This document shows, one piece after another, positions 1 through 64,000 of a stretch of DNA of 64,000 nucleotides; the stretch's first letter is position 1; the number at the start of each line of letters is the position of its first letter. Source of the DNA: Apoderus coryli (taxonomy: Eukaryota; Arthropoda; Insecta; Coleoptera; Attelabidae); assembly GCA_911728435.2 (NCBI GenBank), contig OU452207.1:372001-436000 (forward strand), read 5' to 3'. Both the position numbers and the translations under genes were made by a program. The notes under the pieces are model-generated. The model was not told the DNA's origin. It searched no databases and saw only the letters and a list, made by a program, of their open reading frames with translations.

Positions 1-819
1 AAATACCTTAGAGAATTACTTTTTGAGAACACTAACTTACCTACTTTTCATATATTGAATATTTGCTTACTTACTGACATCGTTCTTAAGCAAAATTTCT
101 TCCAATTTAACGAGAGGTTCTTTGTTCAGAAATCGGGATTGGCAATGGGTTCCAATCTGTCACCTTTGTTGTCGGAGATATTTATGTTTAACATCGAGAA
201 AAATATTAAATCACACCCTCTTTACAGTAAAATACTTTACTACAGCAGGTATGTGGATGACATTTTTGCTATTTTTACTGGCGAAATGTCAGAGTTGGAT
301 GATTTTCTAACGTTTCTCAATTCTATTCATCCATCCATTGAATTCACAATGGAAGTAGAAAACAATAGATGCCTCATCTTCCTGGACCTGACTATATCAA
401 GGACAAACTATAATTGTCTATCCTTCGCCATATACCACAAACCTACCAGTACTGATTCCATAATCCCCTACGATTCCTACCACCCACATTCACATAAATT
501 TGCTGCCTTTAATTCCTTCTTTCATCGTCTTTTCAATATTCCTCTCACACCTTCAGATTTTAACCATGAACTATCATACATAAGGATGGTAGCTGCCAAT
601 AATGGTTTTCCCTCTTCTTCCATCAACAAACTGTTTTTTAAACATATGAATAAATTCATCAATAAAAATAAAAATTTAATTAATCTATCTGGGAATTTTA
701 ACAAAAACAAAAAGTGTTTTTCCATTCCGTTCATTGATAACCTTTCCTATAAAATCCAAAACTGGATTGAGAAATACACCAACCAATTATGCATTTTCAA
801 ATATATTTTGCAATATTAA
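1..819 (+). mobile_element. Penelope-like element reverse transcriptase, fragment
   Basis: The reading frame is open from the window edge to the TAA at 817-819. It shows Penelope-type RT blocks: SGLAMGSNLSPLLSEIF (about 140-185) and the catalytic box RYVDDIFAIF (about 247-277). These are followed by the family's typical downstream stretch with YHKPTSTDS and a basic C-terminal tail. No GIY-YIG endonuclease follows, so this is an RT part only, 5' cut by the window and 3' truncated. The RT core looks intact in frame. Penelope-like elements copy RNA into DNA and often carry hammerhead motifs in their terminal repeats; such motifs occur elsewhere in this window. Confidence 0.85.
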
Positions 820-1293
820 ATTTGGAATATTCAGAATTTTATTATAGTAGATAGAAAAGGAAAATGCTCAGTAACTTTTATCTAAACGCGAATTCTATTG
901 CAGATTCCAGCTTATCCCTATTAAAATAAATTGCAACTAACATAACAAACGTTACAATCCTTTTTGAATCATAAATCTGGTCCCACTGTTGCTTGCTGTA
1001 TTCTGTACCTACTACTACTTGCATGCCCTCGAACTAGAATTTCGAAGAGATTTAAAACAATGCGCGACATTTATTTTATTTTTCGTTCGTGTTGCATGCC
1101 CCCCGAGTATGTTTGTGTATGTTTTAAAACGGTTTTTTTTTTGTTACGGAAGAAGAATATGCTTTATTCCTATTTCCGTCCAGCTTTCGTATTATTATTT
1201 TTTGATTTTTTTAAATACATGCTCACATTTTTTGTTCTTTTAATATTTTAATTTGTAATGGTTTGTTCAAATTCTTTCATATCTCTCTTGAGT
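820..1293. other. AT-rich stretch, no gene seen
   Basis: T-rich low-complexity DNA. I see no conserved protein or repeat end here. Confidence 0.5.
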
Positions 1294-1545
1294 TTAAATG
1301 GAAATATACAGGTTGTTCCAAAAAAAAATCCCCACCATTTGGGGGTTGAATCTACGACCAAAAATAAGACGAAATTTCGAAAAATTTCTCCTTAGGAAAT
1401 TGTGACCATTTTGCAATTTTCGAAAACCGATCCACTCGTTGGCAAAACGTCGATAAATAATGGGCAGGTGCACCATCATGTTGAAACACAATATTTAGCC
1501 GCTGTACTAAAGGAACATCTTCCAGAACAGTCATCATTACCACTC
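1294..1545 (-). mobile_element. Tc1/mariner-superfamily transposase fragment
   Basis: The minus strand encodes a short piece with FQHDGAPAHY, the second catalytic-Asp block of Tc1/mariner DDE transposases. The first Asp and the final D/E block are missing, so this is a relic. A related but diverged copy (FQHNGDPAHC) is at 55235-55735. The flank at 1309 contains a degenerate ACAGGTTGTTCC box, similar to the GGGTGT-box repeats found elsewhere here. Confidence 0.6.
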
Positions 1546-2745
1546 AGCTATAGTAGTCCACTGCTGAACATAAGCCTCTCGTTTATTTTGCCACTCTGCT
1601 CTATCTTGAGCCATTTGTATCCAATTACCACAGATTCTTTTGATGTCATCGGTCCATCGTGTGGGGGGGCGCCCTCTACTACGATAAGCTTCGTGCCTCG
1701 GGCGCCACTCCAATAGTTTTTTAGACCATCTTCCGTCAGTTCTTCTAGCTACGTGGCCGGCCCAGTTCCACTTTAAAGTTGTTATTTTTTCGATTAGATC
1801 TATAACACCTGTTCTTTGGCGAATAAACTCGTTTGGTATTCGGTCTCTGAGGGAAATACCTAGAATAGCCCTCTCCATCGCCCGTTGGGTGACACGCAGT
1901 TTCTTTGCTGACTTTTTTGTAAGCGTCAATGTTTCGGCTCCGTATGTCATCACTGGTAATACGCACTGATTGCATACTTTTCGTTTTAGACTGATGGGAA
2001 TATCCGACTTGAAAACATACTTTAATCTTCCAAAAGATGTCCACCCCAAGCCTCTCTTCGGAGAAGTTCGCACGTCTGGTTGTCCCGTCCTAATCGGATC
2101 TCATGACCCAAATATTTGTAGGCGGTGACCTGTTCAATAGATTTGCTTCCGACAGTTATGTTTTCACTGGGGACTAGGTTTGTCATGACTTGCGTCTTTA
2201 AAAAGTTAATTCTTAGGCCAACTTCTCTTGAAGCACTGTATTATTTTTCCAACATCATGGACGCTTGATCTATACGGTCGGCGATAAGGACGATATCGTC
2301 TGCAAATCTTAAGTTATTTAATCTTTCACCGTTTATATTTAGGCCCATTAACCCCCATTCGATTTTCTTACAGGCATATTCGAGCAGTGTGGTGAACAAA
2401 TTTGGAGAGAGGGTACACCTTGTTCTATTCGTAATGTTCTTGTGTTTTTATGTAATCTTACACACGCCGTTGCTTTCTCATATATACCCTTAATCAGTGC
2501 AATCTACCTGTAATCAATTCTGCAGTCTGTTAATCATTTGAGCATATGTTGTTGGCTGATTGAGTCAAAAGCTTTTTCATAGTCAACGAAAACAAGGATG
2601 AGAGGTTTATTATATTCTGTTGATTTTTCTATAAGGGTCTTGATTGTATGTAAATGGTCATTTGTACCATACCCTGCTCGAAACCCTGCCTCCAGTGTGC
2701 TTGCTAATTTGATGGGGATTTTCGTAATTCCAATAATGCAAGTTG
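1546..2745 (-). mobile_element. RTE-clade non-LTR retrotransposon, RT relic
   Basis: Read on the minus strand from about 2745, the conceptual protein passes through a GFRAGYGTNDHLHTIK block, FVDYEKAFDSIS (about 2560-2600), an ADDIVLIAD catalytic box (about 2280-2300) and the C-terminal region with LPVMTYGAETLTL and WNWAGHVARR typical of RTE elements. The C-terminal 178 residues (2073-1537) are open; the upstream part needs frameshifts and contains stops. It is 5' truncated next to a jockey relic in the opposite orientation. Confidence 0.8.
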
Positions 2746-3860
2746 TGCTGATTGAACACTTCCATAGCTTAGTTTCCCATTATTTCATTTGGGGAGTTCC
2801 TTCTTTTTATTCTGCTAGGATTATTCCTGTATTTAAAAAGGGCGATACATCATTAATTGACAATTATAGGCCTGTTGCATTGATCTGCAATTTTGCCAAA
2901 ATTTTCGAGATTGCCTTGCACAATAAACTGAATCCGCAAGTAAAAATTTTATTGTCTCCATATCAGCACGGTTTTATTGGAGGACGTTCTTGTCTAACTA
3001 ACTTGTCCTCCTTTTTACATACCATATGTGAGGCCCTGGATGATCGATCTCAGGTAGATGTTGTATATACGGATTTCCGTAAGGCAATTGACCGCATTGA
3101 CTATTATATACTCTTGAAGCATTTAGATAAGATTGGTTTTTCCAATGGGCTTGTTTAGCTGTTTGAATCTTACCTTGTCGAACGCATGCAGTTTGTTGAG
3201 TGTGAAGGTTATAAGTCCAGAAAGTTTGCTTCAACATCAGGTGTGCCACATGGATCAAACCTTGGCCCACTATTGTTTAACATCTTTATTAATGATCTTG
3301 TTGAAATTATAGAATGTCCCAAATTGGCTTATGCTGATGATCTAAAGATATTTTGTAGGATTGACTCCATAGAGGACTGCGTGGTACTCCAAAACGCACA
3401 GCGAGTTGTCGACAACTGGTGTAATCGAAATAAGCCCTATTTGAACATTTCTAAATGTAACGTTGTTAGCTTTCACAGAGTGAAAACCCCAGTAATTTGG
3501 AATTACACTATTGGAGCTGTACCCATTGAAAGACTTTCGCAGGTTCGAGACTTGAGTGTATTGTTTGATGAAGCTTTAACCTTTGTTCCCCACTATGAGC
3601 ACTTGTCCGCATCTGCATCCCGTATGTTGGGGTTTGTGATCAGAAACACTAAAAAGTTTAGAAATATTTCAACCATTAAATTATTATATTTTTCAATTGT
3701 GCGGGCTAGGCTTGAATATTGTTCGATCGTGTGGAATCCCTTGTATCAGTGTCATGCACGTGCATTAGAGTCTGTGCAGAGGCGGTTCGTAAAGTATTTA
3801 TATTTTAGGGAGTTCCAGGGGTGCAGATCACGATGTCCTGCTTTCAACATTTGACATTAC
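2746..3860 (+). mobile_element. Jockey-superfamily LINE, RT relic
   Basis: Two frames together cover the RT: an N-terminal part with VFKKGDTSLIDNYRPVAL and TDFRKAIDRIDYY (2800-3158, stop at 3157), then a second part (3186-3854) with SGVPHGSNLGPLLF, the YADDLKIF catalytic box and SIVRARLEYCSIVW. A stop and a frame change separate them. The 5' half (ORF1, endonuclease) and the very C-terminus are missing. At least six relics of related RTs occur in the window, so this family has been active here. Confidence 0.85.
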
Positions 3861-4019
3861 ATCTTTGTGGATGCGGCGAATGGTCTCTTCCGTCAGGTTT
3901 TTGTATAATTTATTGCATAATAAAATCGATTGTGCGTTTCTTCTTGGCTGTCTTCGGTTTCGTATTCCTAGAAAAGAAGAAAACGCAGAATGGAAGCAAG
4001 AATAATTGACAAATTTTCA

Positions 4020-4320
4020 ACCATTTAACTATATATTTTTGTTAATTTGACACTCAATTTGTTTCCGGCGCGGTGATGTGTGTAAACGTTTAAATCAATG
4101 TAAAACTCTCTATTAATATTTGTATGAAGTACGACCCTCACATCTGACAATATTCTGTGGGGTTCCTTGGGCCACTGATGATGGACGTGTAGTCCGAAAC
4201 ATGACATTTAAGGACAGGGTTTTAACGTATATATTGTGGAGTAGACGTCGTTTTATTCAAATCATACTATTCTTGTTTAAGTTAAGTGCAATGCGATCCA
4301 GAAAATGAATAAGAATGGAA
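4020..4320 (+). repeat. Probable Penelope-type terminal repeat
   Basis: There is no coding potential. The stretch contains a hammerhead-like core at 4175-4200, followed by sequence that resembles the ends of Penelope-like elements by layout only. Boundaries are approximate. Confidence 0.4.
4175..4200 (+). ncRNA. Hammerhead ribozyme-like core
   Basis: Canonical CUGAUGA (4175-4181), one extra U, a perfect 4-bp stem II GGAC/GUCC (4183-4186 with 4192-4195, loop GUGUA), then GAAAC (4196-4200). A clear NUH cleavage triplet with a short stem III is not obvious downstream (ACAUGA), so self-cleavage is doubtful. The extra base after CUGANGA is shared with most other cores in this window and suggests a common Penelope-related origin. 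Confidence 0.55.
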
Positions 4321-4998
4321 TTTGCATGACAAAATGCTACCAAAGTACTAAAACTAAAGCCACATTATACAAAACACTTTCCTTCCATTACGTTCCCGGG
4401 TGAGTTTCTGGTTAATCTAGGTTACAAAAATAATTTGAGATATTTTTTCAACTTCCAAATGGTTTTTACTGTTGTATACGACTGAGCTGCTGGAATTAGA
4501 ATACAACACTTGCAGTGTGCATTGAGTGCATGTATAGTCGTATACAGCTGAATGTAGGTGGTGGATCTATTATGCAAATGGGACATAATAAAAACTAGTG
4601 GAGAAATACGCTTTTTAATAATTATTATGTGGGCAATTAAAAATCCATTATATGGACATTAAGCTTTAGTAGGGATTAGGTATCTATAAAACAGATATAT
4701 CTACATAACACAGATTGCAAAACACTGAATGGCAATCCAAATAAAATTGTGTTTAAAAATAACTTTGGTATTTTTTTACGGGTTTTTCATTAATAATACA
4801 GGGTACATTTTAAAGAAAAGCCGAAACACGTCAGTTTTGGTTTATGTTTAGCAATTTTTCTTTTTTCTCTTCATTTTAAGAATTCATAATTTTGAAAATA
4901 ATCGCGCGCACGTTCCTTTTTTTTTGGAAGGGTCCGTACCAGCTAAGTCCCCGGTTTCACTGCAGCCTCATGGGCTTATTGTGAAAAATCCTCGTATA
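4321..4998. other. No gene; small inverted repeat
   Basis: AT-rich DNA. The only structure seen is an 11-bp inverted repeat, TGTATACGACT at 4473-4483 and its complement near 4536-4546. An ACAGGGTACA box lies near 4798. Confidence 0.4.
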
Positions 4999-6154
4999 TT
5001 ATGCCACCCAATCCATTAGCCCTGTACCCTCCACTAGCTTGTGGAGTTCAGTTATGTGTTGGGTATCAATATCTGCTGGCGCAATCAGCGCATGCCCAAA
5101 AATAACGTGTCGTCTTCGTTGTAGAACTACACACTCACATATTACATGGTAAGCTGTTTCAACTGCCCCATTACACAATCTGCATTGCAGGTCCCCATTA
5201 TACAGCCCCATCTTATTTAGGTGGTCTCTCAGAGCGCAATGCCCAGTAAGGAGTCCCATAGTTATTCGCATCTGACTCTTGCTTAATGATAGCAGTTTTT
5301 CTGTGCGTTTTGTTGCTGCGCCAGGTATCAACCTCTTCCCATGCTCCTGCTTGGGAATATGTTCCCAATATCTCTGGTGCGCGTTTTTGGCCCAGTACTT
5401 GAGGAGTTCCCTCGCCGTTCTTTTAGACAAGCCCACCTTGAAATACGGATGTGTTTTTCCCCAGTGAGAATCTTAGATTCGTGTTACTTGTCTCGCTGTA
5501 TATTCATGCACCACGTCCACTTTCGGTTTTTGACCCGTCTGTAAACCAGGGTATCAATGTCCGTATGCAGTCTTGATCAAGAACTTCACGGTCCATAATA
5601 TGCACTTCGAAGTTTATGTCAAATTCAAATTTTGGTATGATGTGGTCGATGGGCATGTCTATGATGCCATCCCCAATACATACCCCAATTTTGGTATGTC
5701 CCTGATAAGTGGGTACATTTCTTACCAACCCTCGCAGTCCAATGAATGCGGCCCCCGCCTCCATCCTTACCATGATGTGCAAGGGTGGGAGGTTCAGCAA
5801 TACTTCCATTGCGGCTGTCGGAGTAGTTCTAAAAGCGCCCGTCATTGCTAAGCAGGCAAGCCTCTGTACCCTGCTCAACTCAGCAATGGCGGTATGCTGT
5901 TCCGTTTTCGTCCACCAAATCAGCGACGAGTCTGTTATCATAGGTCTAACTACCGCAATGTGATTTAGTCCCCATGTTTTCCCATGAGAGCGTCTGAGTA
6001 ACATAAGCGTTCTCTCCGCTCTTGCTCTGGTTCTTTTAAAGTGTGCGGTCCAGGTAACCTTTGAGTCTAGAGTGACCCCTAAATACTTTACCTCCCCGGA
6101 CATTTTTACGATTTCACCTTGAAGGTACAGTGGTCCTAGTCCCTCTGTTTGCAC
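4999..6154 (-). mobile_element. R1/I-group LINE with RNase H and CCHC tail, relic
   Basis: Minus-strand order: an RT C-terminal domain starting near 6154 (KYLGVTLDSKVTWTAHF), a long linker, the start of an RNase H domain (WFTDGSKTESGRGA, near 5540-5505), then after a frame break a C-terminal segment (5436-4999) with TGHCALRDHLNKMGL and a CCHC knuckle (CRLCNGAVETAYHVICEC). LINEs of the R1, I and LOA groups combine these parts. The RT catalytic half is absent. Two more copies of the C-terminal segment lie at 7063-7470 and 37735-37960. Confidence 0.75.
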
Positions 6155-6384
6155 GTTCCTTTACTTTACGGTCACCCTGTATATCCGAACATTAAATACT
6201 TCATGTTGCGTTTGCTGTGAAGGTGTGGGATTTCACTCTTTAACAGCATATTGCCTTTGCTGGGTATAGTCGCCTGTGATCTTGATGAAGTTAGGTATAC
6301 AATAATTGTTCTTCATGCATTCCATGTTATTAGAAAATATGTTGTTTTTATGTTTTAGTAAATGATTTATGTCATAGTAGTGGC

Positions 6385-6480
6385 TATGGAATATACAGGG
6401 TGTCCCGAAATTAGCTTTAGAAAATTTCATATTAATTAGATCGAAAAATTGTTGGTTTTCAAGATACAGGCTGTTAAAGG
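6385..6480 (+). repeat. GGGTGT-box repeat copy
   Basis: TATACAGGGTGTCCCGAAAT (6391 on) is followed about 75 bp later by AAGATACAGGCTGTTAAAG. The same two-box layout recurs at 13452, 31630-31755 and 41318-41415. Confidence 0.5.
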
Positions 6481-6686
6481 TGAGGTACTCATGGTGGTTT
6501 TTTGATAATATTGACGAAACCTTTAAAGATAATGTTGTACTTTTCTTGAACCTTGTTGCAATTTTTTTATTCTTTTCTTGGAATATAAAGGTTCTTATTT
6601 AAAAGCAAAACAAAAATACCTACTAAAAGTGGTATACATCTAAATAATTTGTCTATAGAAACATGCGATGTTAAAAAAAGATGTAC

Positions 6687-6715
6687 CTGAGGAAGGCTAA
6701 TAATGCCGAAACGTT
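6687..6715 (+). ncRNA. Hammerhead ribozyme-like core with GUU site
   Basis: CUGAGGA (6687-6693) matches the CUGANGA consensus. It is followed by one extra A, stem II GGC/GCC (6695-6697 with 6705-6707, loop UAAUAAU) and GAAACGUU (6708-6715). ACGU can act as a minimal or dimeric stem III with GUU as the NUH cleavage triplet. All core positions are present apart from the extra base. Penelope-like elements are known to carry such minimal hammerheads. Confidence 0.55.
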
Positions 6716-7062
6716 GTGCGATGACGTGAAATAAAAATATTCCAAAAGAAAAAAATTTCGCTTTTAAATAAGAACCTTATATCGCAAGAAAGGAAAATAA
6801 TTTGAGGATAATCTAATGAAATTTTGTCCGTCTTCCAAACGTTTTACCCCTTCAACGCTACAGGTATTTTTAGTTTTATGAACTGCTAATAAGCGGGTAA
6901 AACAGGGAGGGGCATGGGGAAATATTGCCCCAACTTTTTTGTAAAAGGGTTCTTAGCAATTTTAAAACTCGATTTTAATAGACCAAACTGTTTTACAACA
7001 AAAAAGTACTCTTTATTTACTATTACTACCCGGAACCCATCTTTGGCCTTCCAAAAAGCCAT
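6716..7062. other. No gene seen
   Basis: AT-rich spacer between the hammerhead-like repeat and the LINE fragment that follows. Confidence 0.4.
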
Positions 7063-7470
7063 ATGATGGAAGAACTTCGGAGATGGGAAAAGGAACAACT
7101 TAAGTCCTACTGGAGAAACACTCCAGGCCTAAGACAATCAAAAAGGTTTATCAAACCTTCAGAGGCCAACTCACGGAAGCTTATCCAACTGGAGAGAAGC
7201 GACCTAAGGCGAATTACAGGCCTTTTTACGGGACACCACCCAGTGAAGTACCATCTCAAAAAGATGGGCCTAACCGAGGACGACACTTGTCGGTTTTGCG
7301 AAGACGCAACAGAGACAACAGAACACGTGCTCTGTGAATGCATGGCACTTTTCTGCAAAAGGCTAAAACACCTTGGAGGTGTGACCCTAACACCCGACGA
7401 GGCAAGTAAATTAGCCCCCAGAGAAATCATCAACTTCCTGAAAAGTGTGGGACAGCTGGGCAATTCATAG
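7063..7470 (+). mobile_element. R1/I-group LINE C-terminal fragment (CCHC)
   Basis: A 135-residue open segment carries TGHHPVKYHLKKMGL and the knuckle CRFCEDATETTEHVLCEC, ending in a natural stop. It matches the layout of the segment at 4999-5436 but is clearly diverged, so it is a separate insertion. The 3' flank to about 7600 looks like the element's untranslated end. RT and RNase H are missing. Confidence 0.75.
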
Positions 7471-7797
7471 ATTAGAGTCATTCACAAAAGATCTTCTGCA
7501 GGTCGAAGTGAGGGGAGGCCAAACCGCCTAAACGGCTCCGAAAAAACAATCTACAATCTAAAGCGCTTTAGGCGCTATCGTGGAATAATACATACAGACA
7601 CACACAATTGATCATCGGAAATCTATGTGGAGGATGCTGCGGAATCCTGAAACGTGTACCACGCTGTAACAGTGCTTTTCACCATATTGAATTTTTCCAT
7701 GCTTTTAATTTTCTAAATTTGGCAGATACAACACAGTCCACTTAACAGACGATTCTCGTCCCAACAGTCCCAATAGTATCTACATTTTTATATTAGG

Positions 7798-7832
7798 CCT
7801 TAAAGAAGTCTGTATTTGATAGACGAAATGTT
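7798..7832 (+). ncRNA. Degenerate hammerhead-like hairpin
   Basis: UUAAAGA is followed by an extra A, a 4-bp stem GUCU/AGAC and GAAAUGUU. The CUGANGA box has decayed (UUAAAGA), so this is an inactive relative of the cores at 6687 and 38805. Confidence 0.3.
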
Positions 7833-8607
7833 GGCTAAAGTTTGGCTGTTTTATTATTTGCCCTATACCGATAATTTCCAGAATACATGACGTCTAATTT
7901 TAAATTCCCATTTATTTGAATATCACATCTGTATAGATTTATCCAAAAAAATGCTGTCATATTTCGTATATCCAAATCTTCACTCTGTCACCATCACCGT
8001 GTATGTTAGAGCAAGTCTCTTTTGAGCCATGCATCGCATCATGGCATCAGTTTTCCCATTCACGCAGTTTTGATGGAAATTTCGTCTGAAGAGCTTTTTG
8101 CCTTTTTACGTGAAATCGAAGCGACACAGCGGCAATGACAGTGGCACTGGCTTTTCGTTATACATCTACTCTATTTATTTTTTTCTGTTCCAGTTCATGT
8201 GTTCGCCTGGTAATGTAAATGCATCAAAATAAAACGTGACACTCTGAAAATGGTAAAAATAGAGTGTGTAAATTGAATATTATTGCGTGGATTTGGTTTT
8301 AAGGATTAGCTTGAGTGGAGTGTTAAGCACTGAGCTTGTGTCAAGACAAAAAATTACGAGAATAATAGCGTTAGCACAATTTTGTTTCTCTAACGCGGTA
8401 CAAAAAAGAGTGCAGAAGAGACTAGAAATTCAAAGCATTTCACAACAATTTTGTCAGTATAGGTACTAGAATATTGTATTTCGCAAATTCCTTTCTATAT
8501 TGTAAACTTCAAAAAATAAACAAAAAACACAATTACACATATTTTTCTAGAAGAAAGAACGCAAAAATGATGCTTAGAGCGCGGGCACAATTTCTATGAG
8601 GCGCTAA
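7833..8607. other. No gene seen
   Basis: Unique-looking AT-rich DNA with short open frames lacking recognisable domains. The left end of a hAT element follows. Confidence 0.4.
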
Positions 8608-11205
8608 CAAAGGCGTATCCAGGAGGGGCTATTGCCCCTCCTAGACGACCCTAAAATTTCACAATAAAACATTAAAATCAAACACCTAACGTAAGAAAAA
8701 TAAGGAAAAAATATAAAAAATACGGTGAAGGACATTATAAACTTTTTAGGGAATCCACCACTCGGAGGAATTGTGCTCCTAGAGTGTCACGACTGTGCGA
8801 AACAAGATGGGGATGCGGTCTGAAAAATACAAAAGCATGCGATTATTTGCACAAAATTTCTTTGAGATTGTCTAAGCACATAAAAGGTTATCAACAGAAC
8901 GAAACTTCACCACACGACAATCTACCTACCGCAGTTGCATTAAGTCGTTACCAAATCCTCATTAATTGTTGCTCTAACTATAACAGCAGTTAATGCTCTG
9001 CAAGCAAAATGTATGGATTGGATGAAGTTGCAAGAACATGATTATTGTAATCCTTAATGTACTGAAGAAACCCCGTAAGACGTACTGCTGAAATATTTAA
9101 AAAAACACAAGATCTTGCCAAGACATTGGGAATTGAAATTTCTGTCCATCGACTTGCCATCAGGTCATTTGTTAACGGGTCGCTCCAGCAGTCACGTATT
9201 CCCGGTTCTATGCAATACAACAACAATGTTATTGAGGATCCGCAAAGTATTATTGAAACGTTTGCTAAATACTTTGAAAGTGTCTTTGTGGGACCTGTGG
9301 GTTGTGGTAATGGTGATGCATTATCGCTCCTGTGTGGAAATATAACTGAGGGAGAGATAGTTATGGCTGCTCGCAAATTAAAGAACAGGTTTACTTCCGG
9401 ACCTGACGGGATTCCCTCATTCTTGGTCAAAGATACAATTTCAGTAATGTGCGTTCCTCTGTGTATAATTTATAACTTAATATCAAGACGTAATACTTTT
9501 CCTATGGTCTGGAAGAATGCTAAGGTGTGTCCTGTTTTGAAGAGCGGAGATCGTGCGGATATAACCAATTATAGGCCTATATCAATTCTGTCTAATTTTT
9601 TTAAATTACTTTAAATAGTCCTTTACAATCGTATTTATCCAATTGTTCAAGATGGGCCGGTCCAGTATCAGCATGGTTTCATTGCACACAAGTCCACACT
9701 TACAAATTTGTCAATTTTTTCACAATACGTGTCTGGGACGTTGGATAACCGCGGTCAGGTTGACGTTGTACACCGATTTTTGCAAGGCGTTTGATAGAAT
9801 TGATCACACAATCCTTATACAAAAGCTTCCCTATTTTGGCTTTAGCGCTGATGCCGTCTCTCTTCTGCAATCTTATATTAATGATAGAGTTCAGTTTCTG
9901 TCATACAATGGATATACATTGACATATTATACAGCTCTATCTACCTCAGGGTTCAAATCTGGGACCTCTATTATTTTTATTATTCATTAATGATTTGGGA
10001 GAATTATTGAATTGTAGTAAACTGATTTATGCAGATGACTTAAAGATTTTTACAACGATAAGTACGCCGCAGGATTGTATTTCGCTACAGGGCAGTCTTC
10101 AATTGGTGAATGCTTGGTGTGAACAAAACAGACTTTCCCACAATCCTAAGAAATGTAATGTTGTTTCTTATACCTGCAAAACGTCTCCGACCATCTTTTA
10201 TTATAATGTAAATGGAGTAATTCTTAATCGAAATGAGTCTATTAAAGATCTTGGAGTTACTTTTGACATGCATTTCACTTTCAAGGAACATATTACAGAT
10301 ATGGTGGCTGGTGCGACCAAAGCTTATGGCTTTATTGTTAGAAACAGCAAATATTTCGAGAGTGTCGTTACTTTGAATACTCTATATTTTGCATATGTAA
10401 GATCCAAGCTTGAGTATTGCTCTTTGGTCTGGTACCCCTGCCATAACTGTGATATTCAAATGATTGAGAAAGTTCAGCGTAAATTTTTAAAATGTTTGTG
10501 CTTTAAGATTGATGGAACTTACCCGGATCGCGGAATACCTTACAACTATCTTATTGACCGATTTCAATTTCAAAGTTTAAGGAGAAATTTGTTTAGTATA
10601 AGCTTCCTATATAAGATATTCAATAGTGATGTAGTGTGCCCTGAGCTACTGGAAAAGGTATTATTATCAGGCAAATGATTTATTTATTCACGGACAAATT
10701 CCATTATTAATCAAGCATCAAGCTCGTAACCCTGAAGGTGCCACGCATTCTCTCTAGGCTCAAATTATTTTTCAGAGAGAGGACTATTTGAAAAAAAATG
10801 AAAGAATCAAATCCTGGGGCAGCGCACAGGATTTGCGGCTCAAGGATCTTTGGGTTCACAACAGAAATCCCAGAGTGAATGCTGATGATGATGACATAAG
10901 ACAAGCACTTTTGAGTTTGATGACAATTCCATGTACTTTGGCCACTTTAGAACGATCGTTTAGTACGCTTCGAATTTTTAAGACCTGGTTGAGAAGTACT
11001 ATGGGAGTAGAAAGGTTGACGGGATTATGTTTGATGGGTGTGCATCGATATTCAATGACAGATTTTGCTACAAATCCAAGAAGAATGTTCCTGCTGAATT
11101 TGGTACTTATAGGTATAGAATGTGGTTATTAATAACTAATAAAAGGAAAAGAAACATTGTTGTACTTTTTTTTATCTGCCCCCCTTCGCTTTCCTCTGGT
11201 AACGC
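8608..11205 (+). mobile_element. hAT transposon relic, split by a jockey insertion
   Basis: The left end (GGCGTATCCAGGAGGGGC at about 8613) and the reverse complement of the right end (GGCGTTACCAG then GGGGGGCA, about 11165-11204) share a hAT-like terminal pattern. Inside are a SRLCETRWG block (8784 on), a stretch ending DLAKTLGIEISV near 9145, and, beyond the insertion, the C-terminal dimerisation domain with TLERSFSTLRIFKTWLRSTM (about 10930-11010). I could not find an 8-bp target duplication. Stops and the nested LINE make it inactive. Confidence 0.7.
9165..10690 (+). mobile_element. Jockey-superfamily LINE inserted in the hAT element
   Basis: The insert starts around 9165-9185 in the linker before the RT and is 5' truncated. 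Blocks in order: SGPDGIPSFLVKD, VLKSGDRADITNYRPISIL, LYTDFCKAFDRIDHT, LIYADDLKIF (10021-10050) and YVRSKLEYCSLVWY, with the last frame closing at 10676-10678. Three frames are needed, so it is dead. Its position between the two hAT halves means it landed after the hAT element. Confidence 0.8.
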
Positions 11206-11491
11206 CACTGTCTGTATAAAAGAAGAGTTTATTTATTTAAGTATGATTCTAAACGTTTATTTTGTAACATTCATGAAATAATAATTGTATTGATAACCTT
11301 CATAGTTGCATTTTCCAAGAATATTACACTTAATATCATCAATTTCTCTTTCAGACATTTCAAATATTTTACCTAATATTAATAATGCAGTTTTCTGTTG
11401 TTGATAATTAAAATATAATTAACCCATAATTATTAATTGTCTAATATTCGTTGTTTTTCACCTTCATTGTATAACCCAAAACTTTTGTACG

Positions 11492-11501
11492 TATATAAAT
11501 A
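11492..11501 (+). promoter_or_regulatory. TATA box of the lectin gene
   Basis: TATATAAATA lies 79 bp before the lectin start codon. The same decamer lies upstream of the cuticle gene on the other strand (46526-46535). Confidence 0.55.
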
Positions 11502-11579
11502 TTGACTGTCTTGCATTTTGTTTCAATATTGATATATTTTTCTTGCATTCCTCAAACGGTAAATAGAGTACACAAAAAT

Positions 11580-14531
11580 ATGTATACAGCTCCGATTGTG
11601 TTAATTCTCGGGTGTTGGTTAAGTGTAGTTTTTGCCCAATTTCAAAATGGCAGAAATCTGGAATTACCCGTGCCAGAGCTGTGTGCTGAGAGAGCTATAC
11701 ATGAGAGATCACCAGCAGGTATATCATCATCATTCTTTCATTTTGGGACCTCCCAACATTGTCGTAGGGAGCCAATTATTTTCTACGTACATTTTCGATC
11801 CCCAAAAGAGAAAAGAAAGTAGCCAAAAACAGTATATATTGGGTCTGCCAGATAACTTTTTTTTTTTGAAAATGCTATAAAAGAAAAACTGCTGAATATT
11901 TTCTCAAATTTCTTTTTTTATTTGAAAGTACAATCCTTCCGGTTAATAATGACAACTAATTTCATTCAAATGGCTGCCTCGGCTGGCCATGCAGTAGCCT
12001 ACACGATCGGGCCAATTTTTAAGCACATTATCGATTGTGTGCAGCTGTATTTCACCAATGGCTTCACGAATATTGTCCTTGGCCAAACGACATCAGCTCT
12101 GCGGCTGATAATGAAGATCGCATTATCAGCCGCAGGGCGCAAAACATCGAGTGTAGCTTAGGCTGTGTGGCTCGTAGCGCCGTCCTGTTGAAACCAAATG
12201 TTGTCAATATCCTCTTCAATTTTTGTGAACAAAAATTCGTTCAACATAGCCCGATAACGATCGCCATTGACTGTAACGGCGACTCCTTGCTCATTTTCGA
12301 AGAAAAATGGCCCAATTATGCCTCCGGACCAAAATCCGCACCAAACAGTGACTCGTTTTGGGTGCATCGGCTTTTCAATGTATGCGTGCGGGTTTTCTGT
12401 GCTCCAAATGCGACAATTTTGCTTGTTTACATACCCGCCAAGATCAAAATGAGCTTCATCTGAAAAGAAGATTTTTTTGGCAAAATCGGCATCTTCTGTA
12501 AGTCGATCGCAGGCCCACTGAGCGAAGCGAAAACGCATTGGATGGTCAGTTGGCTTCAACTACTGAACCAATTGGACTTTGTATGACGTCATACCAAGGT
12601 CTTTATGCAAAATTCGTCTCAATGATGTCTCCGAAATGTTCAATTGTTGAGACCGACGGTGAATTGATGTTGATGGCGCTTCACGCACACTTTCTGCCAC
12701 AGCAGCAATATTCTCGGATGTACGCACTGTTTTTGGCTTTTCACGCTTTGGTTTATCGATGAGGATGCCAGTTTCTTTCACTTTTTTCAGGAGATAACGA
12801 ACATACGGAGCTGACGGTGCTTCTCTTCTTCCAAAATCCGTGGGCAATTTTCGCACACATTCTGCAACATTACCATGATTTTCAAAGTAATGTCGCAATA
12901 TTTCCCAGCGTTGTTCAAGCGTATACACAACCATATTCGTTCAGCGGAAGGATAAAACTAATTATCTGTCAAATCAGACATGAGCTAAGTGTTACCCTTC
13001 ACGAAATAAGCACTAGTTGAAAAAAAAACGTTAGATGGCGGACCCGATACATTCGGATTTCATATTTTTGTTTTTTTTCTTGAAGAAATCCAGTTGTCTA
13101 TTTACCGTTTTAACAAAAACATTGGTAAAAGAATAAAACTTCACTTAGGTGGCCAAGTGTTATTGAGATTTTTCGAAATAAGGGCATTTTACTCATGTCG
13201 CAATATCAAATTTATGATAACCCCTCGTAAATTACGTGTGTTTTCCTATATTTTGTTATTATGTTCAGCTCTAGGGGATCCACAGTAGTTTGCTAGCCTG
13301 ATGATGCTGTGCATATTACACCGAAACTGGTAGGCATAAATAAAGCAACAATTGTGAGATTAAGTCTTGATTATTTCATTTGAAAATTGAATTCAAACAT
13401 CAAAGATTTACTACTAAATATTCTTCTTCATTCTTATCTTGGACACAGTGTATATACAGGGTGTTAGTAAATAAGTGCGACAAACTTCAGAAGGTAATTC
13501 TGCATGAAAAAATAATGACAGTTGGCTATATAAACATATCTTCGCAAATGCTTCGTTTTCTGAGATACGGGGTGTTAAAGTTTTTCTTAAAAACTGAAAA
13601 TTTATTGATTGCTCTGAAACCGGTGGAGATATGCAAATGAAATTTAGTGGGTGTGAGTTTTAAGAGGTAGTTATTGCGTATTTTTTGGCAAGCAATTAGG
13701 AATTTTATGTTCATCAGTGGCGCGCATACGGGTAATGATTTCAATTTATTTATATCACGTGCGCAGTCAAAGTCAAAAGAAAATTAACAGCCTCTTACAG
13801 TTTCTCTGAAACCTAATATTGTACAAACCAATTTTACTTTTTTTTTAGGCAAAGGATATTTCTTCTCATGGCGACAAAATCTGCGAGAAGTCGACTGGTT
13901 AGATGCCCGAAATTATTGCAGAAAACGTTGCCAGGACACTGTGTCGTTAGAGACTAGAGCTGAAAATGAATGGATCAAGAACTTCCTCGTTAGGGAAAAT
14001 GTCGGTACATAATAAATTTATCAAAACACGCAGACAAGTTTATCTATATTTTAATATTTGTTATGATTCATATCTGTATTGCAACGAAATTTTCTTTTTT
14101 AATTTACAGGTAAAGTACATTTGGACTTCAGGCCGTCTATGCGACTTTAAAGGTTGTGATAGAGCTGATTTACAACCAATTAGAGTCAATGGATGGTTCT
14201 GGTCAGCTGTATTCCAGAAACTGGCTCCAGTAAACCAACGGTATAAATCCAAGAATAATTATTGAATCCATTTTTAATTGATATTTTATTCATTAGCGAT
14301 GAAAGCGACTGGTCTCCCACTGGAGGTCTCGGTAGGCCTCAACCAGACAACCGTGAGCCGGAACAACAAAATGGAGCTCAGGAAAATTGTATCGCAATTT
14401 TGAATCAGTTTTATAATGACGGCGTCAACTGGCACGATGTGGCGTGCCATCACGTTAAACCGTTCGTTTGTGAAGATAGTGAGGAATTGCTGAGATATGT
14501 TCGATTTACTAACCCTGAATTAAAATTGTAG
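11580..14531 (+). CDS. Secreted C-type lectin-like protein, four exons
   Basis: Exons 11580-11718, 13849-14000, 14110-14240 and 14297-14531 sum to 657 nt and encode 218 aa. Residues 1-19 are a signal peptide (MYTAPIVLILGCWLSVVFA), so the product is secreted. The C-type lectin fold spans about residues 48-200, with Cys70, Cys172, Cys191 and Cys199 and the WTSGRLCDF and WFWSA motifs. The calcium-site motifs are QPDN (156-159), which in classical lectins points to galactose-type binding, and WHD (186-188) instead of the usual WND, so calcium or sugar binding may be altered. Introns have GT-AG ends; the donor after residue 97 (GTCGGT) is weak, but only it keeps the frame. Intron 1 hosts a Tc1/mariner element. 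Ligand and process (immunity, matrix) are not shown by the sequence. Confidence 0.9.
11837..13049 (-). mobile_element. Complete but dead Tc1/mariner element in lectin intron 1
   Basis: Imperfect terminal inverted repeats, TATTGGGTCTGCCA at 11837 and the complement of TATCGGGTCCGCCA ending 13049, enclose a minus-strand transposase, with TA at both ends as the target duplication. The N-terminal helix-turn-helix part (12934-12560) is in frame with the catalytic part (12559-12158) across one TAG stop. The first Asp (FSDEAHF) and second Asp (WFQQDGATSHTA) are present. The third catalytic block is lost in a small deletion near 12130-12160; the C-terminus (NWPDRVGYCMASRGSH) resumes in another frame. 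Confidence 0.85.
12099..12135. repeat. 15-bp perfect hairpin at the transposase deletion
   Basis: CTGCGGCTGATAATG (12099-12113) and its exact complement (12121-12135) are separated by 7 nt. The hairpin sits where the third catalytic block should be, so it looks like a scar of error-prone repair. Confidence 0.7.
13298..13332 (+). ncRNA. Hammerhead-like core, weak stem II
   Basis: CUGAUGA (13298-13304) and GAAA (13323-13326) are canonical. ACUGGUA then gives a 2-bp stem III and a GUA cleavage triplet. Stem II is poor (only GUG/CAC pairs clearly). It lies in lectin intron 1 and is probably a decayed Penelope-type end. Confidence 0.4.
13333..13848. other. Rest of lectin intron 1 with a GGGTGT-box repeat
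   Basis: TATACAGGGTGTTAGTAAAT (13452) and GAGATACGGGGTGTTAAAG (13561) form the two-box repeat. No gene is seen. A T-rich tract leads to the exon 2 acceptor at 13847-13848. Confidence 0.5.
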
Positions 14532-14788
14532 TACAATAGGGTTATGTAATAATTAAAAGATATTCGAAATATTTTATTTAACTGTTTTTTTGTGAATATC
14601 CAACCAACAACTATAAATCTCTACACTTAAACAAAATACGAGGCTAGTTATAGCCCACGGCGTGTACGGATGGCGTACTTCAGCCTTGAATAAGACTTAT
14701 TGTACCATTTCAGGGCCATGCTGCACTCACTTACCCGCAACATTCATGCAGTTTAAATTGATTTCATTGAATTGAATTTCATGAATTA

Positions 14789-16270
14789 TCAATTATCAAA
14801 GAGGTGCCCCACTGAACCCAAAAAGGTATTTCTCGGGACAAAAAAATCTAGTGTCTCTTCACTGTCATTGGCGAGACGCATTGAGCGTGCCAAAAATGAA
14901 TTGCAACCATAATTTGTTCTGGAATGTGTCAGGTGAAACATACTCCTCGTACGCGTTGCACGATAGGGAACATGCATTCCAATCTTGCCCAAAAGATCGG
15001 GACAATTCAACCTTCCATTTATAAGGTCATACAATAAAATTAAATCATGTCTCTGTCGTCGATCACCCAGCGTGTCAATGCCAAGGTAGGGCTCTAAGTC
15101 GGCATATAATTCAAAACGATTCTCAAAAATAAGGTCTATGTGCAGTTTATAGGCTAGGTATCTAAGAAATTTGTGCTGTACCTGCTCAATTTTTGCTAGG
15201 TGCACAGTATAATGTGGAGACCACACAGCCGACGCATACTCAAGGCACGGTCTGACCAAACTTGTGTAAAGCAGCCTCAGAGAATCGACATTTGTGAACT
15301 CCCGTGAGCAACGTTTAATGAAGCCAAGAACTTTCAGAGACCTTGAGACCATTGAAGTTTTATGTGGAATAAAGGTCAAACCACTATCAAGCATGACTCC
15401 AAGATCCTTAACTGTAGTAACCAATCTAAGGGATGTCTGGTTCAGTGAGTAATCGAAAAGAGTGGTCCGTCTTGATCTCGAAAAGGACATAAAACAACAC
15501 TTATCAACATTCAGATGTATATCATTCCCAACACACCACTCGTGAAGAGCCCCGAGGTCAGACTGCAATCTCTCGCAATCTTCAGCTTTGTAGACTATCG
15601 TAAATAGTTTGAGATCATCAGCGAACAAGAGAAAATCTGGCGATGTCATTAACGAAAATATTAAAAAACAGTGGTCCGAAGTGCGATCCCTGGGGGACGC
15701 CAGATGATACTTTTATCTCAGTAAAAACAAAGCCCTTGACCTTAACGTATTGAATTCTGTTATCAATGTAGCTAATCATCCATTCGAGCATGCGTCCGCC
15801 GATGCCAACCTCAGCCAACTTTATCAATAAGATTTTATGATTTACACGATCGAAGGCTTTGGAGAAGTCGGTATACACTGAATGTACCTCCGATCCAATC
15901 TCCAGAGCATCAATAATAAAGTTGGTGTATTTTAACAGATTTAGCTCAGCTGACTTTCGTGGCAAAAACGTACTGCTGATCAATGATAGTACTGCCTAGG
16001 AGAGGTTGAAGATAATTTATTATAAGTTTCTCGAATACCTTGGGAATAATTCTGATTATACTGATAGGTCTATAATTCTTAATATTATGCCTGTCTCCAG
16101 ATTTGTGTATAGGGGTAATGAAGCTGGACTTCCAGATCTCAGGAAAACAGCCAGTGTTTAACGACATGTTAAAAATAGCATGCAAAGGTCTTGCCAGAAC
16201 AAAACTGAAATGCTTTAATAATTTCGGAGGTAACCCATCTGGCCCAGGGCCCTTATTCGCGTCTAGAGTA
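14789..16270 (-). mobile_element. Jockey-superfamily LINE, long RT relic
   Basis: From about 16270 down, the minus strand encodes GPGPDGLPP, FITPIHKSGDRHNIKNYRPI, VYTDFSKAFDRVNHK, SSGVPQGSHFGPLFFNIFVN, the catalytic box FADDLKLF (near 15620) and a C-terminal half open to a stop at 14789-14791. Only a few frame breaks separate three long frames, so it is one of the less decayed copies. ORF1 and endonuclease are absent (5' truncation). It lies between the 3' ends of the two host genes. Confidence 0.85.
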
Positions 16271-16789
16271 GAAAGTTATGACCCACTCCTGGTCAATTTT
16301 TGAGAACTCTTTCAAAAATATCCTTAAAAAAACACCAACCGGATGTAACTTTAAGAAAGGTCATATAATCTTTATATTTTTGAAAGTTCTACCTCCTGTT
16401 CGAATTTAGCAGATGCAATTCGGGACACCCTCTATATTTCTGAACGCATTTATTTCGATAATTGTAACAAAGTTTGGAATTAAGCCTTATTATATTTAAA
16501 AAAAATACAAGCACCTTTCACTACTAAGATCACCTAGACATTTATTAGAAAAAAATCACGTAAGTATAAAAAAATAACAACAAAACTAATAATAAAGCTA
16601 CACAATGAAAAAATCTAGATACTAATAAATAGATAATAATTATACAATAATATAATAAAAAACAATTAAACTATTATTTTGCAAACAAAACTATACCAAA
16701 CTTAAAAATACAATACGGGAATTTTTTACGATAATATATTATCGGAAAAACAGTCTATTTCGATACAAATATATCTAATTAAGTCTTGA
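16271..16789. other. 3' flank of the cuticle gene; GGGTGT-box repeat
   Basis: A GGGACACCCTCTATAT box (16419, reverse orientation) ends a repeat covering about 16290-16430. The rest is AT-rich and probably includes the cuticle gene's 3' UTR; TTTATT near 16539 would be an AATAAA signal on the minus strand. Confidence 0.45.
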
Positions 16790-19700
16790 TTATTCATATC
16801 TGTAAGCCGCAGTTTGTGGTCTGCTAGCAGAATATTGTTGTGGTGCTCTAGAATATTGTTGGTCTCTACCTTGTTGTGCTGGTTCCTTTAAAAAACATTA
16901 CACAAATAAACTGTGAGAAATATACTACAGAGCAGATCATTATTCAATTATTCCCATTGACTCTCACCATCTGAACTCTCATAGCTTTACATCCCGGTTC
17001 AGCAGACTATGTAACCACCCTTAGGCGAAGAGCGAATTGACTTATATTAGATCTCGAACTAAAAAAAATAGTTTCCCTTTCAAGACTATTAATAAAATTT
17101 ACTTTAGACATTTGAGTAAATTTTTGAGTAGGAGAGATCGGAGATCTGAGGCACGAACTCATTAATCGGGGAGAAAAAGTCCAATTCCAGGTCGTGAAAC
17201 ACATGAGTCCCTAACAGCTCTGGGACGAACATGGAGAGCCAAGATAGATGAACGAATGATATTATTATAATAATAATAATATCTTTATTAACCATAAATT
17301 GGTACATTAACAACTACATTGGCACGTCAAGTAAAACTAAAATAACACAACAAAGAAAGATACATACAAAACTGAATTAAAATAATGTGAAAAACAATAA
17401 TTTCACATTCAATTGTACATAAACGCGTCAATATAATCTACAATATAAAACACACAATATATATAAAAACTCTAGACAACAGGTAACACAGATAAGACAG
17501 CCAAAATCACACAAATGGAAAACACAAGAATTAAATTATTGAGGCACAGCAGCAAACTCTTGCAAATTGTAGAATGCGTTGCTCGTCAAAAAGAATTTTA
17601 ACTTTTTTTTAAATAATGGCAACCAGCATATTAATAATTTTGTAAAAAATGTTAAGGTCTCTCATACTCCTACGCGCTCCCAACATCATCAATCCCATAT
17701 CCTCCATCAGTGCATCATAATTGTAGACATGGTCAAGAGGAGGTGGGCGTTGGAAATTAAAATGTATAAATCTCAGGAAACGGTGTTGAATGCTGTCGAT
17801 ATGAGCCACATCACAGGCATAGAGGGGACTCTAAACCGTAGATGCGTACTACTCAAGATAAGGTCTGACAAGCGATGTATATAACAATTTAAATGTGTTC
17901 ACACTGCTGGACGCTGGATGTGATGACTGAAGCTCAAGGTGGCCTCCAAATAATCTCCAAATTCCCTAACCATGGTTCTGAGCTGCAGAACCGATTGACC
18001 CATGAAGTAATCATGTAAAAGAGAATTTCTAGAACGATTAAAATTGATTAAAAAACACTTCGAGACGTTTAAATCCATGCCGTTAACCAATGAACTAACC
18101 AAGTGACATCCTCCTGCAAAAGGTAGCAGTCGGTGACTCCTCGGATCGTCCTATAACATTTGAGATCATCAGCAAACAGCTTGAACTCACTATATTGAAA
18201 GCATTGCTCTATGTCGTTAATGAATAGGTTGAACATTAGTGGGCCCAAGTTTGGTCCTTGGGGAAGTGACCTTCACCGGCCCAAAATGAAACTCATTAAG
18301 GCGAAGAACCTGACATAGCTTATGAACGAGAAGCCCGTGGTTCACGCAATCAAAAGCCTTGCAGAAGTCGGTATATAATGTATGAACTTGATCACCGCTC
18401 TCCAACGCCCGAGACAAGAAATCCGTGAACTTGAATTTACACTATGAAAATAATAACTTTTTGTACCTGATAGTATTGCTGCTGTGATTGCTGTGACTGT
18501 TGTTGTTGTTGTTGTTGTGGCACTTGCTGGAACTTTGGCTCAGGTTTTGGTATTTTGACAACAATATCTGTTGGCTCTCTTGTTACCTTTTGGACATAAC
18601 GTACTAGTAAGTTATATTATATTCAGTAGCGGCTCGTGATCACTGATAAGGGGGGTTTACAAAATAAATTGACTAAAATTTACTTTTATAGGTTTTCAAA
18701 ACAATAACAAAATACAATATTAAACAGTAAGATTGAGTATAGTGTTAAAATGTAGATTCCATTATTCGGTTCTTATTTGCAGCAACAGCCTCATTAACGT
18801 CTGAAATGTTCTCAGTATTTTTTTTTTCAATGGACGTGAAGCCTTTTAGTTTTTTAATAATATATATGTATTTATTCAAGAAACTGCAGTACAAATTTTG
18901 AATTTCACAAGAATATGCTTAAAATAAATATATAGTAGAAATTCCCAACATAATAAAACATACTTAACTAAACCCTTTCTACTATTTGAGAATTACTAAG
19001 CTAAAAGCTTGTCAGCCATTCTCAAATAGTTCGAGCAATAGTTTATACTTTCATCCCTATAAAGACAATGATAAAGCAAAAATAAACAAAGAAAAAAGAA
19101 AAAAAAACAGCAATTAATTAATACATAAACAAACACTCTTACTTATATAATATTACATACATGGCCAGGCCAGCAACTAAATAGGTAAACTACTAATAGT
19201 AGACAAATAAACAAACAAGTGGAGAGCGAAACTGCAGTATTTTTTTCTCCTATAGCATTTCTTAATAGACTGGATCATTTTCAATAAGCCAATTTGATAA
19301 TTTGCTTTTGAAACTCCCTTTAGTTCATCATAATTATTAACAATAAGATAACAGAGAACTAACTACTTGAACGCACCAGCAAATAGTGGGGAATCATAAA
19401 ACTTGCAATAAAAGTGCTAAACTAGTGTTGGCGCACACTAAATGTGTGCGCTTTTGCCTATTAAAATTCGTGATAACGGTTCGTTATTATGAGCCGTGCC
19501 TTGTGATGGACAACTTTCGCCTTGGTATACAATGGTTTGATTTTGATTTTGAATGGCACCGGTCTAGATTTCGCCAAATAATTATTTTTTAAATTCGGTT
19601 GATGTCGATTCTCCCTCTGTCTGTACCCCCCAACTCGAGAAAAAAAATAAGTGTGTCTATGGCGTACAGACACAGACAGCCCTCCATCGTCACTACCGTG

Positions 19701-22700
19701 TCCGACCCCGGCAGATGTAAGGGGAGCATGGCCGATCGTTTAGTTCTCATCCACTCCATACTTCGCATGGTTAGTAAGTGAGAACCCCAGACTCCTGTGC
19801 CTCCAGCAGACGCAACGACCCGAGTATGACTTTCTTCTGCATTCTGCTTGCTAAGTTTTCTGCCATATTATGGCAAGCAGGGATTTTCTGTAGATTTGAG
19901 ATCAGCGTATGTGGCATGCCCCCCAATGACCCTCTGATCAAAACCACAGGTATCACAGTTTCTCGCTCTCCTTAACAATAATCTTCGTCTCGGCCGGAGC
20001 TGAGAACTCTATGACGAAGATCTTTTTGTTCACCTTCTCAAGGAGAACGATATCAGCCTTATTCGGTATTCCAAGCCTGAGCGTAGGCAACGGACAGTTC
20101 CAATAAATTATCTATTACGGGCGGAAGATCTACAAGAGCGTACAGTAGAACCGGGGTTAGATCAATACCGTACGAGCGCCGTAGATGGAAATACAGCACC
20201 CGTAATGCCGCATCATGCCGATGAAGATGCCCATATGTCGGACAAGGCGATAACAAATGCTTTAGTGTCTCTGGCGAGAATAGCGAGCCTTACATTGGAT
20301 TGTAGAGCCCTCAAGACCCATAATGCGACTACGGTATGCTAAGGTGTTTGATAACCCATCTTGACAGGCAATAATGAAACCCTTCGTCTCTGACTTTAGC
20401 CTGCCGGATCTTAGAAATGAGGAGATCAGCGGCTTCCAAACCCATGTCCTCAATGGTGTTATAGAAGACACCGTGAAGGGGCTTGTCCTTATTAAGGTTA
20501 AAAAGCCTGATGAACTCTGCCTCCTTTATGCGGGCCTTCCGATTTGCGCGATCTAACTCAGTGATTGTGTCTTCACGCGCTCGCCTGTCGTCAAATATCA
20601 AGGAGTGTTCATTTGCCGTCGAAAAAAGAACCGCTGCAATCGCCGCAAAATTATCCACGTGTGTTTATCAGGGCAACTGACAAGAGAGAGATACAAAAAA
20701 GAAGGAGACTAAAAGAATCTCCTTGGAAGACGCCCCTTTTGAAGGATACCACCGGCGTGTCGCCGAATGTTATGGCAAAAGAGAGCGGCACCATCATCTA
20801 TGCATCTCATCACCGGGAACGGTATCGAAAGACCTGTCAACAAGGTGGTCAGTAGTTGATGACTGGTTGAGTCAAAAGCCTTCCGATACTCGATGAAGCC
20901 CTTGGAGAGATTCCAATTAAACTGCACAGAATCCTGCGTGACAGTTCGATGTATCAGAAGGCATTCATGACAGCCAGCAACACCCCTGTTTGACCCACGA
21001 AACACCGGATCAATGGCGGTCACTGTCCTCTTGTACAAAATGTTACTAAATACCTTGTAATAAGCGTTTAAACATAGATATTATTGGCCTGTAGTTCTTT
21101 GGGAAAATGCGGGCCAAATGAGGATGGATACTGGAAAATTTCTTCCACCAGTAGGTATTAATTCCATGCGATCCTGGGGCAGCCCACATGCCCACAAAAG
21201 CACCTCGAACTTCCGCAGTAGTTGTCGGATCGCACGTTTGGTCTGATTGAAGAAACCCCCGAAGAAAGTTTTGAAACTATGCTGGAGATGGTTATTATTA
21301 TTATTTAACTTAGCAGCACAAGCTCTACAGGACACAATGAGTGTCTTCTTCTGACTCAGGCCTGAGTGCTCTATAAATACAATCATTGCATCAAAATTTA
21401 TTGCGGAAGGAAAAATGATTAGCGTATCAGTTACAACGTTTTTACACATAACCTTTCATAGAACGTTCCGGCTTGCTGCGAGTGTTTGGATTTCTGTAGT
21501 AAGAAACGAAGTTTCAAATCGTATAATTGTAACTGGAGATGAACCTTCGGTTCATCATTATGCATGCACCACCACCAAAGAAGTTCTAGGTTTCCCAGTG
21601 AGCTGGAAAGGTCATTGCCATGGTTTTCTGGGATTGTGAGAAGAAATTTCTGAAGAAGACGACTTTCATGTGATGAAGAAGTGAAGAAGAACCAAATTTC
21701 TGGCTATTTTGAGCAATATAATAAATATATTGGTATTAGGGGAGAAATTAATCAAATATCAAAGATGCATGCGTCAAATTTGAGAAGTTGTCAGGTCCTC
21801 ACACTAATGAAATAATTCAATTTGCTTTGAAAACCTGAACTACTCGTATTAAATAAAAAAATTTACCTCTGCTTTAAATCCTTCTTTGGGATCTGCCGTG
21901 TAATGCACAGTTCTAATATAACCATCAGCATCTACCACCGAATAACTTCCGGTAATCTTGTTCCCCTCGCGAGTTTCCTTCCTGTTTTGGTAATTTGTAA
22001 ATTGGTCGTCCTTTACATCGAAACCAAACTGATATGATGGATTTGCCTGAAATTGCAAACAACAACACAATTATAAATCTGATAATAAAATTTTCGAAAT
22101 ATTATAATAAACATTTACGCGTGCGGCTATAAAATTACATTTTGCTACCAGTTTAACGGTTGATGGTTTCACTTTTGAAAGGGCCGTGCAGTGAAAAAGT
22201 GATTGTTGTGCACTACAAAACATAATGGCAGGACATTATAGTGGGTCGTAGGTATTTAATTAATTTAAATTTTAAACGGTACAAGCGTATTATAGAGGAC
22301 CAACATATCCATATTAGATTCCCTGAGTATTCATTTGCATTTTAACGTTATTTTGTACAGTTTGTTAAGCATTTAATATATCGGTTTATGTAATATACGC
22401 TTAATTTAATTAGTCGTAACTATGGAAAATTATAGAGCGATCAAAGTTAATCGTTTTATTGCTCATAATTCGTTATATAGGGCGTTAAACTTTAACAAAA
22501 ATGTTTTTTTTTTTCGTAAATATCCTCTAGGTAGGTATAGTTTATCTAAAGTTAATTTAACATTTCACTCAAACAATTAAAGCCCAAAATGACTTCGGGA
22601 CCGGATGACATCCCGGCTTTCATTTTACGAGATTGTGCGTCTGTTTTCGCCGTTCCACTGCAGACTCTGTTTAATAGGTCTCTGAGATCCAATATATTCC

Positions 22701-25700
22701 CAAGAACTTGGAAAATTTCCCACATTTGCCCAATCCATAAATCTGCTGAGAATGATCATGTTGAAAATTGTAGACCCGTCTCGCTCCTGCCCAACTTCTC
22801 GAAGGTTTTTGAAGCGGCACTACACCGAAAAATATTTACTCAAATTAAGCATCAGATTGATCCACAGCAGCACGGTTTTTTCCCAGGCCGCTCTACAGTA
22901 ACCAACCGAACCTGTTTTCTAGAGGATGTATTTCGTACCCTCGGGGAGGGTCTGCGGATCGATGCGATATATACAGATTTTTCGAAGGCTTTCGATAAGC
23001 TGAATCATTCGCTTGTCCTACGGAAAATGTCGAGGTTGGGTTTTCATGAGGATCTTTTTTGCCTCCTACTTGTCTGATCGACAACACTATGTCGAATACA
23101 ATGGTCATAAATCGGAAACTTTCACACCCACCAACGGAGCGCCTCAGGGCAGCTGTTTGGCACCATTAATATTTTCAGTTTTCATTAATGACATATCCCA
23201 GGAACTTACAAGCAACCATTTGATGGTTGCAGACGATCTGAAGTTATATCGTGTTATTCGAGACACTTCGGATTGCGTATTGTTGCAGCGCGACTTATCT
23301 AAGCTTGAAGATTGGTGTAACTATAATAAATTGCCTTTAAATATTAATAAATGTACGCTAAATCTATATATTTGTCTATTTTCTCTGCTACCGTTTTGCT
23401 TATATTATGATCCAATGGTACCGCCACGTCTAGTATAAAGCAACTTTTTTCTTTTTTACAGAATAGTACAATGTCAGGACGATTGTGATCTACTTTGCGT
23501 ACTGTAAGGATGTCCAGATTCCAGTAGATTTTAAACTCATTGTTTTCAAGCACAGCAGTAGGTTTGTAAGCGTAGTAAGGAGGAATATTGTTCAGTAATT
23601 TTTTTGACTTACAGATATTTAAGTAAATTATTTTGGCCACGTTGTCATGGCGTTCGGTGTACTGGGTGGGTGCTAAAACTGTGCAGCCAGAACTCAAATG
23701 CTGTATGGTTTCTTGCACTGCGTGACACAGCCTACATTTGTCATCTGGTAATTTTTCCTTCAGCACTGCTCTTCTATATCCCTTAGTTGGCACCACTTGG
23801 TCCTGGATGGCACTCATAAACCCTTTCGTTTCACCTGATAGTTGGCCATTATGTAAATATGCCACTGATTTTTGTTTATCCACACATTGGCTGTTTAAGG
23901 CTGACATGAATTTTCCATGCAAGGGTTTTTGTTTCAGAGATTCAATTTTTTCTGCGACAGTCAATGTACAGTCAAAATTTGTGTTGTGATTCAATTGCAA
24001 CGGTGAGTACATATCCACATGTTGCATAGTACGGTGTAATGGTGTATCTTTGTTGATGAAATATTGGTTTAACTTTTGTTTCTCTTTGTTACAGGTTTCT
24101 TCGATGTTGCACAATCCTCTGCCACCACTGGACCTTGGGAGATAAAGCCTGGTTACTGAGGAATTGGGATGGTGCATTCTGTGTTTCGTAAGTATTCTTC
24201 GTGTACTTCTGTCCAAATTTTGAAGGTCAGTGGGAGACCAGCCAAGTATTCCGGAAGTGTAACTCAGCGCAGGGACCGCCCAGGTATTGATTGCGATAAA
24301 CTTTTCTTTTATTATTTATTATTATTATTATAAAATATATAAATTTAACGATTCTACCGGGGCTATCCGTTCCCATGCCTCTTTACATTATAATAGGGCA
24401 TCGAATGCAGCATTTTTTGATAAATTTCTCCCTCGTATATAAAAAGTATAATAAATCATTCCTACCAAAAGATATCGACAGTAATAAAAATACCTACAGT
24501 GACTGGAAAAAGTATTGGTTTAATAATTAATCAAAAAAAAAAAGTTTGCAAATAAATATATGAATTAAACAAATAATTTTTGGGAACGTGTTATTTTCTA
24601 AAATTAATCTAAATATAATCGGATGGACATCATATGGTATGGCGAAGACTTAATGTGGAAAATAAACAAGAAAATTTTTGGCTAATGTAATTAAAATGAA
24701 TTAAAAATATGCGATGGATCTAACTGTCACTTTGTCAACTGTCTAGTCATTGGTAATCTCTTGTATTGGGCGATCCTCGTAAAATATTTAGAAAGAAGTA
24801 AAAATAAACTTCAATCCAATCAGTTTTTTTTTTCAGATTAGGCACTATTTGGAATCCAAATTCTGATGTAGAATTGTCGTGATGTCAAGAAGGATGTCTT
24901 TTTATGGTTTGTAGATAAGACAACCCTACACATTCAGCGCTTTAAAATGATTATAATATTTTTTATTTATTCTTTGCTCCTCAGAATGATAACATTATAC
25001 AATATGACATGTCACATTATGGGATAGTCAATAATATTACATACAACACAAAAACAATAATATTCATACATAACCCGCTATAATTCGGGACTTAAAACTA
25101 TTCATTAGTACAATTTAAAAACTCGTCTACAGAATAAAAACATTTCTCTATAAAAAAGGTTCTCAGCTCCAGTTTCAATTTTTTGATAGAAATGTTTTGA
25201 AACTTTTGTATTTTTAAAATTTTATTGAAACATTTAACACCTATGTAGTTAGGGTTCTTTTGGCCAGTAGTTGATCTGGAGAATGGTAATACCAAGTTAT
25301 TTTTATTTCTAGTATTGTGACTATGTATATCTTCTGATTTAGGCAATATTTCATTTTGTTTTTTTATATGTATTATAAGTGAGTACATGTATAGTGAAGG
25401 GAATGTCATTAACTTCAATTTTTTGAAATGGTCCTTACAGGAAGTAGTTTGAGAAATTCCCTGCATCGCTCTGATGATCCTTTTTTGAGTTCTGAACACC
25501 CTCGCAGTCCCCCCCCCCCCCCCCCCCCCAAAATATAACACCATACATTAAAGTAGACTGTATCAGACCAAAGTATATCAATTTAAGAATAGCATTCGAT
25601 ACAGTATTTTTGATGTTGTTTATTAGGAATATGTAGCTGGACAATTTCTTTACTACAGCGTCTATGTGCGTGCTCCAGGTCAATTTATTGTCTGTATATA

Positions 25701-28700
25701 TTCCCAAGAATTTGGTGCTACTGACCTGCTCAATAGATTTATCTTTGGCTCTTATTAAATAACTTCGGTCCATGTTCCTATTTGATATGGAAATTGGGAG
25801 AAAGACAGTTTTTGATGCATCGCGCCAGCTAGGGCATTAGCAGACCGTACCAACCCACTCTCATCCGCATAAAGAACGGGCAGGCCAAAAACTTCCAAAA
25901 CGTCCGGCAGGGTATTAATAAATATATTAAATAAAGTTGGCGATAAACATGAGCCCTGTGGTATCCCATTGCTCACAATTCCCACCCCTGAACGAACGCC
26001 CGCAATCTCTACTTGCTGGGTACGATGCATGAGATAACTTCCTATCCATTTAGACGTTGTTCCACGCACTCCAACATCCTCCAATTTTGAGAGCAGAAGC
26101 TTGTGACCTATTGTATCAAAAGCCTTGCTCAGATCAAAAAAAATACCAGCCACCATTTGCCTGTTATTAAGGACATGAAACAAGTGACCACAAGCCTGAC
26201 CCAGAGCTGTGTCTGTTGACCGATTGCTTCTAAATCCATTTTGGCTGTGAGCAAGCAGTTTATGTTTTTCCAGATAATCATTAAGTCTATTGTTAAATAA
26301 AGATTCAAAGATTTTACTGAACTGATTTTGTAATGCCAAAGGTCTGTCATTATTGAGTCGTATTCGTATCGAGTTCCTGCTAGTTTTTCTACAGAAACTG
26401 GTTGAATTATTTTAACACAAAATAGTCGTATGTTAACAATCCTGTCGATATCTATTACATATTTTCCGTGAGTGAATCTGATACAGAACCTAGATGGAAA
26501 CATTGAGTAATGGTGCGTCAACAAACAAAAAATAAATCATAACCTCACAACATAATATACTAGTAATACCTAATAGTATTATTTTTCATCCTGGATCTGG
26601 GCCTAGAAATTTCCGATCGTCCGTCGCGTCATCATAAATAATACCTACTCGTATTTGGATGTTATAGAGCGATGATATTAAGTTCTCAATCTTATTTTCG
26701 GCATGCTCGGATGAGAGCATAATTTTTCCTTGTACAGGCGTATTCCTTTAGCATTTTAAATTCCCATCCAATAATACAAAATATTATATGAGGATGGGAA
26801 TTTTATTTTCATTGCAGGAATATTAATAGCTAAACATATTTCAAAAGTGTTGAATTTCGAACAAAAACAGCAGCAAATGGGAGTTGCGAATGTGGGTTTG
26901 TGGTTCTGGATTGTCAAGACCGCAAGAAGCTAGATAAGTACTGAATGTGAAGGTCATGCTCATTGTGGTTTATTTTAACGGTATAGTGCACCGTGATGTT
27001 TTGATACAAAGTCAAGTAATCTACAGGGTTCCTCATCATAGACTACCCATTTTAATATTTCAATTAAAAATTTTTTAGTTAACAAAACAAACTTTTTATT
27101 TTACTAAATTACAGCTAACTCTTTGGGATTTATGATAACTTATAAATATTTGGCTAATGTAATTCTAACTTTTAAAAATCACGTCTTCTAAATGACCTCC
27201 ACCAACTTCACCATATTTTTCAACTTCTTCACAAATGTTGACTTTCAGTTTCCCATTTAAAGGACAATATTACAAACTAAAAAATTAAATGCTTAAATAA
27301 ACTAAAATACTAATTTATAAATCATAATTAATTCCGCACACATACACACAACTAAACCACAAATGTATCTGCAGCTACCATTTTCAAGTGATTGACTGTA
27401 GTTGTAAAAATGTCACACCTATCAGAAACTCTATTAAAATTAGAACACATAACATGAACAGGCGATCTTAACAGTACATTGGTCCTAGCTCTGTGTAAGT
27501 GAAATGTTACATTCGATCTGGTATTTAACCTAGGAACTAACAAATTCAAGAAAGATAGCAGAAAAGAGCAGTCGATTTTTTCTTTTTTAAGCAATTTATA
27601 TAAGATGGTTAATGAGCTTTGAATTCTTCGGTACTACAGACTCTGAACGTCAAAACGTGATAGTAACAATTCATGATCGAAACCTCTTACTGGATAAGCA
27701 CCATTGGTTCTAAAAACTAAATATTTCAAAAATCTACGTTGAATTTGCTCGACCTCTAGTTTATGAATATTATACTGAGGATACCAGATGATGGAAGAAT
27801 ACTCCAGTTTTGACCTCAAGTAGGCATTGAACTAGGTGATAAGGGCAGAGGTATTATTGAAGCCTTTGCAGTTACGCATTATAAAGCCATACATGCGAGA
27901 TGCCTCATCAACCATTCTTTCTATATGCTCCAAAAACTGGAACCTCTGATCGAGATAACACCGAGATTGCATACGGATAGTCAATAAACGTTGTTTTACG
28001 TGTAAAACTCACACATGTGCATTTCCGTATGTTAAGGGACAATTTATTACTGTCGCACCACTTTTCTAGAGCACACAAATCATGCTGCAGGTTTATGCAA
28101 TCTGCTACTGAATCTATGGTGGCGAAGATTTTCAAGTCATCTGCAAAAAATAGAGTACACTGAAGTAAACTCGGGTCCAGGTCATTGATGAAAAGAAGGA
28201 ACAACAATGGACCTAAGTTAGAACCCTGAGGCACACCTGACGTGGCCGAGTAAAAAAAAAAAAGTAAATAAAGATGAATTTTCGTCAAACATGACTGTCA
28301 ACTTGTAACTGGATAAAATAAATTCATATCTACGATGCAATAAGGAACCCGTACTACAACAGCTAGTTTGACCACCATACTCAAACGATAATCAAGTTAT
28401 TGAATTGTTTACAGTATTATAAGGTGAAAACTAATCAATTATTACACTTTCACAGGAAACGGCTTTCATTTTCTATAAATTTCATATCCGCAGATGATAA
28501 TAATAATTCCTACTGTTCTATTAATAACATTTTTTTATAGAGGATAATTAATTCATTTTCAAGTATTTTTTTATATAAATATGCTTACAATGTATGGATA
28601 ATTTTTTCTACATATGGTCTGTTTCAATCAGACAACGAAAGTATTTTACAAAATAGTGAAGAAAAAACATTAATGAAAGTGAATGTTAAAACACAAACAA

Positions 28701-31700
28701 ATAAGCTGCAAATTTGGTATTGTCATGATAAAGCATTAATCTCAAATTGTGGTCAATCGTTTCGTTTTTACTTTCTTGTGTGAATCGTTGCAAATAAGAC
28801 ATGTCTTATCTGGCGTAAAAGTTGAAATTGACATTATAAGATAAATAATTATTTAAGTGAAACTCAGCTATTTCGATACTATCAATCATGAAATACTCTT
28901 CGCCGTTCTTCATTATTCTGGATTCTCAAATAACTCAATCAATTTGTTAAAGTCATATTTCGATGGTAGATATCAATTCGTTGAGACTTCAGAGGGCAGC
29001 TCGGATCTGGGAGAGTTACTATGTGCTGTGCCGTAGGGGTCAGTCTTGGGTCCGCTACCGTTTTGTTTGTATACCGCTAATTTACCGGAGTGTTTGCAGA
29101 AATGTACTGTTCATTATGGTTTGTATTTATGCCATCTCTAGTAAAAGTTGCTTCATCTGACCAGAGCACTTTTTCTAAAAATCTTTCAACTTCTTGATGC
29201 TTACCAAGAACCCAATTACAAAATAGTAGGCGCCTTTCACGGTCTCCAGGATGTAGGGCCTGGACATCTTGATTATGATAGAGATAGAGCATTTCTCGAT
29301 TTAATAGTCTCCAAACAGTTGTTCGAGGTAATGCCAATTGAGTTGGTATTCTTCTAGTGCTTATTTTCGGATCGTCTAAAACTAAATCCACTATGTTTTC
29401 TTCAGTTTGAATGTTTAGACGATGCGGTTGTTTGTTAACTCTAGGTAAAATGCTCCCTATCGTTCTAAGCCTGTGAAATGTAGCCGTCCCTGTTTTGTGA
29501 TATGGATGACGTCTATTAGGATACCTATTTTGGTATTCTCTGGCCGCTGCTCTTGCATTTGCATTACACAAACATATTCTTTAATTGAAAAATTAATTTT
29601 AATTTAGAAAAAAACATTCGCAATATTAAAAACAACTACGAAATAATAAAACAATTTTAACTAATTTAAATTTGTTGCTGTCAAAGTTTTTTTTTAGTGT
29701 TGCGGCATTCGTTTTCCATGGAAACTTTGATTTTTCATTTGGTTTTCTGGTAAACATTATTTTAATTTAAATCTACCATTAACTTGCAATTTATCGGTTT
29801 CCATAAATGATGCAGCAGAGACTTGTTTATGGATACTTTAAAATTAGATATTAACTTTTATTAACGATAACTATATAAAAAACTAACTTGACAATCTATT
29901 AATTTATTTGACAATCTATTATTGTATTTGTAACAATGTGACGTGAGTGAATTTTTTGTTAATTTTATTCCAGGTATAATTGGTGTACTTGCTATGTTAC
30001 AATTTGTCATATTGAATTTTTCTAAAATTTCGTCAATGTACTTTCGCTGATTTATTGAAATTCCATTACTTTCCTTTTTGAATTCTATTCCTAAACAATA
30101 TTTAATTTCGCCCAAATCTCGCATTTTGAATGTTGAAGTTAATTTTTCTTTAATATCTCGAATTGCATTCATAGATTTCGAAGCAATTAATATATATATC
30201 ATCAACATATACAGCGAGTATTATTTTTGCTCCTCCTTTCGTATATAAATACATACAAGGATGTGCTGTTGAAGATTTAAAACCTAATTTTTTTAAAGTT
30301 TCGTCAAGCTTCTTGTACCATTGGCGTCCAGCTTGTTTTAGCCCATATAACGCTTTCTTTAATAAACATGCTTTCTCATTTCTCCCTCTTTTTAAATCTT
30401 CTAACATTTTTCTTGTTTTTTCGAACAATTCTTTGTCTTCATTTAGACTCTCTTCTAACAGAATTTCATGTAAATAATTTTCTAATTTATAAGGTATTTC
30501 CATAAATATTTCTTCTTCTAATTCTCCATTTAAATATGCTGTCGTTACGTCCATTTGATGAATTTTCATGTCTTCTTCAACAGACATTGCGACTAAAAAT
30601 CTAATCGAACTAAGTTTTACAACAGGTGCAAATGTTTCTGTGAAATCAATATTTGGTTTCTGGGCAAAACCTCGAGTTACTAATCTAGCTTTCTTTCGTT
30701 CGATACTTCCATCAGCTGCTAATTTATTCTTTAAAACCATTCTACAGCCTATTGGTTTTTTATTGTTATTTTTATTAACAATAATCCAGGTATCGTTATG
30801 TATATGTGCTTTAATTTCTTCTTTTATTGCTTCCTGCCATTCTGCGGAATTTTCTTCATCAGAAAAACATATGTTTGAGAATTCTGCACACAAATAAGAC
30901 ATATCGTAATCTTCTGTCCAAATTGGAGCTTTTCTGTTACGATTAGGTCTGCTTTCTTCAACACTGATGTTTTCAATTTCTTCGTTTGTAATTTCATTTT
31001 CTTCGAATTCTTCATCGCCTTGTATATTACTTTGATCAACTGTTTTAGAAGTTGAAGGTAAAATTACAATTTTATCATTATTTTCTATATTTGAATTCTC
31101 TAAAAACATTTCATAACTTTCGTTTTCTCTTCTATATTTTCCGTCAAACTTGTTTAATATTTTAACATCACGACTGACTATCAGTTTTCTCATTTCTGGC
31201 ATACAAATTCGATATCCTTTTGAAATTTCTGAATAGCCCATGAATATACCTTTTTTAGTTTTAGAATTAAATTTTCCTTTTTGAGGATTTTTATTCATAA
31301 TAAATGCTTTTGCTCCAAATTCATGAAGGTGTCTTACAGAAGGAATTTTTCCTGTCCAACGATAATATGGTAGTTCGCCTTGTATTGATCGGGATGGTGA
31401 CCGATTAACTAAATAATTCGCTGTATTAACAGCTTCAGCCCAAAACATTTGAGGTAGTTTTGAGGCTATTAATAGACATCTGGCTTTTTCAACTAGCGTT
31501 CTGTTTTTCCTTTCAGCCAAAATAATGCAGATTATTTTAGGTTATCGGTCCCCAAATGCATGTAAAATTTTGTCAAAATCGATTAGGTAGTTTTTGAGAC
31601 ATGAACAAGAAAGTTAATTTGACTACTAAATTCGCACACCCTGTATCTCGATAACGAAGCATTTGCGGACATGGGTTCAATGGCAAAAAATGCTAAAATC

Positions 31701-34700
31701 ACTTTCAGCAATCTCCAGTTTTCGTTTGTTGCAACCATAATGAATCACCCTGTATAAATTACGTACTACTCGATACAATCAATTAGATTATTTCCTCTGT
31801 TATTTAGATAAATGAAAAATGTTGTTCTCACACACAACTCGACTACTTTCATGAAAATAAATATATGATATTAAATGCGTTGTTATTATATAAAAGGATT
31901 ACGGTGAAAGTTACCAAATAAAACTAATATCATAATCTAATACGAACCTCATAATATGTATCACCTTTCACAAAATTAGGTACCGATTTAGTTTGTATTG
32001 ATTGATTTTTATCATGAATAGCAAATGTAGCGGAACCACCTCCTACAATATCTATTAATTTTCTAATTTCTGATTTACTAGTGTTCACATATTGTTACGG
32101 ACATTGTTCTGCAATTTACTAGACCGCAATATAATAAAATAGGAATCAAACAATTATACTGTCTGCGGGCGAGAAGTAACACAGAGAATTGTCGGATGTG
32201 AACCGTGAAAATAATGGAAACCATTGAAAGAAATTGTTGGGTAAATGTGATAACAATAGAGAACTACTATAAAAAGGAGTTTGTTTTGGTTTTTTGAAGA
32301 ATAAGAAATTAAATAAGATTTAAACGTTGAATTAACTTCGTATGTGTTAAATTTAGAAAAAAATTTATTCAGTTCAGGGGTATTTGAATTTTGTACAATT
32401 TTTGAAGAACTTATTACCGGTACATTTAGATTAGAGGCAAGACTTGTATATCTTGTTGGCTGTCCAATAAATATTAGATCGCGCGTCAATTTGGCCAACA
32501 TCCTAACCTATAAAATAAACATGACGTTAAGACAATTTACTGCTTTTGACAAAAAAAAAAGGTCTTTAGATTATAGCTTTACGATTAAAAGATGTGCTGA
32601 AACATTTACAATCTTTGAAATAATATTCAACAAAAATATATTATTTCTTAGAAATTAGTCAACTCTTCAACAATAGATTAGTTTATGTTAAGAATCCCAA
32701 GGATGGATTACTAATTGGTCCCAGAAAGGTTTCCAGAGGATTACCGCAGGGATCTCCCTTGAGTCCAATACTTTATAATATTTATACTAATTCTATTACT
32801 CAAAATATGCCGAGGGATGTCTTGAGCCTGAAATTTGCAGATGATATTTTGATAGTTTGTTCCGGCCCTAAGGTAAATGAGTTGGTAACAAGGATGAATC
32901 ATGCGCTTCAAATCTTGAAAACATGGCTTGATGATCACACGATGTCTTTATCTCCAGATAAATCATGCATCATATTGTTTCTGAAGGGGTCCCGGCTTGA
33001 AATGATTCAGGATGTCATATATGAAGGAAAAGCGCTTAACAGAAAATACACGGTTAAGTACTTGGGCATTGAATTTGATTACCAACTAAATTGGAGGGTA
33101 CAAGTCGATCGTTACATCTCTAAAGCCAATAAAGCTATCAACATTCTGAGATACCTTTGCACTACCTGGTGGGGATCACATCCTGTTACAATGCTAAATT
33201 TTTACAGGGCATATGTCCAGTCGCATCTGGATTATGGAAGTATGCTTTTGGGCAGATGCGCCAAAACTAATCTCATCAAACTTGATAGGATTCAGTACAA
33301 GGCTCTTCGCTTATGCTTGGGTTTTAATGAAATCTACGCCGACCAATATCATTCTGTCTGAGGCCGCGGAAATGTCCTTGAGATATAGGAGAATCTGGTT
33401 AGCGGAGAAGTTCATAATGAAATCATTTTCTTCTCATAATAATTTTGTCAGAGAATTTACACAAAAATTATATATAAGTTTTAATGAAAATTTTAGTTAT
33501 TGGAATAGAGGGAGCAGTCCTCCTCTATTGGACGCATTTGATTCTTGTTCTGCCTATTTCGGCAAAATGATACAGGACGTTTCTATGTCTTGTTATGATT
33601 ATGCATATGAGTTGCAGTACTTTACTATACCAGTTTTCCTATCCCAATTATCCAAAGATGAGACCTCTGCTGTAGAATTTAGAAGATATGTGGCAGAATA
33701 TTGGGAAAACCACGTAGAAATTTTTACTGACGGGTCTAAAAAAGAACGCAACCAAGTGGGGATAGGGATTTTTTGTCCACAGAGAAATATCTCCATAGCA
33801 GAAAGAGTTCCGGATTATTTTTTATTATGTACAGCTGAAATTATTGCTATTAAAAGAGCAGTAGAAATGTGTTGTTCAGAACCTGGAAAATATATTATAT
33901 TCTCCGACTCGAGAGCTGCTCTTATGAAACTGAAAAAAATAGGATTACATGGGAAAATGGACAGGATAACTTTGGAAACTAAAAAATTAATTGCTGAGAA
34001 AAGGGAAAACAGAATAATAATAACTTTATCATGGGTTCCTTCTCACTGTGGAATTAAAGGCAATGAGATTGCCGATCAATTGGCGAATAGAGGACGAGAA
34101 AAGCTTAACTGAGTATTTGATACCGTATATGGACCTCCTGGGAGTACTAAAGGACAGCGTTTGGGTTGGGTGGAGCGAAGAATGGAGGTCGGCTGGACGA
34201 ACTAAGGGTGTGCTATGGTGGAGAAACTATATAGAAGGGTATGGTTTAGAAGCTATAATAATAACAGAAAAGATTTAGTTACACTGTGCCGTATGAGGAG
34301 TAATCATTGTTTATCGGGACAACATTTGAATAAGATTCATGTGAGGGACAGTGCGCTTTGTGAATGTGGTGAAGAAGAAACTTTACAACATATTTTTTTC
34401 GAATGTCCACAGTATGTTGCTCAAAGTAAAGAGTTGTACCAAGACCTTTCGGTTAGTGCTTTGGTGGCGCCGCTTTGGTTGGGTTCTGTAGTGCATGAAT
34501 TGCTTTCGCCTAGAGTAGTTGAATTCGTAGGTCGCTTTTTGATAGCATGTAATTTGAGACTTTAGAGTGGGTTTGTGCTTCTGGTGTGGGAAAGATGAAT
34601 AAGTGAAGGTTAAATTTTATCTTCTTATCTTTCAAGGTTTTGTGGCGGTTTGGGACTCACCACTTGTGTTATCCGAACGAGTATAAAGGTGTTCAATCAC

Positions 34701-37700
34701 CCGTGGCCAAATAGCCACATACAACATACAACAATGAGGTTACATCTAGAATCTGTCAAACAATCCTAACTTGACATTTTATATTTATGTTGATGTCATC
34801 TCAAAGTCTAACTAGAAGACTTTCGTAGGTATTTTGGCCAAGCAATTTTCAAAGCACGAAAAATTGATTACATCAAAAACCGTTAATTTAAGTAGGTTAC
34901 ATTTTATTGTAAGACAAATCAAGATTTTAGGTTGATAGAAAACCAAAAATACACAAAAAGCTAGAGTAAATAAAAAAACATTCAATGCCCTAGCATGTTA
35001 CGCCTCTGAATAAATATGAAGATCTGAAGAGAGAATTAAATACGACATCAAAAAATAAGCCACGGTGATAAATTTCATTAAGATATCTTTCAGAGTGTCA
35101 AGAAAGTCTTAGGACACTACACTATACTTATTTCTTGAAGGCGCTGATAAAAGACGACAAAACAATGTTAGTTCGTTACGGAGTTTAATGGCCTTCAAAG
35201 TGAGATGTTTACAAAATTTCCAACAATGAGTTCAAGTTCACAGTGCACATATTGCACATCTTTCATGATACTTTTACTTTGTTTTAATGATGTTAAATTA
35301 ACTATAATTCCCATAGAAACGAAAATAAAATAATTCAGTATCCCAATGGCATGTTTATAATAAAATGCGATTTTCTCCAAAACGGTACAAAATATCGATT
35401 AAGATGTAATATAACTTTTTTATAGCAAATTACGAATCTCGCTAGACAACAATTTTACATGAAGAACTATCATTGTTTTGGCGTCTTCTATCATTGAACC
35501 ACATTTAATCACAAGAATTGATGTGCTATGGCTTTATTAAATTGAATTTTGTGGAGGTAGAATTTTCTTTCAACCCCCAAATCAACCAATTTAATGAAGT
35601 TGTATTTGCTATAGCCGCTATTTTATGCCATCCAGCATAAATGCAAACAACAACAACAATACTTGCTGTAGCTAACAGAGCATTATTTTGTGCGTCGACA
35701 TTATAATACACACATAATATAAAGTAGGGATACGACTGCCCTAATTTATAATAATTTTAGCAGTTCACTCATTATTTTAATGTTTATGCCAGAACCATTT
35801 GGGGAATTTTATTATCCAATCCTCCTGCCGCTCCCCACATATTTTAATACGTTTAACATGGCAGAACGGCAAACAAACCAAATTTAATTTCAACAGAAAA
35901 TAAACATCAAAAGGTATAGTGTGACCGATAAATATTACACACGTAGGTAAAGTAAGTTTATTTTTCTTCTTCTTCGACTATCCATAACCATGACAATCGC
36001 TGAGTATATGTTTTACTGTTAGTTGCCGTTGACAAGAGTTGCATTTTGGTGGATCGTCTTTGTTCATCAGAGGTGCATGGGTGACTTTTGTGTGGCCGAT
36101 TCGTAGTCGTCGGATAATGGCTTTGTCTTTTCTGTTCTTAATTGTGAGATCATAATTTTTAACGCTGCTTTCGATATGGGATAGTTACGAGAAGGAGAAG
36201 TTCCATAAGCTTTGCCACTTCATTTGATTTTTGTGTTTAAACAGACACTTCAGATCTTCAAGTTGGTCAAGAACATCCTCTTTTGTGTCCTCTCTGATTT
36301 CATGAGCCGACCTTAAGCTGTGAATAAAGGATTTTCTTTGGAAGGCATTCCGTTGGTATGCGGATTACGTGGTCAGTCCAGGCATCGTTGATGGTATTTC
36401 TCTAGGGATTTTAAATGCTTCCAATAAGTGGTCCAAGACTCACAGGTATACGTATGGGTAGGAACTACAATAGCATCATACACTCGCAAGACACTCGTCC
36501 TCAGACGCCAAAAGATGCGCTTGTCCATCTTATACGGTGCTGAATTGCATCATCGTTAACTCGAATATGTCGTGTTTATTTTATACTTATTCAGTTCAAG
36601 CCCGATACTCCTGAATGTGCTGTTAAATGCTTTTAGTATATATTGAGGATCCTCTTCTGTATCAGCTAGGACAACATTGTCATCCGCGTATTGGAGCTCA
36701 ATGACTGATGTGGATATGATCTTCGTCCCAGCTTGCAGTCGACGAAGGTTGAAGAGTTCGCCACCATCAAAACTGTAGACGATATTTATTTTCCCCCAGC
36801 AGTTCATCCTAAACAAGTTGAATGAACGTTCCACAAACATCGAAAAGAAGGTCAAAGTATCCGTATGAATTTTTGTTGAGCCTCAACATCCTCCACAAAG
36901 CCTCTAGGTTAACGGAGTCGAACCCCTTTGACAAGGTCTTTAAAACCCATGTAGAGGACGATTTTTTTACCGTGACTTTCCGGTATTTGCCTGGCACTAA
37001 ATATCATGTCCGCTGTACCCCTGTTGGGTCTAAAACCACATTGTGTTTCCGGCATACACCCTTCTGACAGTAGAAAAAGACGATTTGACAAAATTCTTGC
37101 AAGAACCTTTCCTGCGATGGAGAGGAGAGAGATATTACGAGAGTTTGTTTCCACATAAGGATATATCCTCTTTGTTAAATATGGTAACAATTGAAGCATA
37201 TTTTGGATATTAGAATATGAAAAGTATCACAAGTCGTCCTTCATTAAAAAGTTCAGCCATCAGAGCCAGATGGTCTAGGATTATATTAGGCTTCATTACG
37301 TTAAAAACCAAGTAGTATGAAGCAACACGCACTACTTTAAAGAAAGAAAAACTATGCTTTCAGGGAATCCTTTTCTCCCATGTTGATATAGTCTTCATGG
37401 TTCATCTCTTGGATCGAGAGTTTTTAACCGACACTATATTATACACATACTAATAAGGATCACCTAAGCCATAAACTAACATTGGAAGGCTTCAAAAAAT
37501 AGGCACATTAAAATGAAACAGAGGATGAGGAACGCGAAACACAGTAAGAACGGTAGAGCTTGGAGAGCAAGTCCTGAACCTGATTGAGGACAATTGCACC
37601 GTTTGTGGCATTTGCAGAAATTGAAATCCCTCAACTACTGATGCTGATTCGATTTACCCATGGCGAAAGTTTTCCAAGAAATGGTCTCATGAATTTCCAC

Positions 37701-40700
37701 AATAATCATTTATTTTATTTATTTTCATTGGTGTGGAAAAACGGTGCAGGAGCTCCTGAAAAGCTGGGCCAAAAAGAGCATCAGAGATATTGGGACCGTA
37801 TTTCTAAACAAGAACCAATTCATTCATAACTGTAGCGAGAACGAAGCGCACTGAAGAACTGTTAGCATAAAATTCATAGGAATCCACACAGGGCACTGTG
37901 GTCTGAGAAATAAAATGCCTACTATATAATGAGTGTAGGTGCGGAGCATTACCACGAACGCCGCACCCTATATACCCTCAATACGCTAGGGCCTTGCTGA
38001 ATTCGATGCTGTAAAGATACGGGGATAATAAACTCGTGGGACCCAAGTGAAACAGGGGTTTTATTGTCAAACAACTAACCCATGAGTGAGAGATGATTAT
38101 GTTGAGCTGATTTGAAAAATGAAGTTCCCAACGGTAAATCTCTAGTTGTTCATACAATTCGAGCTAGATTGCACTGAAATCGGACCAACATTGACAAGAA
38201 ATTCGACGTTGGCATTCTTCCTTCATAGCTTGTAACTAGAGAAACTTTTGCTGGAATTTATTAGACAATTCGATGGCGGAAATCAACGTTAGACCATCTT
38301 CACCAAACATATAACATTTATATTAGCAAAATTGAAAGTGACAAAGAACATTTTCAAAGTATATTTTGGTGGTCAATTTGCACTACGTGGCCTCAAACAT
38401 AAATAGGCATATATGATCACTTTTGAGGCATCTTATTTCTTTTTTTCCTCTTAATTTTCTTAAATATATTTATAATTTTTTGGATATCTTTCTTGAGTTT
38501 TTGGTTCGCACTAACAAACAATAGTGCGATAAAAAACTTTTATTTCATGTCAATCTTTTTTTTCTACGACGTTTCGACAAACAATTTTTGTCTTCTTCAG
38601 GTTTTTTTTTTTTTTTCGTCAGTCTTCCAACATCTTATTAGTGTTCTCTTTTTCTTTTTTTTTTTTTTATTATTATTGGTATTGTCATAATATTTGTAAG
38701 AATATTTTTATTTTGAAAATACGTTTAGAAGCAAATGCGGATAATAAAAAAAACAAGAAAAAGAGAACATTAATAAGATGTTGGAAGACTGACGAAAAAA
38801 AAACCTGAAGAAGACAAAAATTGTTTGTCGAAACGTCGTTTTATCTCACTATTGTTTGTTAATGCGAACCAAAAACCTAAGAAAGATATCAAAAAAACAT
38901 CTTATTTTTGTTTCTGTTTAATTAATAAAACACGTTCACCAAAACACTTTTTTTTATTCCCGATGCGCGTTTCGCTAACAATATTAGGATCCTCAGAAGG
39001 GAATTAAAACTGTTTAATTAAATAGATCCACAATCCATATTTTGACGCAGGATGCATGTGAATGTTTTGTGTCTATAATAGTGAATCAATTATTTCATTT
39101 CAAAAAATATGCTGCAAAAAGCCACAATCTATTCAAGTCATGAGGAAAACGAGATCCTCTAATAATGTTCTCCCTCTCCCTACTGAATTAATTAATGGAT
39201 ATCGAAAGTATTTATAACTATTACAAAAACGACTTACATCATATTCATCTTCAGGAATCTTTCTACCTTCATCTTGCTCTGGTTCAGGTTGTATCTGATT
39301 TCCACCGGGAATCCTAGCAGGGAATTGCTGACGTTCCACTTGTTTCGGTACATATCGGACTTGTGGTTGATACAGCTGCGTTTGAGCACGTACTTCGGGC
39401 TGTTGTTGTTGAATCAACGGTTGCTGTCTGTAATTCCCGGAACTAGCTTTTCTTTGAGCTGCAGCTATAGCTTCTTGTTGCTGAGCTTTTTGTTGGGCGG
39501 CTATGACTTGTTGAAGGTAAAGTGGACTGGGTTGCTGAGCAGATTTTTGATGCTAATATAAAAGATAGCAATAATTAGGGCACATTTGCGCTTGCACACG
39601 TTGATTTTGATGGGTTGGGTTGGGTTGGGTTGGGTTGTTTTGTTGAACAACATTCTTTTGGCCATAACTCTCAAACGAATAAAGATTTTTTTGTGCGGTT
39701 TTGGACTTTTTTGTTGCAAATTCAATTTACTTTTCATTTTTGATAAAATATTTGTATTATTCCATTTAAGTTTTTAAAGAAAAATCAAAAAAACCTTAGG
39801 CGATGCAAATATCGCCATCTAGCGGAGCCCCAAAAAACAATTATGAATTGAAATATTTTTTTCTTCATCAGCAAGGCTTGAGTTCTTAAACAAAAATTAG
39901 ATTGATAAATTCGGTTAAGCCAAACCAAAGTTATAGACATTATCATAGGTAAAATTTCGTCCTTCCCTGCTGCCTTTGTTTCAAGCCTTACAATAAAAAG
40001 TGATACACCAAAAAGATGCCGAATCTCAGTAGCATTACCGTGGTAGAATTGGTTTTCTAACTTATATTGCGAAATTTTCAATCAAAATGCATTTTTCGCA
40101 TTACTGTATCTATTACGCCACCTAGCGGTATAGTTAGGAACTAAAAAACTATTTCCAGCGATTTCCCATGGTGAATTTCCCTAAAAGAATTTTTTTCCCA
40201 TTGTCCTACGACTATTATTTCCTGAGATATGCTACCTGTCCTCCCTTAATGCAATACCCGGTATATCCTAACTAATAAAATTTTGTAAAATCCAGATAAA
40301 GCATAAATGATTCAAAACTTCCAAATCTCGCAAAATTTTAAACAATTAAATTTTGATTTCATCAAACAAAAATTCTTTCACTGGTTTATCGATAAAAAAT
40401 TTGTAATTGGTCAATACGTTTTATGCTCATTAGTGATAATAGTTAATTGTTTACTAAATAAAATTACTAAACCGGAAAAAACGTAATCGTAATAGTAACA
40501 AAAAAAAAAAAAAAGAGAAAATACAACAACATCAATTTTAGAACTCCTTCATTCCAGCGTATTGAAGTAGCAATTCCGTCTAATTCCACTTCCTGCATCG
40601 CACATATTACTGAAAGAGAACGTATTGAGTATTTATTTACAAATCCATCCTCTTTGAGTCCTTGTTTTGGAACTGGAAGAGAAAATGCCATCTTTACAAA

Positions 40701-43700
40701 GTAGATATTGGAATCGATTGGAGTAGTTTGTTACTAAACGAAAATAAAAGACTGTTGAAGAGAGTTGAACAGTTGTGTTTGAAAGTTTTTGGTAGATTAG
40801 AGTTCTATTTTCGTATTGTTATTTATCAGTAAAGAATTTAATGAACACCTTTATATTGTCAAATTATTTATTTCGCAGTTGCTTGAGTATTTTTAGTTTG
40901 CACATATTCTGTTTGTGTATGGATACTGCAATTGAAATGAAAAGATGCTGCATAACAATATCGAAATCATCAATACACACACTTAAATAAATGAACTATG
41001 TAATCCAGATGATTCTTACCGGGATCTGCTGCTGTCGTGCTGTGTAATACTGACTCAATCCTTCAGCTTTGCCTTCGTAAACAGGTCTAGCTGTAGGTTG
41101 CTGCTGTTGTTGTTGTTGGATGTATTGAGGTTGTTGGACTTGAATGTATTCATTTTGTGATTTGTACGCACCACCCGGTCCTATTGATTGAGCTGTGATA
41201 TATTGGGGTTGATCGTAGGCAGGTTGTGAAACTGGATACGCCAGTGTCCTATAATGCAATTTTTTGTTACTTTGTAATAATTTATACACGAATTAACTTT
41301 GAACAACTAGTTTAATACAGGATGTTTCGGAAAGACATTTCCATATTGCTAGAGCTGATAGAACTGCTCAAAACAAGTGTAGCCCTCGGAGGGGCCTTCC
41401 TTTTCGAGATACAGGGAGTTAAAAAAATATTATTTTTACTTTTTTTCTAACGACCTCAATTTTCTCATATGAATGTTTTTGAGGTCGCAGATTCGAAGAT
41501 CAATACTCGCGTTCTTTTAAAATATAGAGGGCGCTTATCACATACCCAGTAAACACACATACGTTTATTTAACGTTTATCATTACAAAACACCTTTCCAG
41601 AAAAAGGTACATTAGATACATACATTGGACTTTGATATGTCGCACTTTTTCACGTTACAGAACACGAATAACGAAACGTTAGTTAAATGCTTTAAAAAAA
41701 ACGTGTATTGAACGTATTTATGTATATATATTCAACTGTGAAATCAAACGTTATTTATACGATTCTAAAATACGTTAATAATACGATTACACAAACGTTA
41801 ATTATTAGCTTTAAAAAAACGTTTGTGTAATCGTATTAATTACGCATTTTAGAAACATTTAAATAACGTTGGATTTCACGTTATTTAAAGGTGCTTTTAT
41901 ATATTTTATAACGTGAAATATACGTTGATAAAATGTATGGAATAAATCATTAAAACTACCAGATTTCCATTGTTGAGTTGATACAAAAGTTTGATGAAAA
42001 AATAATGCCTTTTTTGTTAAATAGTTAAACCAAAAAATATAAACATTTGGGTGTTTTTTAATATTAAATATTGTGGTCAAATATAACTTACAAAATTATA
42101 CGATACAATAATGCACGTTTCGGCGAACTATGCCGCTTTCTGTCGCCGAAACTTACCTTGTATCGAATAATTTTTGTAATTTCTTTTTGACAATATTTTA
42201 TATAAAAATATTGAATAACACAAACAAAAAACAAACGGATTTTTACATATTTACAACCAACAATACCGGTTTATTATAAATTACATAAAGAACGTTTTAT
42301 AAACGTTTTTAATTTTGACAATGTTTGACACGCGTTTAAAAAACATCTAAAACAAACGTTTTTATTTTATGGTTTATTTATAATACATATACAACGTTAA
42401 TTAAACATAATTATGCACGTAGTTGTATTTAGATAATAAAAACACATGTCTATAACGATTAAACTGAACGGTGTAAAATTAAACTTAAAATAAACCGTCA
42501 CTTTTTTAACGTAAGACCAATTATCAACTACTGACACGTTGAATCAACGTTTATTTTACGTATATGTGTTTAATGGATAATGTCTAAGCTAAATTTCCAT
42601 TCGTAAGTTTTTACTTTAGAGACTTGGTAATATGACAGATCTTGTCGAAAGGTTTCATTGCAACTGTCAGAGGTTTCCAAAAAACGTTCTAATTTGTAAA
42701 ACTTTATTGTTATTTCTTAATCATTATGGAAATCTGTTCTAACAATAAATATACTGATATGTTTCTAACTTTGGGAAAATGCTTAGGAAGTGCCACAGCT
42801 TCTGCTCGAGGCAATTCAGAAAAATGTTCCAATAGAAACGTCCCAAATACAAAAACTTTTTTGGCCGTTGAAAGACGTGCTCGTGCAGGACGACCCAAGT
42901 CTGTAACACCAAAAACAAGAAGACATTTCAAATGCTGTTGCCGAGGATTCCTCATTAAGTAAGAAAATTAGCACTACAAACCCATACGAAGATGCCAAGT
43001 ACTTGGAGGGTTCTCAAAGAGTATGAGCTACACCCGTATCATTACAGACAAGTTCAAGAACTATTGCCAGATGATTTTCCTCAGAGACTCGATTTCTGCG
43101 AATTTTTACGTGAACAAACAGCTGATGTTCCACGTGTCTTGAAGAATTGATGCTTCAGAGGAGTGGCGCTGATCAAATTGGTATTGATATCATTATAAAA
43201 CTTGTGTATTAGTTTCTTAAAAATTTCTAATCTATTAGGATTTTCGGGTAGTTGTTTTTTAATAGTTCATTTTTTGCTTTTGTAATAGAGTCTTTTCGAT
43301 ATTCCGGGTCCGTTAGCATGATAGCTCTATCAGCGAGTCCAATAACTACACTTTTTTATGGCTAAGAGGATGACTTGAATTATAATGTGTATATCGTTGA
43401 GACCAAGTTGGTTTCGTGTACCATTTTGTTCTGATCTTATTATCTACTTTTATTAAAGTGGTATTCAGTTCATTATTATTTTCAAGTTTGATTGTGAATT
43501 GTAACTTGGGGTGATAAGTATTGAAAGCGTCTTTTATGTTGTCAATATATTTCTTGTAAAAAGGTTAAACTGCCACAGAAATCCTAATAGTGGAAATACT
43601 GCCTTAAAGAAACATATCGAAGAACATAACCACGAATTTAATTTTGAATCCACTGATATTCTAGCTAAAGAAACCAACACAAAGAAGAGAGAAATTTTAG

Positions 43701-46356
43701 AGATGATTCACATAAAAAAGAATATGAACAGCATAAATGACAGAGCTGACATCCAATTTTTGATTGTAGCGATAGACATTTTTAACATTATTTTAAACAA
43801 TGCCAAATATTAAACAGAAATGATCTGAATTTTCTGGTACTTTATTAATGTTGTTATATATTATATGTATACCTAAATGTCTTCGTCAAAATGAAAAGAT
43901 GTTGTAAGGTATGTTTTATTAAATTATTTTTATTCTGTTTTAAAGTATTATGAATTTAATTGAAACCCTAAATCGGACAATAAAGGAATTAGAAGAAAGA
44001 TTAACAGGTTTGAAAAGTAATACAAAAAAACCAATGGGCACTAGCGTGGGATCTCAAACTTTCTCAGTAAGTTTTGATAAACATACTCAAACAGACACAA
44101 AAGGCAAAACTGCGGCATTCACTCAAACAGTTAAGAAGTCTGTTATATCTTGCGTTACCCAGACTGATGAGACTACGACCCTGCAGGATGAACTCACAAA
44201 TATGACCCCTACAACAGTGACAGATGTTACTATAGATAGCCAATCACTAACAGAAATAAGTAGAAGTATTTGTGGATGTTTTGAGTGGTCTTGTTGGTGA
44301 CAGATTCCTAGTCTCATCTATTATAAAAAATAACGCCACTCTGTCATGTGTTGTCGAAGACATTAAACAACTAACTAAAGGGTTTAATAAAAGCGATTTC
44401 GTGGTTATTAGTGGTGGAACAAGATATGTTACCTTGGGCAAAATGTTGGAAAATGACGCTGTAAAATTGATAAAAGATGTGAGTTCTAGAACAAATGTAA
44501 TTTTTACGTCTGTGCCTATATATTCTAACAACTTCTACCTAAACAGATTAATTGATCATTTCAATATTAAGAACTCTAGGCAAAATTTTTGAAAAGATAC
44601 TCTTTAAACAATTAGCCAACTATTTTGAAAGAAATAATTGATTTTCTCCAAAACAATTTGGATTTAGACCGAAACTTAACACCGTTTCAGCTATAGAAAA
44701 CTTTATAAATAGCGTTATAACCGCTTTTGAGAGTAGAAGGCTTGTGGGGGCTTCTTTTCTTGATTTAACAAAGGCGTTTGATTGCGTTTCACACGATATC
44801 TTGTTGGGTAAACTGGAGCGATACGGTATGAGTGCGAATTCGATTCGTTTGCTGAGTTCCTATCTCACTGGTAGGAATGTCGTAACGATGTTTGAGTCAA
44901 AGTCTTCTCAGCCCTTGTTGGAGTCCCACAGGGCTCGGTGCTCGGACCTCTATTGTTTTTGATTTTCATTAATGATTTACAGCTACATCTGCCATGCTCT
45001 GACCTGACATTGTTTGCAGACGATTCAACTATTGTCGATGTTGAACTGTCGAGTGATGTTCTGGCCTCAAGTATGATTAATTCACAGTCGAGGGCTGCGG
45101 ACTGGTTTGCAGCTAACAAACTCTGTATGAATGCCAATAAAACAGCTACTAAAATATTTACATTACGTGAGACGGATGTTGCTGTTTCTGATGGTCTGGT
45201 AAAGTTTTTGGGTGTCACTTTGGACCAAAAGCTAACCTGGGCAGGTCATGTCGAGGTTACCATTGCCAAGTTGTCTAAGGTTGTGTTCATGTTGCGAAGC
45301 TTGAAGGGTGAAGTCTCTTTTAATGTTTTGAAATCAGCATATTATGGCCTTTTTCACAGTGTGGCTTCATATGCTTTGTCAATTTGGGGACACTCTTGTC
45401 ATGCTAGTCGGGTATTCGCAATCCAAAGACGAGTGGTGCGAATAATGACAGATTTAAAGTTTAGAGAGGATGTCAGACGTAAATTTAAAGAATGTAAAAT
45501 AATTACACTCTCGTGTCTCTATATCTACAATTCAATTATGTATGTGAAAAATAATTACAATCTGTACATAAAGAATGATGAAGTTCACAACCACAATACC
45601 AAAAACAAAAATGACATTCTTCCTGAATATATGAGGTTGGGTAGAGGCAGAAATTCTGTGAATTATTATGGTCCGACATGCTATAATCATTTGCCAGATA
45701 GTTTAAAAACACTGAGCCTTGCAATGTTCAAAAATAGATTGAAAAACTACTTAATTGACCAGGCTTTTACTCCATTGATGAATTCCTCAGCACTGACTTT
45801 CTGTTTTGATTAAGTTATATACATTTTTATGTTTTTATGTTGTGTACTGTAATATTTTAATATTTAATATGACTTGTGTAAACCTTTTTTGGTAATGACA
45901 TGTAATGACAATAAATAAATAAATAAATAAATTGTAAGGCTCGTGAATTGTTTTGTTGGTTACCTGTGTTTTTAAAAAGTTTTGTTGAATACATGTTTTT
46001 GTTTTATGTTAATGAAATATTTAATATTTTTTAGAAATTATAAAAAAAAAAGAAGTTTCTGTTGCCTGAAGAAGACAACGTAATGTTGTCGAAACGAAAA
46101 TATTATTTCAAAAAGCTAGTTTCATCTGAACCTCATTTCCCAAGAAAATCGACTAGTAAAAAAATTAAATAATAAGGTTCAAGAAAACTTTCAAGAATAA
46201 TAGAAGTTTTTTAAATCAATCTGATTTCTATTATTCTTTTTTGTGCAGAGTGAAAGTCATGTAAAAACTTGCTAAAAACTTAAGTTTCTATATACGATAT
46301 AAAAGCACTAACCTTGTGTTTACGACAAACACTACAAATATCAATTTAAAAATCAT
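16790..46356 (-). CDS. RR-domain cuticular protein (CPR family), six exons
   Basis: Minus-strand exons 46356-46313, 41248-41020, 39552-39238, 22046-21867, 18586-18467 and 16885-16790 sum to 984 nt and encode 327 aa; the first intron is phase 2, the others phase 0, all GT-AG. Residues 1-18 (MIFKLIFVVFVVNTRTLA) are a signal peptide. Residues 19-196 are Gln/Pro/Tyr-rich with poly-Gln runs. Residues 197-257 are the chitin-binding Rebers-Riddiford domain: YQFGFDVKDD, GSYSVVDADGYIRTV and YTADPKEGFKAEV. A VTREPTDIVVKIPKPEP linker and a second poly-Gln tail follow to residue 327. Such proteins bind chitin in the extracellular cuticle. Start choice: only this ATG gives a signal peptide and a matching splice phase. 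Introns are swollen by TEs; intron 3 is 17.2 kb. The RR-1/RR-2 subtype is not assigned. Confidence 0.92.
17000..17254 (-). other. Unclassified open segment in cuticle intron 5
   Basis: A short minus-strand frame (VPELLGTHVFHDLELDFF) lies next to the jockey 3' tail. I do not recognise it; it may be part of a TE or spurious. Confidence 0.25.
17255..18430 (-). mobile_element. Jockey-superfamily LINE relic in cuticle intron 5
   Basis: Minus-strand pieces of the RT: LYTDFCKAFDCVNHG (18417-18217), MDLNVSKCFLINFNRSRNS (18102-17899) and IQHRFLRFIHFNFQRP (17809-17609). It ends with an (ATT)n tail at 17260-17282, the expected 3' end of such LINEs. Its 5' end is only about 37 bp from cuticle exon 5. 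Multiple frameshifts. Confidence 0.7.
18600..19590. other. Cuticle intron 4: possible hAT end and a hairpin
   Basis: CAGTAGCGGCTCGTG at about 18627 resembles a hAT terminal repeat, but no partner end is found. CTATTTGAGAAT near 18982 pairs with ATTCTCAAATAG near 19018 as a 12-bp hairpin. The rest is AT-rich. Confidence 0.3.
19600..21290 (-). mobile_element. Dong/R4-like LINE relic with restriction-like endonuclease
   Basis: Minus-strand order: an RT remnant with FIEYRKAFDSTSHQLL (about 20900-20860), an internal part with NLNKDKPLHGVFYNT (about 20490), a tail with LSPCPTYGHLHRHDAALRVL (about 20256) and a segment with NKADIVLLEK and KIFVIEFSAPAET (about 20060-19990). The last resembles the restriction-enzyme-like endonuclease that sits C-terminal to the RT in R4/Dong LINEs. 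Several stops and frame changes. A second member is at 23344-24330. Confidence 0.6.
21467..21650 (+). mobile_element. mariner transposase fragment
   Basis: NRIIVTGDEPSVHHY matches the first catalytic Asp region of mariner transposases (usually GDE.WVHHY). Only about 60 codons remain, in cuticle intron 4. Confidence 0.6.
22047..22565. other. Start of cuticle intron 3, no repeat recognised
   Basis: AT-rich intron sequence next to exon 4 (acceptor at 22047-22048). No coding content is seen. Confidence 0.4.
22566..23358 (+). mobile_element. Jockey-superfamily LINE, RT relic cut by a Dong-like element
   Basis: The frame at 22589-23077 has SGPDDIPAFILRD, CRPVSLLPNFSKVFE and IYTDFSKAFDKLNHS. After one frameshift the next frame has NGAPQGSCLAPLIFSVFIND and VADDLKLYR (normally F/YADD). 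The protein stops being jockey-like near 23358, where the opposite-strand Dong/R4-like element begins: a sharp chimeric junction. Confidence 0.8.
23344..24330 (-). mobile_element. Dong/R4-like LINE C-terminal half
   Basis: A 290-residue open frame (24216-23344) contains LYLPRSSGGRGLCNIEE, KPLHGKFMSALNSQ, a CCHC-type knuckle (CRLCHAVQETIQHLSSGC) and a C-terminal RPDIVLFCKK with CFILDVAVPLDHNI, as expected for the restriction-like endonuclease of R4/Dong LINEs. The RT core is missing; an AT-rich (TTA)n tract at 24310-24331 lies upstream of the fragment. The open frame is intact, so this copy is relatively young. Confidence 0.65.
24331..25097. other. Intron DNA, no gene seen
   Basis: AT-rich sequence without recognisable coding or repeat ends. 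The 3' untranslated end of the CR1-like element probably starts near 24960. Confidence 0.4.
25098..26345 (-). mobile_element. CR1/jockey-group LINE relic
   Basis: Minus-strand frames: RT fingers/palm (26339-25755) with GFRSNRSTDTALGQA, FFDLSKAFDTIGHK and NGIPQGSCLSPTLFNIFIN; a second (25773-25435) with STKFLGIYTDNKLTWSTHI; and a C-terminal one (25544-25098) with HSHNTRNKNNLVLPFSRS. The catalytic box reads YADE instead of YADD and is followed by a deletion, so the RT is dead. A 21-base C run interrupts the region. Confidence 0.8.
25509..25529. repeat. Poly(C)21 homopolymer
   Basis: Twenty-one consecutive C on the + strand inside the CR1-like RT relic; on the coding strand it reads as a poly-Gly run at the frame change. 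Confidence 0.95.
26346..27169. other. Intron DNA, no gene seen
   Basis: AT-rich. Possibly the 5' remainder of the LINE at its left end; otherwise nothing recognisable. Confidence 0.4.
27170..27265 (-). mobile_element. Tc1/mariner transposase C-terminal tag
   Basis: The minus strand reads VNICEEVEKYGEVGGGHLED, like the C-terminal end (..GGGH.E..) of many Tc1/mariner-type transposases. Too short for certainty. Confidence 0.4.
27352..28255 (-). mobile_element. Jockey-superfamily LINE, RT relic
   Basis: Minus-strand pieces: SGVPQGSNLGPLLFLLFIND and FFADDLKIFATID (28288-27908), MRSKLEYSSIIWYPQYN (27819-27634) and a C-terminal end with RTNVLLRSPVHVMCSNFNRV (27594-27352). It is 5' truncated at about 28255, inside the RT. 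Frame breaks make it inactive. Confidence 0.8.
28256..28984. other. Intron DNA, no gene seen
   Basis: AT-rich, nothing recognisable. Confidence 0.4.
28985..29120 (+). mobile_element. Short LINE RT fragment
   Basis: GSVLGPLPFCLYTANLPECL follows a stop where Gln of the PQG motif is expected. It is a third type of RT in the window, cut by the Tc1/mariner piece that follows. Confidence 0.5.
29077..29571 (-). mobile_element. Tc1/mariner-superfamily transposase, N-terminal two thirds
   Basis: A 164-residue open frame carries a DNA-binding part (ARAAAREYQNRYPNRRHP), HPGDRERRLLFCNWVLGK and the first catalytic block WSDEATFTRDG. The catalytic core after it is missing (3' truncation at about 29110). 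The same family is at 47690-48330. Confidence 0.75.
29861..31524 (-). mobile_element. Ty1/copia retrotransposon, integrase end to RT
   Basis: A 456-residue open frame (31520-30150) starts in the integrase C-terminal region (MAERKNRTLVEKARCLLIAS, then LHEFGAKAFIMNKNPQKGKF), passes an acidic linker and enters the RT (KNKLAADGSIERKKARLVTR, MDVTTAYLNGELEEEIFME, KKALYGLKQAGRQWYKKLDE), reaching the catalytic YVDDIY. There a (TA)n slippage at about 30185-30199 shifts the frame; RT sequence continues in a second frame (30208-29861). Gag, protease, most of integrase, RNase H and LTRs are missing, so this is an internal fragment with a long intact frame. Confidence 0.88.
31525..31940. repeat. GGGTGT-box repeat copy and flank
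   Basis: In reverse orientation, ATTTATACAGGGTGATTCAT (about 31755-31736) and GAGATACAGGGTGTGCGA (about 31648-31631) form the two-box repeat. GCATTTGCGGA near 31661 also resembles the copy at 13543. No gene is seen. Confidence 0.5.
31941..32125 (-). other. Open segment of unknown origin
   Basis: The minus strand reads KLIDIVGGGSATFAIHDKNQ and goes on to VKGDTYYE followed by GT. The composition is protein-like and could be an exon or a TE remnant. I do not recognise the family. Confidence 0.25.
32126..32649. other. No gene seen; possible LTR-like end
   Basis: TGTTACGGAC at about 32092 resembles an LTR start, but no matching partner or target duplication was found. Confidence 0.3.
32650..34575 (+). 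mobile_element. I-like LINE: RT, RNase H and CCHC tail
   Basis: Domains in order: RT from the PQGSPLSP region (stops before it) with LKFADDILIVCSG (about 32825-32865) and VKYLGIEFDYQLNWRVQV; then, after a frameshift near 33355, a linker and RNase H (about 33715-34105) with the acidic residues of FTDGS, TAEIIAIKRA, IFSDSRAAL and EIADQLA. A further shift near 34085 leads to a C-terminal part with CECGEEETLQHIFFECP (a CCHC knuckle) ending at 34563-34565. I-clade LINEs have this layout. It is 5' truncated in the RT and inactivated by two frameshifts, but each domain is well kept. Confidence 0.82.
34576..35964. other. LINE 3' end then intron DNA
   Basis: About 150 bp of the I-like element's 3' UTR, then AT-rich intron. 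No gene seen. Confidence 0.45.
35965..36200 (-). mobile_element. LINE C-terminal zinc-knuckle fragment
   Basis: Minus-strand RRLRIGHTKVTHAPLMNKDD and CNSCQRQLTVKHILSDC match the C-terminal tail of RNase-H-bearing LINEs. It abuts another LINE fragment. Confidence 0.6.
36250..37205 (-). mobile_element. Non-LTR RT relic of a further family
   Basis: Minus-strand pieces: LLSIAGKVLARILSNRL and ETQCGFRPNRGTADMIF (about 37120-37000), FDSVNLEALWRMLR, VIELQYADDNVVLADTEED (about 36700-36645), then VVPTHTYTCESWTTYWKH near 36450. Frames change several times. Fragments at 57340-57540 and 59430-59620 are from the same or a related family. Confidence 0.7.
37206..37734. other. Intron DNA, no gene seen
   Basis: No domain or repeat end recognised. 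Confidence 0.4.
37735..37960 (+). mobile_element. R1/I-group LINE C-terminal relic
   Basis: ELLKSWAKKEHQRYWDRISK corresponds to RELLKYWAKNAHQRYWEHIP in the copy at 4999-5436. The remainder is out of frame. Confidence 0.6.
37961..38485. other. Intron DNA, no gene seen
   Basis: Unrecognised sequence between the LINE relic and the Penelope-type inverted repeat. Confidence 0.4.
38568..38600 (-). ncRNA. Hammerhead-like core, left arm
   Basis: On the minus strand: CUGAAGA, extra A, 6-bp stem II GACAAA/UUUGUC, then GAAACGUC, with GUC as a proper cleavage triplet and ACGU as a minimal or dimeric stem III. Confidence 0.6.
38805..38837 (+). ncRNA. Hammerhead-like core, right arm
   Basis: Identical to the left-arm core but on the plus strand: CUGAAGA 38805-38811, extra A, stem II 38813-38818 with 38824-38829, GAAAC 38830-38834, GUC 38835-38837. 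Confidence 0.6.
38969..38996 (-). ncRNA. Hammerhead-like core lacking a cleavage triplet
   Basis: Minus strand: CUGAGGA, then a 4-bp stem CUAA/UUAG flanked by a C-C mismatch, then GAAACGCGC. There is no NUH triplet after GAAA, so it is probably inactive. Confidence 0.4.
39611..39635 (+). repeat. (TGGGT)5 microsatellite
   Basis: Five perfect TGGGT units in cuticle intron 2. TTGGG-type repeats act as telomere repeats in some beetles; here it is too short to claim that. Confidence 0.9.
39780..40270. repeat. Possible short interspersed repeat in cuticle intron 2
   Basis: CGCCATCTAGCGG (39810) and CGCCACCTAGCGG (about 40115) bracket a non-coding stretch that ends in CCGGTATATCC. It looks like a non-autonomous repeat, but no termini are proven. 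A 74-residue minus frame at 40691-40467 is unrecognised. Confidence 0.35.
41318..41540 (+). repeat. GGGTGT-box repeat copy
   Basis: ATACAGGATGTTTCGGAAAG followed by GAGATACAGGGAGTTAAAA about 85 bp later. Confidence 0.45.
41546..42576. mobile_element. Non-autonomous DNA transposon (about 1.03 kb) with ACGTT subrepeats
   Basis: The ends are imperfect inverted repeats: CCAGTAAACACACATACG at 41546 and the complement of CCATTAAACACATATACG ending at 42576. The interior has dozens of ACGTT/AACGT words and a 21-bp inverted repeat (TAATACGATTACACAAACGTT near 41779 with its complement near 41820). No transposase is encoded. The superfamily is not assigned; no target duplication is seen. Confidence 0.6.
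42112..42160. repeat. 10-bp inverted repeat GTTTCGGCGA / TCGCCGAAAC
   Basis: This lies inside the 1.03-kb element. It resembles the stem II/GAAAC part of hammerhead-like repeats but lacks CUGANGA. Confidence 0.35.
42727..43150 (+). mobile_element. Tc1/mariner transposase N-terminal part
   Basis: KYTDMFLTLGKCLGSATAS and RRARAGRPKSVTPKT (42727-42950) are followed, out of frame, by LKEYELHPYHYRQVQELLPD and FPQRLDFCEF. This is the DNA-binding and linker part of a transposase; the catalytic core is missing. In cuticle intron 1. Confidence 0.65.
43160..43505 (-). mobile_element. Penelope-like element RT fragment
   Basis: Minus-strand KPTWSQRYTHYNSSHPLSHK followed by LADRAIMLTDPEY matches the region just downstream of the Penelope RT core. 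Decayed by a frameshift. Confidence 0.65.
43545..43813 (+). mobile_element. Penelope-like element endonuclease C-terminal fragment
   Basis: NTALKKHIEEHNHEFNFEST and KKREILEMIHIKKNMNSIND match the C-terminal end of the GIY-YIG endonuclease region of Penelope-like elements. It is opposite in orientation to the RT fragment just upstream, suggesting an inverted rearrangement. Confidence 0.6.
43950..45935 (+). mobile_element. CR1/jockey-group LINE, ORF1 joined to RT by deletion
   Basis: ORF1-like frames: a coiled-coil start with METHOD-like spacing absent but LIETLNRTIKELEERLTGLK clear (43950-44300), then an SGNH-esterase-like part with DFVVISGGTRYV (44272-44592). The endonuclease is missing. From 44585 the RT begins directly (LGKIFEKILFKQLANYF), with FLDLTKAFDCVSHD, a frameshift at the PQG motif (about 44930), LTLFADDSTIVDVE and a C-terminus with HNHNTKNKNDILPE ending at 45811-45813. 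The 3' end is an (AAAT)n tail at 45910-45931. Internal deletion and frameshifts make it inactive, but the last 291 codons are open. Confidence 0.82.
46066..46095 (+). ncRNA. Hammerhead-like core, no cleavage triplet
   Basis: CUGAAGA (46066-46072), extra A, perfect 6-bp stem II GACAAC/GUUGUC (loop GUAAU), GAAAC, then GAAAA instead of GUH. The core fold is kept but the site is lost. Confidence 0.5.
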
Positions 46357-46525
46357 TTTTACTAATTATTTCAGGAAAATATCACTTTTACACAAAACTT
46401 TTCAACCATTAATGTATCACAAAATGATGTTCTTGTACTATTATAGTTGAATGAAAACCATTTAAAACGAAATCAATCAAAACAGAGTCAGCAAACTTTA
46501 AACCAATCGCCAGTCAATTGCAAAA

Positions 46526-46535
46526 TATTTATATA
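46526..46535 (-). promoter_or_regulatory. TATA box of the cuticle gene
   Basis: TATATAAATA on the minus strand, about 170 bp before the ATG at 46356. This predicts a transcript start near 46500 and a 5' UTR of about 145 nt. Confidence 0.55.
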
Positions 46536-46931
46536 CATTTTTGTTAAATCCCACCGCAATCCCTCTTTTTCCCCAAATTCTTTTTGCTTTTGTATCGGGA
46601 AATTATTGAGATTTCGTTCGTTTTGAATCAGTCGGTCGGATTCTATGGGTACTTTCATAATAGGTACTTTACTAGACTATTTAATCGCTATGATAACTAT
46701 GTGAATGTTGGTTGTTAATAATGTGTGGTGCTCGCTGAATCGTATCTACCAGAGAGTAGTAATACTTACTATAGGCAAAAGAGAAAGGTATCTTTCGATC
46801 ATTATTGCATATATATTATGTTTTTGTTGTTAGAGCTGGGTTATTTTTATTCATAGGGTGCAATATGATTTTATTTTCCTTCAGGCTAATTGTTATGTCA
46901 AAGTTAGACGAAGTTCGGAACGCTCGATCAA

Positions 46932-47165
46932 ATAAACTTAGTATACAGGGTGTCCTACGGTGGCAACCCATTAGATTATTTCAAAAACTACTTCGAATTG
47001 AATTTTGAAAATGTCAGTGTCTATATTGTCAAATATGCTCTACTCAAATAATATAATAGCAACGGCATAGTACTTCCGGTTATATCGGAAGTTGAAGGCA
47101 ACTTTGTTATTTTAAATTGAACATCCTATATATTATTACATTTTTGGATTCTAAATAAGATTTCA
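46932..47165 (+). repeat. Interspersed repeat, copy 1
   Basis: It starts TATACAGGGTGTCCTACGG and contains CGGTTATATCGGAAGTTGAA. A second, inverted copy is at 49895-49992. Non-coding. Confidence 0.6.
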
Positions 47166-47689
47166 GATATATTTTATGTATCATGTCCTATACCTACCGT
47201 CAGTTGTTTTTGACTTATATCAAGATTTATGTCAAAATTGACAGTTTAGGGCTCCATAACAATTCCGTTTTTTTCTTGTAAATCAGTATTTAATAAAAAT
47301 TTTGCAGGTATTTTCTTATCACGTGGGTTCTTTTTCGAATTGACAAGACATTTTCTGATTAGTTTATACAGGGTGGTCAAAAAATTATATTGAAAACGGT
47401 TCAAGAAAAACAGTTGAAACTCAATTTTTTCAAATGGAATGGGTATATTATTACTATTTTATCTTCCTTAGCATTAAAAAATAATGCAATTTTGTAATAG
47501 GTTATCATTTTCTAAAATGCATAGTTTTCGAAATATCGTCATTTTAAATTTTTCTGCAGCGCCTACTGTTGTCTCTCTGGAAGCTAGCTAATTCATTTAG
47601 TTAGCCATGAAATTATTGTCATTTTAACGTCAAACTAAACGTAAAATTAATAAAAATGAAAAATACTTATTGATATTATAAATTTCCTC
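47166..47689. other. No gene; another GGGTGG box at 47370
   Basis: TATACAGGGTGGTCAAAAAA (47368 on) may be the outer end of the transposon whose transposase lies at 47690-48330. No right end found. Confidence 0.35.
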
Positions 47690-48330
47690 GAATGAAGTTC
47701 GGATGCGTCCTACTAATTCTTCTTTTCAATTAATTGGGGTGGAATAACCTTTTGTTTAATTGCCCCCAAACATAAAAATTCAGCGGTGATAGATCTGGAG
47801 ATCTCGTTGGTCAATCCCGAGGCCCTAAACGTCTGATCCATCGATCTTCAAACATTTCATTAAGCTGTTGTGTGATTCTATTTCCACAGTGAGGTGGTGC
47901 TCCATGTAACTGGTACCAACAACTTCTTAATTCATTTAATGATCGATTATCCAAAAAATGCGCCACAAAATTTTGCAAAATATAAAGATAACCTTCCGTA
48001 TTTAAATTATGCTCGTAAATAAATTCAACATGTGTGTCTTTCACCATACAAAAAACGTTCACACTAAATTTATTTTGAAAATTTTGTTCACGAATAGCGT
48101 GCGGATTCTCAGAAGCCCAAAAATGACTCTTTTGTCTAGTAACGATTCCATCTCTCGAAAATTTCGACTCATCTGTCCAAATCACTTTTTGCAGAAACCC
48201 AGGATCTTCTTGCGTCGTTCGGTATCACCTGCTTCCAGACCACAAAGATATTTGAATTTAAATGGATGTAAACCACTACTTTTTAATATGTTTGGGCAGA
48301 GGATTTTGAAATTCCTAGATCTTGTTCACG
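47690..48330 (-). mobile_element. Tc1/mariner-superfamily transposase, catalytic half, dead
   Basis: Minus-strand order: GLEAGDTERRKKILGFCKK, first Asp block WTDESKFSRDG, SENPHA, then QLHGAPPHC, where the catalytic Asp of the usual QDGAPPH is His. It continues to FEDRWIRRLGPRD, a TGA in place of Trp, then PTRSPDLSPLNFYVWG with the third Asp. Lost Asp plus stop means no activity. It is related to the fragment at 29077-29571. Confidence 0.78.
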
Positions 48331-48510
48331 CACGCACGCACTGATGATTCAGGATATGTATTAAAATATGCCAAAACATATTAAAAAGTAGTGGTTTACA
48401 TCCATTTAAATTCAAATATCTTTGTGGTCTGGAAGCAGGTGATACCGAACGACGCAAGAAGATCCTGGGTGTCTGCAAAAAGTGATTTGGACAGATGAGT
48501 CGAAATTTTT
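48158..48510. repeat. Foldback: inverted duplication of transposase sequence
   Basis: The left arm (48158-48298) and right arm (48371-48510) are about 140-bp near-perfect reverse complements around a loop of about 72 nt containing GCAC repeats. The arms encode the part of the transposase around the first catalytic Asp. A transcript would fold into a long hairpin. Confidence 0.85.
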
Positions 48511-49745
48511 ACTGATAATTTCTCAATTGACTCTCAATTAAAGTTGTAAAATGAACGTGCATGACAGATTATTGAAAATTGTTAATGTTTCGCGTTTTTG
48601 TGCCTAATATTAATAGTTTTGTAGGGTTGTCAATTGTATTATACCTACTATTTAAGGTGAATCTCCTACTAAATTGTAAAAAAACCAATGGTATGATTCT
48701 TTTTCCAAGGACGCGGATGTAATTAACGTGAGAAGTACCACGAAAATACACTAAATTAGACTTAGGTATAATAATTTCAATATAAATGACTAAATATCAC
48801 TATCAATGGTAACAACGAGCATATAAAGATTTGAAACGCAATTAAAAAGGAGAAAACAATGTGTAAATGTACACTTTTATGATATTTATGGAGATATTTA
48901 TGTATGTTGTTTAGGTATGTGCATGTTGGCTACGGTCAAATGCCTCTTATTAATGAAAAAATGTATACATAGCGATCTATAAATGAGTGTGAATTTCTGT
49001 GTATGAATGTACGCACATATTGAGCTCTCTCACTCGCCACCAATTTGGGTTTTAATTGATCACTGTTCCAACTGACTGACCAAGATCATTAAATGCTTTG
49101 TTACTCAACTACAAAAATATATATTTACAAATGTTACATTTTAAATGTATACCTACACATTAAAGTACCTACACGTTGGTTTAACATTTGAAATAATGAG
49201 AAGAATAATTAATTAGGTTGAGAAATTTAATTACCGATATATCCGTAATAATTAGTAATCAGTAAATTAGTGAGAACGATGTTGATTTTAGTAATTCCAG
49301 ATTTCAACAGATTGCTTCATTATCCAGTGATATGGGAAACATAAAAACATTTCCTATTTTTGGTGTTTTGTTAGGTACTAGAAAGAGTTAAAGATTCTTC
49401 ATTAGTCCAATATTCTCACTTATCCAGCTCCCTTCACAGATCTGAACAATTTTCAGCGTTTTCTCAGCAACCATTTATGAAATCGTCCACGTGGTAATTA
49501 TTCATTGCCACACAATTGGCTCTGAGTTTTCTGTGAAATTCCGCGACAATTCATTGCTCTATTCTTTATCCTTATCACTCTTTTTGAGAAAGGGAAGAAT
49601 AGCTCTTATACAAATGAAGGCCACAGAGAGACTGATTTGTTTACAGAAGTGTATGGAGGTGAGTTTATTAGATTAAAATTTTGTATCATTAGTTATACAT
49701 TTTTTTTATTTATCATTACGAAACTAAATATTTGTTGACAAGATC
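48511..49745. other. No gene seen
   Basis: AT-rich DNA without recognisable elements. Confidence 0.4.
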
Positions 49746-49992
49746 TTAAAAAGATTTTTGCCAGTTCATTAGGTGTGACGTGGAGAATTTTTCTAATATG
49801 AATCTAATTGGAAATTAACCTCCTATAACCTTAGATTAATATTAAAAAAATTCTCCACGCCACACCTAATGAACTGACAAAAATCTTTAAAATATCAAAG
49901 TCGCCATCAACTTCTGGTATAACCGAAATTCAATTCAAGGCAGTCCCTGGAATATACTAATGGGCCGCCACCATAGGACAACACCGTGTATA
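49746..49992 (-). repeat. Interspersed repeat copy 2 with a 50-bp foldback
   Basis: 49895-49992 is the inverted counterpart of the repeat at 46932-47165. Next to it, about 50-bp arms (49746-49799 and 49837-49890; shared core CCTAATGAACTG) are inverted with few mismatches. Confidence 0.65.
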
Positions 49993-50217
49993 TCTGCTAT
50001 GTATTAACTATCAAGAAGTATAATGAAATTATAGTGAAAAAAACTTATAATTAATATAACAATAATTAAGTAATTGTGTTCGAAAAATATAGTAAATTAT
50101 ATTAATTATTCTATATCGACTATTATTATTACTAGCATATGGAAAGAATATAATAGAGTACTTGTCTATTATATTCTAGGCATGTAGTAAAATGTTATAA
50201 TCATAATCATAGGTAAT

Positions 50218-50230
50218 AGTAATTATATTA
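50218..50230. repeat. Left 13-bp target-site duplication
   Basis: AGTAATTATATTA, repeated exactly at 51122-51134 on the other side of the retrozyme-like insertion. Confidence 0.8.
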
Positions 50231-50381
50231 AGAGGATTTCATGTCCGTAAGTATAATAAATGAAAATAATTTCGTGGCAAAGCGGACTAAAATGTTGGCT
50301 TTACCTACACAAGGAATTTTGTTTAATTTAGCAGGGCCCCAGTCTAATTCGATAGAAACCAGACCGAGGCATGGGTCGACA

Positions 50382-50429
50382 GGTACTGACGAATTCGTTT
50401 CGCTCTTGTTATGAGCTCGTCAGAGCACC
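50382..50429 (-). ncRNA. Complete type I hammerhead ribozyme, copy A
   Basis: Minus strand: stem I GGUGCU with AGUACC (6 bp, one G-U), CUGACGA, stem II GCUC/GAGC with loop AUAACAA, GAAA, stem III (A-U, C-G, G-C) with loop AAUU, cleavage site GUC. Every conserved core base is present and no extra base follows CUGANGA. Confidence 0.88.
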
Positions 50430-50896
50430 ATAGTCGCTGCCCATCACAAATATCGGCCTGCATTTAAGCACAATAGGATACACAACAGTAGACACATGTA
50501 AACATATATCATCTACATGTACATAGTAATGCATATCCCATACCATGCAGAGGCCGAACAAACTCAATGTATAGGTAAAACCAGTCGTATAAATAGAAAT
50601 AAAAATAGTATGAACACAAAACGCTAGCAGGAGACCATTTTATCCTTCTGCCAGCATCTCCCAAATATTTGGGTTTCAGCAATGCTCGGACGGTGGTCTC
50701 CAAGCGTTCTGCCGTCGATGTTTAATGCCAAATAATGAAAAATTAAGAGGATTTCATGTCCGTAAGTATAATAAATGAAAATAATTTCGTGGCAAAGCGG
50801 ACTAAAATGTTGGCTTTACCTACACAAGGAATTTTGTTTAATTTAGCAGGGCCCCAGTCTAATTCGATAGAAACCAGACCGAGGCATGGGTCGACA

Positions 50897-50935
50897 GGTA
50901 CTGACGAATTCGTTTCGCTCTTGTTATGAGCTCGT
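50897..50935 (-). ncRNA. Truncated hammerhead, copy B
   Basis: It has everything from ACGA of the CUGANGA box to stem I's 3' strand, but lacks CUG and stem I's 5' strand because the inversion starts there. Not self-cleaving on its own. Confidence 0.75.
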
Positions 50936-50953
50936 GTGATGGGCAGCGACTAT

Positions 50954-51001
50954 GGTGCTCTGACGAGCTCATAACAAGAGCGAAACGAATTCGTCAGTAC
51001 C
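50954..51001 (+). ncRNA. Complete type I hammerhead ribozyme, copy C
   Basis: Same 48 nt as copy A on the plus strand: stem I 50954-50959 with 50996-51001, CUGACGA 50960-50966, stem II 50967-50970 with 50978-50981, GAAA 50982-50985, stem III 50986-50993, GUC ending at 50995 (cleavage after it). Confidence 0.88.
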
Positions 51002-51121
51002 TGTCGACCCATGCCTCGGTCTGGTTTCTATCGAATTAGACTGGGGCCCTGCTAAATTAAACAAAATTCCTTGTGTAGGTAAAGCCAACATTTTAGTCCG
51101 CTTTGCCACGAAATTATTTTC

Positions 51122-51134
51122 AGTAATTATATTA
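51122..51134. repeat. Right 13-bp target-site duplication
   Basis: AGTAATTATATTA, a perfect match to 50218-50230. Its first base overlaps the last base of the palindrome's right arm. Confidence 0.8.
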
Positions 51135-51904
51135 CGATCTACTGAAAATGCAACAGTCTCGGTTTCATGTTGATTTAAAGCACTTTCTCCTTCTGTGCGC
51201 TATCAGACTTATAAACAGCAATATAAAGCGTATCAATTTTATTCTCTTACATGTATCGGTTTAGATATAAAATTGACGTGATTTATGTAATAATATCTAC
51301 ACGACATTTTGTCCAATTTACATAATATTCAAGTTAGCATTATGTGAATTATTTAAACGAAAAATGAATTCGGAACATTCCAATTTAAATTAGGGACAAG
51401 GAACGAAATGTGATCTAAAAAGATGCATGTCTCAGATTATGTTGATCTTGATAGTTAATCTAACAAAATAGAATATTTCCAATTGTAGTCAAAATATCTT
51501 ATCTAAAATTTAAGTAACAATCTGGATTGCAGGTCCTTCTTAAGTTGAAGAAACAAAATTTAAATTTCGAATATAAAATAAAATTTACATGTTTAAACAT
51601 CGTGTCTGTTATCGTTGTGAAGTCTGGAGATACTGAAAATACCTGTTTCAATACGTTTGTTATAAAAATCAAAAAGTTTTCTTTAAACCATTCGCCTAAA
51701 TCCAAAACAAATCAAGATCAAATAAAACTATAGTGTGCCTCTTTGCCTTCAGGGCATTGAAGTTTTCCAGTTAGTCTGAATGTTGCATCATTCACTGCTC
51801 TTTTTAGTACCAAGTACAGAGGTGTGAGGAGGCCTGGTCAACTTTTAGGGCTCTAGTGGTTAGGCATAACTCTTCCTAATCCTAATATAAAAATTTATGG
51901 AATT
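51135..51904. other. No gene seen
   Basis: AT-rich DNA; nothing recognised. Confidence 0.4.
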
Positions 51905-53942
51905 TAATTAACGATAAAAAATAAATAGATAGATAGATAGATCTTTATTTACCATAGTAGCAATTAAAAAAATTTCATAATTACAATTTACAGCACGTCC
52001 AAATTGAAAATTTACAATTCAACTTGTAAAATCTTTGCATAACATATATGTATGTATAAACAACAATCACGATTACATTTTACAAACAAATTTCAATATA
52101 TTTTATCTCAAATCCAACAAGGCGTATAGACCATCATTTTCAAAATGAGTGTGACATGTATTCATCAACTGAATAAAAACAATTACTTAAGAGTAGTTCC
52201 TTTATTTTTCTTTTAAATGTATTCTTGTTTAAAATTTTGAAGCTAGCAGGAAGCTTGTTGTATAGTTTTATACTTAGCGAGTTATTTTGACTTTTGTTAA
52301 GTCTAAAACGTGGCGCAATGGTCAGCCCAACGACGGAACGAGCATTGTGGTCATGAACCTGTCCGTGCCTAGGGAACCTATCCTTATGCTCATGAATTTC
52401 CATGAGCTGGTGATACACATAAACACAAGGCAAAGGCATTATCCTGTACCCAAGAAAGAATGGACGACAGTGATCAATCAGCCAACAGTATAATAGCTTT
52501 CTTCTGTAGCCTAAAAACCTGTAACGCGTTGGGTGAGTTGCCCCAAAGAATAACCCCGTATACAATACGCGAATGAAACAAGCCATAATAGACAGACTTA
52601 AGGAAAGCGCCGTTCTGAGTTGCCTAATCACAAATAAAATACCAGACAGCTTACTACTCAACTGACTCACGTGTTCGGCCCAATTCAAACCGCCATCAAG
52701 AATAATCCCAAGTATTTTGCAAGAGTGATTACTAGCAACTACTAGAAAAACAAATTTGTTTAGTTTTGTTGCAATTTAATTGTAAAATATTTGTTGAGAA
52801 CCAGATTTCGGCTGCTTCCAGGACATCCTTAGACAAAATGTTGAGATTCTCAAACACACCCGATGTACTCAAAAAGGACGTGTCATCAGCAAACAATACA
52901 CAGCGACATTTGTCGTTCATGTAAGAACATATATCGTTTATATATATTATGAAAAACAGGGGACCCAGTACCGACCCCTGGGGCACACCGTGCTTGACGT
53001 CAACCCTGATGGACTCAATATTTCCCACTTTAACACACTGTTGTCTACCAGTGAGGTAGGACTTTATAAGATTCCAAGGAACACCTCTCACACCGTACAA
53101 ATGCAACTTTTCCAAAAGAATAGTATGCGAGACACAGTCGGACAACTTGGCCAGGTCACACACCATCAACGATGCGTGCTCCCCCCGCTCAAAGGCATCA
53201 ACTATACCTGCCACAATCTCCGACACTGCTTTGACCGTGCTCCGTCCGGATCGAAAACCAAACTGAGCAGAGTCAAACAGATCATGTTCTTCAAAATATT
53301 CTATTAGTCTATTTTTCAGAATTCAAGTCATGCACGTCATTTGCGGTTGACGATTTAATACTATTTATAACTGAAAAAACCTCATGCTCTGTGACTGGAA
53401 TAAGAAAAAAGCTAGCGCTGGGACTTTTCACACCCTTTAAAAAATCGACTGCATCAAACGCATTCGCAGGTAGATTTTGAATTATATCCTCTGCCACAGA
53501 ACTGAAGTAGACATTAAAATCATCTGGAGTCAGGCCAGAACGGGGCAATTGCTTACCTTTAGAGTTTACTAGGTGATTGACTAATTTCCAGCTATCCCTT
53601 GCTAGATTCGCAGACTGACTCAAATACCCATCAAAGGCCAACCGCTTCGCTGACAAAATTTCCCTTTTAAAATCGGAATAAAGCTCATTGTAAACAGTCC
53701 AGCTAAGAGCATCCCTTTTTACATTGCATATAATTTTAATACCCTCCAAAATATTTCTTTTATTTTCAAGATCCGAGTTCCACCATTTAACGGGTGGGTT
53801 TTTATTATCTGCAACCCTTCTCAAAGGAAAGCACTCCCTCACAATGCGACTAAAAGCGCCTATTAAATAATCCGCGGAGTGATCAACATCCAAAACAGCC
53901 GAAGCCATCGATCCCCAATCAATCTCCAACAGCCGCCGTTTA
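51905..53942 (-). mobile_element. CR1/jockey-group LINE relic with endonuclease-RT linker
   Basis: Minus-strand order: a 206-residue frame (53929-53309) covering the linker after the endonuclease (WWNSDLENKRNILEGIK, then SINSIKSSTAND region), a deletion, the RT (53226-52732) with DLAKLSDCVSHTILLEKL, KHGVPQGSVLGPLFFIIYIN and VLFADDTSF, and a C-terminal frame (52688-52140) with NWAEHVSQLSSKLSGILFVI. The 3' end is a (TAGA)n tract at 51924-51942. Lost: N-terminal endonuclease and part of the RT fingers. It is 5' cut 9 bp before a Tc1/mariner element. Confidence 0.82.
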
Positions 53943-53950
53943 AAATCATT

Positions 53951-55161
53951 ATAACGGGTGATTCAGTGAAACGGCACGATTTGGCAACGCTGGGGGCGGA
54001 ACAATAGAGGAACCGCGGTCTTGCGACGTAAACGTTGGGAATCTAGAGAGTGGGAAGTTTAGTTATCATGGAGAAGTGGTCGGGTGAACAACGCGCATTT
54101 GCTGTGAAAGCTTATTACAAAAATGGTGAAAGTTTTGTGCGTATACAACTAGGGTTTCGTTTACACTACCATTTGTGGTTCAACATCACAGAAAAGAGGT
54201 GGCAGTGTTAAAACTGCTCGCACACCAGAGCTTAAACCTGGGATTAAGCTATACCACTACGAGCAGAATTTTGCATAAAGAACTCCATTACCATCCATAC
54301 AAAATCCAGATTGTGCAAGCCCTTAACGTTCGAGATTACCCCACCCGACTAGGGTTTTGTGAACAAATGTTGGAGCGTATTAATGAAAACGACAACTTGC
54401 TGCATAATCGTTGGATGAGTGATGAATCTCACTTTCATCTCATGTCAGCAAACACAATTTCCGCCATTGGTCCGACAATAAACCGCGGCAATTACACGAA
54501 AGACCCTTATATTCAGAGAAGGTAACCGTGTGGTGTGCAATTTCTTCGTTAGGCATCATCGGACCTTATTTTTTTGAGGACGAGGATGGGCACGCAGTAA
54601 CAGTAAACTCTGATCGCTACGGACAGATGTTAAATAATTTTTTTCTTCCGGCAATCGAGAATTACAGAAATCAAAACACGACCTTTCAACAGGATGGTGC
54701 AACATGCCACACATCACGAGTGTCAATTGATTTACTAAGAAGATCGTTCCCCGGTCGTCTTATGAGTAAAAACGGCGATATTCCCTGGTCACCTCGTAGT
54801 CCGGACCTCTCCCTATGCGACTACTTTCTTTGGGGGTATCTTAAGTCGAAAGTGTTTCAAAGTAACCCCCCAAGAATTATCGAGGCTTTGAAAGAACGGA
54901 TACGCGAGGAAGTGGAAGCAATACCTCAAGAAATGTTACTCAATGTCTTAAACAGCTTTGTACTACGGCTGCAAGAATGTGTCCGACACAATGGAGGCCA
55001 CCTTTCCAATATCATCTTCAAAAACTGAATATTTCTTCACTTAAAGATTAATTTCCATCTATGTAGTACACGGTTTTCTTATTAAACCTAATAAAAAGAT
55101 ATTATTTCAGTTTTTTTTTGTTTATTTGAAATCGTACCGTTTCATTGAATCACCTGTTATA
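53951..55161 (+). mobile_element. Full-length Tc1/mariner-superfamily element
   Basis: Terminal inverted repeats of about 32 bp with about three mismatches (ATAACGGGTGATTCAGTG at 53952 and the complement of ATAACAGGTGATTCAATG near 55159) enclose a transposase starting at 54069 (MEKWSGEQRAFAVKAYYKNG). After a deletion near 54155 the frame at 54175-54525 carries the first Asp (MSDESHFHL). A 1-bp frameshift near 54505 leads to 54528-55028 with the second Asp (FQQDGATCHTS) and third (WSPRSPDLS). There are 36 residues between the last two Asp, so a DD36D pattern. Only two lesions in the gene: a young but dead copy. Confidence 0.85.
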
Positions 55162-55234
55162 TAAAAATAAAATTATGTCAGCAAATGTTCAAATTTTTAG
55201 CAAATTCTACATCTCTTGGTAGCAGCATTATCGG

Positions 55235-55735
55235 TTAAACGCACCTCCCAACGCCCTTTCTAATACTTTCCCAGAGGAAAAAATGGATGGGCCCTTGATT
55301 TTCCATCCAATTTTCAGCAAACTGGACATTTAGGTAACCGGTTATGATCATTGCACAATGTGCAGGGTCACCATTATGCTGGAAGCACACTGTAGGTAAC
55401 ACATTCATAGGAATATCTTCCAAGAACGATTCAACCTGATCAGAATTCAGCGGTTCACCATTTTTAGCGATAGTCCTCTAAAAATTCCTATCCACACATT
55501 GAAACTAAATCTTCCTTATTGTCTGTTTTGGACAGTCTCGCATGGGGATTTTCTTGGGACCAAGTATAATCATTAAACTGTTTAAATATGCCCGCGCTAC
55601 TAAGTAATCGAAACCTTGTCGCTTTGCGTCGGTCCAAATACAATTTAAAGCCATATTTGGTTCTTCGATCCAAATCTCCGGGATGGATGATGGATTTTGC
55701 GGGTTCGGTAAGCCTTATGTTGTTTGACTTGTTTC
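55235..55735 (-). mobile_element. Tc1/mariner transposase fragment
   Basis: Minus strand: KLYLDRRKATRFRLLSSAG, YTWSQENPHARLSKTDNK, then FQHNGDPAHC with the catalytic Asp replaced by Asn. It is related to the piece at 1294-1545. Confidence 0.6.
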
Positions 55736-56275
55736 CTTTACTGCGTGGTGAGGTAAGTAAAACGAGGTACAATTATCTAAATCTGTCTCTTTCACTTTCG
55801 TCATATGAGATAATAACGAATATTCCTTCATGAAATCACTATACCTACTTCTCAATTGTGGATCTTTTGACAGCTTACGCTCTAATGAGAAAAGTCGCGT
55901 CTGAGCTATATCTTTTGAGTCGCCTAACATGGAGCTTGAAGATTTAAATGGCAATTTAACAACAAACCTTCCTGATTCGTCCCTTCTGTGTGTTGTTTGA
56001 AAATGATTTTCACACCACTCTTCCTCTGCTGTGAAAATTGTGGCACTTTTGCACTCCTCAATCTCCCAAAATTTTGAGAGTTGATTATTTAGTTCTATAT
56101 TGGAAACATGACAAAATAGTTTTCCCGACAATTTCTTCGGAATCGAACCTGACACAATCCAACCAAGTTTTGTTTTCTGCAAAACTGGTCCTGGTTTAGA
56201 AAGAGCAATCTGACCTACACAAATTAGATCCCAGAATATTTCTGCACCAAGTAATGCATCAATTTTCACAGCAGA
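55736..56275 (-). mobile_element. BEL/Pao retrotransposon pol fragment
   Basis: A 184-residue frame: DALLGAEIFWDLICVGQI, LQKTKLGWIVSGSIPKKL, then HRRDESGRFVVKLPFKSS and DNCTSFYLPHHAV, the stretch joining protease and RT in BEL/Pao Pol. Both ends are truncated; the downstream end abuts the transposase fragment. Confidence 0.8.
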
Positions 56276-56310
56276 GGAAGAGTGGTGTGAAAATCATTTT
56301 CAAACAACAC
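55990..56310. repeat. 51-bp perfect inverted repeat across the BEL/Pao fragment end
   Basis: Arms 55990-56040 and 56260-56310 are exact reverse complements. The right arm repeats Pol sequence beyond the point where the protein frame should continue, so it is an inverted duplication at the breakpoint. Confidence 0.85.
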
Positions 56311-57336
56311 CTTATATTTATTTATTTTTTTCAGAATACGGTATGGAACACAACCTGGAGCTAAAATCTAGTACTTTATTTCCCTTGTACAATAAATAAC
56401 TATTTTCTTCCATTAATATATTTTTAAAATAGTTAAAGATGATAAAGATAGAATTAAATATTCCTTCAAGCTGAAAGAAAATGAGTTGAAGATATTCATA
56501 AATTCGTACATTTTCCGAATGCGTCGCGTTGTATATAAATATAACGGTCGTTTAGAATTCACATATATAGCACTAGTTATACGGTCCTTTCTACATAAAT
56601 AAAATTGTTATCGCATACTATTCCCGGTCGTCTTCTCTCAGGGGTCAAATCTAAAATTATCAAAATCCTATCTACCTCACGGAATGCCACGTTGATAGAC
56701 TCAGTTTGATATGATATTAGGGCTCATACACATGCAAAGAGGGTGCATAATAAATCATGTTTTATAGTGACAACACAAGATACCGATGTATATATATTTT
56801 TATTCTATACAGTGAGGACCAAAAGTCCTCCCCTCTGAACCGTTTCGTATATTGTGATGCAATTTGAAACCATACTATAAGACCATTTTTGATATATGAC
56901 AGTTTTAAATATCAAAATAATAGTTTGTAGGTTCAATTTTACTTATCGAATCGAGTTAGGTACAGGGTATTCAGCCGTGGGCTATTATAGGGTTCTGAAA
57001 GTAATTTCAGTCGAGACGAATTATTTCTCTCTTCTTCATGGTAATGATGACTGTAAATTATTTTATTTTTATTGAAAATTATCTAAACAAACATTAATTT
57101 TAATTTATAAAATATAAACAATAAATATAAATATACATTCATAATTGTAATAGTTTACAAAAATATGCTTGATGTTTTATTATAAAAATATTGATGCTGA
57201 AATAAAATTAATGTTTGTTTTAATAAATGTTTCACAGATGCATTGTAAATACACGTAAAATAATCATTAATTTTTTAAATTCAAAATTCATAAAATATTA
57301 TATAATATAAGTGTAGGTGTGTAATTTGATAATTTT
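56311..57336. other. No gene; possible LTR remnant
   Basis: TCCCTTGTACAATAAATAAC near 56376 recurs (one difference) near 61925. AT-rich otherwise. Confidence 0.35.
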
Positions 57337-57545
57337 GTGGAAAATCCTAATAAATTGGCGAATATAGTGTCACACAGAAAGTGCGCAAATATCGATGATG
57401 AAATTCAGCATCGTATAAGATGGGCAAGCGCATCTTTTGGCCGACTGAGGACGAAAGTCTTCGATAATTATAATATCGACGTTCGAACTAAGTTGCGAGT
57501 GTATTGTAGATTGTTTAGACACATCACAGTCATGTGTACTTACCT
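57337..57545 (+). mobile_element. Non-LTR RT C-terminal fragment
   Basis: IDDEIQHRIRWASASFGRLR and VFDNYNIDVRTKLRVY match the thumb/C-terminal region of a common LINE family also seen at 36250-37205. Confidence 0.65.
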
Positions 57546-57659
57546 ACACAAAACAATATTCAAGACAGGAACAAAACGACTAAAAATTATTAAACAGACT
57601 AAAAAATTGAACACTTAAATACTAAACTTAAATAAGAACATATACATGCACAATATGAA

Positions 57660-57890
57660 TCTATAATGTTCGTATCAGGCTGTAATGCGTTACAACTTAG
57701 AAGACCCTTCAGTTTTTTCTTAAACTCTCCCTCGGTCAGACAAGCTCTTAAGTATTCTGGAAGAAGATTAAAAGAGTAAAATTCAGAATAGGTAGCTGAT
57801 TTTTTATAAAATTCATGCCTGGGTCACAGTAGATATAACCGATCCCTTCCACGGAGCTGTTTTGTCTGACCTTTGACATAATCCATGCTA
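57660..57890 (-). mobile_element. LINE C-terminal fragment
   Basis: Minus strand: RHEFYKKSATYSEFYSFNLL and PEYLRACLTEGEFKKKLKG, typical of jockey/CR1 C-termini. Confidence 0.55.
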
Positions 57891-58540
57891 TATTTTTAAT
57901 TTCAATCCCTTCTCTATAAGTGTGTCAAATTACTCTTAAATTTACTCTCATTAATTTCAAAACAGATTGTATATCACAAACGATTCTTTTCACATTGGAA
58001 AATGTCTGCTTAAATGAAAGGATCAACTTTCAGAAAGCAGCAAAATATCTCCCGTTTTAAAACCAATTTATAATACCGGTAAGTGATTTTCTGTGTTCTC
58101 TCAATATATTTTTGGTATCTTATCCAGTCTAGATATACTCGTATATAACTATATACTTACCTACAGTTTTATGTCATTTTAAAGGTCCTCATCGGGCATT
58201 ACCTTCTCATTGATGGTTTTGGGGTTGGATCTTGAAAAAAGTGTATTCTTTTCCATGAAAAAAAAACTGCTCAATAATATCTATACACAATAAAAATAAT
58301 AGAAAATACAAACATTATAGAAAACACTGATGAAATTCATGACAAATAAACAAACCGGAAGTGTTCATTTTATTAAGACTGTTCACATCATCGAAGATCT
58401 ACGTAAAAATGCATGCAAAATACTGTCAGCAATGATCTCCAAACTTAAAATTTAAGAAAAATAAATAAATTAGGTACGGGCGAACATATCTATTAAGTTC
58501 TGAGCAAACATCTATTAAGTAAATTTGTCTACTTTATTTA
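57891..58540. other. No gene seen
   Basis: AT-rich, perhaps LINE-derived at its left end. Confidence 0.35.
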
Positions 58541-58865
58541 TTAGAGTAAGTTGTAAGTTTTTGTCTGAGTCTTTCCAGCTGACCCTTGGATGGTTACCGC
58601 TTTGTCTTGAATGTTTCTTAGGCTCTCTATGTCATCAACACCAATATTGTTTTCTTCCGCCCATTGCGAAACCACTTTTAGACCATACATAAACTTTTTT
58701 AGGTTTCTCATCTTCGGTCTCAGATTCACCTTCTTTCATATCTGAATCAACCCACGATTCAGCATTTAGGAATTCCAATGATGCCGCTGTGATATCTTGT
58801 AACTCTTGGTTCCATTTTGAAATATGTTTTCCTAATAATGGGGTCGTGATATTCACGCAGGACAA
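58541..58865 (-). mobile_element. Possible pogo/Tigger-type transposase C-terminal tail
   Basis: WNQELQDITAASLEFLNAES with an acidic stretch (DMKEGESETEDEKPKK), then in a shifted frame VSQWAEENNIGVDDIESLRN ending at a stop at 58541-58543. The acidic then helical tail resembles pogo/jerky-like proteins. Family assignment is tentative. Confidence 0.35.
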
Positions 58866-59429
58866 TGATATTATGAATGGCTATCTACATGCCAAACGAC
58901 ATGCGGAGGCAGGGTCATTAAGGATAGTTTTTTAGGTCTTGATTAGGTTCTATATGATAGGGTCTTACACCAAACCATGGCCCCAAAAAATATTTTCAGT
59001 ATATCTTCGTAAGGGGTGAGGGAGAAATAATATTGGAACTTGTCATGTTATTTTTTCAGGTTCTGCTTGTATCCGAACGATTTTCCACCCCAAGAAACCT
59101 CAATAAATATATGAAATGACTTATTTTGCTATACAATATGGATACCTACTAATTATTGTTATAGAATAACACCCACCCCATCCCCATTTCATGTTAGCGA
59201 ACTACCAACTATATTATTATGTCGATAATCTAGAGTATATAATGTAGGACAAGGATTTGCAATTAATTAAGAGTCCCATAATAGCCACTCCCCAGCTAGT
59301 AGTCTAGCTGTAAGCAAACAACTGTACAAGTATCTGTTAGGTATATAATTTCAATATATATTTAATTAATTAATTTTATAATACAAAGAAATATTGTTAA
59401 TTTTCTCAGGAGTATCAGGATAACTTTCT
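58866..59429. other. No gene seen
   Basis: Nothing recognised. Confidence 0.4.
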
Positions 59430-59620
59430 GGGGACATCCGTTGAGCTTCAATATCGTCCACAGAGCTTCACGGTTAACGGAGTCGAACGCCTTGACAAGG
59501 TCATGTTTTGAGGACGATTTTATTCCCGTGACTTAGAATGGTCCAATATCACAGGTCCTCGTTCTTTAAAAAGCTCAGGAGATATGTCATCAGAGCCAGA
59601 TGCTGCTATGTTATGTAGAA
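59430..59620 (-). mobile_element. Non-LTR RT fragment
   Basis: The minus strand reads DLVKAFDSVNREALWTIL, the same family as 36250-37205. Confidence 0.6.
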
Positions 59621-60034
59621 TTAGTTTCAAAGAACCTAACCGAGAAGGTTTGATGGTTACAAGCACTATTGTAAGTATTAAAGTTCATTATAGCGCAAAT
59701 ACACGAAGGAATCAGCTTCAATTCAAGAGATTGAAGAGTCAGCAAATTCTCCCTGTATAACGAACCCATTCTTGATTAACTGCTACACGTTAACCATAAT
59801 TCCTAAGAAATCTTCCTATATCCCACCAGTGGCCGACCAATGGCATCATACATTGTTCGAAGAACATATCAATTCCTAAGAACAAAGCATCAATGTAATA
59901 TCGATGCTTGAACTAATTACATCACACTTGGAGACATTCAGCATTAGATAATTTAAAAATAGGTGATTTTTAAAATATACGAGTATAAAATACACACATT
60001 TGTGCATATTTAAGTTGACATTGTCAGCCATATC
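59621..60034. other. No gene seen
   Basis: Nothing recognised. Confidence 0.4.
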
Positions 60035-60960
60035 AGTGGTCGAGGAGTTGTTAATGACGATGCCCGCCCTGAACGTCCCAGCATATTAACAACCGATGAA
60101 AACGTTAAATCAGTTATCAAAATTGTTATGGAGAAATGTCCAATCACTATTAGAGAAGTTGATGAATGTATGTCCACATATTGGTTGGCACATGTCATGA
60201 AACTTTTCGGATATTTTGGCATGACACGGTTGACTAAAGAATTTGCTAAATTTTGACCAAAGGAACCTCCGTATGAGCATTGCTTAGGAGCTGTTGACGT
60301 CGACAAAACGATCCAGACTTGTTCTAAAGCAGTAATTCCCAAAGTACTCCAGGTGGACCACCAGGGGTCCACGGGAGACTCGACGGGGGTCTACGTTCGT
60401 TGGGGGTCACTTAAAATTTGCAATCAATTGTAACTTTTTTTTTTTTTGTTAGTTAGAAATAGGTACTAATGTAGCTGCAGGGGGGTCCCCCAGATCCAGC
60501 AAATTTTGAAAGTGGTCTATGAAACAAAAGAGTTTGGGAACCTCTAACTTCTGCTCTAAAGGGTCATAACTGGTTATGACGTTGAACCCAAAAACCCAGT
60601 GATCCCAATGGAATGAGCCTGAAATGCAAAGAATGTAAAGGTTTTGCTCACGGTTTTCCTCGATTACAATGTCGTGGTGTAGAGTCTTGCTAGGAGCTCG
60701 CACGGTCAATAAGGAATATTATCTTGAAGTTATGCGCCATTTGTATAAAGTAATTCGAAAAAAAAGTCCCGGATCTGTGGCAAGGGAATGCATGGTTTTT
60801 GCATCACGAAAATACACCAGTTCACACATCTTATTCTTGTTTTTTTTGCCATAAATAACACCGCAAATTGAAGAACCATGCACGATTAAGTAGATAAAGA
60901 AAGAATCGCTGGAAGAGTGCTTCGAAGATTGAAAAATAGCACCGAATAAATCAATATCAG
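60035..60960 (+). mobile_element. mariner transposase relic with a nested MITE
   Basis: Plus-strand pieces: DDARPERPSILTTDENVKSV (60050-60110), KIVMEKCPITIREVDE, a TE interruption at 60322-60561, then VNKEYYLEVMRHLYKVIRKK (about 60705-60765), followed in another frame by WFLHHENTPVHTS (second Asp replaced by Glu). Many indels: old. Confidence 0.7.
60330..60553. mobile_element. hAT-type MITE, 224 bp, with 8-bp target duplication
   Basis: The ends CAGTAATTCCCAAAG and (complement) CAGAAGTTAGAGGTTCCCAA are hAT-like. Flanks TTCTAAAG (60322-60329) and CTCTAAAG (60554-60561) are an 8-bp duplication with one change. It interrupts the mariner relic, so it came later. Confidence 0.7.
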
Positions 60961-61744
60961 TCGAATAAAACAAATTAAATTTGTCTACAAACCTCGAATT
61001 AGTAATTACACCATGAAATTCTTAAAAAGATCATAACGTTTAATATGACACTAATTTCATTATTATTTTTTGGGTGATGGGGCAGCAAGTGTCGTTCAGT
61101 CTAACGCATGAACTGTTTATGGAGTGGGACCTGGCTCTTCGGCATGTTACAGGTCCCTTAATGCATTGGACAACTACTTGTAATGCTCCCAAGCAAGATG
61201 TATGTACATGTATATTCCAGTATGATACAAACAGTATTGTAGATGTTCGGAATGTATCTCTGTAATAAATTTTGAATTATTACACTTCGTAGTGGGTAAT
61301 TTAATTAATTTCGAGATGGGTAGTATAACGGGTTATAGTAGTGCTCGAAGTAGCATCTAGATTTAAGCTAACTACATCGTCATAATAGATAATTATTGTG
61401 ACAGATAAGTGAGCTTGCCCTATAATGTTTTTCGCTTATACCAGGAATATCAAAATTTCCTGTTTCGCCCTTCATAGGAACTGATTCAAAATTCCAGGAA
61501 TGGAGAAACAATCAATAACCTTAAAATATTTTAAATGTGAATCCCTATTTTTATGGCTGTCTTGACTTTGTGAAAATTAATTCGATAGGCTAACTGTTTC
61601 TCAATTTAATCGTCTCGATCTACATCAACTTCACTCCGTAGGCGGCTAGGAGATGCAGATGTACTACTTTCATTTCCGATTTCGGATTGTGCTCGTTCTT
61701 TAGTAGGATAAGTAAGAAAAAAACAAAATTTTGACAAAACTTGA
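60961..61744. other. No gene seen
   Basis: Nothing recognised. Confidence 0.4.
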
Positions 61745-61905
61745 TTTTATTATTTAACATATTTGGCTTCGAACGCAATACAACGAGTATAACTTTTCGA
61801 TACCACTTTTCTTGTACGATTTCTCTTTCTCGTCAAAATAGGCCTGAGTTTCAGCGATTACTTCATCATTGGACTTAAATTTCTTTCCAGCAAGCAGCTC
61901 TCGCT
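61745..61905 (-). mobile_element. mariner transposase C-terminal fragment
   Basis: The minus strand reads RELLAGKKFKSNDEVIAETQ then AYFDEKEKSYKKSGIEKL, the C-terminal end of mariner transposases. Confidence 0.7.
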
Positions 61906-62022
61906 GCTAAAACCTAGTATTTTTTCCCTTGTATAATAAATAACTGTTTTTTCGAAAAATGTTTGGAAAAACTAGATCTTTTCGATTGTAGCAAAATACA
62001 GGTATGTTCGTGGAAAAATATC

Positions 62023-62095
62023 ATTGATGACCTTTAAAAGAAAAACACTGTCTTGCGGTATTCCGCAACTGAAGAGACGAATCGAAGTCGAAACT
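62023..62095 (+). repeat. Repeat copy related to the 62.5-kb foldback
   Basis: TTGCGGTATTCCGCAA (self-complementary) is followed by CUGAAGA, GAC/GUC stem and GAAAC (62070-62089), nearly identical to 62615-62650. Confidence 0.6.
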
Positions 62096-62495
62096 TTGAT
62101 TGACTGGATATTAACAGTTGGTGTACTAGAAAACGAATTGGACAATGTCCAAAACAACTTTCTGTTGCGTGTAACAATAGAGTTACACATTGGGGGATGG
62201 ATATTCTATCTGCTTTCGAACTCGGACAGTTCTCGTCAGTATGACTAGGAAGCCATATAGCATTGGTGTAGTTAGACGGTCTTCTGATGTGAAAAATCAT
62301 AAGAAGTAGTGTCACTTCGTGCATGAGTGAAAACATACGTCGAAAGACGTCCCTTGGTCGGTCACGTCCAAGGAAGTAGCGGAGAGGTGTCGCGAAAACA
62401 TGCGTCTGTATTGCACAAACATGTGCTGAGCTTTCCCGAAGTTTGGTTGAATTAATCTTGCGACTATATTCCCTTCCGGTGCCGTGCTCAAACTT

Positions 62496-62822
62496 CAATA
62501 TGTTTGTGATTCTTTGCCTTTTAGGCAGAACTTGCACTATGGTTTGTTCGAAATTTTAGTATATATACCATATGTTCGCACAAGTATCACGGATTGAATT
62601 TTAAACGAAAAACGCTGTCTTGCGGTATTCCGCAACTGAAGAGACGAATCGAAGTCGAAACAGCAGAATCAAGTCTCTTCAGTTGCGGAATACCGCAACA
62701 CAGCGTTTTTCGTTTAAAATTGAATCCGTGATACTTGTGCGAACATATGGTAGAGATACTAAAACCTCGAACAAACCATAGTGCAAGTTCTGCCTAAAAG
62801 GCCAAGAATCACAAACATATTG
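62496..62822. repeat. Foldback with about 155-bp arms
   Basis: The left arm (62496-62651) and right arm (about 62672-62822) are inverted copies with a few mismatches; the loop is about 20 nt. It includes the TTGCGGTATTCCGCAA palindrome and a hammerhead-like CUGAAGA ... GAAAC hairpin. Confidence 0.85.
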
Positions 62823-64000
62823 ATCATTGATGACGTAATTTTCTCCATTTTGCGAAATTGGAAAAAATACTTTGCTTTCCCAAAATGGACCTTAGCGCAA
62901 CCCAATTTAGCCTTTTAAAAAAGATTTTTATTATCTTATCTGGTTTTCATACAATAGGCCTGGAGCGCCGAGTTTGGGACATCCTGGACATACCCACACA
63001 CAGAGTTTTCGAGAAAAATCCTCACCATCACACATATCAATCAATGGTTCTAACTTGTTTAGTATTTTCCAAACGCATTCATTACATAACATACTAACAA
63101 TCATACAATATATTTGAGCATTGATAAATAATGGGTAATTGTTCCTGTATGTGTATGTTTACACAAATACCATCCAGTCCAAGTTAGATTTGAATGGGGT
63201 AAAATGGTATATATGGCGTATTGGCCATCATCATAATATTCTGCACCTATTCTATAGAGTAGATATGGTTCATCGTACTAACCACTATCCAAATATTAAT
63301 TATTAGTATTGTCCGTACACAGTAGGCTGGAATTACGACTATGGCCGATGTAATATACGTAAGAATGATTTGTATATTATGAATAAATATCTGATTCTGC
63401 TTATTTCATTGTCGAAATTAATAGGTACAATTCAAATGATAATTAAATTATGATCCGGCGGCATCACGATAATACTTAGGTCACTTACAACTATACCGGG
63501 TGGTCCATTTATGTTGAGAGAGCCTTATATCTTAAAAACGGCACACGGAAAAAAAGTTCAAATAAAAGTTGTTTGCTATTGTGAAGCAAATGCAGTGGTG
63601 GTATCCATTTGCGAATTTGACAACCTTTTCACGGTTATCTCAAGGTCAACTTTGGTTTTTGAAAAAGATACATATATTTTTTATTACAGAATCGTATTCT
63701 ACAGAAAAAAAAAACAAATAACTTTTGTTAACATTTTTTTATTCCGATTGAAATAATAACACTTTTTACAACATTTATCATAATATATTTTATGAAACAA
63801 CTTACTATTACCAAATTGACATAGAACTTAATTTCATTCCCAAAAGACTTTTTAATTTGAAAATTGTAGACAATGGTGATAGAGACAGAGGAATAACGGA
63901 AAAAAGAAAAAATACCATACCTAAAAATCTGAGTTATATTTTTCCTCCACATAAGTTAGAATTTTGGAAAATCTCGCAACTGACCACTCGTCTGTGTCAT
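62823..64000. other. No gene; GGGTGG box at 63497
   Basis: ATACCGGGTGGTCCATTTAT at about 63495 begins a further GGGTGT-type repeat. No coding content recognised to the window end. Confidence 0.4.

Follow-up and report, generated by a model that had tools for sequence, protein, structure and literature searches.

Results

An insertion with two arms

By what route did a small element with hammerhead motifs come to lie, partly turned round, between two copies of its chromosomal target? The question is raised by a locus of the beetle Apoderus coryli, within a stretch of 64,000 nucleotides of contig OU452207.1 that we analysed as a whole and call the window. The insertion is 891 bp long (50231-51121) and is flanked on both sides by perfect 13-bp duplications. 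The original prediction was that of a young retrozyme-like insertion framed by a perfect direct repeat, and this repeat is present at both places. The proposed 515-bp unit with its identical partial copy is also there: with a periodicity of 515 bp, positions 50227-50420 match positions 50742-50935 at 100% identity over 194 bp. The element is, however, not the simple tandem that had been supposed. It contains an inverted arm, absent from the prediction, of which the 187 nt are 100% identical to unit positions 294-480, and it is a head-to-head palindrome with two reproducible outer ends. The features of the locus are as follows.

50218-50230, no strand: target-site duplication, left copy, AGTAATTATATTA
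50231-50741, minus strand: outer unit of the A arm, bounded on the outside by site A (unit position 511)
50368-50439, minus strand: complete type I hammerhead of the outer unit; core CTGACGA at 50423, predicted cut 50388/50387
50742-50935, minus strand: partial second unit (194 nt) on the inner side of the A arm, without differences from the outer unit
50903-50935, minus strand: incomplete hammerhead in the partial unit, truncated at the centre; matches positions 22-54 of the 77 in the HH9 model with 14 bits
50935-51121, plus strand: inverted B arm, 187 nt, equal to unit positions 294-480; outward it ends at site B
50944-51015, plus strand: complete type I hammerhead of the inverted arm; core CTGACGA at 50960, predicted cut 50995/50996
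51122-51134, no strand: target-site duplication, right copy

The unit was numbered along the reverse complement of 50227-50741, and in this numbering the predicted ribozyme cut falls between positions 354 and 355. The A arm consists of one 515-bp unit and, inward of it, 194 bp of a second copy; its sense strand is the minus strand. The arm turns round at 50935, so the sense strands diverge from this centre toward both target duplications. Four nucleotides beyond site A of the window (TAAT) are common to the element and the duplication. The GC content of the unit is 40.4% in the 515-nt form and 39.4% in the 525-nt form, and it contains no run of six or more A. The longest stop-to-stop frame of the unit, judged by frame length only, is 76 codons, in agreement with the claim that no protein is encoded. 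Since no frame is longer than this, the element itself is not a Penelope-like element.

The window also holds other repeats and mobile-element remnants. A 66-nt inverted repeat at 49742-49896 (89% complementary, 23 nt apart) adjoins the left side of the element and is unrelated to it in sequence. An RVT_2 (Copia-type) frame at 30150-31541 on the minus strand and an RVT_1 frame at 44896-45813 on the plus strand are remnants of other mobile elements. A weak match to a Tc3-type transposase, under the Pfam cut-off, lies at 29077-29580 on the minus strand.

Hammerhead motifs of the unit

Both copies of the unit had been predicted to carry complete type I hammerheads. This holds for the full unit but not for the partial copy, where the junction at 50935 deletes the 5' strand of stem I and the first bases of the core. 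The second complete hammerhead lies instead in the inverted arm, on the other strand. Two of the three hammerheads of the insertion are thus complete, one on each strand. A scan with strict type I geometry found two motifs in 64 kb; 100 mononucleotide shuffles of one strand, amounting to 6.4 Mb, gave none. With the Rfam model HH9, both complete motifs score 20.6 bits (E 0.043; the gathering score is 52), and at the gathering threshold no Rfam match was obtained in the 64-kb window. The ribozyme pattern had no match in viral contigs, a set that may omit records near the present genome. The minimum free energy (MFE) fold favours a core/cleavage-site pairing over the hammerhead (-27.0 versus -21.8 kcal/mol, with tertiary contacts outside the model). 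This core-blocking pairing counts against our best explanation. From the sequence and the motif models, we infer that the unit may cleave itself.

Copies of the element in the genome

The assembly comprises 428 Mb in 129 contigs. Other copies of the unit were looked for, as the prediction had proposed, and at least 174 matches were found. We analysed 40 loci, namely the window and 39 fetched ones, the best-scored of 1553 first-look candidates. Because the loci were taken by score, the sample is biased to the copies nearest the query, and the age of the whole family is not derivable from it. More than 480 unit positions are spanned by 108 pieces; 53 of these have the majority sequence over the part that they cover, and 23 differ from it at one position. 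Substitutions are absent from 61 of the 108 and number more than five in none, and some of them sit at misaligned outer ends. The main form has 525 nt; units of 515, 519 and 522 nt also occur and owe their length to indels in an AT-rich tract. In the same tract, the outermost A-arm unit of L036 has a 31-nt insertion at consensus position 136, likely to have originated by slippage.

Head-to-head palindromes were found in 35 of the 40 loci, and the other five (L015, L016, L022, L033 and L043) are single-armed. Outside the window, the tandem content of one arm reaches about 6.8 units. The retrozyme-like element has spread recently in this genome. These other copies fit the reading of the locus as a young insertion with a target-site duplication, and the circular or multimeric RNA template that had been put forward would fit them too.

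Target duplications and single-copy target stretches

Perfect duplications of 12-15 bp flank all 35 palindromes and 36 of the 40 loci overall. One of them, at L025, fell outside the first search range and was recovered by a wider search. As a control, the duplication finder reached 12 bp at 5 of 1000 random positions of the same flanks. Among the single-armed loci, L022 has a 13-bp duplication and L016 a doubtful one of 9 bp; in L015, L033 and L043 there is no duplication of at least 8 bp within the range searched. L015, L016, L033 and L043 have one arm ending at A, lack a clear target duplication and are perhaps one-primer events closed by end joining.

The flanks match other sequence in 14 of 34 duplication-bearing loci, and seven alignments across the junction were inspected. 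In five paralogous stretches, for four loci other than that of the window (L012, L020, L023 and, with two stretches, L040), the site lacks the insertion and the target is present once. It is exact in three of the five; the stretch for L020 and the second one for L040 each show a small change in it. L011 (81/96 aligned, two target changes) and L041 (a gap across the target) were left out of this count.

Outer ends, cut motif and priming

One outer end, A, lies at unit positions 510-520 in all 34 palindromes that were mapped. The second end, B, lies at 479-485 in 32 of them, and L011, whose 1-nt deletion blocks exact mapping and made it necessary to read the B end by eye, brings the number to 33. 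L035 has a 13-bp duplication and a second outer end at unit position 303, not at B. In L025, B is at its usual place (by eye), and the A end lies about 14 nt beyond the usual one. Both loci count against our best explanation. The A-B offset is 28-41 nt with a median of 32 (33 of the 34 mapped, L035 being left out). Two A ends or two B ends occur in none of the 35 palindromes. Under independent draws, 33 mixed A/B pairs out of 33 would have a probability of about 1e-10, a value that should not be taken at face value because the query was the full unit ending at A, which favours loci with an A end. This bias does not disfavour A/A pairs.

At the target, A stands at -2 in 29/34 and 31/34 loci on the two sides (binomial p about 1e-9 and 7e-12), and at -3 in 21/34 and 22/34. 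On the strand that is extended from its 3' end, the cut motif common to both sites reads 5'-^NTT. Since the cut is at this motif on both sides, the duplications correspond to two 3' overhangs, each able to prime. Just past the start, the microhomology between target and RNA extends over 2.1 nt for the 30 A ends and 2.3 nt for the 31 B ends included; L035 and ends with extra non-matching bases (three at A, two at B) were left out. Simulated insertions processed with the same boundary finder gave a mean microhomology of 1.0, and 0 of 300 reached the observed value at either end. Circular MFE folding of both unit lengths, 515 and 525 nt, places A and B in loops or at their edge, in two adjacent predicted hairpins; the copies are too alike for covariation.

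Template lineage and centre junctions

That the copies are mirror images suggests that RNA of one kind is copied from both ends of the cut target DNA, as happens in Penelope-like mobile elements. In 21 loci both arms cover the main indel region, and they agree in all 21 (probability 6e-8 under random pairing). Lineage markers, comprising point changes and other indels, are covered in both arms of 10 loci (L009-L014, L038, L042, L046 and L047), with no discordant case. Two substitutions private to L012 are present in 8/8 covering pieces, and a 1-nt deletion in L011 in 3/3. Other changes are confined to single pieces, as expected of later mutations or copying errors. L014 and L038 have one marker-free piece each (396C is present in 5/6 pieces and 459T in 11/12, respectively). 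One monomeric circle does not account for the mixed units of these two loci, and this counts against our best explanation; the mixed units could have arisen by template switching, from a dimeric circle or by gene conversion.

Along the unit, the inner ends of the arms are evenly spread (KS p 0.33 for 70 ends). Within a locus the two inner ends bear no relation to each other (KS p 0.95 for 35 loci), and 2 of 35 pairs lie within 15 nt. Seven inner ends are recorded as position 1 because BLAST stopped at the unit edge. Not more than 10 nt from the ribozyme cut lie 6 of the 70 inner ends, versus 2.9 expected, and three of these six are at the self-complementary GTCGAC. The joints at the centre have a short overlap in 18/35 loci, no overlap in 4/35 and extra bases in 13/35. 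Among 34 loci the longest A arm is 3565 nt and the longest B arm 2542 nt; the A arm is the longer one in 20 (Wilcoxon p 0.23).

Penelope-like elements of the same genome

The genome contains at least 150 GIY-YIG matches (150 scored of 1260 candidates). Where neighbours stand less than 8 kb apart, all 19 pairs have the order minus-then-plus and so stand head-to-head, with the nuclease domains on the outside. One such Penelope-like pair, L078, is the single copy readable at both ends. Its arms (2263 bp at 99.2%) are head-to-head and have a 13-bp duplication, a small hammerhead-like motif lies by each outer end, and the two outer ends differ in length, one reaching about 32 nt further (by eye). 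A member of this group, L069, also terminates at the shorter of these ends (by eye). RVT_1 and GIY-YIG are both found in the longer frame of L078 (774 aa), which makes this element an active-looking candidate helper. Named relatives in a protein search include sequences of beetles (Tribolium, Molorchus), mosquitoes and further arthropods. When the unit was compared by BLAST with 31 GIY-YIG loci, no similarity beyond chance emerged (best E-values 0.58-0.75). As the unit shares no sequence with these 31 loci, the helper remains a candidate, and this counts against our best explanation. A second GIY-YIG group (L052, L056, L058, L059, L067 and L068) has a different hammerhead-like motif, CTGAGGAAGTTACTAATTAGTAACGAAACG, with an A-rich stretch downstream.

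Discussion

A palindrome with two distinct reproducible ends points to Penelope-like machinery and to priming from both target ends. We consider it probable that the element is a non-autonomous metazoan retrozyme inserted by two-ended target-primed reverse transcription, with Penelope-type enzymes acting in trans. Such a scheme has to account for what is read directly in the genome: the duplications, the A and B ends, the cut motif, the shared markers, the junctions at unrelated unit positions and a Penelope-like element with this layout. For the template, the order of steps and the helper, we infer the following. Arrays would be transcribed, the hammerheads would cleave the transcripts to unit-length pieces (about 515-525 nt), and ligation would close these into circles. 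A Penelope-like protein, composed of a reverse transcriptase and a GIY-YIG nuclease, would cut both target strands, 12-15 bp apart, at 5'-^NTT. This staggered cut would leave two 3' overhangs, each of which would pair over about 2 nt with the RNA and prime reverse transcription. One overhang would start at site A, about 160 nt past the ribozyme cut, and the other at B, about 32 nt upstream of A. Both polymerases would copy RNA of one lineage, probably one circle, over up to about 7 unit lengths. The two cDNAs would then be joined wherever they stop, giving a head-to-head palindrome between the duplications. The part of the scheme that concerns two-ended priming on a shared RNA is well supported by these sequences; a single RNA circle, and a Penelope-like element of this genome as the helper, are likely.

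Self-priming on an antisense template was the preferred account of the Penelope inverted repeats in 2013 (PMC3846280). In the present case, a single cDNA would fold back and prime itself, and the second arm would be copied from the first. This would give head-to-head arms with the same lineage markers; the short overlaps at 18/35 centres agree with it, as do L028 and L044, which join at the self-complementary GTCGAC. However, folding back is expected to produce two like outer ends, and one A and one B are seen in 33/34. The copied arm should not exceed its template, yet no arm is consistently longer (A in 20/34), and folding back alone yields no target duplication with the cut motif on both sides. 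We regard this route as unlikely. Another version keeps the two-ended priming and replaces the circles by long linear multimeric transcripts. The private changes in every covering piece of L012 (8/8) and in L011 are easiest to understand if one unit was recopied, and the inner ends show no single 5' stop (KS p 0.33). Both observations speak against linear multimers, although these would explain arms that cross the ribozyme cut site unbroken and the mixed units in L014 and L038, and unprocessed RNA was the dominant Penelope substrate in vitro (PMC11167929). This version is possible but rather doubtful.

Inverted arms could also have come from a LINE. LINE-1 twin priming, in which two primers are used on one RNA and part of it is inverted, yields such arms, and the window contains LINE reverse-transcriptase fragments (RVT_1 at 44896-45813). 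Mobilisation by a LINE, with the inverted arm as a product of ordinary twin priming, is very improbable given that the second start here is fixed about 32 nt from the first and not random, that the unit lacks a run of six or more A, that the cut motif is the same at both ends and that the Penelope-like elements of the genome have the same layout. The arms here, unlike those of LINE-1 twin priming, also span several units. Perfect 12-15-bp duplications, single targets at paralogous stretches, and reproducible ends with a cut motif at many loci make it hardly credible that we are dealing with satellite DNA, reshuffled by recombination or by DNA circles that reinserted, or with an assembly artefact at palindromes, even though hammerhead satellites exist in other animals and palindromes are difficult to assemble.

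By its anatomy, as far as it can be read from DNA, the element belongs to the metazoan retrozymes, with a unit on the long side. Its type I hammerhead, low GC, absence of an evident protein and tandem units are shared with metazoan non-LTR retrozymes, as are target duplications of more than 4 bp (12-15 bp here) and circular RNA as the proposed template (PMC7229834). The GC criterion given for metazoan retrozymes is below about 45-50%, and the values here are 39.4-40.4% (PMC7229834). Their units are about 150-450 bp and their RNAs about 170-400 nt, compared with 515-525 nt here; we take unit size as typical and not as defining, because the same paper describes species-specific sizes and circles from 150 to >1000 nt (PMC7229834). 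Unlike the published metazoan retrozymes, the present copies are palindromic with two fixed outer ends, and the words 'inverted' and 'head-to-head' are absent from the main text of PMC7229834. Plant LTR retrozymes, as described in PMC7229834, are also non-autonomous, carry a hammerhead and propagate through circular RNA, but they have LTRs, a type III hammerhead and 4-bp duplications in place of the type I hammerhead and 12-15 bp found here. Metazoan retrozymes have been described as tandem copies, and Penelope-like elements were named as no more than a strong candidate for completing the mobilisation of these retrozymes (Cervera and de la Pena 2020, PMC7229834).

The insertion signature is Penelope-like and is sharper than in the papers compared, with one A end, one B end and one lineage per insertion. 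Penelope-like elements share with it the head-to-head inverted repeats, the target duplications, the hammerhead and two start sites separated by a tail of about 30-40 bp, the offset here being 28-41 nt (PMC3846280, PMC11167929). A preference for AT-rich targets and an ATT motif are common to both as well (PMC11167929). Head-to-head Penelope repeats with a 31-bp tail have been described (PMC3846280). In vitro, a Penelope protein cuts and extends both strands, prefers 5'-ATT-3' and uses two adjacent internal start sites that match the genomic tail (PMC11167929). In contrast to Penelope-like elements, the present element has no reverse transcriptase or nuclease gene, and its ribozyme is longer than the minimal Penelope type. 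In the in vitro reaction no difference in start site was seen between the strands, whereas the two ends here use different sites, which counts against our best explanation (PMC11167929). The in vitro start site was described as non-homologous to the cut DNA, and ribozyme mutants had no effect on insertion in vitro (PMC11167929).

Retrozymes, and Penelope as their candidate helper, are already in print. The two-armed architecture was not found described: among the open-licence papers listed by keyword searches, no title or abstract opening gave an account of a two-armed retrozyme. We see the evidence as evenly balanced on a narrower proposal, that a Penelope-type complex grips one circular retrozyme RNA at two fixed start sites, spaced by about 32 nt and each primed by one end of the target DNA, while two polymerases circle it, often repeatedly, until their cDNAs become joined. 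If one circle with two primers is true, the inverted repeats and the tail of Penelope would be explained without self-priming or an antisense template, and these retrozymes would be parasites of Penelope-like elements. The finding bears on how animal retrozymes move and on how Penelope-like elements acquire inverted repeats. Dozens of near-identical insertions show both ends, the target motif and the template lineage, and both questions are directly testable in them. The family offers a natural case of a small RNA that would be copied repeatedly, primed by the ends of chromosomal DNA.
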